From NCBI RefSeq assembly GCF_019649015.1, contig NZ_BLPI01000001.1, positions 1,197,501 to 1,261,500 of the forward strand: 64,000 nt of DNA. The letters run 5' to 3'. The translations under genes and the position numbers were made by a program. Source of the DNA: Agarivorans litoreus (GTDB taxonomy: Bacteria > Pseudomonadota > Gammaproteobacteria > Enterobacterales > Celerinatantimonadaceae). Below the pieces are notes generated by a model. The model was not told the origin of the DNA and searched no databases. It was given only the letters and a program-made list of their open reading frames with translations. Below are positions 1-64,000 of the stretch, one piece after another. The stretch's first letter is position 1; every line of letters begins with the position of its first letter.

Positions 1-85
1 CAAGCAGCTCAGGGCGAGAAGATGAGTAACTCGCTAACTCAGAACTAAAATCCAAGGTTTTAGCTGGTGAAATAACCGCTAACAT
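1..85 (-). CDS. yaaA: YaaA family peroxide-stress protein, N-terminal part only
   Basis: Reading the minus strand from 85 gives 28 codons starting MLAVISPAKTLDFSSELA, which matches the characteristic N-terminus of the YaaA/DUF328 family (ISPAKTLD motif). YaaA limits intracellular iron and oxidative damage in E. coli. The ATG is preceded by a purine-rich site (AAAGGAG about 5 nt upstream) and lies 18 bp after the pilU stop codon, so it may be the third gene of a pilT-pilU-yaaA transcript. The gene runs off the window, so only about a tenth of it is visible. The identification rests on this short but very conserved motif. Confidence 0.8.
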   Translation of the reverse strand, partial: MLAVISPAKTLDFSSELASYSSSRPELL

Positions 86-103
86 AATGCTCCTTTTTCC
101 TTT

Positions 104-1222
104 CTAAAAATCGACGGTTACGCCGTCTAACATGCCACTGTCTAAATTATTCGACTTTTCAGTACCATGCAATTTAATCATCAAGCGCAAATCGTTAGGT
201 GAATCGGCATGGGCAATAGCCTCGGCATAACCAATAACACCGCTTTCGTATAGTTCAAACAGGCTTTGGTCAAAGGTTAACATACCCTGCTCGCGCGATT
301 TACTCATTAACTCTTTAAGCTTATGCATATCACCTTTACGAATTAAATCCGCAGCTAAAGGTGTATTAAGTAAAATTTCAAATACCCCGCGACGACCATT
401 ACCATCTTTGGTAGGCACCAACTGCTGCGCCACAATCGCACGTAGATTGAATGACAAGTCAAAACACAGTTGGCGATGACGTTCTTCTGGCACTAAATGC
501 ATAATCCGGTCTAAGGCTTGGTTAGCATTGTTGGCGTGCAAGGTAGCCATACACAAGTGACCCGTTTCAGAGAATTGCAACGCAAACTCCATGGTCTCAC
601 GGGTACGGATCTCACCAATTAGAATTACATCAGGTGCTTGACGCAATGAGTTCTTTAAGGCCTCATCAAACGACGGCGTATCAATGCCCACTTCACGCTG
701 GTTAACAATACAACCCGCATGCTTGTGCATAAATTCCACCGGATCTTCAATGGTAAGAATATGCCCACTTGAATTGTGATTACGATAATCAATCATACTG
801 GCCTGAGTGGTTGACTTACCGGCACCGGTAGCACCAACAAATAGAATCAAACCACGTTTCGACATGCCTACTTCTTTGAGAATTTGCGGCAATTGCAGCT
901 GCTCAAAACTTGGAATATCGGTTTCAATGCGACGAATCACCATGCTTGGCTGTTCGCGTTGATAAAAAGCACTCACACGGTAACGGCCCAAGCCTTGGCG
1001 AGCGATAGCAAAGTTTGCCTCTCGGCCAGTAACAAAGGCCTCTAGCTGAGCCTCTGTGCGAATGGCAGCTAGCATATCCATGACATGCTCTGGCATTAGC
1101 TTTTGCTCAGTTAACGGCATTAAACGGCCACTCACTTTAGCACTAGGCGGCACCCCAACCGATAGATATAAATCGGATGCTTTACGCTCCGACATATCGC
1201 TTAATAGCTCATCGAGTAACAT
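104..1222 (-). CDS. pilU: Type IV pilus retraction ATPase PilU
   Basis: 372 aa hexameric secretion-type ATPase of the PilT family. A PAS-like N-terminal part is followed by the RecA-like domain with Walker A GATGAGKST (residues 130-138), a Walker B of the form DVILIGEIR and a His box (HLCMATLHA). PilU works with PilT at the cytoplasmic base of the type IV pilus and boosts retraction force. It begins 8 bp after the pilT stop with a strong AGGAGGG site, so the two are one operon. The longer C-terminus and Lys/Arg differences from the adjacent PilT copy support PilU rather than a second PilT. Confidence 0.95.
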   Translation of the reverse strand: MLLDELLSDMSERKASDLYLSVGVPPSAKVSGRLMPLTEQKLMPEHVMDMLAAIRTEAQLEAFVTGREANFAIARQGLGRYRVSAFYQREQPSMVIRRIETDIPSFEQLQLPQILKEVGMSKRGLILFVGATGAGKSTTQASMIDYRNHNSSGHILTIEDPVEFMHKHAGCIVNQREVGIDTPSFDEALKNSLRQAPDVILIGEIRTRETMEFALQFSETGHLCMATLHANNANQALDRIMHLVPEERHRQLCFDLSFNLRAIVAQQLVPTKDGNGRRGVFEILLNTPLAADLIRKGDMHKLKELMSKSREQGMLTFDQSLFELYESGVIGYAEAIAHADSPNDLRLMIKLHGTEKSNNLDSGMLDGVTVDF

Positions 1223-1230
1223 AAACCCTC

Positions 1231-2265
1231 CTAAAAGTTATTGGGATCTGCAGCTTTAAGTTTAGCGTCTTCATACGACACCATGCCTTGGTTCACCAAC
1301 TCTTTTAAATTTTGATCCAAGGTCTGCATACCGTGCGCCATACCGGTTTGAATAACCGAGTACATTTGCGCCACTTTGTCTTCACGAATCAAGTTACGAA
1401 TAGCTGGAATACCGGTCATGATTTCGTGAGCAGCCACTCGTCCGCCACCCAGTTTTTTAAGCAGGGTTTGAGCAATTACCGCACGCAGCGATTCCGACAA
1501 CATGGAGCGTACCATGTCTTTTTCTGCAGCTGGAAATACGTCAATTACACGGTCAATGGTTTTAGCCGCAGAGGTGGTGTGCAAGGTGCCAAATACTAAG
1601 TGACCGGTTTCGGCCGCGGTGAGTGCTAGGCGAATGGTTTCTAAGTCACGTAATTCACCCACCAGAATAATATCCGGGTCTTCACGAAGCGCTGAACGTA
1701 GCGCATTGTTAAAGCTATGGGTATCGCGGTGCACTTCACGTTGGTTAATCAAACAGTTTTTGTTTTTGTGCACAAATTCGATCGGGTCTTCAATGGTAAG
1801 GATGTGCTCATGGCGCTGCTCATTAATGTAATCGATCATCGCCGCCAAGGTGGTTGATTTACCAGAACCGGTTGGGCCGGTTACTAGCACTAAACCACGT
1901 GGGTGTTCAGCGATTTGCCTAAAGATGGCCGGTGCCCCTAGTTGCTCTAAGCTCAATACTTCTGAAGGAATAGTACGAAATACCGCCGCTGCGCCGCGAC
2001 TTTGTTGGAAGGCATTCACACGAAATCGCGCTACCCCTGGCACCTCAAACGAGAAGTCAATCTCGAGGTTTTCTTCGTATTCTTTACGTTGTTTATCGTT
2101 CATAATGTCGTAAATCAAACTATGAACTTGCTTGTGCTCTAGTGCCGGTACATTAATTTTACGTACTTCACCGTCTACTCGAATCATCGGTGGCAATTCT
2201 GCAGACAGGTGTAGATCTGACGCGTTATGTTTTACACTAAAGGCCAGTAATTCAGTAACATCCAT
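1231..2265 (-). CDS. pilT: Type IV pilus retraction ATPase PilT
   Basis: 344 aa, the usual PilT length. Walker A GPTGSGKST is at residues 130-138, the Asp box and Walker B (DIILVGELRD) at about 198-207 and the His box (HLVFGTLHT) at 222-230. PilT powers pilus depolymerisation for twitching motility and DNA uptake. The ATG has a GAGGAAA site 7 nt upstream. It is transcribed divergently from yggS with only about 25 bp between start codons, so the two promoters must overlap; the same divergent pilT/yggS arrangement is known from many gammaproteobacteria. Confidence 0.97.
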   Translation of the reverse strand: MDVTELLAFSVKHNASDLHLSAELPPMIRVDGEVRKINVPALEHKQVHSLIYDIMNDKQRKEYEENLEIDFSFEVPGVARFRVNAFQQSRGAAAVFRTIPSEVLSLEQLGAPAIFRQIAEHPRGLVLVTGPTGSGKSTTLAAMIDYINEQRHEHILTIEDPIEFVHKNKNCLINQREVHRDTHSFNNALRSALREDPDIILVGELRDLETIRLALTAAETGHLVFGTLHTTSAAKTIDRVIDVFPAAEKDMVRSMLSESLRAVIAQTLLKKLGGGRVAAHEIMTGIPAIRNLIREDKVAQMYSVIQTGMAHGMQTLDQNLKELVNQGMVSYEDAKLKAADPNNF

Positions 2266-2290
2266 TTAATTGTTTCCTCAATGTGAGTCT

Positions 2291-2989
2291 ATGAGCAGTA
2301 TTACCCAAGCACTTCAATTTGTTAACCAAGAAATTCAGCAAGCGTTAGCTAAAGCACATCGCCCCGCCAATGCTGTTGAATTGTTAGCCGTTAGTAAAAC
2401 CAAACCCTTAAGTGATATTGCAGCGGCCTATTTGGCTGGTCAACGCAGCTTTGGTGAAAATTACGTGCAAGAGGGCGTTAACAAAATCATCGAAAGCCAA
2501 CAGCAAAGTTGGCTAAAAGACCCCATAGAATGGCACTTTATTGGCCCCTTGCAGTCCAACAAAACTCGCCTCGTGGCGGAACACTTTGATTGGATGCAAA
2601 CCCTAGAGCGAGCCAAAATCGCCGACCGCCTAGCGGCGCAGCGCCCTAGTAACATGGCGCCCTTGCAAGTGTGTATTCAAGTCAATATTAGCCAAGAACC
2701 GGCTAAATCAGGAGTGTTGCTGGAAGATGTCTTTGCATTGGCTGCACACATTGCGAAACAGCCAGCCTTAACCCTGCGCGGTTTAATGGCCATTCCGCAA
2801 AAGCTTGAGCAAGGCCAAGAACTGGCTGCCCAATTTGCCGCCATGCAACAAAAATTTGGTGAATTACAGCAACAATATTCTAGTGTTGATACTCTTTCCA
2901 TGGGGATGAGTGGCGACATGCAAATGGCAATCAATAACGGCAGTACCATGGTTAGGGTGGGCAGCGCGATATTTGGCCAACGAAACTAA
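2291..2989 (+). CDS. yggS: PLP homeostasis protein YggS (PLPBP/PROSC family)
   Basis: 232 aa when started at ATG 2291; the open frame extends 7 codons further upstream but the ATG in MSSITQAL matches the usual family start. It is a single-domain fold-type III PLP-binding barrel without enzymatic activity. The PLP lysine lies in the LLAVSKTKP segment, and the family motifs FGENYVQE, WHFIGPLQSNK and LSMGMSGDM are all present. YggS controls the pyridoxal-phosphate pool. It starts the conserved block yggS-proC-yggT-yggU, here interrupted by a palindromic element directly after its stop codon. Confidence 0.95.
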   Translation: MSSITQALQFVNQEIQQALAKAHRPANAVELLAVSKTKPLSDIAAAYLAGQRSFGENYVQEGVNKIIESQQQSWLKDPIEWHFIGPLQSNKTRLVAEHFDWMQTLERAKIADRLAAQRPSNMAPLQVCIQVNISQEPAKSGVLLEDVFALAAHIAKQPALTLRGLMAIPQKLEQGQELAAQFAAMQQKFGELQQQYSSVDTLSMGMSGDMQMAINNGSTMVRVGSAIFGQRN

Positions 2990-3148
2990 TACCAATCACA
3001 CTAAGTAAGTGAGCAGAAATAGCGCAGGAAAATACTCGAGAATAAGACAGGATTTTTCGATAAGTAGTTATTCTACAATCAAAAATGCTAACGCTATTAT
3101 CGAGTATTTTAACCAGCTAGACTGAACAGTGACTTAGTACGATTGGTA
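2990..3148. repeat. 159-bp palindromic element with TACCAATC ends
   Basis: The sequence begins TACCAATC and ends GATTGGTA, an 8-bp perfect terminal inverted repeat followed by a partly matching ACTAAGT stretch at each side. Inside, AAAATACTCGAGAATA near 3030 pairs with TATTATCGAGTATTTT near 3100, so the whole unit can fold into a long hairpin. It starts in the base after the yggS stop and ends 27 bp before the proC start. No open frame. It looks like a small non-autonomous mobile repeat; I saw no second full copy in the window. Confidence 0.6.
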
Positions 3149-3175
3149 TAAGAACAATAATAAGGAAAATTGAAC

Positions 3176-3997
3176 ATGACAGCTCGAATTGCGTTTATTG
3201 GCGGTGGTAACATGGCCAGCAGTTTGATTGGTGGCTTACTGGCTAATGGCGCAAACCCAAGCAACATCACCGCTAGTGATCCTAATACTGAACAGCAGCA
3301 AAACCTTAAGCAGCAGTTTTCGGTAAATGTAACTGGCGATAACAATCAAGCCATTGCCCAAAGCGATGTGATTGTATTGGCGGTAAAACCGCAACTTATG
3401 GCAGTGGTTTGCCAAGCCATTGCCGATGCAGGCAATGACTTAAGCAGCAAACTGTTTGTCTCTATTGCTGCAGGTGTCAACGTTAAACGCTTGAAAGGTT
3501 TACTGGGCGAACAAGTTGCCATTGTGCGCACCATGCCTAATACTCCTGCATTGGTTGGCCGCGGTATGACCGGTTTATATGCTCCAGCGGATGTTAGCGA
3601 ACAGCAAATTGCTAGCGCCGAGCAACTAATGCAAGCAGTAGGTGAAACCTGCTGGGTAAAAAATGAAGATGATATCAACCATATCATTGCAGCAGCAGGC
3701 AGTGCCCCCGCTTACTTTTTCCTGTTTATGGAAGCTATGCAGCAGCAAGCAGAGCAACTAGGCTTTAGCCCTGAACAAGCTAGAAGCTTAGTTCAGCAAT
3801 CAGCCTTAGGCAGTGCCGAATTAGTTGCAGCTAACCCAGACCTTGATTTAGCGACACTTCGGGCCAATGTTACTTCTAAGGGAGGCACGACTGCCGAGGC
3901 GATTCGTGTTTTTGAAGAACAAGGCTTACGTAAAGTAGTCGCCAACGCCATGGACGCCGCCGTTGAACGCGGACGCGAAATGGAAAGTTTGTTTTAA
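3176..3997 (+). CDS. proC: Pyrroline-5-carboxylate reductase
   Basis: 273 aa when started at ATG 3176; a TTG two codons upstream is less likely. It catalyses the last step of proline synthesis, NAD(P)H-dependent reduction of pyrroline-5-carboxylate. The N-terminal Rossmann motif IAFIGGGNMA is clear, VRTMPNTPA marks the mid-domain, and the C-terminal dimerisation domain has the family signature around RANVTSKGGTTAEA. An AAGG site lies about 10 nt before the ATG. It is followed at 17 bp by yggT. Confidence 0.96.
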   Translation: MTARIAFIGGGNMASSLIGGLLANGANPSNITASDPNTEQQQNLKQQFSVNVTGDNNQAIAQSDVIVLAVKPQLMAVVCQAIADAGNDLSSKLFVSIAAGVNVKRLKGLLGEQVAIVRTMPNTPALVGRGMTGLYAPADVSEQQIASAEQLMQAVGETCWVKNEDDINHIIAAAGSAPAYFFLFMEAMQQQAEQLGFSPEQARSLVQQSALGSAELVAANPDLDLATLRANVTSKGGTTAEAIRVFEEQGLRKVVANAMDAAVERGREMESLF

Positions 3998-4014
3998 TTT
4001 ATTCTGAGGACCTT

Positions 4015-4560
4015 ATGCAAGCGCTTAGTTACTTGATTGAAGTTGTATTCAACCTCTACTTGATGGTGGTTTTACTGCGTGTGTGGCTACAAATGGCGCG
4101 CGCCGATTTTTACAACCCGCTTAGCCAATTTGTGGTTAAAGCAACCAACCCCATTGTCGTTCCGCTACGCCGGGTTATCCCAGGATTCGCTGGAATAGAT
4201 TGGGCAGCAGTGTTCTTGGCATTAGTCATATCCTTTGCCAAATGGGCTATTTTAATGCAGCTACGTGGCGGTTTTGATTTAACTGCGGTAGCGATTCTGG
4301 CCTTGTTTAGCACGCTAAAAGAAGCAGGAATGTTGTTGTTCTGGGTATTACTGCTGCGCGCTATCCTAAGCTGGGTAAGCCAAGGTCGCAGCCCAATAGA
4401 GTATGTATTAGGCCAATTAACTGAACCGCTACTTTCACCGATCCGCCGAATTCTTCCTTCCATGGGAGGATTGGATTTATCTGTATTGGTGCTATTTATT
4501 GCGCTTAACTTTCTTAATTTGTTAATCGCTGGCTGGGTACCATTCTGGAGCTCATTGTAA
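4015..4560 (+). CDS. yggT: YggT family membrane protein
   Basis: 181 aa, with two tandem YGGT repeats. Each has hydrophobic helices and the family signature, first NPLSQFVVKATNPIVVPLRR at about residues 35-55, then a second copy with TEPLLSPIRRILP. An inner-membrane protein of uncertain role, implicated in osmotic/potassium stress tolerance in some bacteria. It has a GAGG site and abuts the next gene directly (TAA then TTG), which implies translational coupling. Confidence 0.93.
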   Translation: MQALSYLIEVVFNLYLMVVLLRVWLQMARADFYNPLSQFVVKATNPIVVPLRRVIPGFAGIDWAAVFLALVISFAKWAILMQLRGGFDLTAVAILALFSTLKEAGMLLFWVLLLRAILSWVSQGRSPIEYVLGQLTEPLLSPIRRILPSMGGLDLSVLVLFIALNFLNLLIAGWVPFWSSL

Positions 4561-4851
4561 TTGCCTAAGCCGGTTAGCTTTGATGACGTAAACCTGCTGT
4601 TGCAGGTTTACGTGCAACCCAAAGCCAGCCGCGACGCGATTATTGGCCTGCACGGTGAAGAGCTTAAAATCGCCATTACTGCTCCACCGGTTGATGGAAA
4701 AGCCAATCAGCACTTGAGCAAGTTTTTAGCGAAACAATGTAAGGTGGCCAAATCCCAAATCTCTATCCTTCGCGGAGAACTTGGTCGCCACAAAACCATT
4801 AGCATTGCTCAGCCAAAACAAATCCCTGAGATAATCGCTGGTTTGCTGTAA
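4561..4851 (+). CDS. yggU: YggU family protein (DUF167)
   Basis: 96 aa, the normal length for this family. Its signature is seen in [22 protein letters not shown] and [14 protein letters not shown]. No ATG is available; the TTG immediately after the yggT stop gives the expected N-terminus ([19 protein letters not shown]). Function unknown; always found near proC/yggT in gammaproteobacteria. Confidence 0.92.
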
Positions 4852-4909
4852 CTTTTATCGCGCAGAATCTTTCTATACTTAAACCATGCATGTAAAAAAG
4901 GTCGTCCTC

Positions 4910-5344
4910 ATGAGTAAGTTTTTCTTGGTCAACTTGATCGCCAGCATAATGCTATTTTCTCTACCCAGTCAGGCGGAACAAAAAGTTCAACTGGGTAACT
5001 ATGAAGTGCACTATGTGGCTTTTAACTCCACCTTTATTCCAGCAGAAGTCGCCAAAATTTACGGTTTGCAGCGTAGCCGATATAACGGCCTGATTAACAT
5101 CACCGTGCTCGACAGCAAATCGGCTAACAAGGCTCCAGTTGCAGTAAACATATCAGGAACAGCGCGTAACTTAATTGGTAATCAAAAAAACCTAGAGTTT
5201 AAAGAAATTCGCGAAGGCGAGTCGATTTACTACATTGCCGAACTGCGCCACAGCAACGAAGAGACCTTTCGTTTCAAGCTCACTATTGATGATGGCAAAA
5301 GCCAACAGCTGCTAGAGTTTCAACAGAAGTTCTACGTAGATTAG
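4910..5344 (+). CDS. Secreted DUF4426-type protein
   Basis: 144 aa when started at ATG 4910, which has an AAGG site 9-10 nt upstream; an in-frame ATG at 4886 has none. A Sec signal peptide covers residues 1-22 (hydrophobic LVNLIASIMLF, cleavage after PSQA). The rest is a beta-rich domain with the DUF4426 pattern (GNYEVHYVAFNSTFI, VAKIYGLQRSRYNGLINI). Such proteins commonly sit behind yggU in Vibrio and Shewanella; function unknown. Its TAG stop codon is formed by the left end of the 266-bp element that follows, and its likely terminator now lies beyond that element. Confidence 0.8.
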   Translation: MSKFFLVNLIASIMLFSLPSQAEQKVQLGNYEVHYVAFNSTFIPAEVAKIYGLQRSRYNGLINITVLDSKSANKAPVAVNISGTARNLIGNQKNLEFKEIREGESIYYIAELRHSNEETFRFKLTIDDGKSQQLLEFQQKFYVD

Positions 5345-5607
5345 GGGCTGTTAATCTTTGCTGATGGTTTTTACAGCAATTTATTAGCCATTTAAACAAG
5401 GCAGTGAGTGTGAAGTTAAGTGGGCTTAATAATCACTCACTAACGCTCAATAAATGGCTAAGAAATGCTGCCCGAAGGGTTCAGATAGGCGAACTTTACT
5501 CTTTGTTGAACACTTCTCGCTTAGCCCACTAGGCTTCTAAGTGCTCGCCGCGATTAAAGCCCGCTTATCTCGAATAAAATTTCAACACCAAAGATCAACA
5601 ACCCCTA
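5342..5607 (-). mobile_element. 266-bp MITE-like element, copy 1
   Basis: Runs from TA at 5342 to TA at 5606-5607 in reverse orientation relative to the other three copies. Left end TAGGGGCTGTTAATCTTTG and right end (reverse complement) TAGGGGTTGTTGATCTTTG are near-identical inverted repeats. The interior has further inverted segments (TTAGCCATTTA with TAAATGGCTAA; AGTGGGCTTA with TTAGCCCACT), so it folds. It carries no open frame. The flanking TA fits a Tc1/IS630-type target duplication. The first three bases are the stop codon of the gene before it. Confidence 0.85.
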
Positions 5608-5623
5608 AACAATCTAAAATACC

Positions 5624-5652
5624 CAGCCTTAGCTGTTAAGTTAAGGCTGTTT
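5624..5652 (+). terminator. Probable terminator of the proC-yggT-yggU-DUF4426 unit
   Basis: An 8-bp stem (CAGCCTTA with TAAGGCTG) and 10-nt loop, followed by TTT. It lies just beyond the inserted element, so it is probably the original terminator of the upstream operon, pushed 266 bp away from the stop codon. Confidence 0.45.
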
Positions 5653-5707
5653 CAGCACAGCCCCTTCGATTAAACTACACCAGCCTCTTGTTACTCTAGG
5701 ACTCAGT

Positions 5708-6307
5708 ATGCAAAAAGTTGTACTTGCCACCGGCAACCCCGGCAAAGTGGCCGAGCTTTCGGAATTACTTAAACCACTAAACAAGCAAATTATTGCCCAA
5801 AGTGAATTTGCCATAGAAGACGCCGCCGAGACTGGCACCACCTTTGTGGAAAATGCCATTATTAAAGCCCGCCACGCGGCTCAAATTACTGGGCTCGCTG
5901 CCATTGCTGACGACTCGGGTTTAGCCGTAGACTACTTAAATGGTGCCCCCGGTTTATACTCGTCTCGCTACGCTGGCGAAGATGCGAATGACCACGACAA
6001 CGTGCTAAAACTATTAGATGCAATGAAACAGGTACCGCCAGCCCAGCGCGGCGCAGAGTTTCACTGTGTATTGGTTTACTTGCGCCATGCCGATGACCCA
6101 GCACCGCTAATTTGCCACGGTAAATGGCGTGGTAGCATTACCGAAGAAATTCATGGTGCAGGCGGTTTTGGCTATGACCCAGTATTTTGGGTTGAACAAC
6201 ATAAGGCAACGTCTGCTCAAATCAGCAAGGCAGAAAAAAACGCCCTTAGCCATCGCGGTATTGCGTTACGCCAGTTGTTAGCGCAAATGGAAGCGCAAGC
6301 ATGCTAA
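5708..6307 (+). CDS. rdgB: XTP/dITP pyrophosphatase (RdgB/HAM1)
   Basis: 199 aa, typical length. It hydrolyses non-canonical purine nucleoside triphosphates (dITP, XTP) to monophosphates. Visible motifs are the substrate loop [11 protein letters not shown] near the N-terminus, [25 protein letters not shown] and the C-terminal [10 protein letters not shown] and [17 protein letters not shown] site precedes the ATG. The end overlaps the hemW start by 7 bp, an operon pair conserved in gammaproteobacteria. Confidence 0.96.
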
Positions 6308-7455
6308 GGCTTAGCCCAACACTTAGCCTTTACGTTCACGTGCCTTGGTGCGTGCAAAAATGCCCCTATTGCGATTTTAACTCCCATGGTCTTAAGCAAG
6401 ACTTACCTGAAGCCGACTACATACAAGCCCTGCTGGCCGATTTAGATGGCGACTTAGCGCGCTTCCCTGCCTTACATGGCCGCGCCTTGCACAGTATTTT
6501 TATTGGCGGAGGCACCCCTAGCCTGCTATCTGCCCAAGCTATCAGCGATTTATTGCAAGGCATCAAACAGCGCTTGGTTTTAGGCCCTGAGACCGAAGTT
6601 ACCATGGAAGCCAATCCCGGTACCGCCGAGGCAGAGCGCTTCGCGGGTTATTTTCAAGCAGGGGTAAACCGCTTATCCATTGGCGTACAAAGCTTTCAAG
6701 CTGAGCACCTCACCAAGCTTGGCCGCATTCACAGTGGTGACGAGGCCATCAAAGCCTTTGAGTTTGCCCAGCAAGCCGGTTTTAAGCGCATTAACCTTGA
6801 TTTAATGCACGGCTTGCCAAACCAAAGCCTCGAGCAAGCTATGAGTGACCTGCAACAAGCGTTTGCCCTTGGCCCAAGCCATTTATCTTGGTATCAACTA
6901 ACAATTGAAGCCAATACCGCCTTTGCTTCTCGCCCTCCCAAACTGCCCAACGAGGATCTGTTATGGGATATTTATGAGCAAGGCCACCAGCTACTGCAAC
7001 AAGCAGGCTTCGAGCAATACGAAGTCTCGGCCTACTGTAAAAATGGCGACCGCTCACAACACAATCTTAATTATTGGCGTTTTGGCGACTACCTAGGCAT
7101 TGGCTGTGGCGCGCACGGCAAAATAAGCGACCTAACTCAACAAGCCATCATACGAACAGAAAAAGTTAAACACCCTAAGGGTTATTTAGCACCCGAGCGC
7201 GAGTTTATGTTTAAGCACTGGGCAGTGGAGCAAGATGATTTAGCCTTTGAGTATTTCTTAAACCGCCTACGTTTGTTTGAAGATATTCCCAAGGCTGAGT
7301 TTATTAACTTAAGTGGTTTGCCGCTTAGCAAGCTTGAGTCATCGCTTAAAGAGGCAAGGCAACAAGAGCTATTAGATGAACATGATCAGCATTGGGCGGT
7401 AACAAAAAAAGGCCGTTTATTTCTAAACGACCTTCTCAATTGCTTTACTGATTAA
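6301..7455 (+). CDS. hemW: Radical SAM heme chaperone HemW
   Basis: 384 aa, matching E. coli HemW (formerly YggW). The radical SAM cluster motif CxxxCxxC is at C17, C21 and C24, followed by FNSHG; GGGTPS and the HemN-type C-terminal domain are present. HemW lacks the coproporphyrinogen oxidase activity of HemN and instead binds and delivers heme. Coupled to rdgB by a 7-bp overlap. Confidence 0.94.
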
Positions 7456-7463
7456 GCGGGTCA

Positions 7464-8198
7464 TTAAGACTCGCGAGCGAATATCAAATCCCACACACCG
7501 TGGCCTAAACGATGGCCACGGTTTTCAAATTTAGTTAATGGACGCCATTCTGGACGCGGCACATAATCATTAGTGTCAGAGGTATTGCTATAACCCGGTG
7601 CAGCTTGCATGACTTCTAACATGTGCTCAGCGTAGTTTTCCCAGTCTGTCGCCATGTGGAATACGCCGCCAATCTTTAGCTTCTTACGCAACACTTCAAC
7701 AAACTCAAGTTGCACGATACGGCGTTTGTGGTGACGCGCTTTGTGCCATGGGTCTGGGAAAAATAATTGAACAGTATCTAAACTATTGTCTGGAATACTG
7801 TCATTCAATATTTCTACTGCGTCGTGTTCAAATACGCGTAAGTTTGAAATGCCCGCTTCAACAGCATCTGCCATGCACGCGCCAACTCCAGGGCGGTGTA
7901 CTTCAATACCAATAAAGTTGGTTTCTGGGGCAGCCTTGGCCATTTCTACTAAAGAAGCACCCATGCCAAAACCAATTTCTAATACGGTTTTAGCTTCGCG
8001 ACCAAATACCTCTGCCAGTGAATAGTTGCTGGCTTGGTGGTCTAGACCCATTTGCGGCCAAAACTCTGTTAATGCCTTTTCTTGACGTTTAGTTAAACGA
8101 CCTTCGCGCTTAACAAAGCTGCGAATTTTACGAAGACGTTTATCTTCAACTTGCTCTTGAGAAGCCTCAGGTGCTTGGTTTTGGTCTTGCTCGCTCAT
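7464..8198 (-). CDS. trmB: tRNA (guanine-N7)-methyltransferase
   Basis: 244 aa, class I SAM-dependent methyltransferase making m7G46 in tRNA. The SAM loop [12 protein letters not shown] is at about residue 72, followed by [13 protein letters not shown] and the family signature [16 protein letters not shown]; the C-terminus is [15 protein letters not shown]. The first 40 residues are charged and variable, as usual. It is convergent with hemW (8 bp apart), and no terminator is evident between the two. Confidence 0.96.
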
Positions 8199-8342
8199 GA
8201 TATTTCCAGACTAGATATTGCAGGGACATTCTAAATGTAGAACAGGGCTGGCATTATCCAAAGATCTCGCCGTTGTGCAAGCTTTGCACGCTAAAGCTTG
8301 CAATGTTTTGCAGCAAAAATTAGCTCGAAAGGTGAACAGCCC

Positions 8343-8651
8343 CTAGCGTTTATTTGGAGCTAGCCCGCCTACTCGCTCAATTAAACTTTGTTGCTGCCTG
8401 AGGTTTACCGCTTTAGCCACCACTCGCTCACCCGCCGGGTAATGGTTCAAGTTATTACCATTCACCCAATCAGCTTCTGGCCTAATGGGCCTGGGGCAAA
8501 ACCCGCCACCGCAATTTGGACAAACATTAGCTAAAACTGTTTCCACACATTCTTTACAAAAAGTGCACTCAAAGGAACAAATCATCGCGTTGGTTGCATT
8601 GGCTACTAAGGGTATTTCGCAGTGCTCACAACAAGGTCGTAGTTCTAACAT
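8343..8651 (-). CDS. DUF1272 domain zinc-ribbon protein
   Basis: 102 aa when started at ATG 8651, which has a GGAG site and gives the family N-terminus MLELRPCCEHCE; the 57 extra in-frame codons upstream do not look coding. The cysteine pairs CCEHC, CSFECTFCKEC and CPNCGGGF and the motif RPIRP are the DUF1272 pattern, a small zinc-binding protein of unknown function. The last 45 residues are a family-variable tail. It shares a divergent 120-bp promoter region with the cupin gene. Confidence 0.85.
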   Translation of the reverse strand: MLELRPCCEHCEIPLVANATNAMICSFECTFCKECVETVLANVCPNCGGGFCPRPIRPEADWVNGNNLNHYPAGERVVAKAVNLRQQQSLIERVGGLAPNKR

Positions 8652-8774
8652 GATTACTCCATCAATCACTACACTATAATAAAGACAGCTTAAGAAACTA
8701 AACTGACCACTTAGGCTAGTTGAGCTTAACAATAACTCTAGATTACACTGCCAATAAACGCCTAGGATATAGCA

Positions 8775-9266
8775 ATGACCCACAAACCCAGCTCTAGACA
8801 ATATAGCGATGAAGAATTCCATGGCGGAGACGCCCCGCTATATACCGGAGATGGCTACAGTTTTAAGCAAGCCCAAGCGATGGCCACCGTGATTTATCAA
8901 CCCGCCCATTTTAGCCCACAAGCTCCCGCAGGCATGCAAGGGCAAGGACGTTTAGATGGCACATGGATATATAGCGAAGAGCCAGACAAAGCCGAAGGTA
9001 TTTTAGCCAGCGGTATAGAGCTGGTGATGGATTCAAGCCTAGAAGCCAATGGCAGTATCGGTTTGCATCAACATACTCATACCGAAGAGCTTTATTACCT
9101 GCTCAGTGGCGAGCTTGTTATTACCGTGGTTGAAGGAGAAGAGCAGCAAACCCAAACCCTTAAAGTTGGCGACTCCCACTGTATTCACCCTGGACAAAGT
9201 CACTTTGTGCAAGCTGGCTCTACTGGCGCCCGCTTTATTGTGGTTGCCGCCAAAGTTAACAATTAG
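8775..9266 (+). CDS. Cupin-domain protein
   Basis: 163 aa. Residues about 70-160 form a cupin barrel: motif 1 (GSIGLHQHTHTEELYYLLSGEL) has the His-X-His...Glu metal ligands and motif 2 (HPGQSHFVQAGS) the third His. The N-terminal 60 residues are not recognised. Probably a small-molecule-binding or isomerase-like protein. It is followed at 11 bp by an oxidoreductase-like gene, suggesting a two-gene unit acting on one metabolite; the substrate cannot be read from the sequence. Confidence 0.8.
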   Translation: MTHKPSSRQYSDEEFHGGDAPLYTGDGYSFKQAQAMATVIYQPAHFSPQAPAGMQGQGRLDGTWIYSEEPDKAEGILASGIELVMDSSLEANGSIGLHQHTHTEELYYLLSGELVITVVEGEEQQTQTLKVGDSHCIHPGQSHFVQAGSTGARFIVVAAKVNN

Positions 9267-9277
9267 GACTTCGTAAA

Positions 9278-10213
9278 TTGCTTTTTAACAACACGCCCGC
9301 CATTAATAGTGCAGCGATTATTGGCTGCAACTGGGGTTTAGTGCACTTAGGCGCTTTGCAGCAAAGCCAAGTAGAGGTTAAAGCTTTATTTGATTTAGAC
9401 ATAAACAAAGCCCAGCACCTAGCAAAGCAACATGGCATTGCTGCAGCTTGCAACAACATCGAGCAGATTCCTCCAGTAGATTTAGTGATTATTGCCAGCC
9501 CCGCAGCCTCGCATTTAGCACTTATCGAGCATTTTAAAAACACTGCCATCATCTGTGAAAAGCCGCTAATGGGCTTAAACACAGCTGAGCCCTTATCCAG
9601 CTGGCCACAAAACCTATGGGTAAACTATGCCTTTAATTACTTAGCAAGCGCCCAGCTTATCAATAGCTTGTTGGAGGCCGAACAACCAGTTAAGGCTCGC
9701 TTAAGCTCACAAGTAAACTTGCCGCTTAACTTTACCTTAGAACAGTGGTTTTTAGAGACAGCTAGCCATCCCCTATCTTGGTTATTACATCAACTCGGCG
9801 AACCCAAACAGCTATCATCTACAACACGTCAGGGGCAGCACGGTAGTCAACACTTGAGCTTAAAGCTGGCATGCAAGCAGCATCAGATTGAGGTGGATTT
9901 TAGTTTGGGAGGTTCTCCCGGCATTTTTCATCAAATCAACTTAACCCAAGGCGACAATAACATTGAGTTGCAAGGCGAATATGTACCCGGCCAAGCTTGG
10001 CGTTTTGCGCCAGTGTTGTTAAATGGTGTAGCGCAAAATAATGGGGAATATCATCCGCAGGATTGTTGGTTACAAGCCAATCATCGCTCTACATCTACCA
10101 TCATCGAGCACTTACGTGGCCACATAAGTAAACAGGAGCTACTCGCTGCAGGCGGATTTAGCCCTAACAAAGCGCTTTGGTTAGAACAAAGCCTAGTAGC
10201 CACACAAAGATAG
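9278..10213 (+). CDS. Gfo/Idh/MocA-like oxidoreductase
   Basis: 311 aa starting at TTG, with AGGA about 9 nt upstream; no better start is available. The N-terminal Rossmann-like fold has IIGCNWGLVHLGAL (in place of a GxGxxG motif, here G-C-N-W-G), FDLDINKA and VIIASPAASHLALIEH, and the ICEKPL segment carries the conserved E-K-P of Gfo/Idh/MocA proteins. The C-terminal half is short and divergent from classical members. Possibly an NAD(P)-dependent sugar or amino-sugar dehydrogenase, or a non-catalytic relative. Confidence 0.7.
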   Translation: MLFNNTPAINSAAIIGCNWGLVHLGALQQSQVEVKALFDLDINKAQHLAKQHGIAAACNNIEQIPPVDLVIIASPAASHLALIEHFKNTAIICEKPLMGLNTAEPLSSWPQNLWVNYAFNYLASAQLINSLLEAEQPVKARLSSQVNLPLNFTLEQWFLETASHPLSWLLHQLGEPKQLSSTTRQGQHGSQHLSLKLACKQHQIEVDFSLGGSPGIFHQINLTQGDNNIELQGEYVPGQAWRFAPVLLNGVAQNNGEYHPQDCWLQANHRSTSTIIEHLRGHISKQELLAAGGFSPNKALWLEQSLVATQR

Positions 10214-10222
10214 CGGTTGTTT

Positions 10223-10234
10223 CTTAAGCTTAAG
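10223..10234. promoter_or_regulatory. 12-bp perfect palindrome upstream of the Lrp-type gene
   Basis: CTTAAGCTTAAG lies 48 bp before the start of the regulator at 10282. Lrp/AsnC regulators often bind palindromes in their own promoters, so this is a candidate autoregulatory site, inferred only from position and symmetry. Confidence 0.25.
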
Positions 10235-10281
10235 CGCGGGAAAATAGCAGCAACTTTCATTATTTGAGCAAAGTGTGAAAA

Positions 10282-10749
10282 ATGAAACTCGATAGTAAAG
10301 ACAAGTTAATACTCGATTTGCTGCAACGAGACGTAAGCATCCCGCTCAACGACATCGCCGAACGGGTAGGTTTATCGGCAACGCCTTGCTGGCGTCGAGT
10401 GCAAAAACTAGAGCAAGCAGGCTTTATTCGCCACAAGGTCGCCTTACTCGATAGGGCTAAGCTCAATTTAGGCGTGACCGTGTTTGTCAGTGTGCGCACC
10501 TCGCAGCACGACCAACAATGGTTGGATCAATTCAAGCAAGCCATTCAAGATATTCCGGAGATCATTGAAGCTCACCGCATGAGTGGCAGTATCGACTACT
10601 TGTTGCAGGTTGTAGTGCCCAGTATCGACGACTACGACAAAGTATATAAGCAACTGATCGAACGCTTAGCCTTTACCGATGTAAGCTCTGCCTTTTCTAT
10701 GGAAGTCATGAAATCGACCACCTCGCTGCCAACCCACTATTTAAACTAA
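10282..10749 (+). CDS. Lrp/AsnC family transcriptional regulator
   Basis: 155 aa. An N-terminal AsnC-type winged helix-turn-helix (DKLILDLLQRDVSIPLNDIA, then ERVGLSATPCWRRVQKLEQ) is followed by a RAM effector domain from about residue 65 (VSVRTSQHDQQWLDQF, HRMSGSIDYLLQVVV). The length and fold are those of an amino-acid-responsive regulator rather than global Lrp. It lies between the cupin/oxidoreductase pair and mutY and may control its upstream neighbours. Confidence 0.9.
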   Translation: MKLDSKDKLILDLLQRDVSIPLNDIAERVGLSATPCWRRVQKLEQAGFIRHKVALLDRAKLNLGVTVFVSVRTSQHDQQWLDQFKQAIQDIPEIIEAHRMSGSIDYLLQVVVPSIDDYDKVYKQLIERLAFTDVSSAFSMEVMKSTTSLPTHYLN

Positions 10750-10758
10750 GCACTTTTA

Positions 10759-11817
10759 ATGACCAACAATCTCGCAAACTTTTCCAGCCGAGTGGTTACT
10801 TGGTATCACCAAGCTGGGCGTAAACACCTGCCTTGGCAGCAAGACAAAACACCTTACAAAGTTTGGTTGTCGGAAATCATGCTGCAGCAGACTCAAGTGG
10901 CCACAGTTATTCCCTACTTTGAACGTTTTATGCGACGTTTCCCTACGGTGAGTGACTTAGCTAAAGCCGATACCGATGAAGTGCTGCACCTTTGGACCGG
11001 CCTCGGTTATTACGCACGAGCGCGTAATTTACACAAAGCCGCTAAAGTGATTGCCGAGCAACATAATGGACGATTTCCCGAAGATATCGACCAAGTTATC
11101 GCTCTACCGGGCATTGGTCGTTCAACCGCTGGCGCGGTATTGTCTTTATCCTTAGGACAACGCCATGCCATTTTAGATGGCAACGTAAAGCGAGTACTGG
11201 CTCGTCACCAAGCGATAGCAGGTTGGCCAGGTAAAAAGCCGGTGGAAAACCAACTATGGGAACTGGCCGAAGCCAATACGCCAGAGCAACAAACCACCGA
11301 ATACAATCAAGCAATGATGGATTTAGGCGCCATGGTCTGCACTCGCAGCAAACCTCGTTGTGAGGTTTGCCCTGTAGCCGAAGACTGCCAAGCGCTTAAG
11401 TATCAGCGTCAAGGCGACTTCCCCGGCAAAAAGCCTAAAAAGGTATTGCCAGAAAAACCCACTCAAATGCTGATTTTGCATTGGCAACAGCAGTTTTTGC
11501 TCTATCAACGCCCCATGCAAGGGCTTTGGGGAGGCCTATATTGCTTCCCTGAAATTAACATTGAAGACAGCATTAGTGATTGGCTAAATCAGCAGCAAAT
11601 GAGCGCCGATGCCATTTATGAGCTCTCGCCGCTAAGGCACACCTTTAGCCACTACCATTTAGACATTCAACCTTCGCTCATCGAGCTTAGCGAAGCGCCT
11701 AACTTACAAGTCATGGCAGACAATCAACAACTTTGGTATAACATGCAACAAGCACCCAAAGTTGGCTTAGCTGCCGTTACAGAAAAGCTGTTAAAAATAG
11801 CGCAACAAGCACTTTAA
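10759..11817 (+). CDS. mutY: Adenine DNA glycosylase MutY
   Basis: 352 aa, normal length. It removes adenine mispaired with 8-oxoguanine. The glycosylase domain has the catalytic-Glu region [10 protein letters not shown], the helix-hairpin-helix [12 protein letters not shown] with the conserved Asp in [12 protein letters not shown], and the [4Fe-4S] motif C-X6-C-X2-C-X5-C ([17 protein letters not shown]). The C-terminal NUDIX-like domain ([18 protein letters not shown], then [12 protein letters not shown]) recognises 8-oxoG. Linked to yggX, the usual neighbour. Confidence 0.97.
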
Positions 11818-11823
11818 TTTAGC

Positions 11824-11844
11824 CTTTGCCTCCCTTAGGCAAAG
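11824..11844 (+). other. RNA hairpin between mutY and yggX
   Basis: An 8-bp perfect stem, CTTTGCCT with AGGCAAAG, loop CCCTT, begins 7 bp after the mutY stop. There is no following U-run, so it is more likely an mRNA-stabilising or processing hairpin than a terminator; yggX starts 20 bp downstream with its own AAGGA site. Confidence 0.4.
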
Positions 11845-11863
11845 CAAGCAAAAAGGACCTATT

Positions 11864-12136
11864 ATGGCTAGAACCGTATTTTGCCAACGTTTAAAAAAAG
11901 AAGCCGAAGGCTTAGATTTTCAACTGATTCCTGGTGATGTGGGCAAGCGCGTTTTTGACAACATCAGCAAAGAAGCCTGGACCGAGTGGCAAAAAAAACA
12001 AACCATGTTCATCAACGAGAAAAAACTTAACTTGATGAATCAAGATGACCGCGAGCTATTGCAAGCAGAAATGGTTAAGTACCTGTTTGAAGACGGTGAA
12101 GTGGATATTGAAGGTTACACACCACCCAGCCAATAA
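11864..12136 (+). CDS. yggX: Fe(2+)-trafficking protein YggX
   Basis: 90 aa, full family length. The N-terminus [19 protein letters not shown] holds the conserved single cysteine, and [18 protein letters not shown] and [10 protein letters not shown] are family hallmarks. YggX protects labile iron-sulfur clusters from oxidants, which fits linkage to the [4Fe-4S] enzyme MutY. It ends in a good terminator. Confidence 0.96.
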
Positions 12137-12156
12137 ACGCCGAGGTTGAACCCAAA

Positions 12157-12181
12157 AAACAGAGCACCAGCTCGTTTTTTT
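12157..12181 (+). terminator. Rho-independent terminator of mutY-yggX
   Basis: Stem AAAC-GAGC with GCTC-GTTT (one bulged A), loop ACCA, then a run of seven T; it ends 13 bp before the 266-bp element copy 2. Confidence 0.75.
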
Positions 12182-12193
12182 ATTTCTAGTAAT

Positions 12194-12459
12194 TAGGGTC
12201 TGTTGATCTTTGGTGTTGAAATGTTGCTCGAGATAAGCGCACTTTAATCGCGGCGAGCACTTAGAAGCCTAGTGGGCTAAGCAAGAAGTGCTTAACAAAG
12301 AGTAAAGTTCGCATATCCGAACCCTTCGGGCAGCATTTCTTAGCCATTTATTCAGCGTTAGCGTGTGTTTATTAAGCCCACTTAACTGCACACTCACTGC
12401 CTTGCCTAAATGGCTAATAAATTGCTGCAAAAACCATCAGCAAAGATCAACAGACCCTA
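12194..12459 (+). mobile_element. 266-bp MITE-like element, copy 2
   Basis: Flanked by TA on both sides, with perfect 19-bp inverted ends TAGGGTCTGTTGATCTTTG. Same length as the other three copies and clearly homologous throughout. It lies in the intergenic space between the yggX terminator and the 3' end of the frameshifted gene on the minus strand, 4 bp from that stop codon. No coding capacity. Confidence 0.88.
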
Positions 12460-12463
12460 CAGT

Positions 12464-13074
12464 TTAACGATTAGGCGGCACTTGAAAATAGGCATTTTCA
12501 GTGTCTTGGTAAGCGCTTAAATCCACTTCTTTACCTTGGTAGCTCAGCGCTATCTGCGCCGGCTCACTAACAGTGACAGCAAATGGAGCTTGTCCCTGCC
12601 ATTGCTGGTAAGTGCCAGCTTCTAAGGTTTGATTAACTAAAGTGCGCTGCTGGCTATCTACAATACGTAGCTTAAGCTCACCATTCACCCGCACGCTAAT
12701 AGTCGCCGGGCGATAGTAATGGCGCGGATAGTCATGTGGATACCAATAGTCCCAAGGATCATCTAACCAATATATCGTGGTGGTAGCACGATGATAGGTG
12801 GCAATATTTCTTCAGGTGGGATCACTTCTTCTGGCGGCGGAGCAATCGGTAGTTCTACCTCTGGCTGATCAACTTCGGGTAATACTTCAGCGATAGGCGG
12901 ATCAGGCTCTAACTCAGGCAATTGTTCTGGTTCTGGAAAGTCGGGCTCAGGCTCAGGGAAATCAGGCTCTGGAAAGTCCATATCCATGTCAAACTCATCT
13001 TCGGCAATAGCCGCCGTTGGCATTTGGCCAGCTATAACGAGCAAGATCATAGCGAGATAGAGCTGTTTCAACAT
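12464..13074 (-). pseudogene. Frameshifted secreted protein with Pro/Glu-rich repeats
   Basis: From ATG 13074 the frame encodes a signal peptide (MLKQLYLAMILLVIAGQ, cleavage after AIA), an acidic region, and short repeats of FPEP followed by a Pro-rich stretch; it stops at 12763. From about 12775 another frame on the same strand continues with WLDDPWDYWYPHDYPRHYY and a beta-rich C-terminal domain to 12464. The fusion reads naturally if two bases are removed in the TATAT stretch near 12772. The C-terminal part starts only at an internal GTG otherwise. Most likely one envelope protein broken by slippage in the TA repeat, or a sequencing error. Function unknown. Confidence 0.6.
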
Positions 13075-13208
13075 AATCGACTCAAACTTTGGTGAACTCT
13101 TTATTAGCCTAGCCATTCAAGTCAGTTAAAGCCATAACACTTATTGCTAACTAGCCCCAACACACTTTTCTGATAAGCTTAATTCTCACTCGATGAAGGA
13201 CTGATGCT

Positions 13209-14090
13209 GTGGCTTGGCAAATCTTAAGTATTGTTGCACCGCTAATAATTATTGTGGTGTTGGGCCTAATTTATGGCCGTAAACACCGACCCGACATTAG
13301 CGCCGCTAATCGCATGAATATGGAGATATTCTGCCCTGCCTTAATCTTCTCGGTGCTGGCAAATACCCAGTTAGAGCTAGCGGATTATAGCGAACTGCTA
13401 CTAGCATCAATTTGGGTAGTGTTAGGTTCCGGCCTAGTATTGCTTCCTCTGATTAAGCCTTTAGGGTTAAAGGCGCGTACCTTTTTGCCACCAATGATGT
13501 TCAACAACGCCGGTAACTTGGGACTACCGCTGATTATTTTGGCCTTTGGCGAAGCCGCCATGCCGATTGCAGTGATTCTATTTGTGGTTGAAATGGTCTT
13601 ACATTTTTCGGTAGGGCTATATTTTATTGATACCAAAGCAAAGCTGCTTTCCACTTTGCGTATTCCGGTGATTGTTGCTGCCATTGCCGGCATAGTTTGG
13701 GGAGCCTTAGAGCTCTCACTACCCAAAGTCATTGCCACGCCAATAGAAATGCTCGGACAAATATCGGTTCCGCTAATGCTATTTACCCTAGGAGTGAGAT
13801 TAATCGATGTAGATTTAAAAGATTGGCGCATCGGTATGATTGGCGCTATCGCTTGCCCTCTTAGCGGCCTATTGTGTGCTTTCATCGCCATTGCTATTTT
13901 GCCGCTCAACAGCTTGCAACAATCTTGCTTAATTTTGTTTGCAGCTTTACCGCCCGCCGTACTCAACTTTATTATTGCCGAACAGTATCAGATTGAACCG
14001 CAACGGGTAGCCTCCATTGTAATGCTGGGCAACATCGCCAGCTTAGTATTTATCCCGTTAGCCTTGTTGTGGGTACTACCTACAAATTAA
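13209..14090 (+). CDS. AEC family transporter (auxin efflux carrier type)
   Basis: 293 aa starting at GTG, with AAGGA upstream. About ten membrane helices in two halves, with the family's NAGNLGLPL motif in the fourth helix. AEC proteins export small organic anions such as malate or other carboxylates; the substrate here is not evident. Followed by a 100-bp gap and the MCP gene on the same strand. Confidence 0.88.
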   Translation: MAWQILSIVAPLIIIVVLGLIYGRKHRPDISAANRMNMEIFCPALIFSVLANTQLELADYSELLLASIWVVLGSGLVLLPLIKPLGLKARTFLPPMMFNNAGNLGLPLIILAFGEAAMPIAVILFVVEMVLHFSVGLYFIDTKAKLLSTLRIPVIVAAIAGIVWGALELSLPKVIATPIEMLGQISVPLMLFTLGVRLIDVDLKDWRIGMIGAIACPLSGLLCAFIAIAILPLNSLQQSCLILFAALPPAVLNFIIAEQYQIEPQRVASIVMLGNIASLVFIPLALLWVLPTN

Positions 14091-14193
14091 TCATTTTTTA
14101 CTCTGAATTTGCCGCTAAGTTATTCAAGGCAATTAGAATTCCTGCCTAAGTCCACTATATTTATCTTAATACGCTCGCATAGTGGACTAACAA

Positions 14194-16143
14194 ATGAAAA
14201 TAAGAACAAAGTTTTTGCTGTTGTTACTCGCAGGAGTGGTTATCCCTGTATTAGTGATTTCAATCATCACTGTTTGGAGCGTACGCAATAGCGCTGAACT
14301 CAACTTCGAACAAAGAAGCACTGCAGAGCTCGGGCATATTGATACCACCTTTTCCATCTACCTGAACGGCCTAGCCGAAGATGCTAAATTTCTCGCTACC
14401 TCTAAAGTCATCCGACAATTAGACCATAGTGTAACCACCTACATGGGCAAACCCAGCACCATGATGACACCAGATAAAATTGGCGGCTTAGAGCAAGAAG
14501 CCTTTCACTTTATGCGCGAATTTGGCGAAGCACGGCCCGACCTAGCCTATGTGTACTTGGCAATGGATCATGGTGGTTATATTCAGTGGCCTTTAGGTAA
14601 AAACTCTGCAGACTATGACCCTAGAGTGCGACCTTGGTACCCATTATCTATAAATTCGACAACCCCAGTACGTATTCCCGCCTACCAAGATTTAGTTACC
14701 AAAACCCCGCTAGTAGACTACATGGTACGTTTTGAAGGCGCCAAAGGAGCATTTGGTACTATTGGCGTAGATGTCACCCTAAGTAAACTCACAGACTTAA
14801 TTAAAAAAGTGAAGTTTGGCGAGCAGGGTTACATCATCATGATTGAAGACAGCAATACGATTTTGGCCGACCCATCAAACGAAGAAAACCTGTTTAAAGC
14901 GATTGGCGAAGTGGCGAGCTATCAGACAATTCAAAGCGCATCACCGGGCTTACATACCGTACAGAAAGACGGTGAGACTTGGCTGGCCAACGTGTATTTA
15001 TCTCCTGAACTTAACTGGCGCTTTATTGGCTTTATGCCTGCCAGCGAAGTTTATCAACAGGCAAACTCACTAATCACCTTAATAATAGGCGTTGCCATTT
15101 TGATGACAGTGGTATTTATCGCCATTGGCTTTACCTTAATGAATGTGATCACTAAACCAATGATTACCATCACCGAAGGCTTAGAGGGCATTGCATCTGG
15201 TGAAGGCGACTTAACTCAGCGTTTAGATATCCAATCTAATGATGAATCGGGGCAAATGGCCAATGCCTTCAACCGCTTTGTAGAATCGATTAACTCATTG
15301 GTTGCCAGCATTAAAGGCAATAGTGCACAAGTAGATAACTCCGCGGCGCAAGCCAGTGAGCTCTCCAGCACCATGAAACAAATAGCAGAGGGGCAACTAG
15401 CCGCTGTAGAACAAGTTTCAACCGCATTCCATGAAATGGTAGCCACCTCTAATGAAGTAGCGTCAAACTGTAGCCAAGCAGCTTCTAGCGCCGACGACAG
15501 CCAGCAACAGGTAGAGGAAGGTCATCAACTTATTCAAGATACGGTGCGCGCGGTTAGCCAACTAGAAACCACCTTGAATGAGTCCAATCAAGCCATGGAT
15601 GAACTGTCGCAAGAATCCGCTAATATCACTGTAATCTTAGATACCATTCGCGGCATTGCTGAACAAACTAACTTGTTGGCCTTAAATGCCGCCATTGAAG
15701 CCGCCCGAGCGGGTGAGCAAGGCAGAGGATTTGCAGTAGTTGCAGACGAAGTGAGAACCCTCGCTGGCCGCACTGCCGAATCTACAGAAGAAATCGACAA
15801 ACTATTGAGCAACTTGCGCCAACAAACTTCCAATGTAGCCACTAAGCTTTCTAGCAGTATTGAACACTCAAGCACCACGGTAACTGCCACCAACCAAACC
15901 AGCACAGTGTTTGAGGCTATACTACAATCGGTACTTACCATTCGAGACATGGCCACGCAAATTGCAGCTTCAGCAGAAGAGCAGCACTTGGTAGCAGAAG
16001 AGATCAATCGTAACATCACCGATATTCATGACGGCTCAAGTCAAGCAAACGAGGTATCTCAACAACTAGAACAAAGCGCAACCGCTCTTAACTCTCTCGC
16101 GGGAAGCTTACAAGAAATGGTATCGCGATTTAAAACAAACTAG
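14194..16143 (+). CDS. Methyl-accepting chemotaxis protein with dCache sensor
   Basis: 649 aa. An N-terminal membrane helix (residues about 6-28) is followed by a periplasmic double-Cache domain (to about 290; [14 protein letters not shown] is the diagnostic segment of these amino-acid/organic-acid sensors), a second helix (295-318), a HAMP domain and a cytoplasmic signalling hairpin whose tip is [20 protein letters not shown]. No CheR-docking pentapeptide at the C-terminus. The stop codon TAG consists of the left TA plus the first G of the 266-bp element copy 3; ancestral TAA is implied. Confidence 0.95.
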
Positions 16144-16406
16144 GGTCTGTTGATCTTTGGTGTTGAAATTTTGTTCGAGATAAGCGGGCTTTAATCGTGG
16201 CGAGCACTTAGAAGCCTAGTGGGCTAAGAAAGAAGTGCTTAACAAAGAGTAAAGTTCGCTTATCCGAACCCTTCGGGCAGCATTTCTTAGCCATTTATTC
16301 AGCGTTAGCGAGTGATTATTAAGCCCACTTAACTGCACACTCACTGCCTTGCCTAAATGGCTAATAAATTGCTGTAAAAACCATCAGCAAAGATCAACAG
16401 ACCCTA
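16141..16406 (+). mobile_element. 266-bp MITE-like element, copy 3
   Basis: Same ends (TAGGGTCTGTTGATCTTTG, both sides) and same length as copy 2. The left TA is part of the MCP stop codon; the base after the right TA is A, so excision would restore TAA. It separates the MCP gene from the terminator at 16422. Confidence 0.88.
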
Positions 16407-16421
16407 ACAATACGGAGAATT

Positions 16422-16452
16422 AAAAAGCCCAAGCATTTTGCTTGGGCTTTTT
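16422..16452. terminator. Bidirectional terminator between MCP and cti
   Basis: A 13-bp perfect stem (AAAAAGCCCAAGC with GCTTGGGCTTTTT) and 5-nt loop, flanked by A-run and T-run, so it can end transcripts from both the MCP gene and the convergent isomerase gene whose stop is 10 bp away. Confidence 0.9.
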
Positions 16453-16461
16453 GTTAAGTAT

Positions 16462-18831
16462 CTAGCGGTTTTCGAGGCGACTGTAATCCAGTACGCCAGA
16501 CGCCAGAGGCTCTGCCTGAAGATAAGCTTGATGGAGACGATCACTAAATGGCCAAAACTCATTATTAGTTCTGCGAATACCGTAACGCTTCATAAATGCT
16601 TGATAATCTTGTTCGTTAAATACTTGAACTAGGCTTTGCTGCAACTGTTTTAACTCAGACTTCTCTACTCGCCAAAAGGCACTTGGATAGGCCCCCACTA
16701 ACCCAGGTAAAACGCTTAATGTGTCTTTATCAGGCTCAAGGTTATTACTTTCTGAGAACAAACTAGAAATGTTGGTATGCGCATTATGCCTTAACAAGGT
16801 GTAGTACTCTGGCTCTGCTTTCTCTACATCGTCTACTTGAATAAATACCACTTGTGGCAATAGTTTGATGGCACCACCTTTCCAAGCACTAAGGTCTGTA
16901 GCAAAATCAACCACTTCTCGGGAGTATTTTGGCCAAGTAATATCATGTTTGTGACTTAAGATTGGCGTAAGCTTTTCACCAATCATATCAAACAATTGCT
17001 GTTTGTAAGGCGCATTACCGCTGTACTCAACTGCGCTTTTGAAAAAAGCTTCTTGTGGGCGAGATTCTACAAAATGAATAATGTTTTTATCTGCACCAAC
17101 ATACCAACTACGCAGCTCATCATATCTTGCTTCAGCAGGCAAAAACGAAGCAAAACTAGCTTCGCCTTCCATACGTAAAAAGTCCATATATAAACGAGTA
17201 ACCAACTGGTGACCTAAATTTCCATAAGGATCATAACCTGCCACCAACAAATAATGAATCCGCTCAAACAAGGAGTAATCAACCACCCAGGCCGTTTTAG
17301 GCTGTTTACCCACGGTACCTTTTACTACGCTGGCGCTGTCAAAATGGCGGAATATAGTGAGTGCGGCATTGGGATTTTCACCATCACCATCCCATAACAA
17401 GTCCAAATTAATTAGAGTGCTATCTTTGCTTAACCACTCATTTAATTTCTCTATACGCGCATTCATGTACTTTTTATGACGTTTTGAGTAACGCAACCAA
17501 GTACTAACGGGTAAAACATTACTTTGCGCTACAGAGGGCATTCTTAAGTGGTCACTTTGTTCAGCTAAAAACTCTCCCTGCGATTGCTCGAAACGGTTGT
17601 CAGGATTAGCAAAATACACCCAAAAATGGTCTTGGATAACATTTAAAGCTACTTGTCCTCGACAAACAGGTCCTTTCATAAAGCCCATAATAAAGGTTTC
17701 GGCATCATCTAACATAAAGCGATAACGGCCATCTATGGTTAAATCTTTAAATGCCACAAAAGGGTTACCCGCCACTTTAGGTTTGTAACTAGGTAAACTA
17801 CTTACTTGAGTATCTTCTCCCAAGAACCACTTGGTCCAGCGCTGTTGACGAGCTTTGTCTAAGCGATAAGGTATATGCGTTTTAACTACAATGGTTTCCC
17901 GCTCTGGTGCTAAGCGGTAATAGACTCGGCTTACATCAGGGTCGTCGTAAGGTCGACGGGTTGCAATTTCATCTATCGGAGTACCAGGAGCGGTTCGAGA
18001 ACGCACTAATTTAAAAAAGGCTGGGCGAGAATTTGGGTCGTCGTCAAAGTACAGATGAGTGATAAACAAATGCTCGTATATATAACGCGACATTAATTGC
18101 TCTTTTAAGGAATCTCCGTTTAAAAACTGTTCCCAATGAGAGACTTGTTCACTGAGTTTTCGATGTTCAGTTAAATCATCAGCCATTGGTGCGCCACTAG
18201 CTAGCCAAGCGGTTAAGGTATCAAACTCTTGATCACTAATTGCTGGCAAACCATAAGGCATCCCCCATTCCGGGTGCGAGGCTTGCACCTTGGCGTAACC
18301 TTCGATACCCACACACTGCTGAGCACGATCTAAGGAAAAATCAAATGCATCAGGATCGAGGATTTCGTTACCTGGATCTACATAATCACGCTTTTGCTTT
18401 AGTGCTTGGTACATTACTCCGGCTTCTAAATTAGCTTGCTCGGTTTGAACACGCTCATTGAGTACCGGATTAAAGCCTTTTTGACGCCACATTTGAGTGG
18501 ACTTTGCATCAGTATATAGACGGGTGGTTGGAGCAGCGGTTACTCTGCTTGCATGATATACACGGTCGGTAGTAACTCCGCGATCAATGCCTGCTGCAGA
18601 GGTCAATTTCAATTGACACGGTGCATCGTAGCAAGCGTGGCACATCACACAGCGCTGATCCAAAATAGGCTTCACCTCTGTAATAAACTCTGCTGCTGGA
18701 GGATGGGTCTCAGGAAAAATTCGCGTTTGTACCGACGCTTCACCAAAACGTTGATCAAACTGATTAACAATTATGCTCGAACAACCGACTACAAACAGCA
18801 GCCCCCAAAATACACCAAAACGTTTAAACAT
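16462..18831 (-). CDS. cti: Fatty acid cis/trans isomerase (Cti)
   Basis: 789 aa when started at ATG 18831 (GGGAAGAG site); 10 in-frame codons upstream are unlikely. It isomerises cis-unsaturated membrane fatty acids to trans during solvent, heat or osmotic stress. The mature N-terminal part has the heme-type motif CVMCH (at about residues 62-66 of this start) followed by ACYDAPCQLKL, the hallmark of Cti, and the long C-terminal part matches the family through FFIYANPDNRFE-like segments. The start region MFKRFGVFWGLLFVVGCSS could be a lipobox (VVGC), so a lipid anchor in the periplasm is possible rather than plain secretion. Its promoter region holds element copy 4. Confidence 0.9.
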   Translation of the reverse strand: MFKRFGVFWGLLFVVGCSSIIVNQFDQRFGEASVQTRIFPETHPPAAEFITEVKPILDQRCVMCHACYDAPCQLKLTSAAGIDRGVTTDRVYHASRVTAAPTTRLYTDAKSTQMWRQKGFNPVLNERVQTEQANLEAGVMYQALKQKRDYVDPGNEILDPDAFDFSLDRAQQCVGIEGYAKVQASHPEWGMPYGLPAISDQEFDTLTAWLASGAPMADDLTEHRKLSEQVSHWEQFLNGDSLKEQLMSRYIYEHLFITHLYFDDDPNSRPAFFKLVRSRTAPGTPIDEIATRRPYDDPDVSRVYYRLAPERETIVVKTHIPYRLDKARQQRWTKWFLGEDTQVSSLPSYKPKVAGNPFVAFKDLTIDGRYRFMLDDAETFIMGFMKGPVCRGQVALNVIQDHFWVYFANPDNRFEQSQGEFLAEQSDHLRMPSVAQSNVLPVSTWLRYSKRHKKYMNARIEKLNEWLSKDSTLINLDLLWDGDGENPNAALTIFRHFDSASVVKGTVGKQPKTAWVVDYSLFERIHYLLVAGYDPYGNLGHQLVTRLYMDFLRMEGEASFASFLPAEARYDELRSWYVGADKNIIHFVESRPQEAFFKSAVEYSGNAPYKQQLFDMIGEKLTPILSHKHDITWPKYSREVVDFATDLSAWKGGAIKLLPQVVFIQVDDVEKAEPEYYTLLRHNAHTNISSLFSESNNLEPDKDTLSVLPGLVGAYPSAFWRVEKSELKQLQQSLVQVFNEQDYQAFMKRYGIRRTNNEFWPFSDRLHQAYLQAEPLASGVLDYSRLENR

Positions 18832-18944
18832 AACTCTTCCCTGATACAGCCTTATTTTCACTAGTAGGCACTAAATACTATGCTAAGTATATAACAACTA
18901 AGGCAGATAGCATGCTAAATAACATGTCAGCCAAGGTCATTAAT

Positions 18945-19210
18945 TAGGGTCTGTAGATCTTTGGTGTTGAAATTTTGTTTGAGATAAGCGGGCTTTAATC
19001 GCGGCGAGCACTTAGAAGCCTAGTGGGCTAAGCAAGAAGTGCTTAACAAAGAGTAAAGTTCGCTTATCCGAACCCTTCGGGCAGTATTTCTTAGCCATTT
19101 ATTCAGCGTTAGCGAGTGATTATTAAGCCCACTTAACTGCACACTCACTGCCTTGCCTAAATGGCTAATAAATTGCTGCAATAACCATCAGCAAAGATCA
19201 ACAGACCCTA
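18945..19210 (+). mobile_element. 266-bp MITE-like element, copy 4
   Basis: TA-flanked, left end TAGGGTCTGTAGATCTTTG with one change from the consensus, right end perfect. It lies 114 bp upstream of cti and about 195 bp before the Fur box. The only copy in a divergent promoter region rather than at a gene 3' end. Confidence 0.88.
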
Positions 19211-19394
19211 GTATTTATGGTGATAATTTTCTGTGCAAAACGCCCTTAGAAACTATGCATATTCTATTTTGTTAAACACCAATATATTTAAGCCGCCTTA
19301 TTTTGACTTTACAGACATAAGTGGTAACTCCTCCAGCTAACTTTAAATTTTTGCCCTTCCAATCAACTGTCAAATAAAAAAAGCACAAAATAAC

Positions 19395-19423
19395 TTGCAA
19401 ACAAAATGATAATGATTATCATT
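19395..19423 (+). promoter_or_regulatory. Fur box with embedded promoter
   Basis: TGATAATGATTATCA (19407-19421) is a perfect 7-1-7 Fur palindrome and extends symmetrically to AATGATAATGATTATCATT (19405-19423). A TTGCAA -35-like hexamer (19395-19400) and TATCAT -10-like hexamer (19417-19422) with 16-bp spacing place the box over the core promoter, so iron-replete Fur should repress the two genes that follow. Confidence 0.85.
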
Positions 19424-19452
19424 TAGATATAGAGATTAGTGAGGACAACATT

Positions 19453-19656
19453 ATGATTAAAACATTAACTTTTGCCAGCATGCATTTCACTATCGCTTTT
19501 TTGGTCACTTGGTTGTTAACTGGTGACATAATGATTGGCGGTTTGGTTGCCATAATAGAGCCAGCAGTAAACAGTGTGGCTTACTTCTTTCACGAAAAAG
19601 CCTGGACCAAATGGGGCTTCAACCGCCCTCAGCCAGCCAAGGAGTATGCATGTTAG
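19453..19656 (+). CDS. DUF2061 small membrane protein
   Basis: 67 aa. Two hydrophobic helices (FTIAFLVTWLLTG and IGGLVAIIEPAVNSVAYFF) with the E-P and FHEKAW signature of DUF2061. Function unknown. It sits directly behind a perfect Fur box and overlaps the next gene by 7 bp, so it is a predicted iron-regulated inner-membrane protein. Confidence 0.85.
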   Translation: MIKTLTFASMHFTIAFLVTWLLTGDIMIGGLVAIIEPAVNSVAYFFHEKAWTKWGFNRPQPAKEYAC

Positions 19657-19847
19657 ACCAACAACGCGTTCAACAAATGGATATCAATATTTTGGTAAGC
19701 ATTGTAAACATGCAAATTAGAAATGAGTTTGCTAGCTTTACTGAACTATGCAGGTTTTACCAACTAAATCAGAGCCAATTGAGCCAACGCTTAGAATCAG
19801 CAGGCTACCAATTACAAGCTAAGCAACAACAGTTTACCGCGGCCTAA
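19650..19847 (+). CDS. DUF4250 family small protein
   Basis: 65 aa when started at ATG 19650, which is preceded by AAGGAG at ideal spacing and gives the family pattern MDINILVSIVNMQIRNEF and LSQRLESAGYQ. Predicted small helical soluble protein of unknown role. The overlap with the DUF2061 gene means translational coupling under the same Fur-controlled promoter. Confidence 0.8.
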   Translation: MLDQQRVQQMDINILVSIVNMQIRNEFASFTELCRFYQLNQSQLSQRLESAGYQLQAKQQQFTAA

Positions 19848-19937
19848 TCACTTACTCCACTCTGCTCTGCTCTACAAAGCGGATGGCCAATTAACATACG
19901 CGCTTAAACAGAATAAGCAACTTGGTAAATAGCTAAA

Positions 19938-20612
19938 CTACTCTGCACTGGCATTCATCGCGCTATAAGCACGGTAGGCAAATACTAAAAAGAAAGCTTC
20001 CAGAACTTGCCCAAAAACTCGATTGGCAAACACCCATACGCCATTGGCATTATTGTCTAATAGCCAATGATGCACAGCCCAAACGGGTATCATGGTAACC
20101 CCAGCAACCACTATCACGCCCGCTAGCAAAGGCCACTTATAGGCTTCGGTTTGCCGCCAACTTGCGCTAATTGCTTCCACGGGACTGCTTTTGTTTAGTA
20201 CACAATGTAAATCTGCCACCAACAATCGACTGGCGATAACAATACCAGGCAACACAAAAAAGCTCAGGCCAAGCATTACCAAAGCAAAACACATTGCCAC
20301 TACCATAAACAACAAAGGCCAAATACTTAACGACGCTTGAAAACAGCGAGCAATTGACCACGGCTGCTGTTTAAACTGGGCGCGCATGTACAAAATGATT
20401 GCACCTTGATAAATAGGCTGCATTAACAAACCTATTATCACAAACATCCAGTAATTTGCGGTAGAAGGCTCGCTAGGGTTTTGAACATATTGGCTTTGCA
20501 ATGCAGCAAAAGGTACAGCAAAGGGCAAAACCATTAACGCCAATTGAGCAAAATGCTGACGGTAAAAACGTAAGCTATCGGCCAACCAGTCCCATAAACC
20601 AACTATTGCCAT
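19938..20612 (-). CDS. YciC/UPF0259-like membrane protein
   Basis: 224 aa polytopic membrane protein with about six helices. The arrangement (N-terminal amphipathic WDWLADSLRFYRQHF, a repeated hydrophobic core and LVADLHCVLNKSSPVEAISASW) resembles the UPF0259/YciC type. Function unknown. It is 40 bp downstream of the HAD hydrolase gene on the same strand and may be co-transcribed with it. Confidence 0.6.
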   Translation of the reverse strand: MAIVGLWDWLADSLRFYRQHFAQLALMVLPFAVPFAALQSQYVQNPSEPSTANYWMFVIIGLLMQPIYQGAIILYMRAQFKQQPWSIARCFQASLSIWPLLFMVVAMCFALVMLGLSFFVLPGIVIASRLLVADLHCVLNKSSPVEAISASWRQTEAYKWPLLAGVIVVAGVTMIPVWAVHHWLLDNNANGVWVFANRVFGQVLEAFFLVFAYRAYSAMNASAE

Positions 20613-20652
20613 ACTGCTTTCACCACTCCTTTAAAACCGCCAGTCAATAAGT

Positions 20653-21366
20653 TTATGCTAAACAGATACATTGATGTAACTGATTAAGCGAGGCTATTGT
20701 CCAGTTCACATTTTCCAATGGCTGATGTTCAGGCTCGCTGTTTTTGTCTCTTTGCAACCACACACTGCTCATACCTGCTGAATTAGAGCCCTGTGCGTCA
20801 TTCACTAAATTGTCTCCCACATAACAACATTGGCTAAGCTCAAGCTTGGCCAGCTGTGCAGCTTGCTGAAAAATCGCTGCTTTAGGCTTAGCAACCCCAG
20901 CCGCTTCTGCGGTTAGAACAAACTCGAAATAATCGAACAAGCCCGCTGCACGTACTTTTCGCTGTTGCATATCTTCAGGCCCATTTGATACTAACGCTAG
21001 CCGCCAGCCTTGTTGTTTAAGCTGACTTAAACAAGCCAAGGTATCGCCGTACAGCACGGTTGCATCGATATATTGCTGCATGAAATATTCGAAAGCCTGC
21101 TCAGCAGCATCAGCACTTAAGCTCTTATCTTGCAATGCTTCTCGCGCTCGGGCTTGGCGCATTTCAGCGGCGCTCAGTTTACCATGTAAAAAAGCTGGAT
21201 AATGAAGTTTTAGCGCCCGCTTCCAATGACTTAAAGCATCGTGAGTTTGCGAGGGTTTGTATTTACCAAACAAAGCTTTCGCAGCAGTTTCGGTAGCAAC
21301 TCCGTCATCCACTAAGGTGTCGTCTAAGTCAAACATTAGCATCTTGGCTTGGATGGGTTTAATCAT
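20653..21366 (-). CDS. HAD-superfamily hydrolase (YjjG-like)
   Basis: 237 aa. All four HAD motifs are present: DLDDTLVDD near the N-terminus, VSNGP, KPKAAIF and the GDNLVNDAQGS acid pair. The helical cap at residues about 20-95 places it in subfamily IA, which includes nucleotide 5'-phosphatase YjjG; the exact substrate is not shown by sequence. Confidence 0.85.
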   Translation of the reverse strand: MIKPIQAKMLMFDLDDTLVDDGVATETAAKALFGKYKPSQTHDALSHWKRALKLHYPAFLHGKLSAAEMRQARAREALQDKSLSADAAEQAFEYFMQQYIDATVLYGDTLACLSQLKQQGWRLALVSNGPEDMQQRKVRAAGLFDYFEFVLTAEAAGVAKPKAAIFQQAAQLAKLELSQCCYVGDNLVNDAQGSNSAGMSSVWLQRDKNSEPEHQPLENVNWTIASLNQLHQCICLA

Positions 21367-21521
21367 CGGTATTCCTTGTATTTTCAGTCAGATTAGCGAT
21401 AGGAAATAAGAAGTCAACGGTTGTTTACAGCAAGTCCTTCTGCCTAATCGAGAAAAGCTAGTGATCTAATCGGCCAGTGCTAACGTTAAAGAGAGGTCTA
21501 ACATAATAGTAAGGACTCATC

Positions 21522-21758
21522 ATGAAAACTCAATCCGTTGGCCTAAGTGATGTTACCGTGCTTTTTTACCCAAGCGATAACCCTTATCAGCTGCAATCTA
21601 TGCTGTTAACAGATCAAGTTGTGAATAGCCAAGGCAGAGTAGTGATCCCCCGTAAACACAAGCAGGGAAAAATTATTGTTGCCGTAATAGCAGGTCAAGC
21701 CGAGTTACTGAACTTACTCGGCGACCGATTTGATGTAAGCCCCTTGTCAGTGGCTTAA
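21522..21758 (+). CDS. DUF2375/TIGR02922-type small protein
   Basis: 78 aa. Pattern VTVLFYPSDNPYQLQ, VVNSQGRVVIPRKHKQGKIIVAVIAG and LLGDRF recalls the TIGR02922/DUF2375 family of Shewanella and Colwellia. Short beta-rich soluble protein, function unknown. An AAGGA-like site precedes the ATG. The stop overlaps by 4 bp the stop of the convergent MATE gene. Confidence 0.6.
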   Translation: MKTQSVGLSDVTVLFYPSDNPYQLQSMLLTDQVVNSQGRVVIPRKHKQGKIIVAVIAGQAELLNLLGDRFDVSPLSVA

Positions 21759-23224
21759 GGTTTAGCATCTGCGCTATCTGTAGAAGACACGCTTCCTTCT
21801 AACTCAGCTTCAGCACACATGTAAGCGCGACTAGAACAAAATGGCGTAAGCGGCACACTAGGGGACAATGGTTGCTCTTGCTCTGCCAGTTGACGTTGAT
21901 GCTTATTGGTGACTCTAGCCACAATATAGAAAGCCATACGTAGTGCCAATATCCCAAACACTATTGTACCTACTGCTTGACCGCCCAACACGCCCAACGG
22001 GCCAAACCAATGCCCACCTAGATAAACAAAAGGGACCGTGCCTAAAGTTGCTTTGCCAAAATTAAGCATGGTAGAGGTGCTTGGGTAGCCAAGATTATTA
22101 AAGGCAGCGTTAGCCACAAACATCGCCCCATTAAATACAAAGCTAAAGCTTATCCAGGTACAGAAGAAAGCAATAACAGTGGCCGCTTCACCACCTACAC
22201 CAAACACATCCACAATTACGTTTTGCCCTAACAATAGAATTAACGACACCGCAACAACAAATCCACCGTTAAACCATAGCGCTTTGCTTAAAGCCTCATG
22301 TACTCTAGCGAAATTATTTGCCCCAAAGTTTTGGCCAACAATAGGGCCAATGGCGCCAGATAATGAGAATATCATGCCAAATGCCACCGGTATTATACGT
22401 CCTACCACTGCCCAACCCGCTACGTAGGCATCGCCAAAAATAGCAATAGAAGCAGTAACATAAGCATTGCCCAAAGGGGTTGCTACATTGGTCATCATAG
22501 CGGGAGCAGCCACCTTTAAAATAGCGCGCAGATCTTGAAGCCACTTTCGCAAATTAAAGCCAGCAAACAACTGGTGCTTGTAAATCACTCCAGACAAGGC
22601 AACACCTGCAACAACAAAGCGCGCGATAACCGAGGCAATAGCGGCACCAGGTAATCCAAGTCCAAGCGCAAATATAAATATCGGATCGAGTACCGCATTT
22701 ACCCCGCCGCCAGCCAAGGTAGACCACATCGCCCGTTTTGCATCACCTACCGAGCGCAGTGCAGCGCCACCACTCATGGCCAAACCAAGAATCGGTAGCG
22801 AAGGCAGTAAGATTCTTAAATATTGTACTGCAAGTTCATGGGTTCTGGCCTTAGCGCCAATCAAGCTCAATAGCTCTGGCGCAAAATACCAAGCCAAAGC
22901 GGCAAAAGCGGCGCTAATCAAAAAACCAGTAAATAAGATATTGGTGACTAACTGCTTAGCCCGGGCTTTATCTTGCTGGCCAATCGCTTTTGACACCAAG
23001 GCGGTCATCGCAATCGACAAGCCAATAGAAATGGAGGTAGTAAAAAATGCGATGGTTCCGGCGTAGCCCACCGCTGCTGCTAGCTCAGCCTCACCCAATA
23101 AGCTAATAAAAAACAAATCGGTTAAATCAACCAAAAACAACGCAGTTAAGCCAATGGCATTGGTGGAGGACATAACAACGATGTGGCGAAAAATATCACC
23201 AGACACGAACTTTGCCTTTGGCAT
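21755..23224 (-). CDS. MATE family efflux transporter
   Basis: 489 aa when started at ATG 23224, with GAGAG upstream; the longer frame adds 16 poor codons. Twelve membrane helices in two MatE repeats (first from about residue 20, second from about 240), exporting drugs or cationic compounds using Na+ or H+. The C-terminal 60 residues are hydrophilic. Tail-to-tail overlap with the small gene upstream. Confidence 0.9.
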   Translation of the reverse strand: MPKAKFVSGDIFRHIVVMSSTNAIGLTALFLVDLTDLFFISLLGEAELAAAVGYAGTIAFFTTSISIGLSIAMTALVSKAIGQQDKARAKQLVTNILFTGFLISAAFAALAWYFAPELLSLIGAKARTHELAVQYLRILLPSLPILGLAMSGGAALRSVGDAKRAMWSTLAGGGVNAVLDPIFIFALGLGLPGAAIASVIARFVVAGVALSGVIYKHQLFAGFNLRKWLQDLRAILKVAAPAMMTNVATPLGNAYVTASIAIFGDAYVAGWAVVGRIIPVAFGMIFSLSGAIGPIVGQNFGANNFARVHEALSKALWFNGGFVVAVSLILLLGQNVIVDVFGVGGEAATVIAFFCTWISFSFVFNGAMFVANAAFNNLGYPSTSTMLNFGKATLGTVPFVYLGGHWFGPLGVLGGQAVGTIVFGILALRMAFYIVARVTNKHQRQLAEQEQPLSPSVPLTPFCSSRAYMCAEAELEGSVSSTDSADAKP

Positions 23225-23289
23225 AGAAACTCTCAAAACAACTGGGTAATTTCTAGTGTAGGCGCTAATCAAAACGAAGTCATTGGCGA

Positions 23290-23316
23290 AATAGCCCCTT
23301 AATTAAAGGGGCTATT
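23290..23316 (-). terminator. Terminator of metE
   Basis: An 11-bp perfect stem, AATAGCCCCTT with AAGGGGCTATT, loop AATTA, located 12 bp beyond the metE stop. The T-run on the minus strand is short (TT), so termination may be incomplete. Confidence 0.6.
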
Positions 23317-23327
23317 GCTGGTTAAAT

Positions 23328-25595
23328 TTAGCTAAAGCTAGCACGTAGCTCTTTGGTTGCTAATACCATGTTGTTTAAGGCTGCCTCAGTTTCCTGCCAA
23401 TTACGGGTTTTTAAGCCACAATCTGGGTTTACCCACAAGCGTTGCAATGGGATCCATTGTGCTGCTTTATCAATCAACGCTTTAATATCATCGATGCTAG
23501 GAATGTTAGGCGAGTGAATGTCGTAAACACCTGGGCCAATTTCATTTGGATACTCAAAGTGCTCAAAGGCCTGCAACAAACTCATCGCCGAACGAGAAGT
23601 CTCAATGGTTAATACGTCGGCATCCAATGCGGCTACCGCTGGCATAATGTCATTAAACTCGCTGTAACACATGTGAGTATGGATCTGCGTTTCAGGTTTA
23701 GCGCTAGCTGCAGATAGCTTAAAAGCAGATACCGCCCAGTTTAAATAGTCATCCCATTGGCTGCGTTTAAGCGGCATACCTTCGCGAATTGCCGGTTCAT
23801 CAATTTGAATAACTTGAATACCGGCTTGTTGTAGCTCGGCCACTTCATCATTAAGCGCGATAGCGATTTGCTCAGCGATTTGGGCGCGGCTAATATCCTC
23901 TCGGGCGAAGCTCCACGTCAAAATAGTCACCGGGCCAGTTAGCATGCCTTTTACCGGCTTGTTAGTTAAGGATTGCGCATAGCTGCTCCACTCAATGGTA
24001 AGAGGTTTAGCGCGCTCGATGTCATCTACAATAATTGCTGGTTTTACACAACGCGAGCCATAACTTTGTACCCAACCAAAGCGGCTAGCAATAAAGCCAT
24101 CTAATAGCTCGGCAAAATACTCAACCATGTCGTTACGTTCGGCTTCACCATGCACTAACACATCCAAATCTAAGCGCTCTTGACGCTCAATGGCATCCTT
24201 AATGTGTTGCGCAAGCGCAGCATCATAATCAGCTTGGCTTAGTTGCCCCGCTTTATATTCGCGACGCTGACGACGAATTTCATTGGTTTGCGGAAACGAA
24301 CCAATAGTAGTGGTTGGCAAGGGTGGCAATTGCAAACTTTGCTGCTGAATTTCTTGGCGCTGTGCAAAGCTTAAAGTACGCTCACGCTCAGCCGGGGTTA
24401 AGGCGCTAATTCGCTGCTGCAAGCTGGAGTTGTTTTTCTTGCTAAGGTTTTGCAAAGCAGCACTGTATTGGCGAGATAGCCGCAGGGCGTCAGCTTCACC
24501 GTTTAGCGCTTCATCAAGTATTTGCAGTTCAGATAGTTTTTGCTCCGCAAAAGCCAAACGATATTTAGCATCACCCAAGTCTGTTTCACTCTCTAGATCA
24601 AGCGGGCTGTGCAACAAAGAACAAGACGAGGCAAGCCACAAGCGCTCGCCTAAGCGAGCTTTAAGTGAGCTGTAGTTCTCGATAATCTCTGGCAAATTTG
24701 CTCGCCATACATTGCGACCATTAATCACCCCAGCCGACAATACCCACGCGTCAGGTAACCAAGTTAGTACTTGCTCAAGCTGTTGTGGAGCGGCAGATAA
24801 ATCTAAATGCAGCCCGTCTACCGCCAATTGCTTAATCACCTCAGCATTGTCTAACACATCTGCAAAATAGCTGGTCAGAAGCAACTTAGTGGGGCTGAGC
24901 TTTGTTTGATAAGCAGCTAACAATGCGCCTTGCCATTGCGAATCGAGCTCTAGACCCAAGATAGGTTCGTCCACTTGAACCCACTCCACACCTAAATCTG
25001 CAACAGCTCGGAAGATCTCGCGGTAAACCGTTAACAACTGTGGCAATAACGACAAACGGTCAAAATCACTGGCTGCTTGCTCGTCATTTTTACCGAGGTA
25101 CAGGTAAGAAACAGGCCCCAAAATAACTGGCTTAACTGCATGGCCTTGCTCAAATGCTTCGCAAATTTCATCAAACAGTTGCTGCCACTGTAGGCTAAAT
25201 ACACTGTCTTCAGAAAACTCCGGCACAATGTAGTGGTAATTAGTGTTAAACCATTTGCTCATGTCTGATGCCGCATGATTACAGCCACAGCCCTGTTGGC
25301 CACGAGCAATTGCAAACATGCTATCTAGGTTAATTTGCTCAGACTGATGACGCTTAGGCAGGTTGCCTAACAATAATGAAGTATTTAGTACTTGGTCGTA
25401 CCAAGCAAAATCGCCGACGGTCACCCAAGCTTGACCGCTGTTTTTTTGGGCTTGCCAGTTTTGTTGGCGAATGTTTTTGCCAACTTGTAATAACTCTTGC
25501 TGCGAAGATTCACCACGCCAGTAGCTTTCTAAAGCAAATTTTAGTTCTCGTTGCTTCCCAATTCTTGGGTAACCCAATACGTGAGTAGTGCTCAT
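23328..25595 (-). CDS. metE: Cobalamin-independent methionine synthase MetE
   Basis: 755 aa, the normal length. It transfers methyl from 5-methyltetrahydropteroyltriglutamate to homocysteine. The N-terminal and C-terminal beta-barrels are both full; zinc ligands are visible as HTHMC (around residues 638-642) and NPDCGLKTR (Cys near 727), and [13 protein letters not shown] starts the catalytic half. Divergent from metR with MetR boxes between them, so it is predicted to be activated by MetR with homocysteine. Confidence 0.97.
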
Positions 25596-25682
25596 ATCAA
25601 TATCCTTTTAGCCGTCTAGATGTATAAATTCATATTGACCAGAGCGAGGCCTCAACACAATTGAAAAGCCATCAAGTTAAAT

Positions 25683-25695
25683 TGAATTTTTCTCA
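25683..25695. promoter_or_regulatory. Secondary MetR-like box
   Basis: TGAA-TTTTT-CTCA, one mismatch from TGAA-N5-TTCA, 88 bp upstream of the metE start. A likely second binding site, since MetR usually occupies two boxes in the metE-metR region. Confidence 0.5.
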
Positions 25696-25755
25696 ACTCT
25701 GCTTAATCCAGTAAAAATTGAGCATACAAAATTAAAGCGTTCTCCCTATCTATAT

Positions 25756-25768
25756 TGAAAATTATTCA
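25756..25768. promoter_or_regulatory. MetR box (perfect)
   Basis: TGAA-AATTA-TTCA matches the MetR consensus TGAA-N5-TTCA exactly. It lies in the metE-metR divergent region, 98 bp from metR and 161 bp from metE. Confidence 0.75.
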
Positions 25769-25865
25769 TGTTAAGTCATCTACCTTGGCACTTATATGTA
25801 CAAACAAACCTGAACTGCCTAAGCTGCAAATTCGCCAACACACCTACAGGAGGCTAGCCAGATAA

Positions 25866-26789
25866 ATGTTAGAAATAAAGCATTTACGTTGCATTCAAGC
25901 TATTGCTGCTAGCTCTTCTTTAAAGTCAGCTGCTGCTAAGTTGTTTATTACCGATTCGGCGCTATCTCACCAGCTAAAAGACTTAGAGCAGCGCATCAAT
26001 AGTCAGCTAGTGTTAAGAAAGCAACAGCCCTTGCAACTCACCCAACACGGCCAGCAACTGCTTAATTTAGCCCAGCAAGTGCTGCCTTTAATTGAACAAA
26101 CCGAGCAACAATTTAGCGCCGCCCAACAACAGCAAACACGTTTAAACATTAGTGTTGATTGTCATGCTTGTTTTCAATGGTTATTACCGGCTTTGCAGCG
26201 GTTTCAGCAAACTTGGCCAGAGGTAAATAGCCATTTTTGCCAAGACAAAAACTATAACGGCCTGCCCTTGTTACAACGTGGTGAAGCTGACATTCTGCTA
26301 ACGTCTGAAGTAAGCCCAGAGGCGCAAATCCATTTTGAGCCTTTATTTGAATATGAAATGGTGCTTATTTGCCCACCTCAACACCGCTTAAGCAGCCAAG
26401 CGACCGTAACAGCCTCCCAGTTAAGCCAAGAAACCATCATTAGTTACCCGGTAACGCCACAACGCTTAGACTTATATCGTTACATTCTTCAACCCAGCCA
26501 AGTAGCTGTAAAACAATGGAAACACGCCGATAACCCAGCCATGTTACTGCAAATGGTCGCAGCAGGAATGGGAGTGGCAGCGATGCCTTATTGGGCTGTA
26601 GAGCATTATGCGCAGCAACAATTTGTGCACTTATTGTCGTTTGAACAGGCTTTATGGCGCCCCATGTACGCAGCCTTTAGTAAAAACGCTCAATCAAGTA
26701 CAGTGCTAAAAGATTTTGTTGAACATATTTTGCAACAAGCACTCAGCCAACTAAAAGGCGGCAGAGCACTAAGCTTTAAGCATAAATAA
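25866..26789 (+). CDS. metR: LysR-type methionine regulator MetR
   Basis: 307 aa. The N-terminus MLEIKHLRCIQAIAASSSLK, the helix-turn-helix through TDSALSHQLKDLEQR, and VLRKQQPLQLTQHG follow E. coli MetR closely. The periplasmic-binding-like effector domain (residues about 95-295) binds homocysteine. AGGAGG lies 12 nt upstream. Divergent from its target metE, with a perfect MetR box between them. Confidence 0.93.
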   Translation: MLEIKHLRCIQAIAASSSLKSAAAKLFITDSALSHQLKDLEQRINSQLVLRKQQPLQLTQHGQQLLNLAQQVLPLIEQTEQQFSAAQQQQTRLNISVDCHACFQWLLPALQRFQQTWPEVNSHFCQDKNYNGLPLLQRGEADILLTSEVSPEAQIHFEPLFEYEMVLICPPQHRLSSQATVTASQLSQETIISYPVTPQRLDLYRYILQPSQVAVKQWKHADNPAMLLQMVAAGMGVAAMPYWAVEHYAQQQFVHLLSFEQALWRPMYAAFSKNAQSSTVLKDFVEHILQQALSQLKGGRALSFKHK

Positions 26790-26891
26790 GCGTCAATTTG
26801 ATTTGACGGATCTGCCAAAAAGAGTTTACTTTTAATAACATAAGGAAAGCTCCCCAGCTCGTATTTTAACTTTTTGGCATAGGTTTTTGCG

Positions 26892-27920
26892 ATGGTTTCT
26901 GACTGGTCTCCAGCAGAGTTTACAGAAAGAAAAATGAGCCTTGTCATGCATTTGGCAGGTTTCATTCCTAGTGCTTATTTTTCAATTACTCATTTAGTTA
27001 ATGGGGTATTTTGGTACGGCTTAGTGGTACTACCCTGCGCCTTGGCCATTTTAGTTTCGCTATTCTTCTTATTCACCAAACCCGAATCCAACCATTACAA
27101 AACTGCCGACGTTTGGTTCTTATTGTTAGCCATTCCCCCAGTTTTATTAGCACTGACTCAACCTAATATGCACGGCGAATTTTTTGTTCCCGCATTAATT
27201 TTGGCTTGCTTTATCCACTTACCACTGCAAGTCGCAGAGCGTTTGGTTTTTGCAGTGAGCATTTTGGCGATTATCTTTGGTGTTCATCACTTAGGTGTTC
27301 ATCAAGGTATACGATTTAGCATTGGCGTAGTGGCCTCACACATCTTTGCATGGGGCTTGGCGCGGGTACTGGTAAAGCAAAATAACGAACTCAAAGAACT
27401 CGCGTTTAAAGACTCCCTCACTCGTTGCTACAACCGCAGAGCCTTGTTTGATGAGCTGCTAAAAGCTACCCAACAACATAAACGCAGTGGCATCAAAGCT
27501 AGCATTATCCTTTTAGACTTAGACCATTTTAAAGCCATTAATGATCAACATGGCCATAATGTAGGCGATCAAATACTGGTGTGGTTTGCCCACTTTTTGC
27601 AACAAAACACCCGCGTTAACGACCGCGTTTTTCGCTACGGAGGCGAAGAATTTCTTATCATGTTACACGATGCTGACTTTGATACTGCCTACCAAACTAG
27701 CGAGAAGCTAGTAGCTAAAATTTCTAGTTTATTAGCACCCAACCAACTGTCGATTAGCTTTAGTGCAGGCATAGCTAGCATCAAAGAAAATGAGAGTATT
27801 GATGATTGGATAGAGCGAGCAGACCAAGGTTTATATCAAGCCAAACAAGCGGGGAGAAAGCAAACTTGGCCCAGTCAATTTGAGTGTGTAGAAGCCAGCA
27901 CACCAAAACAGCCTATTTAA
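26892..27920 (+). CDS. Membrane diguanylate cyclase
   Basis: 342 aa; ATG 26934 is an equally possible start. Six or so membrane helices (residues about 15-175, no recognised sensor domain) are followed by a GGDEF domain from about 180. Active-site motif GGEEF is intact, and the product-inhibition I-site RxxD (RVND) lies five residues before it. Makes c-di-GMP at the inner membrane. Two PilZ proteins encoded 10-13 kb away are possible receivers. Confidence 0.9.
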   Translation: MVSDWSPAEFTERKMSLVMHLAGFIPSAYFSITHLVNGVFWYGLVVLPCALAILVSLFFLFTKPESNHYKTADVWFLLLAIPPVLLALTQPNMHGEFFVPALILACFIHLPLQVAERLVFAVSILAIIFGVHHLGVHQGIRFSIGVVASHIFAWGLARVLVKQNNELKELAFKDSLTRCYNRRALFDELLKATQQHKRSGIKASIILLDLDHFKAINDQHGHNVGDQILVWFAHFLQQNTRVNDRVFRYGGEEFLIMLHDADFDTAYQTSEKLVAKISSLLAPNQLSISFSAGIASIKENESIDDWIERADQGLYQAKQAGRKQTWPSQFECVEASTPKQPI

Positions 27921-27940
27921 ACACGTTGTTTAAATAGGCT
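27910..27940. terminator. Probable bidirectional terminator
   Basis: A 13-bp stem, AGCCTATTTAAAC with GTTTAAATAGGCT, with a short loop, overlaps the end of the diguanylate cyclase gene and faces the convergent lipoprotein gene. AT-rich, with no long T-run, hence moderate. Confidence 0.5.
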
Positions 27941-27976
27941 AATTACTATTAGCGTTACTTTATAAGTATAATTTTA

Positions 27977-28750
27977 TTAACTGGCCTTGCTGAAGCGATA
28001 AGACTGGATCATTTTCTCTTCACTACCTTGCTGTGAGTAGGTTTCTACAATCCAAAGCTGGGGGCTCACCACGCGTAATTCCATGCGCATGTTAGCAGTA
28101 TTAACCTGGCTTAAAGGGTAGTAACTAAAGCGGTTCATAGCCGCTTGAAACTCGCCCGCATACACCACATCATTTTCAAGGTTAGAGGCACTCACGCTTA
28201 ATTGATGACCTTGCTGTTGGTTATAGCTAATGGTTGTGCTGGCTTGTAACTCAAGCTTTTCGCCAGCCACCTCTAACTGCTCTAGCTCAACCGTAGCAGC
28301 ATCACTCTCCAACATTTTACCGCGTGCAAGGCCCTGCGCTTCGATGGTGCTACCATCAGGCTGAATCGCCCAAACGTTTACCTGCCATTGACCCAGCAAT
28401 TTATTCAAATGCTCACCTTGATTGGCCGTTGCATTGTCACCATTCATGATCACGGTATTTGGCTGGGCTATCGCTTCTGCAGTTGTACCGGTGCGGCGAT
28501 TCTCGTGGCTATTCTCGTAATCGCGCATTGCACCACTAGCACCACCCGCTGCAGCACCAACAGCAGCACCTTTTACTGCCAACTCAGCATCTCCAGTAAC
28601 TGCTCCCATAACTAAACCTAATACGGCTCCGCCTACTGCACCGGTTTTCATTCCTTGATTAGGATCAGGCTCACCATCCGTTGAGGCACAGCCGGCAAGC
28701 ATGGTGCTTGCAAGTAAAACGACACTAATAGAGGTTCCGATTTTGTTCAT
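27977..28750 (-). CDS. Lipoprotein with glycine-zipper segment
   Basis: 257 aa. A lipoprotein signal peptide ends in LAGC (Cys 21). Residues about 35-78 are a glycine zipper (MKTGAVGGAVLGLVMGAVTG, then AVKGAAVGAAAGGASGAM), which usually inserts into or spans a membrane. The C-terminal 140 residues are a beta-rich domain not recognised, with a lipocalin-like start (LLGQWQVNVWAI). Probably outer-membrane or periplasmic; function unknown. Confidence 0.75.
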   Translation of the reverse strand: MNKIGTSISVVLLASTMLAGCASTDGEPDPNQGMKTGAVGGAVLGLVMGAVTGDAELAVKGAAVGAAAGGASGAMRDYENSHENRRTGTTAEAIAQPNTVIMNGDNATANQGEHLNKLLGQWQVNVWAIQPDGSTIEAQGLARGKMLESDAATVELEQLEVAGEKLELQASTTISYNQQQGHQLSVSASNLENDVVYAGEFQAAMNRFSYYPLSQVNTANMRMELRVVSPQLWIVETYSQQGSEEKMIQSYRFSKAS

Positions 28751-28925
28751 TCATGGTTCTCGCTATTGCTAAATAATATGCGACTAAGATAAAGCAAGGC
28801 GCAAACTAACATCAGGGCATGTAAAAAGTTTTTTTTGTTAGCTAATGCCTAGCGGAACCCATTGGGCGAAGTGGCAACAACTTGCTAGAATAAACTACAT
28901 AATAACAATTACTTGATGACTCTAA

Positions 28926-29865
28926 ATGGCTGACTACCAAGACATTGCCGACTATTTACAGCAAAAGCGCACTCAGGCAGGACTAACCCAAGAGCAACTT
29001 TGCCAAGTATTAGCGGCCTTTAGCCCAGAATTTAGTGAGCTGGATGCCTTGGCGGTGAGCCGTTGGGAGCGGGGAAAAGTAGCGCCGAGCTTAAATCGGC
29101 AATTGGAAATTATTCGCTACTTTGGTGATGAAGCTTATAAAATTTTCACTTCCAGTAGCTTTAGCTCGAAAAACCTTCCCAGCAACCAAGCGATGAACAA
29201 GGTATTAGAAGCTCGCGCTAAGTTTAAGCATTACATGGGGGCTCACCCTTATCTGCCGCAAAGTGAAGAGAGTTTTGAACGAATTACTCCGCCCCACCCC
29301 CTTACTCAATACAGTGCACAACACTTAAGTAATTACAGACAACCTTACCTATGGCCATGAGCAGTGGAACAGCGCTTGGCTCGAGTCACTGCAAAACCAT
29401 CCCGCTGCGGAAGTTAGCTATTACTTCTACCTTGGTCAACTAGCCGGGCACTGTTTCGCACTCAAGATAAAACAGCCCTATTTTGAAAAACTATTGGATA
29501 AGAGCTTAGATGAAGCTGACGTAAGCGAAAAAATGCTAGCTGGTAGCAATGAGCCCGCCAGCTTATATATTTATTCCATATACACTGGGCGAGTAAACGC
29601 CATCTCACAAGTTTACGAAAACTTATTTAAAACCTTCATCATGAATTCTTCGCTAAGCTATATAGGCATTAGAGTTCGCCGTGACATCGCTTTTGTGATG
29701 CTAGAAAACGTACCACACACCATTGAAGAGATAGGCCCACCAAGTGACAACCGCAATGTGGGTATCAAACATCGCGGTAAGCGCTATCAGTACGTAACCT
29801 GCAGGATAGAACGACAAGCACTAATTAATTCACCAGTATTTTTAAATATCTTAAGAAGTGATTAA
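28926..29865 (+). pseudogene. XRE-type regulator gene broken by a frameshift
   Basis: An N-terminal XRE helix-turn-helix (residues about 5-70, LTQEQLCQVL, AVSRWERGKVAP) reads from ATG 28926 to a stop at 29360. The downstream frame, shifted by one base, opens after 29328 and runs without interruption to 29865, with coding-like sequence (TYGHEQWNSAWLESLQNHP, VSYYFYLGQLAGHCF). The two parts fit one protein of about 313 residues with a single shift between 29329 and 29357. Without the shift, only a 144-residue DNA-binding fragment is made. A sequencing error or a recent mutation is possible. Effector domain not recognised. Confidence 0.65.
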
Positions 29866-29880
29866 GGAGTTCTGAAGAGG

Positions 29881-30246
29881 CTATTGAATAGCCAAGCTCT
29901 CTTGTTCCTTACGCCACAAACGATGACCACAAGATAGACAAACACACTCACGGCGGTGATCCATCAGGCTTTCCAAGCCATACTCCCACGTTTGGTCGCT
30001 ATCGCAGTGAATGCAACGAATAGAGTTGGCATCGTCGGTTTTTTCAGGGTAACGAGTCTGATAGTCGTTTAGCGTGGGTAAACGAGCCCACACCCTTTGA
30101 CAACTATCGCGGCGATTAAAAAACAGCACTACTGCACCCAGTAATATTAGTAACAGCTGAAACACACCACCTGCCTTGGTTTTTTTTAAGCTTAAGTTCT
30201 TAATACCGAACCCAATTTCTGCAACAGATCCTTGCTTAGAAAACAT
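29881..30246 (-). CDS. Single-pass membrane protein with zinc ribbon
   Basis: 121 aa. One membrane helix at about residues 28-42 (GGVFQLLLILLGAVVLFF), then a cytoplasmic domain with two CxxC pairs (CIHCDSDQTWEYG and CVCLSCGHRLWRK), a rubredoxin-like or zinc-ribbon fold. No family name recognised. It lies between the broken XRE gene and an endonuclease-like gene, on the opposite strand to both. Confidence 0.65.
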   Translation of the reverse strand: MFSKQGSVAEIGFGIKNLSLKKTKAGGVFQLLLILLGAVVLFFNRRDSCQRVWARLPTLNDYQTRYPEKTDDANSIRCIHCDSDQTWEYGLESLMDHRRECVCLSCGHRLWRKEQESLAIQ

Positions 30247-30353
30247 TTGAAATCAACCTACTTGTTAACAAAACCGCCATTAACAGCAAAATGCTGCCGG
30301 CACAGCTGTTACATATTGTTTACGTTTCCATAACTGCGCATACTACAAGAACT

Positions 30354-30384
30354 TTGTTACGCTAAAACGACGTGACATGATAAT
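30354..30384 (+). promoter_or_regulatory. Candidate promoter for the endonuclease-like gene
   Basis: TTGTTA (30354-30359) and GATAAT/TGATAA near 30379-30384 with 18-19 bp between them form a reasonable sigma-70 promoter 60-90 bp upstream of the gene. Found by eye only. Confidence 0.3.
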
Positions 30385-30449
30385 TTGCCACTTGCTGCGT
30401 ATATACTTATACCCAGATGTTAAAGGGCGCAGAAGGTAACAATAAGCCA

Positions 30450-31409
30450 ATGAATAAGCTAGTAAAATTCTTCTCTATTACTCTTTCTATTTGCGGCTTG
30501 CTAGCAGCGGGAGTAATACTGAGCTTGCCTTATTTACCAGATACTCCCCTGGGCATATCCGTAAGCTATTTAAGTCTATTCTCGCCGCGCTGGTGGGCGA
30601 TGTTACTGGCCCTTACGCCGATTTTGTTTATCCGCCAGCTAGGCAAATGGCAGCACCTAAGCTGGGCACTCTGCGCGGTGGTGTTTGTGCAATTTCAAGA
30701 TCTTCAGCTTAAGTTACCTCAACAGCAAGCTAGCACCATCACCATTTTGTCTTTAAACAACGGCAATGGTGCGAGCTCACCGCAAATTCGCCAGTTGGTA
30801 GCAGAGTTAAAACCCGACATTGTATTTATGCAGGAATCAAAGCCAGAGCGGGTGCAGCAAGTCTTTGACGATAGTTGGTATAGTCACTGCGACCACCTTT
30901 GCACCGTAAGCCGAACGCCAATTGAACATCAAGGCAGCTTATCGCGTGAAACCTTTGGTGGCTTTGGTAAATTTGCGGTGTTTTATCACACCACGATTGA
31001 AGGAAAAGAACTAAGTATCGCCAATATCCACATGGACACCCCAAGGCCAACCATTAACGCCTTAATCCATCGTAGCTTTGAGCCTGAAGCATTTAACAAC
31101 TTGCACTTTGCGCGCAACATGCAAGCCTCTTTAGTGGCTTCTTGGGCTAAGCAGCAAGCCAGCTATATTGCTGCTGGCGACTTTAATATGACGGTCCAAG
31201 AAAACCTTTATCAACGGCATTTAGCCGGTCTAAATAATGGCATTGACTTAGTAGGCAGCGGAGTTAACTACACCAAATACACGTCATGGCACGGCGCAAG
31301 GATAGACCACGTACTAGCCTCTGAAGATCTCAGTTTTGCTAGCGCTAGGGTACTTGATTCAGTCGGTGGCGATCACCGCCCAATCACTGCAAGTTTAGCG
31401 TTACCTTAA
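30450..31409 (+). CDS. Membrane-anchored endonuclease/exonuclease/phosphatase protein
   Basis: 319 aa if started at ATG 30450; an in-frame ATG at 30417 is possible and neither has a clear ribosome site. Three N-terminal helices (to about residue 85) precede an EEP fold: LSLNNGNGASS, DIVFMQESKP (catalytic Glu), IANIHMDTPRP, AAGDFNMTVQ and the terminal GGDHRPITASL (catalytic His). Metal-dependent phosphodiesterase; target unknown. A 4-bp overlap with the convergent RarD-like gene. Confidence 0.8.
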   Translation: MNKLVKFFSITLSICGLLAAGVILSLPYLPDTPLGISVSYLSLFSPRWWAMLLALTPILFIRQLGKWQHLSWALCAVVFVQFQDLQLKLPQQQASTITILSLNNGNGASSPQIRQLVAELKPDIVFMQESKPERVQQVFDDSWYSHCDHLCTVSRTPIEHQGSLSRETFGGFGKFAVFYHTTIEGKELSIANIHMDTPRPTINALIHRSFEPEAFNNLHFARNMQASLVASWAKQQASYIAAGDFNMTVQENLYQRHLAGLNNGIDLVGSGVNYTKYTSWHGARIDHVLASEDLSFASARVLDSVGGDHRPITASLALP

Positions 31410-32359
31410 CCAGCTTTAGGCAGCTTTTTGCGGCTTGCCGTTTGGCGAACACCGCGCCGCAGACCATCTATTGCCAATAACACTAAGGCAAAAATGATTA
31501 ACATATAAGTTGGCCACTGCTCAGGGCTTAAACGCTCACCCAGTAACCAGCCCACGCTAAATACCAATACAGGTTCTAAATAACCCATTAAGCCAAATAA
31601 ACTCAGAGGCAAATAGTTAGAAGCAAGTAAAAACAGTAACATAGGAATGGTACCCGCTACCCCCAGCCCGAAGTAATACGCCCAAGGGGCATAGTTATAC
31701 AGATTCGAGAGCTGGCTTTGCGCTTCGCTCACGCCCTCCCCCATTAGCAAATAAGCGCAGGCAAGCGGCAATAGCATTAAGTTATCAATAGTAAAAGCAA
31801 TATGGCTAGGTAAAGGATACTTACGCCGCAACATAAAATATAAGGGATAACCCAAGGCCACCAACAACACTATCCACGACAAGCCGTCAGCCATTAAGTA
31901 GGCGTAAGCAACCCCAACAGCAGCAACAACAACCGATAGCCACTGCAGGCTAGTTAAACGCTCTTTATAGACAAACCGTCCCACTAATACCAATACCAAG
32001 GGCAAGGAAAAGTAACCCAGCGCAACCGGCAGCGTCTGGCCGTTGGCTGGCGCCCAAATAAACAACCAAAACTGCAAGCCAACTAATACAGCAGCCAGCA
32101 TCAAGCGTGGCCAAGCTCGCCAATTAGCCATGTACTGAATGAGCAAAGGCAATTGCTTGAAGCAAGCTAAACCCACAAACATTAGCAAACAGCTCCACAC
32201 AATACGCTGAGCAGCTAGCCAATTGCCGCTGTTTTCATTTAAAGGAAACTGATGGATATACCAAGGAAGAAAGGCAAACATGCACGAAGCCATTGCCGAG
32301 CAAGCTAGACCAAAATAGAGACGGGAAGAATGCGAGGAAACTAGCGCCACAGCAACCAC
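31406..32359 (-). CDS. RarD-like EamA permease
   Basis: 317 aa, GTG start, with ten hydrophobic helices in two EamA halves. Segments such as WLAAQRIVWSCLLM and LPLSLFGLMGYLEPVLVFSVGWLLGE are typical of RarD, a drug/metabolite-transporter family protein associated with chloramphenicol sensitivity. The ribosome-binding site is weak, so the precise start is uncertain. Confidence 0.75.
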   Translation of the reverse strand: MVAVALVSSHSSRLYFGLACSAMASCMFAFLPWYIHQFPLNENSGNWLAAQRIVWSCLLMFVGLACFKQLPLLIQYMANWRAWPRLMLAAVLVGLQFWLFIWAPANGQTLPVALGYFSLPLVLVLVGRFVYKERLTSLQWLSVVVAAVGVAYAYLMADGLSWIVLLVALGYPLYFMLRRKYPLPSHIAFTIDNLMLLPLACAYLLMGEGVSEAQSQLSNLYNYAPWAYYFGLGVAGTIPMLLFLLASNYLPLSLFGLMGYLEPVLVFSVGWLLGERLSPEQWPTYMLIIFALVLLAIDGLRRGVRQTASRKKLPKAG

Positions 32360-32430
32360 TTAATCAATGAGTTAAACCCTGATTAAGCAGCAATTATGCT
32401 ATGGCTGCAAGTTATTTGCGCAATTTTTAA

Positions 32431-33009
32431 CTAGTGTAAAAGCTTACGACTAGTTGATTGAGCTGATACTTGATGGAATTGTGCTGTGGCCGCCATAGCT
32501 TGCCATTGGCTTTGCATTTTTTGATATGGGCTTAAGCCATTTTGACGCTGAGCGTAATCGTTAAGAATTACTCCCCAACGAAACTCATCCATTTGCTGAC
32601 TAGGTACTTTACCTTCGCGTTTAGCCATTACTTGAACTAAGTTTTTAAGCTTATCTAGCTGCGGCGCGACGGGGTGGTTTACCCCATCGGTAACCAATAC
32701 ATTCTGAAAATCAGCCAACATATTCTTTTTCAAAGCATCAATTTCTTCATCTTGTAAATCGGCCACAGCAATAGCCTCGGTCAATAAACGTAGCTGCCAC
32801 ACTCGAGAAAAGTTTTGGTAATCACGTTTGTTTAAATCAAAAAATAACATTGCATAACCACTGTTACGCTCAATGACCGCTAAACACTCGTGTGAATCTA
32901 CGGCAAATGCGTGGGCACTCCAACTATGGCGAATAGAGGCGTTCTCAAGGGAAGGTAACTCGCGAGGAAGCCAAGCTTGCACATCGTTACTAATCTGAAT
33001 TTCTATCAT
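32431..33009 (-). CDS. Unknown protein, possibly DUF6933-like
   Basis: 192 aa, cytoplasmic and mostly soluble. A resemblance to DUF6933 is suggested by the W-S-A-H-A-F stretch followed by a strand that ends LAVIERNSGYAMLFF. The C-terminal half is charged and helical. No catalytic residues stand out. Encoded between a permease and a HAD hydrolase, both on the same strand, but with gaps of about 70-90 bp. Function not assigned. Confidence 0.5.
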   Translation of the reverse strand: MIEIQISNDVQAWLPRELPSLENASIRHSWSAHAFAVDSHECLAVIERNSGYAMLFFDLNKRDYQNFSRVWQLRLLTEAIAVADLQDEEIDALKKNMLADFQNVLVTDGVNHPVAPQLDKLKNLVQVMAKREGKVPSQQMDEFRWGVILNDYAQRQNGLSPYQKMQSQWQAMAATAQFHQVSAQSTSRKLLH

Positions 33010-33099
33010 AATTTGCTCATCGCTGATTCTAATAATCTACAAAGAGCAAAATCGATGCCAGCAAATAGCGTCAAATATTTGCTGGCTAGTCTAATTCGA

Positions 33100-33747
33100 C
33101 TATTTTAACTCTAGCAATACCTCACTTAATGAGGCGCGAACCTTGTGCCCCAAGCGCTTAAGCTCGTCACTAGGTTGAATAAGATCCGGGATCTGGTAGA
33201 CCTGCATGCCGGCTGCTACTGCAGCTCTAACGCCGTTTTCTGAGTCTTCAAAGGCTAAACACTTACTGGCGTCAATATTTAGCGACTTGGCGGCTTTTAA
33301 GAAAATTTCTGGGTGCGGTTTACTATTACTCACCTGACACCCGGTAGAAACACTTTCAAAAAAATGCAGTAACCCTGCATTGCCCAACTTAGCTTCAGCG
33401 GTGGGTTTACCCGAAGAAGTGGCAACCGCTAATGGAACGCCTTGGCTTGTTAACCACTGCAACAAATCTACCACACCTTGCTTAATCGGTAATGCTTGAT
33501 CAACAGCCAAGGCGTGATACTTATCCAACCAACAGTCACGCAGCCTTGGATAATCCAAGCTCTCGCCGTATCCCTCACAAATGGTCTTTTTTATTTGCTC
33601 GGCATTGGTGCCAATACAGCTAAGGTAAACCTGTTCTTTAAAGGCTAAACCTAGCTCACTACAAGCCTGAGAAAAGGTATCGTAAGACACTTGCTCACTG
33701 TCGAGCAGCAAGCCGTCCATATCAAACACAGCAGCGCTAAAATGCAT
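33100..33747 (-). CDS. HAD-superfamily phosphatase (beta-phosphoglucomutase-like)
   Basis: 215 aa. Motif I is FDMDGLLLDSE, motif II ATSSG, motif III KPHPEIF and motif IV EDSENGVRAAVAAG, the pattern of the beta-PGM-like subgroup (YcjU/YniC type). A helical cap covers residues about 17-85. Dephosphorylates small sugar phosphates; exact substrate unclear. GGAGAG site before ATG 33747. Confidence 0.88.
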   Translation of the reverse strand: MHFSAAVFDMDGLLLDSEQVSYDTFSQACSELGLAFKEQVYLSCIGTNAEQIKKTICEGYGESLDYPRLRDCWLDKYHALAVDQALPIKQGVVDLLQWLTSQGVPLAVATSSGKPTAEAKLGNAGLLHFFESVSTGCQVSNSKPHPEIFLKAAKSLNIDASKCLAFEDSENGVRAAVAAGMQVYQIPDLIQPSDELKRLGHKVRASLSEVLLELK

Positions 33748-33800
33748 ACAACTCTCCAGTTAAAGCTAAGCCACTTAACTCATGCCAAGCGGCTTAAATG

Positions 33801-35186
33801 TTAAAAGAATAAATGGGCCATTACCGCAATGATCGGCAAAGTGACTAAAGTACGAATCAAGAAGATAGCAAACAACTGCCACAGCTTAACTGGCAACTGG
33901 CTGCCCATAATAATTGCGCCTACTTCCGACAAGTAAATCAGCTGAGTTACCGATACCGCTGCGATAACAAAACGGGTTATATCAGCTTCAATAGATGCTG
34001 CAAGAATTGACGGAATAAACATGTCGGCGAAACCTACCACTAAGGTTTCCGATGCTCTGGCGGCCTCTGGAAGCTGCAATAGCTCTAACAAAGGAATGAA
34101 TGGCTTACCTAAAAAACTAAAAATCGGAGTGTATTCTGCCACCACTAAGGCTACCGAGCCCACCGCCATAATTACCGGCAATACACCCAGCACCATGTCC
34201 AGTACATTATGCACACCTTGCTTGGCTAACTGTTTAGGGTGACTCGCTCGACCAGCTTGAACAAGCGCTAGCTGCCAAGCCCATGTGATGGTGTTGTAAC
34301 CAGCAGGAATAACTTCGTCGTCTTGCTTGCGCTCACTGCCATCGATAAATTGATCTTTAAAACCAGAAAGAGGCGGCAAGCGCGGCACAATAATCGCTGC
34401 AGCAAGACCTGCAATACACACAGTAAGATAGAAAGGTGCAAACATATGCTCAAGGTTAACTTGCGCTAATACCACCAAACTAAAGGTAATAGACACCGCA
34501 GAAAAGGTGGTGGCAATTACTACGCCTTCGCGTTGGGTGTAATGCTTGTCTTCATACTGTTTGTTGGTTAGCAAAATCCCTACGCTACCATCACCTAACC
34601 AAGACGCCATTGAATCTACTGCACTGCGACCAGGTAAACCGAACAGAGGACGCATGATTTTACTCAGCAAAGTGCCTACAAATTCTAACAAGCCAAAATT
34701 AAGCAATAGGGGTAATAACAAACCAGCAAAAATGAACACACTAAGTAAGGTAGGCAGTAAGTCACCTAAAATGAGGCCACCAGTATCACCCGACCAAATA
34801 GCTTGAGGCCCTAATTCAAAAGCGCATACCAGCACCAGAACCCAACCCACCATTCTTACCACATACCAAGGTAGAGAAACCTGAAACAATGACGTTAGCA
34901 AGGCATTTTTGCCAAGCCAATTAGGCTTAGCAATGAGTGTATAGGTAGACATTAGGGCACTAAGGGTGATTAAACCAACCACTAGCCACAAGGCGCTATC
35001 ACCTAAAGCCGCCACTAAGCTTTTTGCCATAATCGCCACCGGAATGGTAAACGAGCCATCGTAAGGCAACGGCAACATAAACAGGAAAATGCCCAATAAT
35101 GAAGGTAATACAAACTTCCAAGCAGAACCTACTGCAGGATGGTTGGTTGGGGCATTAGGCATAGATGCTGGCTTGGCGTCTCGCAT
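33801..35186 (-). CDS. YjiH family nucleoside-recognition membrane protein
   Basis: 461 aa, about eleven membrane helices. The Gate (nucleoside-recognition) domain is seen twice: around ASWLGDGSVGILLTN and near ETLVVGFADMFIPSILA. This is the pattern of the YjiH group, related to spore-maturation SpmA/B and nucleoside carriers; substrate unknown. A short hydrophilic N-terminus precedes the first helix. The 219-bp gap upstream holds an AT-rich promoter-like region and no gene. Confidence 0.8.
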   Translation of the reverse strand: MRDAKPASMPNAPTNHPAVGSAWKFVLPSLLGIFLFMLPLPYDGSFTIPVAIMAKSLVAALGDSALWLVVGLITLSALMSTYTLIAKPNWLGKNALLTSLFQVSLPWYVVRMVGWVLVLVCAFELGPQAIWSGDTGGLILGDLLPTLLSVFIFAGLLLPLLLNFGLLEFVGTLLSKIMRPLFGLPGRSAVDSMASWLGDGSVGILLTNKQYEDKHYTQREGVVIATTFSAVSITFSLVVLAQVNLEHMFAPFYLTVCIAGLAAAIIVPRLPPLSGFKDQFIDGSERKQDDEVIPAGYNTITWAWQLALVQAGRASHPKQLAKQGVHNVLDMVLGVLPVIMAVGSVALVVAEYTPIFSFLGKPFIPLLELLQLPEAARASETLVVGFADMFIPSILAASIEADITRFVIAAVSVTQLIYLSEVGAIIMGSQLPVKLWQLFAIFLIRTLVTLPIIAVMAHLFF

Positions 35187-35405
35187 ATAAAATCACTCTA
35201 TTTGGTATATTCTGTAGTTATATTCACTAAGCATGAATAGATTTTCGCGCAAGAATACAAGCAAAAAACCAGCTAATCAAGATTTTTAAGCTACTAAAAG
35301 GCACAAACAAAACATCATTAACTAGTTATCTTGATTATTATCAAAACTTACAACTAGCCAGTCAGTAATAAATTCTTAAACCACGAGGAGCTTATTAGCT
35401 TACTT

Positions 35406-35792
35406 TTAAAAATCTTCGCCACGGTAACGGTACTCCGCTAACTGTGCAGCAGCCAAATAGTGCTTAATAAATAACTGCTTAGCACTGCGATTGTAGTGAA
35501 AGCGTACTGTGGTGCTGGTTTGCCAACGACTATCTTTCGCCCTGCGCCATAACACTTGGTCACCTTCCAGTTGGCAATAATAGCTGTGGCTTTGGCCATT
35601 GTGCCTCACGCGCATTTGCATGAGCGACTGAGCTCTGCGGTAATTATCGACCTTTTTTACGTCCACGCCTTGCAAACTGGCGATCGCTGCTTGGCAAACT
35701 TGCTCAGGCTTAAAACCTCCCAAGTTTGGTTTAGCTAATACCAAGTCAATAAACGCAGGCCACAACAACAGCGCTAAAAAGAGCTTCTTCAA
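35406..35792 (-). CDS. Small secreted protein of unknown function
   Basis: 128 aa. A clear signal peptide (LFLALLLWPAFIDLVLA, cleavage after LAK or LA) precedes a basic beta-rich domain with two Cys residues (EQVCQAA and YYCQLEG) that may form a disulfide. Begins with a 4-bp overlap (ATGA) with the glutamine amidotransferase gene upstream, so the two are translationally coupled. No family recognised. Confidence 0.65.
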   Translation of the reverse strand: MKKLFLALLLWPAFIDLVLAKPNLGGFKPEQVCQAAIASLQGVDVKKVDNYRRAQSLMQMRVRHNGQSHSYYCQLEGDQVLWRRAKDSRWQTSTTVRFHYNRSAKQLFIKHYLAAAQLAEYRYRGEDF

Positions 35793-36526
35793 GCTAGTAC
35801 TACCTTATCTATGAATGCCTTTAACAAACCATTGCTATGAGGCGTCTCTTGCGCGGCTGTTAACACTTGCTGCAAATGATTATCCCCTTGAGTGTAATGC
35901 TCACGAAACTGACTTAAACGTTGAACTAAGATCCTGCGATTGACCTCGGGGTGAAACTGGCTTGCCCAAAATGGCGCTGAGGATACTTTTAACGCGTGCA
36001 CACAGTGTTTTGTATACGCCAAGGATACACAGCCTTGAGGTAGGCTTAAGGCACTATCTCGATGAACAGATACCGCCATAAAAGGATTAGGCAAACTGCT
36101 AAACAACAGATCTTCTTCAGCGTGCTCTGTGAGAGAGATAGCTAAGGTGCCCATTTCAAAATCACGTTCTTGATGAATAATCTTGCCCCCCAAAGCCAGC
36201 ACCGCAAGCTGAAAACCAAAACATGAAGCAAATGTGGGTAGTTGTCGCTCAATACAGCGCAACAGTAGCTGCTGTATGGCTGTTACAAAAGGATAGCGCT
36301 TCGGGTCCAGCACACTGGCTTCACTGGAGCCTCCTACCAACACCGCATCTATGTCCTGCAAAGCGTAATCGCTACAATCAGGCGTATCAAATACATTAAG
36401 AATTCTAAACTGCTCTACCGCTACGCCACAAAAGTGACAAAAACTGGCTAATTCCTCAATGCGGGTATCACTATCATCGCGGATCTGAATTAACAGAATA
36501 GATAGTTGCTCACGTGACAGTTTCAT
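35789..36526 (-). CDS. Class I glutamine amidotransferase-like protein
   Basis: 245 aa from ATG 36526; a GTG three codons upstream is an alternative. The triad is complete: Cys in FASCFGFQLAVLA and His/Glu in QFHPEV. The isolated GATase domain resembles GMP synthase amidotransferase-like proteins (PF00117) found without a synthetase partner; they may be gamma-glutamyl peptidases. Coupled to the small secreted protein gene that follows. Confidence 0.82.
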   Translation of the reverse strand: MKLSREQLSILLIQIRDDSDTRIEELASFCHFCGVAVEQFRILNVFDTPDCSDYALQDIDAVLVGGSSEASVLDPKRYPFVTAIQQLLLRCIERQLPTFASCFGFQLAVLALGGKIIHQERDFEMGTLAISLTEHAEEDLLFSSLPNPFMAVSVHRDSALSLPQGCVSLAYTKHCVHALKVSSAPFWASQFHPEVNRRILVQRLSQFREHYTQGDNHLQQVLTAAQETPHSNGLLKAFIDKVVLA

Positions 36527-36598
36527 AGTTACCACTTAGTATATTGATTAATAGACCATAAAAACTAAATCTTTGCCCCAGCAATTCAAGGAGCCTAG

Positions 36599-37336
36599 GT
36601 GTTACTCAAGCTTTTATCGTTGATCATTCTCAGTTTCATTGCCCTCAGCTCTGCGCTATTTTTTATAATTGCCTGCCTTATTTTCATCTTCACTGCCCCC
36701 TTTGATAAACGCCTAGTATGCTTGCACTACTTCACCTGCGCTTGGGCAAGCCTGTATTTAATCATAGTGCCTCATTGGCAAGTGCGGCGCCTAGGTTTGC
36801 AGCATATCGATAAAAAACAAGCTTATGTCATAGTATCCAACCATCAATCTGGATTAGATATTTTGTTGTCCTTTGCCCTTTTCATTCCCTTTAAATGGGT
36901 CTCAAAAATCGAGATGTTTAAAGTGCCATTTGTTGGTTGGAACATGTGGCTTAATCAATACATTGGACTTAAACGGGGCGATAAACACAGCATCAAAAAC
37001 ATGCTCCAGCGAGCCGAGACACACCTTAAACAAGGTAGCTCGGCATATTTGTTTCCTGAAGGAAGCCGCTCTGCCGACGGTAAGCTAAAACCTTTTAAAC
37101 TAGGTGCGTTTTCTTTAGCAAAACACGCAGAAGTAGCGATATTGCCCATTGCTATTCACGGTACTGGCGAAGCCTTACCTAAAAAAAGTTTACAACTCAC
37201 AGGCCATCACCCTATTTACATTCAGGTGCTACCCGCTATATCTGCTCAGCAAGTGGCACAAATGGATGAACAAGCTTTAGCGTCACATACTCAGCAAATA
37301 ATTGCTAAGGCCTTAGCGCAAACGCCTTCTAGTTAG
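36599..37336 (+). CDS. 1-acyl-glycerol-3-phosphate acyltransferase (PlsC-like)
   Basis: 245 aa, GTG start with AAGGAG at 8 nt. An N-terminal helix is followed by the LPLAT fold: catalytic HX4D (NHQSGLD, residues 81-87), acceptor-binding motif around YIGLKRGD, motif III FPEGSRS and motif IV around LPIAIHGTG. Makes phosphatidic acid from lysophosphatidic acid at the inner membrane. Not the only possible PlsC in a genome, so the name is not fixed. Confidence 0.88.
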   Translation: MLLKLLSLIILSFIALSSALFFIIACLIFIFTAPFDKRLVCLHYFTCAWASLYLIIVPHWQVRRLGLQHIDKKQAYVIVSNHQSGLDILLSFALFIPFKWVSKIEMFKVPFVGWNMWLNQYIGLKRGDKHSIKNMLQRAETHLKQGSSAYLFPEGSRSADGKLKPFKLGAFSLAKHAEVAILPIAIHGTGEALPKKSLQLTGHHPIYIQVLPAISAQQVAQMDEQALASHTQQIIAKALAQTPSS

Positions 37337-37401
37337 CTGCAAATTTAGCTTAATTACGCTAGGCTTAAGCTAAAGTGAATCGAACAATTAGGAACCCTAA
37401 C

Positions 37402-37782
37402 ATGCACGAGCGTCGCCAATTTTTGCGAGTTCTTTTTGACCGCCCCGCCTACCTAAACCATGGGGAGCAATCTTGGTCATGCCAACTGTTGGATTTATCG
37501 TTACAAGGTGCCTTAGTGACCTTGCCAAATGACTGGGACGAAGAGCTCACTCAGCTAACCTTAACTTTTAGCCTGAGTGATGTTGCAGTAGAAGAACTTA
37601 GCATCACCATGGATGTAGAAGTAAAGCATACCCGCAATCAGCAAATCGGTTTACGTTGTTTGCACATTGATATCGAAAGCGCCAGCCACCTAAAACGACT
37701 CATTGAGTTAAACCTAGGTGATGACGACTTATTGCATCGCGAGTTAGAGCACTTAGTTGACCAACAGCAAGAAGCGGATTAA
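37402..37782 (+). CDS. Single-domain PilZ c-di-GMP-binding protein
   Basis: 126 aa from ATG 37402 (AGGA 8 nt upstream); GTG at 37375 is a longer alternative. Almost only a PilZ domain. Both ligand motifs are intact: RxxxR (RQFLR in ERRQFLRVLF) and DxSxxG (DLSLQG), so it should bind c-di-GMP. C-terminal acidic tail. Its stop overlaps the convergent radA stop by 4 bp. Confidence 0.9.
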   Translation: MHERRQFLRVLFDRPAYLNHGEQSWSCQLLDLSLQGALVTLPNDWDEELTQLTLTFSLSDVAVEELSITMDVEVKHTRNQQIGLRCLHIDIESASHLKRLIELNLGDDDLLHRELEHLVDQQQEAD

Positions 37783-39140
37783 ACCGCTTCTAAAGCTTCT
37801 GCCAACTTACTTACGGCAATCACCTCAAGCCCAGCAATCGCTTGCTTGGGTCGATTGCCCAAAGGCACAATAGCGCGCTTAAAGCCGTGTTTAGCGGCTT
37901 CGTTCAAACGTTCTTGGCCATTGCTTACTGGGCGTATCTCTCCCGACAAGCCTACTTCACCAAATACCACCAACTCTTGCGGCAATATTTGATTTCTAAA
38001 GCTAGAGACCATGGCCACCAATAAAGCTAAATCGGCGCCAGTTTCTGCGACTCGTACACCACCCACCACGTTAGTAAATACGTCTTGATCAGACATTTGT
38101 ACACCAGCATGGCGATGCATAACAGCAAGCAACATCGCTAAACGGTTTTGCTCTAGACCAACTGCAACTCGCCTAGGATTCGCCATTTGGCTATAATCAA
38201 CCAATGCTTGGATCTCGACCAATAGTGGACGGGTACCTTCCCACACTACCATCACGACCGAGCCAGGCGCTGCTTCTTGCCCTCGCGAAAGGAAAATGGC
38301 AGAAGGATTAGACACTTCTCGCATGCCCTGTTCGGTCATAGCAAATACACCCAACTCGTTAATCGCACCAAAACGGTTTTTGTTACCACGCAAGGTACGA
38401 AAGCGGCCATCGGCATCACCTTCTAACATGATCGAACAATCAATACAGTGCTCCAGAACTTTAGGCCCAGCTAACGAGCCGTCCTTGGTTACATGGCCCA
38501 CCATAAACATGGCTATATTATGCTGCTTAGCAAAACGGGTTAGCCAAGCGGCACTTTCTCGCACTTGGCTCACACCACCCGGTGCTGATTGAATATCAGC
38601 CATGTGCATAACCTGAATAGAGTCAATCACCATCATCTTTGGTTTAACGTCTAAAGCCACCTGGCCAATTTGCTCAACGCTGGTTTCGGCTAGTAACTTT
38701 AGCTTGTCTTTAGGCAAGCCTAAGCGCTGTGCGCGCAAAGCGATTTGTTGCAGTGATTCCTCACCCGTTACGTATAAGGTGTCCATGGTTTGCGCCAAAC
38801 CACACATGGTTTGCAACAACAAAGTACTCTTACCTGCGCCGGGGCTACCGCCGATCAAAATGGCGCTACCAGGCACTACACCGCCACCCAATACCCGGTC
38901 AAACTCTTTAAAGCCGGTGGAAAACCGCGGGAGCTCGGCTAGGTCAATGCTCTCTAAGGTTTGGACTTTGCCTGCGGTACTGCCGGCATAACCGGTGAAA
39001 CGATCATTGCGTGAAGGTGCAGCACTCAAACGTACTTCGCTTATGGTATTCCACGCTTTACATTCACCACACTGTCCCTGCCAACGAGGGAAATCGGCCC
39101 CACAGTCGTTACACACATAGGCCGTTTTCGCTTTTGCCAT
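37779..39140 (-). CDS. radA: DNA repair protein RadA
   Basis: 453 aa, normal length. An N-terminal C4 zinc finger (CNDCGADFPRW, CGECKAW), a RecA-like ATPase with Walker A GGSPGAGKST, the RadA-specific KNRFG motif and a C-terminal Lon-like domain are all present. RadA/Sms drives branch migration in recombination and repair. It is divergent from the large PilZ gene, and in the serB-smp-deo neighbourhood, as in Vibrio. Confidence 0.97.
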   Translation of the reverse strand: MAKAKTAYVCNDCGADFPRWQGQCGECKAWNTISEVRLSAAPSRNDRFTGYAGSTAGKVQTLESIDLAELPRFSTGFKEFDRVLGGGVVPGSAILIGGSPGAGKSTLLLQTMCGLAQTMDTLYVTGEESLQQIALRAQRLGLPKDKLKLLAETSVEQIGQVALDVKPKMMVIDSIQVMHMADIQSAPGGVSQVRESAAWLTRFAKQHNIAMFMVGHVTKDGSLAGPKVLEHCIDCSIMLEGDADGRFRTLRGNKNRFGAINELGVFAMTEQGMREVSNPSAIFLSRGQEAAPGSVVMVVWEGTRPLLVEIQALVDYSQMANPRRVAVGLEQNRLAMLLAVMHRHAGVQMSDQDVFTNVVGGVRVAETGADLALLVAMVSSFRNQILPQELVVFGEVGLSGEIRPVSNGQERLNEAAKHGFKRAIVPLGNRPKQAIAGLEVIAVSKLAEALEAV

Positions 39141-39187
39141 TAACCCTCCAAGCGGTCACATAATGCTAAAATAGTGTTAAAAGTACT

Positions 39188-39237
39188 TGCCTTGAATCTC
39201 TCTCAAGGCACAATCTTTGCTTTGATCTTGAAGATTG
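39188..39237. promoter_or_regulatory. Two inverted repeats between radA and the PilZ gene
   Basis: An 8-bp stem, TGCCTTGA (39188-39195) with TCAAGGCA (39203-39210), is followed by an inverted repeat CAATCTT (39211-39217) with AAGATTG (39231-39237). They lie in the 157-bp divergent space, 60-110 bp before the PilZ gene start. No U-run, so operators or 5'-leader structures are more likely than a terminator. Confidence 0.35.
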
Positions 39238-39297
39238 TAAAGATTGAGACAGAGTTTTGACAGTAAAACCAATGATTAAGGATTGATACCCAACAAC

Positions 39298-41697
39298 ATG
39301 TCGGAAAGCAAGCACTACGCCTTAATAGAACGATTACTACCAATATTGGGAAGCAGCGACTTTAACCAAGTATTTAAGCGCGCAACTCAAGACCTTCCTA
39401 ATAATGAAAGCTTCTTGCTCAAAATGGAAATAAATCGTCTATCCACGCCTTGCCAACGATTGGTCGATCTTCGAGGAAAAGTAGACGGCGAATGCCAAGA
39501 GTTTCACTACCAAGGAAAAACCCACTACCTCGATGACACCGCCATTAAAGTATTTAAACAGCAACTTAAACTCTATAACCAGCAATACACCTTAGGCATA
39601 TACGAGAAACTGCAAACCACCGAGAACAACTTCAAGGTGATGCAGAAGAAAAATATTAGCCCGCAAGAAGCCGCTGCGCGGCGACCCAAAAATATCATCG
39701 CTAGAGCAGTACGCTTAGGCCACTATATCGGTAGAAGTGAAGAGCGTATGCACCTTACTGCACCACTGCGAATGGCGGGTGTAGACGGTGCTCTATTTGA
39801 TGCTAAAACCTCCAATATGTCGGTATCAGGCCTGCGTGCTAAGGTCGATAGCCAACGAGAGTTCTCGGTGGACGAGCATTACTTTGTGTATTTCACAGGT
39901 TTAGAAAAAGAGTTTGTAAACCGCGTATTAAGCGCTGGCACCGAATACAAAGTGGTCGGAATCGACCGCAAGGGTCAGCAGCAATGGGTCAGAATGATCG
40001 TGGTTGACCCAAGCGAAGAGTTTAATAACTTCTTCAAAAACTTTTTACGCTCTTATCGTGGGCGTTACAAAGTAGATGTCGACAACATTACTGCAGCTGT
40101 TATCACCAAAGGTTATGAACAATACTTAATGCCGCGCTTAAGCAGTGTGCCTTTGTATTTTAGCGGCCAAACGCCGGCAAGCCTGCGTTATGCCCTAGCC
40201 ACTCAAAATAATCTCAACTTACTCTCTTATTGGCGAGATGAAACCAATCACAGCCATTTGTCTCAGCTGTTTCATCCACCACGAATGATGCGTTATCAAG
40301 AGTTAGGCCACGGCGAGAGTTTAATATTCTGCTTTACTCATACTGCAAATAATCGCTTATTTTTCTATTCTGCCAGCAGTGAAGAGCTTGCTGAACATCC
40401 TGACTTACGCGATCTCTATCTCGCTTTTGGCTGTCGCAAACCCAGCTGGAAGGTATTCAAGTTTCAGTATCAACCCGCCCAAGCCAGCGATGCAAACGTA
40501 AGCTCCCCTTTACCTAAAAAAGACTCACCAATAGAGCGAGAACGAGTGGCTAAGGCCCTAGATGGACTAAGCATGGTTGGCTTGTTAAGTGATGTGACCA
40601 ACCAACACATAGACCAAAGCTACCAACAAGCATATCCCTTAGATGGCAACCCCAACAAACTATCACTGTTCAATCAAAGCAAGCAGCCAAATAATAAGTT
40701 TGAGCAGGTCAATTACAAGTATTTGCAACTACGTAAAGAAAATCGCTACCAATACCGTTCCCTAATAGAAGTGGAACATCAAAACAGTAACGAGACTGGC
40801 TGGATCAGCGACTTTTCAATTAGCGGAATGAAGATAGAAGTAGAAACGCCGCTAGAATATAGTGTTGGAGACACCGTTTACTTGGCACTACCTCAGTTTC
40901 AAAAACTGGTTAAGAGTTTCGAGCTTTCTCACTTAGCCTATGAGGTAACTAACTGCAATAACAGCCACACCATATACAACTTAAAAGTCATCGAAGTAAA
41001 AGGCCAGCAACACCAAGGCAGTGCCTTTTTCAAACAACTTATCGACAATAACTTAGACAAATTACCAACGCTTCCCGAAGGTAAAGCTATCGCAGGCTTG
41101 TCGGATGCACTACGACAAATTTTCTGTGCGCCGCTATTTTGCCGAGCAATGTTTATCCATAAAGTGCCTGGCGCCTTAGAGGTTAAGTGCGTGAACTATG
41201 GCACCTTCGAGCAAGCTAGCGATAACTGGCTAAACATTGATAGCAGTGCTCACACCGCTGATTTGAGTAAGTTTTTAGCCAGCGAAAACCTCGCGTCATT
41301 TCTCGCCACTCAATTGCGTAGTCATGCGCCTAGCGATAACCCAGAACAGATTGAAGTGATTACCGTAACCGCCAAAAAAGATGACAAACTGCTTTCGGTG
41401 CGTTGTAGCGATAATTTTTCCTCGGTGCAGCAACTACTAGAGTTTGTTCGCTTAAGCTTGGGTCGAGGCAAAGTGCATGCCTTTAACCTGCAGCTATCAC
41501 GGGTTGGCCGACCCGATACCGAATATATTCAACGCGAACTCGATTACATTAGCCATTATGCAATCCACCGCGCTAAGCAGTTAGAAGACGAACTGTGGAG
41601 CGTTGCAGGGGTAATAGAAGTGACGGATGTAACCGAAGAGTTGATGCAGCGCTTTAACTTAAGCACTGCACCCCAGCCTTTAAAACTAAGCAGCTAG
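39298..41697 (+). CDS. Large PilZ-domain protein (PlzC-like)
   Basis: 799 aa from ATG 39298; a TTG at 39283 is possible. Two PilZ-like domains are visible: a first one at about residues 130-270 (SNMSVSGL; the N-x-S-x-x-G part is present but the RxxxR is less clear) and a second at about 475-590 with both RxxxR (RYQYR) and DFSISG. Long charged helical regions join them. V. cholerae PlzC (VC2344) has the same place between radA and serB, so this is a likely ortholog. c-di-GMP receptor linked to surface behaviour. The gene end overlaps serB by 12 bp. Confidence 0.85.
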   Translation: MSESKHYALIERLLPILGSSDFNQVFKRATQDLPNNESFLLKMEINRLSTPCQRLVDLRGKVDGECQEFHYQGKTHYLDDTAIKVFKQQLKLYNQQYTLGIYEKLQTTENNFKVMQKKNISPQEAAARRPKNIIARAVRLGHYIGRSEERMHLTAPLRMAGVDGALFDAKTSNMSVSGLRAKVDSQREFSVDEHYFVYFTGLEKEFVNRVLSAGTEYKVVGIDRKGQQQWVRMIVVDPSEEFNNFFKNFLRSYRGRYKVDVDNITAAVITKGYEQYLMPRLSSVPLYFSGQTPASLRYALATQNNLNLLSYWRDETNHSHLSQLFHPPRMMRYQELGHGESLIFCFTHTANNRLFFYSASSEELAEHPDLRDLYLAFGCRKPSWKVFKFQYQPAQASDANVSSPLPKKDSPIERERVAKALDGLSMVGLLSDVTNQHIDQSYQQAYPLDGNPNKLSLFNQSKQPNNKFEQVNYKYLQLRKENRYQYRSLIEVEHQNSNETGWISDFSISGMKIEVETPLEYSVGDTVYLALPQFQKLVKSFELSHLAYEVTNCNNSHTIYNLKVIEVKGQQHQGSAFFKQLIDNNLDKLPTLPEGKAIAGLSDALRQIFCAPLFCRAMFIHKVPGALEVKCVNYGTFEQASDNWLNIDSSAHTADLSKFLASENLASFLATQLRSHAPSDNPEQIEVITVTAKKDDKLLSVRCSDNFSSVQQLLEFVRLSLGRGKVHAFNLQLSRVGRPDTEYIQRELDYISHYAIHRAKQLEDELWSVAGVIEVTDVTEELMQRFNLSTAPQPLKLSS

Positions 41698-42684
41698 CAT
41701 TTTAGCGGCGCGAAGAATACACACCGCGCCGTCTAAATCACTGTGTTTAATCGACATCTGCGCTTGCTGCTGCACCAGAGGCTTAGCATGAATAGCCACC
41801 CCAAAATCAGCCGCTGCCAGCATTTTAAGATCGTTTGCACCATCACCAATTGCCATGGTTTGGCTAGCGGAATACTGCTGTTTAAGCTGCAGCAAAATAT
41901 CAGCTTTTGCCTGAGCATCAACTACTGGTCCTAATACTTGGCCAGTTAAGTTGTCGTTTTCAATTTCTAGAACATTGGCTTGTACATGGTCAAAACCTAA
42001 ATCTTGTTGTAAACGCTCAGCGAAATAAGTAAAGCCGCCTGAAGCAATCGCCACTTTCCAGCCAGCAGAGTGGATGGTGTCAATTAAACACTGCAAACCA
42101 GGCATCAGCGGCATGTTATCGGCTACCTGCTTTAAGATGCTTTGTGGTGCATCTTTTAACAGCGCCACTCGGCTACGTAGGCTTTGTTCAAAGTCTAGCT
42201 CCCCGCGCATTGCCGCTGCCGTAACAGCGCTCACTTGTTCGCCAATATCAGCCAATACTGCAATCTCATCGATACATTCAATTTGAATAGTGGTGGAATC
42301 CATATCCATCAACACTACGCCTGGTTGGCTTAAATCTGGTAGCTTATCTAGTACCACCAAATCAAAATTAAACTCAAGCCCCGCCAGCTTATCCTTGCAC
42401 CATTGGCTATCTGCTTGGCTTTGCAACAATACGCAAATATTGCCCGCTTCTGGCATTAGCCCGCAAAAGTTCAAGGCAGTTGAATCATCAACCAAGGGAC
42501 GCAATACAGCAAAGTCTGGTATCAGTAGTTCTTTAGCCCAAACTAAAATATAGGCACCGGTTAAAGCTTCTCGAGTTTCAACCAGCCCTTGTTCAGGACA
42601 AACCCGGTAGGGAAACTGCTTTAAAGCCACAGACCATTGGCTTAAAGATTGCGGTAAGCTTTCAAGACTATGTGGAGATTGCAA
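41686..42684 (-). CDS. serB: Phosphoserine phosphatase
   Basis: 332 aa. An N-terminal ACT-like domain precedes the HAD domain: motif I DMDSTTIQIECIDEIA, motif II ASGGFTYF, and motif IV GDGANDLKMLAAADFGVAIHAKP. Catalyses the last step of serine synthesis. The order serB divergent from smp and next to radA is that of E. coli and Vibrio. Confidence 0.97.
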   Translation of the reverse strand: MQSPHSLESLPQSLSQWSVALKQFPYRVCPEQGLVETREALTGAYILVWAKELLIPDFAVLRPLVDDSTALNFCGLMPEAGNICVLLQSQADSQWCKDKLAGLEFNFDLVVLDKLPDLSQPGVVLMDMDSTTIQIECIDEIAVLADIGEQVSAVTAAAMRGELDFEQSLRSRVALLKDAPQSILKQVADNMPLMPGLQCLIDTIHSAGWKVAIASGGFTYFAERLQQDLGFDHVQANVLEIENDNLTGQVLGPVVDAQAKADILLQLKQQYSASQTMAIGDGANDLKMLAAADFGVAIHAKPLVQQQAQMSIKHSDLDGAVCILRAAKMLAA

Positions 42685-42787
42685 AACGAGATCCTTGTTT
42701 CTAAAAATTGCGGCGCATCAAGATAGCGTATTGCTTTTTGGTTTGGCAAGCACCTACAATGGCTTTAAGCATAAAAAAGAGGTTCGT

Positions 42788-43483
42788 GTGGCCAAATCTG
42801 CAGTAAGACGCTATCGAATTATTCAATTCACGCAATTGCTTCTCGCCATTGCGTGTTGTGTTTGGGTACTTTATTACTATGTGACCCTAAAGCACAATGG
42901 TGAGCTGTTAATTGAAAATCAAACCGAGAAACTGGCTCGCTCTCTTACCTCGTTAGCGGCCTTAAATGCCGCAGGCTATATTGGTGAAAATAGCCAAGCC
43001 GAGCTGAACAAATTGGTTAATGCCTTAGTCAAAGAGCATTTTGTAAAAGATGCCACTATCTATGACCATCAAGGTTTGCGTTTAGCCGAATCACAGCAAG
43101 CCTTACCGCTTTCGCAGCTTTTACCCTTAGCGGGTCAAAGCCATACTCCATTAGAGGGCCTAGGTCGTCGACCATACATTGCAGAAATTAGAGGTGAACA
43201 AGGTGAAAGCCTAGGCTACTTGCGTATCACCCTAGAGCATACGACCCTGCTGGCCGAAGCGAACACTTACATCACCAATGGCCAATCAAAAATCATGATG
43301 ATGTTTTTGATGTCGATAAGCATTGGATTTTTGTTAACACGGGTATTATCGAGGAAACGCCATCTTGCCACACTGTTTAATATTAATAAGCGGGCACAGC
43401 GAAAAGAAGCGAAAAAGGCTAAGAAACTTCTAGCAGACATTGCTGCTAGAAGTGATAACACTAAAGATAAAAGCCCAGCTTAA
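42788..43483 (+). CDS. smp: Smp/YtjB family membrane protein
   Basis: 231 aa from GTG 42788, with GAGG 6 nt upstream; the longer frame adds 31 codons that lie too near serB to be likely. Two membrane helices (about residues 15-35 and 178-200) flank a periplasmic domain ([17 protein letters not shown]) of the AhpA/YtjB type. The C-terminus is a basic, Lys-rich helix. Function unclear; conserved beside serB. Convergent, 4-bp overlap with deoD. Confidence 0.85.
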
Positions 43484-44184
43484 AGTAGCGACTCCAGCGT
43501 TAGAGTGATCATCTCGTTAAAGGTAGTTTGACGCTCTTCTGCGGTAGTTTGCTCACCACTGCGGATATGGTCAGAAATGGTTACAACACACAAAGCAGCT
43601 TTACCACACTCAGCAGCTACGCCGTATAAACCCGCGGCTTCCATTTCTACCGCATAAACATTGTGTTTTTCCATTACGTCGAACATATCAGGCTCTGGCG
43701 AGTAGAAAAGATCGGCAGAGAAGATGTTACCTACTTTAGCGTCAATGCCTTGTGCTTTAGCGCTATCTACCGCTGCTCGTAACAAGTCATAGTTAGCAAT
43801 AGCGGCAAAGTCGTGGCCTTTAAAGCGGCTACGGTTTACTTTTGAGTCGGTACAGGCGCCCATTGCAATTACCACATCACGTAGTTTGATGTCGTTGCTT
43901 ACAGCACCGGCACTACCTACACGGATAATGTTCTCAACACCGTATTGGGTGTACAGCTCATGGGCGTAAATAGAACAGCTTGGAATCCCCATGCCTGAAC
44001 CCATTACCGATACACGCTTACCTTTATAAGTACCGGTGTAACCTAGCATATTACGCACGCCAGTGACTTCAACTACGTCTTCTAAAAATGTCTCTGCAAT
44101 GTGTTTTGCACGTAAAGGATCGCCCGGCATTAATACGGTTTCTGCAAAATCACCGGGTGCTGCATTGATGTGTGGGGTTGCCAT
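43480..44184 (-). CDS. deoD: Purine-nucleoside phosphorylase
   Basis: 234 aa, hexameric type. Cleaves purine (deoxy)ribonucleosides to base and (deoxy)ribose-1-phosphate. Diagnostic segments are [44 protein letters not shown] and the catalytic [16 protein letters not shown]. Fourth gene of the deoC-deoA-deoB-deoD operon, 58 bp after deoB. Confidence 0.97.
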
Positions 44185-44242
44185 ATAGTCTCCTAATTAA
44201 GTTTGTTCCAAGCAGCTAGCAACTTGCTGCTGCTCGTCATTG

Positions 44243-45463
44243 TTATTCTTGTAAAAAGCTAGTGCCGTACTCTAAAGCAGGCAGTTTCATGTAATCGGCG
44301 ATGGTTTGGCCAATGTCGGCAAAGGTATTGCGTTTACCAACATTTTTAGCGGGTAAATTTTTGCCATAAAAAATGACCGGAATATGTTCACGAGTATGAT
44401 CAGTGCCCGGCCAGGTTGGGTCACAACCGTGGTCTGCGGTAAGAATTACGATATCGTCCTCGCTAAGTTTATCCAGCAATTCAGGTAAACGCTTATCGAA
44501 GTATTCCAGTGCAGCAGCATAACCTGATACATCACGACGATGGCCATACGCCGAGTCAAAATCGACAAAGTTAGTGAAGATGATGCTGTTGTCCACTTGG
44601 CGATCCATTTCACTCAAGGTTAAATCAAACAAGCCTTCTAGGCCGGTTGCTTTTACCTTGCGAGTGATACCTTGCTGAGCATAAATATCGGCAATTTTAC
44701 CAATGCTCACTACCTCACCGCCAGCTTCTGCCATGCGGTCTAACAAGGTAGGCGCAGGCGGCAATACCGACAAATCTCTGCGGTTACCAGTGCGGGCAAA
44801 TTCTTTGGCGCTGTTGCCCACAAATGGACGCGCAATCACTCGGCCAATGTTGTAAGGATCCACTAGCTCACGAGCAATTTCACACAGCTTAAGCAAACGC
44901 TCTAAACCAAATGTTTCTTCATGAGCGGCGATTTGAAATACGCTGTCGGCAGAGGTGTAAAAAATCGGCTTACCGCTAGCCATATGCTCTTCACCTAAAC
45001 GCTCCAGCACTTCGGTGCCCGAAGCATGGCAATTACCAAGATAACCCGGTAAATCTGCACGCTTAACTAACTCGTCAAGTAAGCTTTGCGGGAAGCTATT
45101 TTCAGGCTCGCTAAAGTAGCCCCAATCAAACAATACTGGTACGCCAGCAATTTCCCAGTGGCCACTTGGCGTGTCTTTACCGCTAGACATTTCGGCGGCA
45201 TAACCATAGTTGCCAATAGGCTGAACCTGAGCGTCTAATCCTGGCGGAAATACTCCACAACTTTCGCCGCAGGCTTGGCCCAAACCTAATCGATTTAAGT
45301 TAGGAATGGTTAGCGGGCCACTACGGCCTTTATCGGCATTTCCTTGGGCACACTGCTCGGCAATGTGCAGCATGGTATTAGCACCTTGATCGCCAAACTT
45401 GTCGGCATCATCACTAGCACCAATGCCAAAGGAATCTAGCATTAATATAATTGCACGTTTCAT
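44243..45463 (-). CDS. deoB: Phosphopentomutase
   Basis: 406 aa from ATG 45463 (AAGGAG). Converts (deoxy)ribose-1-phosphate to the 5-phosphate. Metal-binding residues of the alkaline-phosphatase superfamily are seen in [13 protein letters not shown], the phospho-Thr region [11 protein letters not shown] and [19 protein letters not shown]. An 8-codon longer frame overlaps deoA and is unlikely. Confidence 0.97.
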
Positions 45464-45473
45464 AAGGGTCTCC

Positions 45474-46805
45474 TTAACAAGGACCAATACGCTGATAAAC
45501 AGGGTTTACATCGGCCTGCGCTGAGCTAGGTTCGTCGAGTTTAATCGCATGTTGAATTTGTTTTGCAGCCGTTTGCCAAGCGTCTTCGTCCTTGGCATGC
45601 AGCATCAACAAGTTTTGTCCCTTGTCTACCACATCGCCTAACTCTACTAGTTCACTAATGCCCACGCTGTGATCAATGGCGGCTCCCGGCACACTTCTGC
45701 CGCCACCTAAGCCTACTACCGCCATGCCCAACTCTCGGCAATCGAGTTGCTTAACCATACCACTTTGTTTTGCGGCTACTGGCTTCACCACCTTAGCTTG
45801 AGGCAAGTAATGTTCGCTACGCTCAACAAAATCACTTGGCCCACCTAAAGCACTCACCATTTTGGCAAAACGCTCTAAAGCTGCACCAGAGCTAATGCTA
45901 GCGGCAAGTTTATCCTCGGCTTCTTGCTGAGAGCTGGCTAAACCGCTAGATAGCAGCATTTCACTAGCTAAAGCCTTTGTTACCTGATGTAAGCGATGCG
46001 CTGAAGTATCGCCTTTTAAATAACGTAAGGTTTCAGCAATTTCTACCGCGTTACCTGCGCTGGGCGCTAACGGTTGGTTCATATCGGTTAGCAAGGCACA
46101 GCATTTAACTCCCGCAGCATTAGCCACTTCTACAATACTTTCGGCCAAGGCTTTCGACTGGGCAAAGTTAGGCATAAATGCGCCACTACCAGCTTTTACA
46201 TCCATCACTAACGCTTCTAGGCCCGAGGCAAGTTTTTTGCTCAAGATAGAAGCAGTAATCAAGGGAATAGACTCTACCGTGGCGGTCACATCACGGATGC
46301 CATATAAACGTTTATCGGCCGGAGCCAACTCACCGGTTTGGCCAATAATCGCAATACCCACATCCTTCACAATGCGTTCAAACTGCTGCGATGTGGGGCT
46401 GATAGAGTAATTAGGAATAGCTTCTAATTTATCTAAGGTACCGCCAGTGTGGCCTAATCCACGCCCCGAAATCATCGGAACATGACCACCACATGCAGCG
46501 ACCATTGGCCCCAAGAGTAACGACGTTAAATCACCCACGCCACCGGTAGAATGTTTATCCACTACAGGCCCAGGCAAATTAAGATGATCCCAGTTGAGCA
46601 CTTGCCCTGAATCACGCATTGCACAGGTAAGCGCGGTAGCCTCGGTACCATTCATACTGTTGAAGTAAACCGCCATGGCAAAAGCGCCAATTTGGCTATC
46701 ACTTAGTTGGCCGTTGGTAATACCGTCAACCATAAACTGGATTTCTTCCAGCGACAGCGCTTGGCCATCGCGTTTACGTCGAATTATTTCTTGGGGTAAC
46801 AACAT
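45474..46805 (-). CDS. deoA: Thymidine phosphorylase
   Basis: 443 aa from ATG 46805. An ATG two codons earlier has its AAGGA directly adjacent, too close to work, while 46805 has it at 6 nt and matches the E. coli start. Thymidine to thymine plus deoxyribose-1-phosphate. [13 protein letters not shown] (phosphate/nucleoside binding) and [17 protein letters not shown] are intact. Confidence 0.97.
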
Positions 46806-46836
46806 GAGCATTCCTTAACTCTTATCGAAGAATTAA

Positions 46837-47610
46837 CTAATAACCAGCGCCAGCTTGAGCGTTCTCATCACCTGATATAGTGGCTTGCAATGCAGCCAAT
46901 AAACTTGATGCACCAAAACGGAAATGCGCTTGGTTCAACCAATCATCGCCAAGTGTTTTAGTTGCAAGATCTAGGTAGATTTTCGCTTGTTCGGCGCTTT
47001 TAACTCCACCCGCGGCTTTAAAGCCACAACCTGGGTTAAACTCAGCGATTGCTTTTAGCATAATTTCTGCCGCTTCTGGCGTGGCATTTACTGGCACTTT
47101 ACCGGTAGAAGTTTTAATAAAATCTGCGCCCGCTTTAATCGACAACTCACTGGCTTTAGCAATCAGTTCCGGGCTGCTTAATTCGCCACTTTCAATAATC
47201 ACTTTTAGCTTTATCTCGCCACAGGCAGCTTTACAGGCTTTAACTAGATCAAAGCCCACTTGCTCATCACCCGCCATTAAGGCGCGCCATGGAAATACAA
47301 CGTCTACTTCGTCTGCGCCATAGGCTACAGCGGCCTTAGTTTCAGCTACAGCCAACGCCACATCATCTTCACCTAAAGGGAAGTTAGTCACAGTAGCAAT
47401 TTTCACATCACTCGCATCGTGTTCGGCCAATACCTTACGAGCAAATGGAATGAAGCGTGGATAAATACAAATAGCCGCAACTTGGCCTTGAGCCGATTTA
47501 GCTTGAGCACATAAAGCCGCCACACTCTCGCGAGTATCGTCATCATTAAGAGTAGTGAGGTCCATTAAAGAAAGGGCTTGACGCGCCACAGCAGTAAGAG
47601 ACTGAGACAT
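46837..47610 (-). CDS. deoC: Deoxyribose-phosphate aldolase
   Basis: 257 aa. Splits deoxyribose-5-phosphate into glyceraldehyde-3-phosphate and acetaldehyde. The Schiff-base lysine lies in [10 protein letters not shown] and the second active-site Lys in [14 protein letters not shown]. First gene of the deo operon; GAGGAA before the ATG. Comes after a hairpin that separates it from nupC. Confidence 0.97.
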
Positions 47611-47673
47611 AACTATTCCTCAAAGTTTAAGATTAAACCTAATGCCAGAGCAGCAATAGATTGAACTGAAATA

Positions 47674-47704
47674 AAGGCTTCTTGGCATATTGCCAAGAAG
47701 CCTT
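47674..47704 (-). terminator. Terminator or attenuator between nupC and deoC
   Basis: A 14-bp perfect stem, AAGGCTTCTTGGCA with TGCCAAGAAGCCTT, three-base loop, 7 bp after the nupC stop. The minus-strand tail is TATTT, so it may let part of the transcript read through into deoC. Confidence 0.7.
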
Positions 47705-47710
47705 ACTAGC

Positions 47711-48949
47711 TTATAGCAGGCTGAAGAAGAAACCAGCAAGTGCAGCACTCATTAAGTTAGCTAATGATGCAGCCGCTACAGCTTTAAGACCTAGACGAGC
47801 AATGTCACCACGGCGTGATGGCGCCATGCTACCTAAGCCACCTAATAAAATTGCAATTGATGATAGGTTAGCAAAACCACATAGTGCAAAAGTAACAATT
47901 ACTTGAGTGTGCTCTGACAGTGTTTCGCGAATATCAACAAAGTTAATGTAAGCAACAAATTCGTTAACGATAAGCTTTTGACCAATAAAGCTACCTGCTT
48001 GAATGGCTTCAGCCCAAGGCACACCAATAATCCAAGCAACCGGTGCGAAGATGTAACCTAAAATAAGCTCAATGGTTAAGCCTTCAACACCAAACCAACC
48101 ACCGATGCCACCAACCATGCCGTTTAGCAAGGCAATCAAGCCAATAAAGGCAAGTAGCATTGCACCTACATTAAGCGCTAAGTGCAAACCGGTAGAAGCA
48201 CCACTTGCTGCAGCGTCGATAACGTTAGCTGGGCGATCTTCTTCGGCTAAAGTAGCGTCCATATCTTGCTCAGAAGCATTAGTTTCAGGCTTGATGATTT
48301 TAGCCATTAATAGGCCACCTGGTGCTGCCATAAATGAAGCAGCAATCAGGTACTTAAGCTCTACACCTAAACCCGCGTAACCGGCTAATACAGAACCTGC
48401 AACCGAAGCCAAACCACCAACCATAATGGCAAATAACTCAGACTCGCTCATTTTAGGAATAAAAGGTTTAACCACAATTGGCGCTTCGGTTTGGCCAACA
48501 AAGATATTGGCAGTGGCAGACATAGACTCTGGGCGGCTAGTGCCTAATGCTTTTTGTAGAGCACCACCAATTACCAAAATGATCTTCTGCATGATGCCAA
48601 GGTAATAAAGTACCGCGATGAGTGAAGAGAAGAATACAATAATAGGCAATACACGAATGGCAAATACAAAGCCAACACCATTGGCAAACATTGCATCAGT
48701 ACCTAAGCCACCAAACAAAAAGTTAATACCCGCTTGGGCACTGTCAATAATTGATTGAACACCACCAGATACCGCAGCCAGTACGTCTTGACCAAATGGA
48801 AGATATAAAACAAAGGCACCAAAGCCAGCTTGGATAGCAAAAGCTCCCAGCACGGTACGTTTGTTAATTCGTTTTTTGTTATCGGAGAGCAAAAATGCTA
48901 CCCCTAGTAGCGCAAGCACGCCGACCAAGCTCATGACAGTACTGTTCAT
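47711..48949 (-). CDS. nupC: NupC-type concentrative nucleoside transporter
   Basis: 412 aa, about ten helices. CNT family hallmarks: [12 protein letters not shown], a Gate domain and the C-terminal NEFVAYINF and [22 protein letters not shown]. Imports nucleosides with a cation gradient and supplies the deo enzymes that follow. The 375-bp upstream space (48950-49324) is AT-rich; a TGTGA at 48977-48981 has no convincing partner for a CRP site. Confidence 0.95.
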
Positions 48950-49324
48950 ACGAGTCCCTATTGTTTAATTATATTTTGTGAAACTTACATCGTTTCTATC
49001 TTCCTGCCACCAGCACAAGAAGTCTTCTACAACGTGTCTGTTTAGTATTCCATTACATTCAACTATCTGATCAGGTAACTACCTTAATGCCGACTGAGCT
49101 GCAATGGATACTACTGCCGGCGATCATACCTAGGGTTTTTGGCCTAAATGATAACTAGATCAAATCTAATCGACTTATTAGCCGTTTCAGAGACCTTACT
49201 TACCAAATGTGTTTATGCCATACTTCTTCCTAAGGCGATTATCGATTCACAACCTTACTAAGCAAACTATAGGAAATATCAAATCTTATACCTAAGCGAT
49301 TAGCCAAGTTGCTTAACGAATTTG
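48950..49324. other. 375-bp intergenic region upstream of nupC
   Basis: No gene supported. It must hold the nupC promoter and probably nucleoside (CytR/DeoR-type) control sites, none of which I can place with confidence. Confidence 0.5.
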
Positions 49325-49495
49325 TTACGAAAAAAAACGTTCCAAGACATTTTGGTAGGCCATGCCGCCCAAATAAATACCCAAGATACCAACAATGCCC
49401 GATAGCACCGGCGGAGCAGGTAGTGGCAGTTTAATAGCACTAAAAACCACGCCAACCACCGCGCCAGTAATTAAGGCAATAATCACTTCGTACAT
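49325..49495 (-). CDS. XapX-domain small membrane protein (DUF1427)
   Basis: 56 aa from ATG 49495 (AGGACG upstream); 14 extra codons in the frame are not likely. Two hydrophobic helices with the XapX signature (ALITGAVVGVVFSAIKLPLPAPPVLSGIVGILGIYLG). Function unknown; seen near xanthosine/nucleoside genes in E. coli (xapX is adjacent to xapAB), which fits the nucleoside-rich neighbourhood. Confidence 0.82.
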   Translation of the reverse strand: MYEVIIALITGAVVGVVFSAIKLPLPAPPVLSGIVGILGIYLGGMAYQNVLERFFS

Positions 49496-49682
49496 TTTCT
49501 TTCGTCCTTTAAATACGTGGGAACTTGCTAAAGGCACAGCGCTATTGCTGTTTTGCTCCTCAGTTCATGGCTGGCAGTTTAAGTTTCTAAGTTGTTAAAA
49601 ATCGTGAGACCGATCACGGGATAATAGTCAAAGATTAGTCAAACTAGAGTTAGTTACTAAATATGTTGAAAAGGAATACGGA

Positions 49683-51104
49683 GTGGCCGCAGCACTTGAA
49701 CCTGAAAAAGAACAAAAATTCGCCTATAGACAACGGTTTAACTGCTGTAAGAACTGCCGCTGCCCCAATTTTGGATTAACCGAAAGCTCAGACTATTTAG
49801 CCGAAAGTCATCAATTGGGTTATCCCGCTTTGCATTGCAAAGCCTGTGGTAGTTACCCACCTCTCGTTGACAGCCACAGCGTAAATTTGATTGTTGAAGA
49901 ACGTACCAAGCTGCACTTAAGCAAGGCACCCTGTGGTTGCAGCAATTGTGAACCAGGCTTCTTCCTAGGCCCAACTACCGGCGTTAAACGCTACGGAAAA
50001 ACCGGCGCTAATAGCCAGCGTTACCAATGCCGACAATGCCAAAGCGTATTTACCCAAGTACACGTGAAAGGCAGTGAGCAACTGTGCCGCTTATTCAATT
50101 CCTTAAGCTTAGGCCACAGCCCACAGAAAATAATGCAGCAACTGAGCATTGCGCCAAAAATCTATTACCAACTGCTACAGCGCCTATTTCACTGTTTACG
50201 GTTTTATTCGCGCCAGCAAGAGGTAATGGCTCTCAAACGCAGGTTTTTAGCAATTCATACCGAAAGTAATGTGCATGAGTTTTCCGAGCAAAAGCGTGTT
50301 TGGGCTCTGTGCTCTAGCGAGGCGCAATCAGGTTACGTATTGCTGCATACTCATAACCAAACACAATTGCAGCTTAATGATTCGGTTTACTACCAGCAAC
50401 AAGCGTCTACTAGGCTACCAGCGCTGCAAGATAGCCCCATTGTAGAGGCCTTAAAGCGCCGTTATCAGCTTACTTTGAACCGCTATCATTTTGAAGATTT
50501 ACACTACGGTCCCACCTCGCATCTGCGCGGTACTCAAATTATTCAACCGGCAATTTGTGCTTACGCACACTTTCAACTATTGTCTAGTTTTACCCACCAA
50601 GTTAAGCATTTTCACCACTATATCGAACACGAAAGTAGTATCCGCGGTGCTGCTCTCATGAGCTGTGTTGAACAAATACGTGAAAAATCTGCCGATGTGT
50701 ATTACATCTATCAGCACCCTCGCACTCAATCAGATATGGGCGCTGCGGGTAACAAAGTAGGTTGGTGGAATGACCGCTGGTATCCAGCTCCTTTTGGAGC
50801 GTTTTGTGGCATTAGTTCAGGCCAGCAAGTCCCCGATCCCATCGACTTACCTCGTCCACAAGCTTGCCAGAACTTCTTTGAACACCTTGAGCAAAACATG
50901 TCGAAGCAGCTGAAAAGCGCCAGCTCGGTTGACGCCTTATTTGAAATTAATCGTGCCCTATTTAACTACGTCATCACCGACCAAAACGGTGAGACACCTG
51001 CCATGCGACTAGGCGCCAGTGAACAGCCACTAAGTGGAACCACGTTAGTAAGTGCAGCCGTAGCCGCCGTTAATGCCGACCATATCGACAAATTTAAGGC
51101 ATAA
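49683..51104 (+). CDS. Zinc-ribbon protein resembling a domesticated transposase
   Basis: 473 aa, starting at GTG. No named family recognised. Two cysteine clusters lie at the N-terminus: C21/C22, C25, C27 with C52 and C55, and C84, C86, C89 with C116 and C119 (YQCRQCQSVF, the zinc-ribbon style seen in IS1/IS1595-like transposases). A helix-turn-helix-like segment follows (about residues 133-172), then a beta-rich RFLAIHTESNVHEF start of an RNase-H-like region, but the DDE acids are not obvious. No flanking inverted repeats or target duplication. It is encoded alone between an XapX gene and tatD in a conserved neighbourhood, so a host-kept, immobile relative of a transposase is a reasonable inference. 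Confidence 0.5.
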   Translation: MAAALEPEKEQKFAYRQRFNCCKNCRCPNFGLTESSDYLAESHQLGYPALHCKACGSYPPLVDSHSVNLIVEERTKLHLSKAPCGCSNCEPGFFLGPTTGVKRYGKTGANSQRYQCRQCQSVFTQVHVKGSEQLCRLFNSLSLGHSPQKIMQQLSIAPKIYYQLLQRLFHCLRFYSRQQEVMALKRRFLAIHTESNVHEFSEQKRVWALCSSEAQSGYVLLHTHNQTQLQLNDSVYYQQQASTRLPALQDSPIVEALKRRYQLTLNRYHFEDLHYGPTSHLRGTQIIQPAICAYAHFQLLSSFTHQVKHFHHYIEHESSIRGAALMSCVEQIREKSADVYYIYQHPRTQSDMGAAGNKVGWWNDRWYPAPFGAFCGISSGQQVPDPIDLPRPQACQNFFEHLEQNMSKQLKSASSVDALFEINRALFNYVITDQNGETPAMRLGASEQPLSGTTLVSAAVAAVNADHIDKFKA

Positions 51105-51162
51105 ACCTGAGTAGGCTTGCTAACTAGCTTAAGTGTCTATTCGCCAGCAAAGCCATAGAGCT

Positions 51163-51957
51163 TTAAGATTCTATTCTTAAAACTTGTAGGCTGTTGTCCC
51201 ATAGGCGCTGCTCAAGCTCTTGAGGTGATTCGCCGCGCAGCGCTGCTAATTGCTCAAAAATAACTGAGAGATTAAGTGGCGTATTGTGCTGTTGTTGCAT
51301 CTCAAACAAAGGCATATCTGGCGCGTCGGTTTCTAGCACCAAAGCATCTAGCGGTAGGCGTTTTAAGGCCTTGCGCGTTTTTTCTGAACGCGGCCAAGTA
51401 ATGGTGCCGCCTACGCCAATTTTAAAACCCAAATCAACAAAGCGGCTAGCTTGTACATAGCTGCCACTAAAACCGTGAATAATCCCGCCTTGGTCAAAGT
51501 GGGCTCGTTTTAGTAAATGAGCAACACGATCATGCAGTCGCACCGAATGGATAAGTAAGGGCAAAGCTTGTTGTTGTGCCGCCTTTATTTGCCAATTAAA
51601 GGCAAACTCTTGATGAGCGTTGGTTTCAGGGAAACGACCGTCTAAACCACACTCTCCCCATGCACTTAGCCGCTCTCGATGTTGTTGCACTATTTGGCCT
51701 AAAGCCTCTAGTTCGCCGAGCAATAACTCAGGCTCTCCGAGCAAGGCATTTTTATCTAAAAAGCATGGATGGTAACCCAGGGCAATTTTCAACATTTTTA
51801 GGGAAGATAGGTCGACTACGGTTTGCCAGTTTTCTGGGCCCACAGCAGGTACTAAGCAGCCTTGTATATTGCAGCGTTTGAACTGTGCTAAGTAACTGGG
51901 TAAATCCTGCTTAAATGGCGCGAAGTCCAAGTGACAATGGGTGTCAAACCAGGCCAT
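51163..51957 (-). CDS. TatD family metal-dependent hydrolase (YjjV-like)
   Basis: 264 aa. TIM-barrel nuclease pattern: DTHCHLDF (two metal His), GECGLD, IHSVR and IHGFSG, and the terminal LETDAPDMP Asp. Both the family and the nearby deo genes fit YjjV, which sits near deoC in E. coli. Its start overlaps the 44-codon gene upstream by one base. Confidence 0.9.
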   Translation of the reverse strand: MAWFDTHCHLDFAPFKQDLPSYLAQFKRCNIQGCLVPAVGPENWQTVVDLSSLKMLKIALGYHPCFLDKNALLGEPELLLGELEALGQIVQQHRERLSAWGECGLDGRFPETNAHQEFAFNWQIKAAQQQALPLLIHSVRLHDRVAHLLKRAHFDQGGIIHGFSGSYVQASRFVDLGFKIGVGGTITWPRSEKTRKALKRLPLDALVLETDAPDMPLFEMQQQHNTPLNLSVIFEQLAALRGESPQELEQRLWDNSLQVLRIES

Positions 51958-52091
51958 TACTCGCCTTTGTCCTGTTTAGGGTGCTCTTGAGGAATGCAAC
52001 TTCGACAGGGTTTGTCCAAACCATTTTTATGGAGCCAGCTATCGTAACAAGCAATATAGTGGCGAAAAAGCCTGATTATTCGAGCTACCAT
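51957..52091 (-). CDS. 44-residue protein overlapping tatD (DUF5363-like)
   Basis: Too short for a usual gene call, but well supported: ATG 52091 follows GAGG at 7 nt and the frame ends in TAATG, the TAA sharing its last A with the tatD start, so the two are translationally coupled. The protein reads MVARIIRLFRHYIACYDSWLH and then KPCRSCIPQEHPKQ; tryptophan/tyrosine helix plus a C-x2-C-like pair recall the DUF5363 small proteins known beside tatD in Vibrio and Pasteurellaceae. Function unknown. Confidence 0.65.
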   Translation of the reverse strand: MVARIIRLFRHYIACYDSWLHKNGLDKPCRSCIPQEHPKQDKGE

Positions 52092-52521
52092 AGACAACCT
52101 CTTCTGCTGAGCTTCATGTCACTTATAGTAATTTTACCCACATATATAGGTAATATCTCTTAAATAACCAACAAATTAAGATAAATACTGAGAATAGCTT
52201 ATTGAATTCAGTAATTCTTAATCCTACTCTACCAATGGATCACTGTATATAAAGAGTGGTTACAGGGAAAATAGTTAATATTCGAAACGCGACACCGACA
52301 ATATCTAGTAAGTCATGCTTGATGGTGCAACACATTGCCAATAGTAGATTACACTTAGTAAGTTTAAATAGGTGTTTACTATCCTTGGATACATGCACTT
52401 CATCAACAATGAATACATCGGCTTTGAGCTTCGCCATTTACGCAAGTGTACTGCTTGGGCTTGTTCCAGTAACGCTGACCTAACTAGATAAAATAATGCA
52501 ATTAAAAACAGGGAGTTTGAC
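52092..52521. other. 430-bp AT-rich intergenic stretch
   Basis: Between the small gene before tatD and the BMP operon. Short frames on both strands overlap each other, and none has a good start plus ribosome site. The only protein-like frame is a 39-codon remnant at 52372-52491 (see separate entry). Probably holds the promoter of the ABC operon. Confidence 0.5.
52372..52491 (+). pseudogene. Possible gene remnant upstream of the BMP operon
   Basis: A 39-codon frame with GTG start ends FINNEYIGFELRHLRKCTAW and a few more residues; its composition looks coding, unlike the surrounding AT-rich DNA, but it has no ribosome site and no recognisable family. Likely the C-terminal end of a decayed gene, or chance. 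Confidence 0.25.
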
Positions 52522-53517
52522 GTGAAAACATTCACAACCAACCTAACAGCTGCAGCTTTAGCAGTTGCCTCTTTTAGCGCGTTAGCCGCTAAACCAGCCG
52601 TTGTTTATGATACTGCCGGCAAATTTGATAAATCATTCAATGAAGCTGTTTTTCGCAATGGCGTAGAAGTATTTAAGAAAGAAAAAGGCGTTGATGTACG
52701 CGAATTTGAACCACAAAATGAAGCGCAACGCGAACAAGGTTTACGCCGTTTAGCGGGCCGCGGATTCAGCCCAATTGTAGCGGTAGGCTTTAACATGGCC
52801 TCCGCCGTTGAGAAAGTGGCAACCGAATACCCTGATACTCAGTTCACCATTATCGACATGGTGATTGATAAACCAAACGTTCAATCGGTGGTATTTAAAG
52901 AACACGAAGGTTCTTTCTTAGTTGGCGCCTTGGCAGCCAAGGTATCTAAAACCAATACCGTTGGTTTTGTTGGTGGCATGGATATCCCGCTTATTCGTAA
53001 ATTTGCTTGTGGCTATGAGCAAGGTGCGGTTTATGCTAATGCCGACACCAAAGTACTGCAAAACATGACTGGCTCTACGCCAGCTGCTTTTGCCGATCCA
53101 GCTAAAGGCTCAGAGCTAGCTAAATCTCAGTTTTCTCAAGGTGCAGACGTTATCTATGCAGCAGCAGGCGGAACCGGTTTAGGTGTTTACCAAGCCGCTA
53201 AAGATGCAGGTAAGTATGCCATTGGTGTTGATTCAAACCAAAACCACTTACAGCCAGGCACTATGTTGACCTCAATGGTTAAGAAAGTGGGCGCCGTTGC
53301 TTACAGCACTTGGGAAGAAGGCATGGACGGTACTTGGCAGCCAGGTATTAAAGCCTTAGGTCTTAAGGAAGATTCTGTTGATTGGGCCCAAGATGAGTAC
53401 AACGCCTCATTAATCACTCCAGAATTAAAAGCATACGTTGAGGGAATTAAAGCCGATATTATTTCTGGCAAAATTACTGTTCATGACTACATGTCGGACA
53501 ACACCTGTAACTACTAA
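52522..53517 (+). CDS. BMP family ABC transporter substrate-binding protein
   Basis: 331 aa, GTG start with GGGAG upstream. A signal peptide ends at SALA (about residue 22). The mature BMP domain starts VVYDTAGKFDKSFNEA and has the nucleoside-site features of BmpA/PnrA-type proteins (GFNMASAVEKVATEYPDT, then AAAGGTGLGVYQAAKDAG). It delivers ribonucleosides or purines to the permease in family members. A hairpin after it separates it from the transporter genes. Confidence 0.92.
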   Translation: MKTFTTNLTAAALAVASFSALAAKPAVVYDTAGKFDKSFNEAVFRNGVEVFKKEKGVDVREFEPQNEAQREQGLRRLAGRGFSPIVAVGFNMASAVEKVATEYPDTQFTIIDMVIDKPNVQSVVFKEHEGSFLVGALAAKVSKTNTVGFVGGMDIPLIRKFACGYEQGAVYANADTKVLQNMTGSTPAAFADPAKGSELAKSQFSQGADVIYAAAGGTGLGVYQAAKDAGKYAIGVDSNQNHLQPGTMLTSMVKKVGAVAYSTWEEGMDGTWQPGIKALGLKEDSVDWAQDEYNASLITPELKAYVEGIKADIISGKITVHDYMSDNTCNY

Positions 53518-53537
53518 ATGCTCAATGCTAAAAATCC

Positions 53538-53564
53538 ACGCCAACCTCGAGTTGGCGTATTTTT
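53538..53564 (+). terminator. Intraoperonic terminator after the substrate-binding gene
   Basis: Stem ACGCCAAC with GTTGGCGT, 5-nt loop CTCGA, then ATTTTTA. It probably reduces transcription into the ATPase/permease genes so that the binding protein is made in excess. Confidence 0.75.
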
Positions 53565-53588
53565 ACTGGCTAGAAATGGAAATCTAAA

Positions 53589-55154
53589 TTGATTCACGCA
53601 GCTGATTTTGCCATTAAACTGGAAAAAATCGATAAGCGCTTTGGCAGCGTTCATGCCAATCGCAGTATCGACCTTGCCATTCCTAAAGGCACAATTCATG
53701 GAATTATTGGTGAGAATGGTGCCGGTAAATCCACCCTAATGAGTATTATTTACGGCTTCTATCATGCCGACTCAGGCTCTATGCAGGTAAACGGCCAACA
53801 TTACCAACCACATAACTCTCAAGAAGCCATCAAGGCGGGTATTGGCATGGTGCACCAGCACTTCATGTTAGTGGATACCTTTACGGTGCTGGAAAACATC
53901 GTTCTTGGTGCAGAAGACGGCTGGAAGCTTGAAGATAGTTTAAGCGCAGCGCGTAAGAAGCTTAAGCAACTAGCCAAAGACTACGGTTTAGATGTGCCCC
54001 TAGATGCCGTTGTTGGTGAGCTAGCGGTGGGTTTGCAACAACGAGTTGAGATCTTAAAAGCCTTATATCGTGGCGCCAGAATTCTCATTTTGGATGAACC
54101 CACAGGGGTACTCACGCCGCAAGAAGCCGATCACTTATTTACCATTTTAGGGAAATTACGTGAGCAAGGCACCACCATCATGATTATTACTCATAAGCTT
54201 CGTGAAGTATTAGCCATTACCGACAATGTATCGGTGATGCGACAGGGAGCAATGGTAGAACATGTAGTAACAGCTAAAACCAATCAAGAACAACTTGCCG
54301 AGCTAATGGTAGGCCGCAAGGTATTACTGCAAGTAGAGCGCGGTGAAGCGAAACCACAAGCGCCGTTAATTGAAGTAAACAAGCTTAGCTACATAGATAG
54401 TGCTGGAGTAAAACGCGTAAAAGATATCTCGTTTAATGTTCGCGCTGGAGAAATCGTGGGTATTGCCGGCGTATCAGGCAATGGTCAGTCAGAAATTCTT
54501 AGCCTATTAAGCGGCATTATTCCCCCAAGCAGCGGCAGTATTACGTTAAACGGACATACCATTAAGGCCGAAAGCCATTACAATCCGCGCAGCATTAGGT
54601 CCATTGGCGTAGGCCACATTCCCGAAGACCGACACAAGCAAGGGCTTATCAATAAATTTGCCGCCAAAGAAGCCTATATACTCGGTTATCACCACCTTGC
54701 GCAATACAACAAAGGGGTATTGCAAGACAAGCAAGCGATTGAACAGGGCTGCCAACAAAGCATGGAAAAGTGGGACGTTCGCCCCGCAGATACCAGCTTA
54801 AAAACTGCCAACTTCTCGGGAGGCAACCAACAAAAATTGGTGATTGCTCGTGAGATGGAACAAGACCCAGACATTCTTCTGGTTGGCCAGCCTACCCGTG
54901 GCGTAGACATTGGTGCTATTGAATACATTCACCAACAAATCATCCACTCGCGTGACGCAGGTAAAGCAGTATTGCTGGTCTCGGTTGAGTTAGATGAAAT
55001 TGTCAACTTAGCCGATCGAATCATCGTGGTCTTTGATGGCGCGATTGTAGGTGAAGTAAGCGCAGCACAAGCGGATGAACAAACCTTAGGATTAATGATG
55101 GCCAACATTGTGCCAGAGCATATAAAAAATACCGCGCAGGGAGGTGAACTATGA
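53589..55154 (+). CDS. Nucleoside-type ABC transporter ATP-binding protein
   Basis: 521 aa, TTG start. Two ABC domains in one chain: the first with Walker A GENGAGKST (about residue 41) and the second ABC unit after residue 260, with the degenerate GVSGNGQSE in place of Walker A and a Walker B-like DPDILLVGQPTRG. This is the sugar/nucleoside-importer style (RbsA/YufO). Overlaps the permease gene by 4 bp. Confidence 0.9.
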   Translation: MIHAADFAIKLEKIDKRFGSVHANRSIDLAIPKGTIHGIIGENGAGKSTLMSIIYGFYHADSGSMQVNGQHYQPHNSQEAIKAGIGMVHQHFMLVDTFTVLENIVLGAEDGWKLEDSLSAARKKLKQLAKDYGLDVPLDAVVGELAVGLQQRVEILKALYRGARILILDEPTGVLTPQEADHLFTILGKLREQGTTIMIITHKLREVLAITDNVSVMRQGAMVEHVVTAKTNQEQLAELMVGRKVLLQVERGEAKPQAPLIEVNKLSYIDSAGVKRVKDISFNVRAGEIVGIAGVSGNGQSEILSLLSGIIPPSSGSITLNGHTIKAESHYNPRSIRSIGVGHIPEDRHKQGLINKFAAKEAYILGYHHLAQYNKGVLQDKQAIEQGCQQSMEKWDVRPADTSLKTANFSGGNQQKLVIAREMEQDPDILLVGQPTRGVDIGAIEYIHQQIIHSRDAGKAVLLVSVELDEIVNLADRIIVVFDGAIVGEVSAAQADEQTLGLMMANIVPEHIKNTAQGGEL

Positions 55155-56272
55155 GCCAAGCTCAAGTACCTGCATGGGTCAGCGTTGCCCTATTACCTGC
55201 GATCAACGTATGTGCCGCTTTTTTAGTGTCGGCCTTGCTGTTTATGTATATCGACATATCACCTATCGACGCAATTAAAGTGATGTGGACTGGCGCGTTT
55301 GGCTATGCCGAAGGCATTGGTTATACCTTGTATTACACCACAGGATTTATCTTTACCGGTTTAGCGGTGGCCATCGCCTTTCACGCTGGATTATTTAATA
55401 TTGGTGGCGAAGGCCAAGCCTATATTGGTGGTTTAGGGGTTGGTTTAGTTTGCTTAACCTTAGGCGAGTTTGCGCCTTGGTATGTGGTGTTCCCTGTCGC
55501 CATTGTTGTGGGTGGTTTATTTGGTGCAGCTTGGGCGTTTATTCCTGCTTACTTGCAAGCCAAGCGTGGTTCACACATCGTAATCACCACCATCATGTTC
55601 AACTTTATTGCAGCCTCATTAATGGCCTATTTACTGGTTGATATTCTTAAACCTGAGACCACAATGGCCACCGAAAGCCGAGTTTTTGCGGCGTCTTCAT
55701 GGCTACCCAAAATGCATGAAATGCTTAGCTGGGTGGGTGTGAGCATGTCTGCCAGCCCGCTCAATTTAAGCTTTATTTTCGCCTTGCTATGCTGTTTGTT
55801 GCTGTGGTTATTTATTTGGCATACTCGCTGGGGCTACGAAATACGCTCGGTAGGTTCTAACCCTAGTGCCGCCACTTATGCAGGTATTAGCTACGTTAAA
55901 ATCGTGATTATTGCGATGTTAATATCGGGCATGCTGGCTGGCTTCTTTGGTCTTAACGTTTTGCAAGGTGAACTACACCAAATCAAATTAAACTTTGTAG
56001 AAGGTTTTGGTTTTACCGGTATTGCTGTAGCACTAATGGGCCGCAACCACCCTCTCGGTGTATTACTCGCCAGCTTACTATTTGGTTTCCTATACCAAGG
56101 TGGAGCTGAGTTAAGTTTTGAGTACGGTGTAGACCGTAACATCGTTGTTGTTCTTCAGGGTTTGGTGATTCTATTCTCAGGCGCCTTAGAGCACATGTTT
56201 AAGCCATCGCTTGAACGTACTTACCTCAAGCTTTTTGCTAAAAAAACAAGCCCATCAGAAGGAGTCGCTTAA
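55151..56272 (+). CDS. ABC transporter permease, first subunit (YufP-like)
   Basis: 373 aa, about ten helices, BPD_transp_2 fold. The GGEGQAYIGGLGVG segment and ERTYLKLF tail are typical of the permease paired with BMP binding proteins. ATGA overlap with the ATPase gene. Confidence 0.9.
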   Translation: MSQAQVPAWVSVALLPAINVCAAFLVSALLFMYIDISPIDAIKVMWTGAFGYAEGIGYTLYYTTGFIFTGLAVAIAFHAGLFNIGGEGQAYIGGLGVGLVCLTLGEFAPWYVVFPVAIVVGGLFGAAWAFIPAYLQAKRGSHIVITTIMFNFIAASLMAYLLVDILKPETTMATESRVFAASSWLPKMHEMLSWVGVSMSASPLNLSFIFALLCCLLLWLFIWHTRWGYEIRSVGSNPSAATYAGISYVKIVIIAMLISGMLAGFFGLNVLQGELHQIKLNFVEGFGFTGIAVALMGRNHPLGVLLASLLFGFLYQGGAELSFEYGVDRNIVVVLQGLVILFSGALEHMFKPSLERTYLKLFAKKTSPSEGVA

Positions 56273-56273
56273 G

Positions 56274-57239
56274 ATGTTTGAAACAATTATCTTAATGTTA
56301 GACGCCACCATACGGGTTGCAACGCCGCTTATCTTCGCTTCACTGGCCGGTATGTTCTGTGAGCGCTCGGGCATTGTGAACATTGCCTTAGAAGGTAAGT
56401 TACTCGCTGCGGCATTTGTTGGTGCGGCAACAGCGCATATAACGGGCTCGGCTTGGCTAGGTTTACTGGCAGGTATTGGCATCTCGGTACTATTAGCTCT
56501 GTTACACGGCTTTGCCACCATTACTCACCGTGGCGATCATGTTGTAAGTGGTATGGCGATTAACATTTTAGCGGCTGGTTTAACGGTGACCTTAGGGCGT
56601 CACTGGTTCCACCAAGGCGGTCAAACCCCCGCCTTAAGTGGCGGTGCCCGCTTTGCACCTATTCAATTGCCGGGTGCAGAGGCAATGACCGATGTGCCTG
56701 TGATTGGTTTGTTGTATTCAGAGCTAATTAGCGGCCACTCGGCCTTGGTTTATTTGCTAATCATAACCGTGCCTTTAGCATGGTATGTAATGTTTAAAAC
56801 CCGCTTTGGTCTACGTTTACGTGCGGTGGGTGAATCACCAGCAGCGGTTGATACCGCGGGTATATCAGTAGTGAGAATGCGTTACAGCGCGGTGATTATC
56901 TGTGGCTTACTGGTCGGTATTGGTGGCGTGTACTTATCGGTGGCGCAAACTGCCCAGTTCATTCCAAACATGAGTGCCGGTAAAGGTTATATGGCGTTAG
57001 CCGCGTTGATTTTTGGTAAGTGGCGACCATTTACCGCATTGGCAGCCTGTTTACTGTTTGGGTTCTTGGATGCCATGGCGATACGTTTACAAGGCGTCTC
57101 AATTGGCGACTTCGCTATTCCAGTACAAGCCATTGAAGCCGTACCTTACGTACTCACCGTGTTCTTACTGGCAGGCTTTATCGGTAAAGCTATCGCACCA
57201 AAAGCGATTGGTGTTCCTTATACCAAAGAACGTGAGTAG
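56274..57239 (+). CDS. ABC transporter permease, second subunit (YufQ-like)
   Basis: 321 aa when started at ATG 56274 with AAGGAG upstream, one base after the preceding stop; a longer in-frame start at 56211 would lie inside the previous gene and has no ribosome site. About eight helices of the BPD_transp_2 type; conserved CERSGIVNIALEGKLL loop. Ends in a terminator. Confidence 0.9.
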   Translation: MFETIILMLDATIRVATPLIFASLAGMFCERSGIVNIALEGKLLAAAFVGAATAHITGSAWLGLLAGIGISVLLALLHGFATITHRGDHVVSGMAINILAAGLTVTLGRHWFHQGGQTPALSGGARFAPIQLPGAEAMTDVPVIGLLYSELISGHSALVYLLIITVPLAWYVMFKTRFGLRLRAVGESPAAVDTAGISVVRMRYSAVIICGLLVGIGGVYLSVAQTAQFIPNMSAGKGYMALAALIFGKWRPFTALAACLLFGFLDAMAIRLQGVSIGDFAIPVQAIEAVPYVLTVFLLAGFIGKAIAPKAIGVPYTKERE

Positions 57240-57252
57240 CGCTCTTAACCAC

Positions 57253-57281
57253 AAAAAAGGTCGCTTTATGCGACCTTTTTT
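57253..57281 (+). terminator. Terminator of the BMP-type ABC operon
   Basis: A perfect GGTCGC/GCGACC stem with A-run and T-run on either side, so the A/T arms extend the stem and give a U-tail. It also faces the convergent prfC gene. Confidence 0.9.
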
Positions 57282-57309
57282 ATTGCGATTAAACTAGCTT
57301 AAAAGCGGC

Positions 57310-58899
57310 TTAGTGCTCGCGAGTTTGCATAAACTTAACCTCTGGGTAACGCTCTGTGGCGAGGTTTAAGTTAACCATAGTAGGCGCTAAGTAGGTTAGG
57401 TTATCACCACCATCTAAGGCTAAGTTATCGTGCGCTTTTTTCTTAAATTCTTCAAATTTCTTAGTATCGTCACTGCTACACCAGCGCGCCGTAGCGACAC
57501 TAATACCTTCGTAAACAGCTTCAACTTTATATTCGGTGCGTAAGCGATGTACTACTACGTCAAACTGCAGCACACCTACCGCGCCAACAATTAGGTCATT
57601 GTTACGCATAGGGCGGAATAACTGTACCGCGCCTTCTTCCGAAAGTTGAATCAAGCCTTTTAGCAATTGCTTTTGCTTCAAAGGATCTTTTAAGCGAATA
57701 CGGCGGAACATTTCCGGTGCAAAGTTAGGAATACCGGTAAACTTCATCACTTCACCTTGGGTAAAAGTATCGCCAATTTGAATGGTGCCGTGGTTATGCA
57801 AACCAATAATGTCGCCAGCAATCGCTTTTTCAGCAGCGGCGCGGTCGCCTGCCATAAAGGTTACTGCATCAGAAATACTTACATCTTTACCTAAGCGTAC
57901 ATGACGCATTTTCATGCCTTTATTGTATTCACCCGACACAATGCGCATAAAGGCAATACGGTCTCGGTGTTTAGGATCCATATTCGCTTGGATCTTAAAC
58001 ACAAAGCCAGCGAAGCTGGTAGCGTTGGCACTTACTTCACCCACATCAGTTTCACGCGGTTTAGGAGCTGGTGCCCAGTTGGTTAAACCTTCTAACATGT
58101 GGTCTACACCAAAGTTACCCAACGCGGTACCAAAATACACTGGCGTTAGCTCACCGCTTAAAAACAGGTCAAGGTCAAACTCGTTAGACGCACCTAGTAC
58201 TAACTCAAGCTCATCACGCAAGGTTTCGGCAAGCTCATCGCCCACAGCGGCATCTACTTCCGGGTTATCTAAACCTTTAATAATTTGTTGGTCTTGAATG
58301 GTGTGGCCTTTACCCGTTTGATAAAGAATCACTTCATCTTTAAGAATGTGATAAACACCTTTAAACAATTTACCGCAGCCAATTGGCCAAGTAATAGGTG
58401 CGCACATCATGTTAAGTTCGCTTTCTACCTCATCCATTACTTCCATTGGGTCGCGAATATCGCGGTCCAATTTGTTCATAAAGGTAACAATAGGCGTATC
58501 ACGCAGGCGAGTGACTTCCATTAATTTACGGGTACGATCTTCTACACCTTTGGCCGCGTCAATCACCATCAAACAGGAGTCAACTGCAGTTAGGGTACGG
58601 TAAGTATCTTCCGAGAAGTCTTCGTGTCCGGGAGTATCTAGCAGGTTAACAATACAATCGTTGAACGGGAACTGCATCACCGAGGTGGTAACCGAGATAC
58701 CACGCTCTTTCTCCATTTCCATCCAGTCAGATTTAGCGTGGGTAGCGTTACCGCGGCCTTTCACTGTACCGGCTTTTTGAATCGCGTTTCCGAATAACAA
58801 TACTTTTTCAGTAATGGTGGTTTTACCCGCATCCGGGTGAGAGATAATTGCAAAGGTTCTTCGGCTAGCAATATCTTGCAAGAGTGAAGCGTTAGACAT
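57310..58899 (-). CDS. prfC: Peptide chain release factor 3
   Basis: 529 aa from ATG 58899, the same length as E. coli RF3; 24 more codons in frame are not likely. GTPase motifs: P-loop [18 protein letters not shown] and NKLDRD. RF3 recycles RF1/RF2 from the ribosome after termination. Convergent with the ABC operon across the terminator. Confidence 0.96.
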
Positions 58900-59042
58900 C
58901 GAATCAATTCTTCTAATTTGGTAACGCGAGGATGCAGCAAAGCGGCAATTTGGCCGAAACAGCACAATCACCCAGCGTTTAGTTAATCGTAATTGGCGGG
59001 TATTTTCGCCGATCTAGCTTTGATAAACAATCAATGGTTATC

Positions 59043-59165
59043 TCATTGCTTATCATTCACTTCAAGCGCAGGCCAATGCTTAATTGTAGCTATTTGGAAT
59101 TGTTGCTTATTCAGCTCATCAACAACGATGGCTAAACCACACATGCTGGCGCTAACAAAAGTCAT
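59043..59165 (-). CDS. Possible 40-residue protein
   Basis: ATG 59165 to TGA, with GGTGAG at about 6 nt. The reading starts MTFVSASMCGLAIVVDELN and ends in KHWPALEVNDKQ; composition looks like protein (mixed hydrophobic and charged), and the frame stays open 7 codons further upstream. No family recognised. It could also be the C-terminal end of a decayed gene. Confidence 0.3.
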   Translation of the reverse strand: MTFVSASMCGLAIVVDELNKQQFQIATIKHWPALEVNDKQ

Positions 59166-59492
59166 CGATAGCTCACCGAACTGCAGTTATTTGGGGATAT
59201 TAATACTTCTATTCACCATCGGTATTTAAAAGTTACTGCTTTATGGCATAAAGACGAGCAACAGCAGCCAGCACTCACTAAAATACTGATGATTAAGGTT
59301 TGGATTTTCCATACTGTCATCTCGGAGGCGAAGCGCCCCCTCGACCCTATGAATAATAAACTTCTACATAAAACCAAAGCGCCCAGCCAAGTTTAACTAA
59401 GTGACCCCAATAAACGGCAACGCGAGGCATCGTCGTTCAAATAAGATCTTTATAAACCCCATGCTCTAAGGCTCAAACTGTAAGCTCAATCT

Positions 59493-59514
59493 TGTTACAA
59501 TTGTGATTGTAACA
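59493..59514. promoter_or_regulatory. 9-bp perfect inverted repeat
   Basis: TGTTACAAT and ATTGTAACA with TGTG between. It lies within the gene-poor stretch, 145 bp downstream of the antiporter gene's 3' end, so it may be a protein-binding site or part of a decayed element. Confidence 0.35.
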
Positions 59515-59658
59515 GGAGGCAGGACCCAAGTGTTTAACACGACACAAAAACACCTCGCCGACGATAAGGTTGAGAGGTGGGAAATCTGCTTTATCATTAG
59601 CATTCACCACTAACTCAAGGTCTTGATTATTTGAAGAAACTAAATCCGCTGAGTTGCT

Positions 59659-61383
59659 TCATTTTTTTGATGCCTCTAATTCGGAAAAAGCTTTCGAGAC
59701 AAGCGCGTAGTTATCACGTTTAAACCCATCAACCAGCTCTACTACCGAGTCTTCTGACATACCAATGTCTTTAAGCAGTTGACTACCGCGTAGTAAAGTA
59801 CTTTCAATATAACTCGTTCCAGCATGGGTTATCCCCTTAGCAACTAGTTCTCTTTGTTCTGCCAGAGTGCGAACTCGAACGTATATCTTCAAGTGTGGGT
59901 AAAGGGTGCGTAATGAGATAGCCAGTTGTTTACCAGCGTCGGTATCTGTTGGCGTAATATAGGCTGCGACCGCCTTGCTTATGCCTGAATCCTTTTGCGT
60001 AGTGGCACTACGCATATCGCCATAATGAATATCCAATCCTGCTTTTTTACCTTTCCAGACTAAATTAACGTCACGGTCAAGTGCTACAAATGGTACATTT
60101 GCTTGTTCCAACATCATGCAAATAAGCGCACTCATCTCATTATAACCAACGATAACAACGTGCCTTTCGAGAGTAGATGATTTTGCAGGCAATAAGGAGA
60201 GCCCTGCATCTGGCTTTATTTGAGTAGCTATCCAATCTCCTATTTTCATCATGAAGGGAGTGCAAATCATGCTAATCGAAACAACTAGCATTGCGAGGGT
60301 ATGCTGATAGTCATTGAGAAGCCCACTCACAATTGCGACACCCAGTAATACAAAAGTGAACTCGCCAACCTGCGACAGATAAAAACCGGTCCTTACTGCA
60401 GCCCCCTTTTTAACACCAAACAGACTTGCCAATACTATAAGAACAGTGGTGTTGATCAACAAAACTACAGGCACCTGGATGAGCAACATAGACCAATCAT
60501 CGATAAAGGCGCCAACATTGATAGTCATACCAACAGAAATAAAAAACAGCCCCATAAGCGCAGATTTAAAAGGTGCTACAGTGGCCTCAACTTGATAACG
60601 GTAATCTGATGCTGATAGCAAAACGCCCAAAAAGAATGCGCCAAGCGTCATAGAAACGCCAACTTGATCAACTGCCCAGCCAGCAGTAATAACAGTAAAA
60701 AACAAAATAATGCTAAATGCTTCCATGCGTCGATGTTTTGCACAATATCCAAGCAACAAAGGCAACAGCACATGGCCAATAATAGCGATACCAGATAACA
60801 CCGATAAGATCAGTAACCCGTGGTACCACCATGGTGTTGATACGGCTTCGCCCGAGAGGGGCGTAAGTAACGGGATTAGCGCCATAATAGGGATAATCCA
60901 AAGATCCTGAGACATTAGAATTGCAAACGATGCTTGTCCATGCTCTGCGGGTAGCGCCCCCTTCTCCTCCAATGTGGACATAACAATAGCTGTCGATGAT
61001 AGCGCAAACCCCAAGCCTAAAACGATCGCACTTTGTAGGCTTAAGTTATGGAAATAAATGAAGTACGGCACAAAAACGGCGGCAGTTCCCAAAATTTGAG
61101 CTGAGCCCAAACCAAACATAAGTTTGCGCATTGACCATATTTTCTTTGGGCGCATCTCCAGGCCAACGATAAAGAGAAAAAGCAGTACACCAACTTCAGC
61201 TATAGCCTGTAAATTTTCAACTTTTTCTATGGCAACTGGGCCTGGGGTGTAAGGACCTAATACAACGCCTGCAACAATAAACCCTAATACTGAACCAAAT
61301 CCAATTCGTTGAAAAAAGAGCACACTAACGGCGCTCACACCAAGGATAAAAATTATCACAAACAAAACGGAGGATACGTCCAT
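59659..61383 (-). CDS. CPA2 cation:proton antiporter with TrkA-N domain
   Basis: 574 aa. Twelve or so helices of the Na+/H+ exchanger fold (about residues 1-390), then a soluble TrkA-N-like domain at about 405-570. K+ or Na+/H+ antiport is the family role (KefB/YbaL type). The usual GxGxxG nucleotide motif is replaced by IVGYNEMSAL, with only the first Gly retained, so ligand control may differ. Not linked to a KefF/G-like partner. Confidence 0.85.
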   Translation of the reverse strand: MDVSSVLFVIIFILGVSAVSVLFFQRIGFGSVLGFIVAGVVLGPYTPGPVAIEKVENLQAIAEVGVLLFLFIVGLEMRPKKIWSMRKLMFGLGSAQILGTAAVFVPYFIYFHNLSLQSAIVLGLGFALSSTAIVMSTLEEKGALPAEHGQASFAILMSQDLWIIPIMALIPLLTPLSGEAVSTPWWYHGLLILSVLSGIAIIGHVLLPLLLGYCAKHRRMEAFSIILFFTVITAGWAVDQVGVSMTLGAFFLGVLLSASDYRYQVEATVAPFKSALMGLFFISVGMTINVGAFIDDWSMLLIQVPVVLLINTTVLIVLASLFGVKKGAAVRTGFYLSQVGEFTFVLLGVAIVSGLLNDYQHTLAMLVVSISMICTPFMMKIGDWIATQIKPDAGLSLLPAKSSTLERHVVIVGYNEMSALICMMLEQANVPFVALDRDVNLVWKGKKAGLDIHYGDMRSATTQKDSGISKAVAAYITPTDTDAGKQLAISLRTLYPHLKIYVRVRTLAEQRELVAKGITHAGTSYIESTLLRGSQLLKDIGMSEDSVVELVDGFKRDNYALVSKAFSELEASKK

Positions 61384-61423
61384 ACAGGGTCTCAGAGGTG
61401 ATTAGCGAAGCAGCTATATTTAA

Positions 61424-61453
61424 TGCTTTAATAAAGCAAAATCAATTACTTTA
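61424..61453. promoter_or_regulatory. Tandem palindromes upstream of the antiporter gene
   Basis: TGCTTTA-A-TAAAGCA (61424-61438) is a perfect 15-base palindrome and is followed by TACTT/AAGTA within the next 20 bases. They lie 40-70 bp before the antiporter start, at promoter distance, so they may be a dimeric regulator's operator. Confidence 0.4.
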
Positions 61454-61713
61454 ATGAAGTAAGATTGTTATCCATTTAAACTTAGTTTACAAAGTCAATG
61501 GCTGCAAGCTTCGAGTTAGGAGCAATAAAACCTTACTCCATTGTAACTTAGATGAGTTGTTCTGATAGTGTTCGGTGGCTTAATGCTTTCTAAACTGATA
61601 ACGGGTGTTGCATCAAATTATCAGGTACATATCTACAGAGTATGTCTCCACTTTGATTGCTCCAACTTACGATCAAGTTCATTCAGATAAGCCAATACCA
61701 TTTAAAGAAGATG

Positions 61714-61735
61714 AGCCCTCAATATAGTGAGGGCT
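61714..61735 (-). terminator. Probable terminator of the alkyl sulfatase gene
   Basis: An 8-bp stem, AGCCCTCA with TGAGGGCT, 13 bp beyond the stop codon. No strong T-run on the minus strand. Confidence 0.5.
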
Positions 61736-61747
61736 TGTTGCTACAGC

Positions 61748-63769
61748 TTACTTAACGCTTGGCATAGGGAGGATTTCAAACAATCCGTCAAACTCATCCA
61801 AGCAGCTAACTAAAGTTTCTATCTGTTTAGCATCACCTTGTAAGGTGGCTGCGCCATCTTTTAGCAGCTTATCTAAGCTTGCGTTACCCAGTACTATTTG
61901 CGTGAGGTCGTTTTTGCTCATGGATAAAGCCACATCGGTTTTAGGCAAACTGTCGACCTGAATGTTAGCCATGTTGGCATTAGACACCTCACCGTAATAG
62001 TGTTCATCCAATTCTGGGTGGGACACGCTAAAGCTAAAGTTTAGGTTAGCTTGCTCCACTTTTTCGGCATTCAGCTTCACCGCGACAAAATCGAGGAACA
62101 TTCCGGTTGGCGTATTGGCAATTACGTCGGCAGATGCAGGCTTGATTGAAGGCTGGATTGCTCCAGTACGCAGCTCAACAGCCCCCTGTAAGTAAGAGTT
62201 ACGCCAAGCCATGGTTTCTGATTGATAACCTTGCTGCTCAAAACTGTCTGCGAGGGCAAAACGGTAATCTCTATTGTCTGGGTCACACTGTACCAAATCG
62301 TTGAACAACTGAGCCGCGTGCTGGTAGTCCCCCTTCTCAAAGTGTCCCTTACCAGCTTGGAATAACACATCTGCTCCTGCTGCTTCCACATATACACAAG
62401 ACTTATCTTTAGTTTTCAGTGGATTAGTATTTACTGGATTCAGGTCATGGTAACCCAAATATAGGTTTACCACCGCTCGAGCATTATGACTATAAGAACC
62501 ATGGTAGCCATTAGTATGCCAAGTATCTTTTTGTGCTTGCGGTACAATTTTCTCAATTTCACGGCCAACATCATGAATGGTGACACCGTGATTAGCTAAA
62601 CGCATTGACTGGTTGTGAATAAAGCCATAGTTATCTCTTTGTAAAGTCATGTACTCAGAGATTTCGTTTTGCTCGGTATTAGCCTCATTCCACACAGGTG
62701 CAGAGTGGGCCGCATGAATGTTATCCACTAAACCACTATCAACAAAACGTAGCTTCAATTCGGTCAGATACTTAGTCCAAATCAGCGAGTCGCGTACTTT
62801 TGCACCGCGGAAGGTGTAGATATTATGCATGCCGTCATAGGTTAATTCAGCGGTGTTCAATGAGCGGTACTTAGGAACATAAAGCACCATTTCTGCAGGC
62901 GCTTCTGCTCCAGGCATATTAATGGCAAGGAAAGAAAGGCCATCAATTACTAACTCTTTTTCACGAGATTGAATTTCATGAGTAGGTGCCACTAAGGTCA
63001 CCTCGCCACGAGAAACCCCTAGGCCAAGGGCGTTATCTACAATGCCCTTGGTATTGTTATCTAAGGTAGTACCGTATTGATAATTGGCTCGACGCCCCAT
63101 TGCTGTTCCAGCAATTACATTTTCGTCGGCAAGTTCTTTGATGAAGTCTTTAGGTGCGTAAATGGGGGCATTTTCAAGCATATCCCCTGAATCCAAAATA
63201 CCACGTGAGCCGCCAAAATGATCAGCATGCATATGTGAGTAAATCATCCCTGTAATGGTATGAGTACCATTTATTTTGGGTAGATGTAGTTTGGCAAATT
63301 CCCAGGATGCAGCCGCTGCTTCACGCGACAACAATGGGTCGTGAATAACATAGCCGTTATCACTACGATAAATGGTCATATTAGAGAGATCGGCACCACG
63401 GATCTGATATACACCATCAGTCACCTGATACAAACCACCAGCGGCATAGTTAAGCATGCCTTGGCGCCAAATAGAGGGATTGACCGTTTCTGGTATTTGC
63501 TCAGGGCTCATGCTCTGCATATAACTAAAACGTTGCTTCAGTTCACCGGCCTGATGGTTGCCAAATTCTGCAATAAGACCCCGTTGGGTGCGTAAAAATG
63601 CGCTGTTGTCTATCCACGGTAATTGCTTAGCAAGCTCAGCATTAGCGCGTTTTGTATGTTCTGAGGCAGGTTTACCTTGGTAGTTTTCTAAGCTGGCATA
63701 ATCTGCAGATACACCAAAGGAAATCATTAAAGCCAGACTTAAGGTCGAAGCTACAAAACGAATATTCAT
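61748..63769 (-). CDS. Secreted alkyl sulfatase (SdsA1/YjcS type)
   Basis: 673 aa. A signal peptide (cleavage after GVSA) leads into a metallo-beta-lactamase fold; the zinc motif is HMHADHFGG (around residue 180), here with M where many relatives have S or T. A dimerisation region (about 430-560) and a C-terminal SCP2-like substrate domain follow, with KGDYQHAAQLFNDLVQCDPDN as the TPR-like part. Hydrolyses primary alkyl sulfates such as SDS to alcohol and sulfate. Divergent from a LysR gene that may regulate it. Confidence 0.93.
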   Translation of the reverse strand: MNIRFVASTLSLALMISFGVSADYASLENYQGKPASEHTKRANAELAKQLPWIDNSAFLRTQRGLIAEFGNHQAGELKQRFSYMQSMSPEQIPETVNPSIWRQGMLNYAAGGLYQVTDGVYQIRGADLSNMTIYRSDNGYVIHDPLLSREAAAASWEFAKLHLPKINGTHTITGMIYSHMHADHFGGSRGILDSGDMLENAPIYAPKDFIKELADENVIAGTAMGRRANYQYGTTLDNNTKGIVDNALGLGVSRGEVTLVAPTHEIQSREKELVIDGLSFLAINMPGAEAPAEMVLYVPKYRSLNTAELTYDGMHNIYTFRGAKVRDSLIWTKYLTELKLRFVDSGLVDNIHAAHSAPVWNEANTEQNEISEYMTLQRDNYGFIHNQSMRLANHGVTIHDVGREIEKIVPQAQKDTWHTNGYHGSYSHNARAVVNLYLGYHDLNPVNTNPLKTKDKSCVYVEAAGADVLFQAGKGHFEKGDYQHAAQLFNDLVQCDPDNRDYRFALADSFEQQGYQSETMAWRNSYLQGAVELRTGAIQPSIKPASADVIANTPTGMFLDFVAVKLNAEKVEQANLNFSFSVSHPELDEHYYGEVSNANMANIQVDSLPKTDVALSMSKNDLTQIVLGNASLDKLLKDGAATLQGDAKQIETLVSCLDEFDGLFEILPMPSVK

Positions 63770-63893
63770 GAGCTATTTCTCTATCTATTGTCTTTATATG
63801 CCCTAAATTTAAATGATTGACACATACCAATACATAGATGAGTATTTATTTAATACATAACATTTCATTATGTTTAGTCGAGAACACAACACT

Positions 63894-64000
63894 ATGGACA
63901 AAGAGATCGACCTAAACCTGCTAAAAGTATTTATGGCGGTATATCGCCACCGCTCAATTACACTTGCAGCCGAGGCCATGCAGCTAACCCAACCCGGCGT
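63894..64000 (+). CDS. LysR-type regulator, N-terminal part only
   Basis: ATG 63894 reads MDKEIDLNLLKVFMAVYRH, then SITLAAEAMQLTQPGV, the LysR winged helix-turn-helix; ATG 63870 is an in-frame alternative. The window ends after 35 codons. It is divergent from the alkyl sulfatase gene at 124 bp, the usual arrangement for a LysR regulator and its target. Confidence 0.88.
   Translation, partial: MDKEIDLNLLKVFMAVYRHRSITLAAEAMQLTQPG

Follow-up and report, generated by a model that had tools for sequence, protein, structure and literature searches.

The window, a 64,000-nucleotide stretch of the Agarivorans litoreus genome (G000), contains four 266-bp copies of a MITE without any gene of its own (Table 1). 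These copies are 92–95% alike in repeat matches, and all four have 19-bp inverted ends and TA flanks. Both ends of copies 2 and 3 read TAGGGTCTGTTGATCTTTG; copies 1 and 4 depart from it by one to three changes at an end. Copy 1 supplies the TAG stop of ORF 4886-5344, and copy 3 that of ORF 14194-16143, whose product looks by eye like a methyl-accepting chemotaxis protein. Copy 3 folds far more stably than 200 shuffled sequences (z = -9.7 as DNA, + strand; -10.3 as RNA on the + strand and -10.3 on the - strand). The positions, strands, inverted ends, TA flanks, lack of a gene and inverted interior segments given in a preliminary description of this DNA were all confirmed.

Table 1. Features of the 266-bp element in the window.
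Feature	Position	Strand	Remarks
MITE copy 1	5342..5607	-	G000:C1:1202842-1203107; diverged copy; repeat matches, ends, unbroken empty-site match in G004
MITE copy 2	12194..12459	+	Repeat matches, ends
MITE copy 3	16141..16406	+	Query for later searches; empty sites in G001 and G002
MITE copy 4	18945..19210	+	Repeat matches, ends
Left terminal inverted repeat, copy 3	16141..16159	+	TAGGGTCTGTTGATCTTTG; 19/19 bases shared with an end of the IS5-family elements in G065 and G008
Right terminal inverted repeat, copy 3	16388..16406	-	
Arm 1, copy 3	16181..16262	+	Module sense on +; A3 consensus fold, alignment columns
Arm 1, other copies	12234-12315, 18985-19066; 5486-5567	+, +; -	
Small central hairpin CCC-TTC-GGG between arms, copy 3	16269..16277	+	Consensus fold, alignment columns
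Small central hairpin, other copies	12322-12330, 19073-19081, 5471-5479		
Arm 2, copy 3	16284..16367	-	Module sense on -; A3 consensus fold, alignment columns
Arm 2, other copies	12337-12420, 19088-19171, 5381-5464		
Model R2 matches to arm 2, all four copies	16290-16361, 12343-12414, 19094-19165; 5387-5458	-; +	

A search of the whole 4.34-Mb genome retrieved at least 67 copies, complete or partial, of which 57 are near full length. The clustering of four copies within 14 kb had been singled out earlier as the unusual feature. The cluster is real but weak, because these are four of 67 copies: when 67 copies were scattered at random in 5000 simulations, 7% of the runs placed four within a 13.6-kb stretch somewhere (P = 0.07). 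Of the copies, 52 align with the query over its full length; TA flanks every one of these on both sides, and 51 of the 52 lie in YTAR. For ten insertion sites, six congeners were searched, and each site gave at least one unbroken match over the join (best 77–97% identity). Nine alignments, covering eight sites, were read base by base; at four sites CTAG or CTAA runs on without a break and the sequence around it agrees, and the empty sites of sibling species hold a single TA. The element is thus short, multi-copy and non-autonomous, with terminal inverted repeats, a TA target duplication, empty sites in relatives and no transposase gene, as expected of a MITE; the preliminary description had rightly read it as a non-autonomous, TA-flanked element in several copies. 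Insertion is essentially intergenic, because in none of the 57 copies close to full length does a frame stay open for at least 60 codons on both sides (one of 57 at a threshold of at least 40 codons). In nine of the 57 the insertion falls exactly at a stop codon; a preference for stop codons looked striking, but TA-containing stops are natural targets. Two copies lack arm 1 with the same junction, and could descend from an arm-less derivative that moved, which would speak against a role of the fold in mobilisation.

The interior consists of two homologous hairpin modules of about 73 nt, inverted with respect to each other and flanking a small CCC/GGG hairpin, and the whole architecture is typically 266–270 nt long. 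The two arms can be aligned directly to each other. Two models were searched, R1 for the whole element and R2 for a single arm. R1 has matches in 150 of 394 genomes from the host's order (38%), ten of which had helped train it, and 30 of 369 genomes of the class. R2 matches 105 of 398 genomes of the phylum; 64 of these lie outside the class, 49 of them in one family. R2 gave no match to arm 1 of the window element's subfamily. Among 22 loci examined beyond the class, 17 gave R1 at full length; in 24 of 25 elements it was found on both strands, as expected of homologous inverted arms. The ends are mostly of the TAGGGYCTG type with TA duplication, but vary among hosts and in some resemble local IS5-type ends. 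Tandem G.A mismatches and other internal loops are conserved: two neighbouring positions each show G.A in 26 of 30 modules, and conservation is no lower in unpaired columns than in paired columns (0.746 vs 0.724). The module alignment (A7) comprises 30 of 34 arms, and the element alignment A3 comprises 30 sequences, leaving out six of 20 loci (L092, L094, L095, L098, L106 and L108) and window copy 4.

In many MITEs, although not all, the interior derives from a parent IS by deletion. The core of this element, unlike its ends, found no counterpart in the inner sequences of the seven IS copies, drawn from five genomes, with which it was compared (local scores 19–25; shuffles 20–31). Rfam 15 at gathering score gave no match in the window and a single match, t44, among the loci of 17 relatives, which lies outside the element; scans at low thresholds returned weak matches only, far below gathering scores. 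Phage records (two query sequences), E. coli genomes (one query sequence) and viral contigs (one exact pattern) gave no match. Partial matches in Vibrio and Pseudoalteromonas plasmids come from truncated relatives, in which no transposase lies between ends that match. No earlier description of the element was found in Rfam or by searches of open-licence PMC papers.

In at least two classes, both of one phylum, compensatory change maintains the architecture. Among 17 class-level elements, none of which was used in training R1, 81 of 95 pairs change on both sides (shuffle mean 46.6) and 91.8% of cells are paired against 70.0% in shuffles, with none of 500 shuffles reaching either value; these elements were found by a structure model and therefore lean towards its structure. 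In 13 elements of a family outside the class (f225), 53 of 81 pairs change on both sides, a count that carries no shuffle control. Within G000, 110 of 161 distinct mutations fall at paired positions (68.3%; expected 73.7%, P = 0.13), a slight, non-significant deficit, and 33 of these 110 retain the pair (30%; neutral 29%). The resident copies are young, mostly 2–8% from the query, which limits the power of this neutrality test. Where both sides of a pair have changed, the pair is kept in 11 of 11 cells in six copies, partly shared by descent and so representing fewer than 11 events. Since copies within the genome lose the fold at a roughly neutral rate while subfamilies keep it, selection seems to act when elements are copied. 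The presence of the same two-armed fold in distantly related bacteria points to a part for the shape itself in the spread of the element. The strand asymmetry of mismatches favours a single-stranded fold: on the module-sense strand of the arms, at pairs common to both folds, G.T exceeds A.C by 35:5 and 14:3 in A3 and by 17:11 and 22:6 in A6. The phylum set (20 of 26 elements; pairs from folding both strands) gives a weak 9:8 and 17:9, and the terminal stem shows no clear bias (9:4, 16:18, 11:11). In the order-level and class-level sets the asymmetry stands out clearly; its cells are not independent.

We tentatively favour a role of the fold in mobilisation, at slightly less than even probability. 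A role in the host is possible but rather unlikely. The module would then act as RNA in host transcripts, with one sense module in either orientation, and would stabilise, process or insulate the message, so that fold-less elements harm the host and are lost. The intergenic insertion and the nine copies at stop codons would fit such a role, as would the RNA-like G.T bias of the arms, which the terminal stem does not clearly share. Sites for RNase III or RNase E are described as the means by which Correia and ERIC elements affect mRNA (PMC10969869). However, the number at stops is, by a rough estimate, about that expected from TA-containing stops, and the neutral loss of pairs in resident copies is unexpected if each copy needs its fold.

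It is also conceivable, although improbable, that the compensatory changes arise by template switching within a long imperfect palindrome at replication, rather than by selection. The element is nearly palindromic, the arm-lost derivatives point to slippage at hairpins, and G.T and A.C mismatches are even in the terminal stem in A6 and the phylum set. Template switching, however, would erase mismatches, whereas the conserved unpaired columns and the recurrent G.A mismatches persist, and it leaves the module sequence common across classes unexplained.

IS elements of 859–888 bp in G065 and G008 match the window MITE at one end in 19 of 19 bases, and those of G206 and G360 in 17 of 19; in G515, the IS ends match the MITE ends of the same genome in 17 of 19. 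Y..R flanks occur in all 12 tabulated IS copies. The transposases encoded by elements that share such ends, duplicate TA and target YTAR belong to the IS5 family (IS5_3/DUF4096); that of G065 scores 262.5 bits against NF033580 IS5_3 (cut-off 110) and also matches PF13340 and PF01609. The MITE therefore shares its ends with IS elements of the IS5 family, and judged from these sequences an IS5 transposase very probably acts on it, these IS5_3 enzymes probably belonging to the IS427 group. A PF13340 search revealed no IS5_3-type gene in G000 or six congeners, and of the 34 MITE carriers searched only 10 gave a match. G000 contains four PF01609 groups, and the three that were inspected end differently from the MITE; by these PF13340 and PF01609 searches, no cognate IS5_3 transposase was found in the MITE's own genome. 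The IS ends examined in G379 and G714 also differ from MITE ends, and no IS ends like those of the window MITE were found in G387, G017 and G119. Of the 141 end matches in G000, about 100 were listed and inspected by eye; among these, the only ones that face each other at an IS-like distance belong to separate MITE copies, and nine leftover regions are MITE copies or fragments. The Tc1/IS630-type assignment of the preliminary description is highly improbable: IS630 elements also have a TA duplication and a CTAG-like target, but the four IS630-type copies of G000, to which the comparison refers, end in TATACCCAATCAACTTG, and elements bearing MITE-like ends encode IS5_3 transposases.

We consider it likely, as a whole explanation, that the MITE is mobilised in trans by IS5-family transposases, with the fold selected at copying. 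An IS5-family (IS5_3, probably IS427-group) transposase would recognise the 17–19 bp ends and insert the MITE at Y-TA-R, duplicating TA. A single-stranded form, either ssDNA exposed in replication or RNA from read-through of the MITE, may fold, and the folded strand would have a higher chance of mobilisation. The inverted duplication would provide one module in the folding sense on either strand.

Several known systems resemble this element in part. TIME has 38-bp Tn3-type ends, 5–6 bp duplications and a length of 262 bp (PMC4133298). Like the window MITE, it is non-autonomous, strongly conserved in size though variable in sequence, and has short conserved core stretches and transcripts predicted to fold alike; by its published description it is set apart from our element, which has IS5-type ends, a TA duplication and two inverted modules (PMC4133298). 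ERIC, Correia (NEMIS) and RUP are likewise short, foldback elements with TA ends, without transposase, mostly intergenic and present in tens to hundreds of copies, but are described as stem-loops without arms, whereas the window MITE has a three-hairpin core (PMC2229807, PMC10969869). According to the same sources, ERIC is reported from two families, against a range beyond one class here, and the partner of RUP is IS630-Spn1 rather than an IS5-type element. CIR of Caulobacter and Brucella shares two long hairpin arms and a linker, but is about 110 bp, has GANTC and is listed without terminal inverted repeats (PMC2229807). The intergenic repeats of P. fluorescens, compared by a table of sizes only, span 50–352 bp (PMC2718517). 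ISPsp10, a published IS427-group element, duplicates TA (PMC4133298); by our own reading, the partner elements resemble this group in size class and domains. Unlike the window MITE, the group encodes its transposase, and the partner elements compared lack the structured core.

The conserved two-module core and its range go beyond what the preliminary description had noticed. The usual view of a bacterial MITE is that of a short-lived derivative formed from a single IS by deletion. In the present case, one gene-less architecture occurs in more than a third of the sampled genomes of an order and reaches past the class, and compensatory change keeps its fold though individual copies decay. This raises the question of what use a fold is to a gene-less DNA element. 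The core might even be its own unit of selection, a non-coding, SINE-like element in several classes of one bacterial phylum, with a single-stranded fold that promotes mobilisation, ends exchanged among changing IS5-type transposases, and either orientation working via the module on both strands; we regard this as an unlikely but possible reading. The element offers a compact system for testing whether nucleic-acid structure raises transposition, and represents unannotated repeats able to pass for structured RNAs in many genomes.

The 266-bp MITE is a non-autonomous, TA-duplicating element with IS5-type ends and a deeply conserved folded core. All four window copies were confirmed at the positions first described. 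BLAST with copy 3 against the A. litoreus genome (G000; 4.34 Mb in three contigs) gave at least 41 matches, mostly of 266 bp at 96–99% identity, with 40 of 95 candidates scored, and an internal 27-base pattern occurs at 60 places. Combined with the fetched loci, 70 BLAST pieces merged into at least 67 whole or partial elements, a lower bound, including at least 57 near full-length copies. The preliminary description had considered the clustering of the four window copies unusual; among 5000 simulations, however, 67 random positions put four within 13.6 kb somewhere in 7%. One tandem pair, sharing a single TA in direct orientation, is consistent with insertion of one MITE into the TA border of another. 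Among the deletion derivatives in this genome, two lacking arm 1 have an identical junction at a GTTCG repeat, as read off by eye, and in the others arm 2 or the bulk of the core is missing. The genome also carries copies of a subfamily at 66–69% identity, and both types are present in the congener G004, which implies that the MITE reached these genomes repeatedly.

Coordinates of MITE copies, derivatives and associated features
Feature	Sequence	Position	Locus	Remark
MITE copy 1	window	5342-5607 (-)		supplies a stop codon
MITE copy 2	window	12194-12459 (+)		
MITE copy 3	window	16141-16406 (+)		supplies a stop codon
MITE copy 4	window	18945-19210 (+)		
Terminator-like hairpin	window	16418-16450		AAAAAGCCCAAGC..GCTTGGGCTTTTT; immediately follows copy 3; covered by empty-site matches in congeners G001 and G002
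Tandem MITE pair	G000:C1	3099883-3100148, 3100147-3100412	L002, L005	
66-69% subfamily	G000	1409204, 1792493		
66-69% subfamily, partial	G000	2546660		
Deletion derivative	G000	938728	L046	
Deletion derivative	G000	2265189	L159	
Deletion derivatives	G000		L151, L152, L155	
IS630-type element, ~1.1 kb, four nearly identical copies	G000:C1	443713, 695126, 845936, 3077827	L072-L075	ends TATACCCAATCAACTTG
Truncated MITE relative	Pseudoalteromonas sp. KG3 plasmid	2501-2709	L121	directly ahead of IS110-family transposase gene

TA flanks both sides of all 52 A. litoreus copies matching end to end, and 51 of the 52 have Y-TA...TA-R flanks. Ten joined insertion sites were searched against six congeners, and each has at least one unbroken match over the join (best 77–97% identity). 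Nine alignments at eight sites were read base by base. Uninterrupted CTAG or CTAA was identified at the empty sites of 2603695, 1526095, 1213641 (two genomes) and 2931465, and the remaining alignments show more differences close to the join. Some sites are occupied in congeners as well, such as 984988 in G001, G004 and G005. None of 57 copies is flanked on each side by an open frame of ≥60 codons (one at a threshold of 40 codons), so the insertions are essentially intergenic. Nine of the 57 supply a stop codon.

Relatives with 64–71% identity, many full-length at 266–269 bp, were found in other families and also in Vibrio and Pseudoalteromonas, with further, often partial, hits in Catenovulum, Colwellia, Shewanella, Methylophaga, Azotobacter and Halomonas. 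A whole-element covariance model (R1) was built on 30 relatives (alignment A3), and genomes were scanned with strict filters and at most five candidates scored each. R1 matched 150 of 394 genomes in the order (45/115 genera), ten of which had contributed to training; among the matches listed, which exclude weaker places, all span the model end to end. In the class, 30 of 369 genomes (26/272 genera) matched, 27 of them outside the order and 29 end to end. The single-arm model (R2) found matches in 105 of 398 phylum genomes, 64 of them outside the class (by our count, 49 in family f225 and 15 in others). Of 22 loci retrieved beyond the class, 21 came from f225 and one from f246; 17 loci, all of f225, match R1 end to end over 265–294 nt, and the other five are shortened or partial. 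The whole element is present in two classes; a wider spread is indicated by single-arm matches. End pairs in one genome (G022) show discrete element sizes of 266, 281, ~294 and ~308 bp, and the inserted stretch GGTGGGAGACACC in L098 might add a small hairpin where it joins the element. The truncated KG3 relative suggests that IS110-type elements may target it.

R1 scores on both strands in 24 of 25 elements examined, a consequence of their homologous, inverted arms; in one sense the arms align as CAAGGCgcgaGGAGcG..GTtTggTTATTcCAaATgAgCGAcgagcAACGC, almost gap-free. In the window subfamily, R2 detects arm 2 but not arm 1. All 17 fetched class-level elements, none used in R1 training, were aligned with MAFFT without structure, and at least one compensatory change was found in 81 of 95 predicted pairs. 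Paired cells reach 91.8%, versus 70.0% in shuffles and 38–42% when slid one to three columns, and the covariation score is 0.600 versus 0.188 in the control, with some bias towards structure persisting from recruitment by the structure model. Among 13 f225 elements, 53 of 81 pairs changed on both sides, counted without a shuffle control. Within one continuous register, the arm also keeps mismatches: two neighbouring positions each show G.A or A.G in 26 of 30 modules, and two further positions do so in 27 and 28 of the 30. The window subfamily, read by eye, is largely Watson-Crick there, so this feature is not universal. Two class-level elements (L182, L187) have the same core and clearly different ends.

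A double-stranded cruciform as the sole functional form would yield equal G.T and A.C mismatches. Counts were limited to pairs common to the folds of both strands; pairs from a one-strand fold gain G.T on that strand by construction, and with such folds the phylum-set direction flips with the strand folded. Arm 1 favours G.T over A.C (35:5 in A3, 17:11 in the class-level set, 9:8 in the phylum set), arm 2 favours A.C over G.T on the same strand, equivalent to G.T on the other (14:3, 22:6 and 17:9), and the terminal stem is balanced or close to it (9:4, 16:18 and 11:11). This pattern agrees with single-stranded folding of each arm in its module sense, with non-independent cells and a weak phylum set. 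Such a fold would tentatively have a role in mobilisation of the element, the reading we rank first, although derivatives without one arm exist, two sharing one deletion. That the core works as RNA inside host transcripts is rather unlikely. Conservation of the fold as a by-product of palindrome replication is improbable.

The preliminary description had proposed a Tc1/IS630-type partner, a proposal we abandon, as the ends of the four IS630-type copies in this genome are unrelated to those of the MITE. Instead, the end of a distant MITE relative matched the termini of IS5-family elements on plasmids of Enterobacter, Pseudomonas and Paracoccus (809–828 bp, the end at both sides, Y-TA...TA-R flanks). 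GATCTTT-type IS ends, as in the window MITE, occur in G065, G206, G008 and G360, with one end identical over 19/19 bases in both G065 and G008, and the IS and MITE of G515 share AACACTA-type ends (17/19 identical). The IS ends compared in G379 and G714 differ from the MITE ends, and none resembling the window MITE's was found in G387, G017 and G119. The 253-aa G065 protein is an IS5_3 transposase (NF033580, 262.5 bits, cut-off 110) that also has PF13340 and PF01609 domains. In the Pseudomonas and Paracoccus elements, the first frame encodes a partial protein that scores 101–104 bits with the NF033580 model, just below the cut-off, and the G008 copies have a stop codon within the matched PF13340 domain. 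In our reading of domain and size, these elements probably belong to the IS427 group; ISPsp10, a published member of that group, duplicated TA (PMC4133298). The end sequences suggest that the MITE is very probably mobilised in trans by IS5_3 enzymes. Against this, a PF13340 profile search of 35 genomes (34 with the MITE, plus G003, which has none) matched ten and not the other 25, with no match in A. litoreus or its six congeners. The outermost 19 bases of IS and MITE match, and the likeness extends ~40 bases by eye; the core did not align with the interior of any of seven IS copies (scores 19–25 versus 20–31 for shuffles). A search of Rfam gave no match over the element.

Drift was assessed in 55 near full-length A. 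litoreus copies more than 90% identical to copy 3. Of 161 distinct substitutions, 110 fall at paired positions (68.3% versus 73.7% expected, P = 0.13), and the pair was retained after 33 of these (30% versus a neutral expectation of 29%). All 11 double-change cells retain the pair; they come from six mostly diverged copies and partly reflect common descent. Paired-site changes are thus near neutral; the fold erodes in resident copies but is maintained between lineages that kept being copied.
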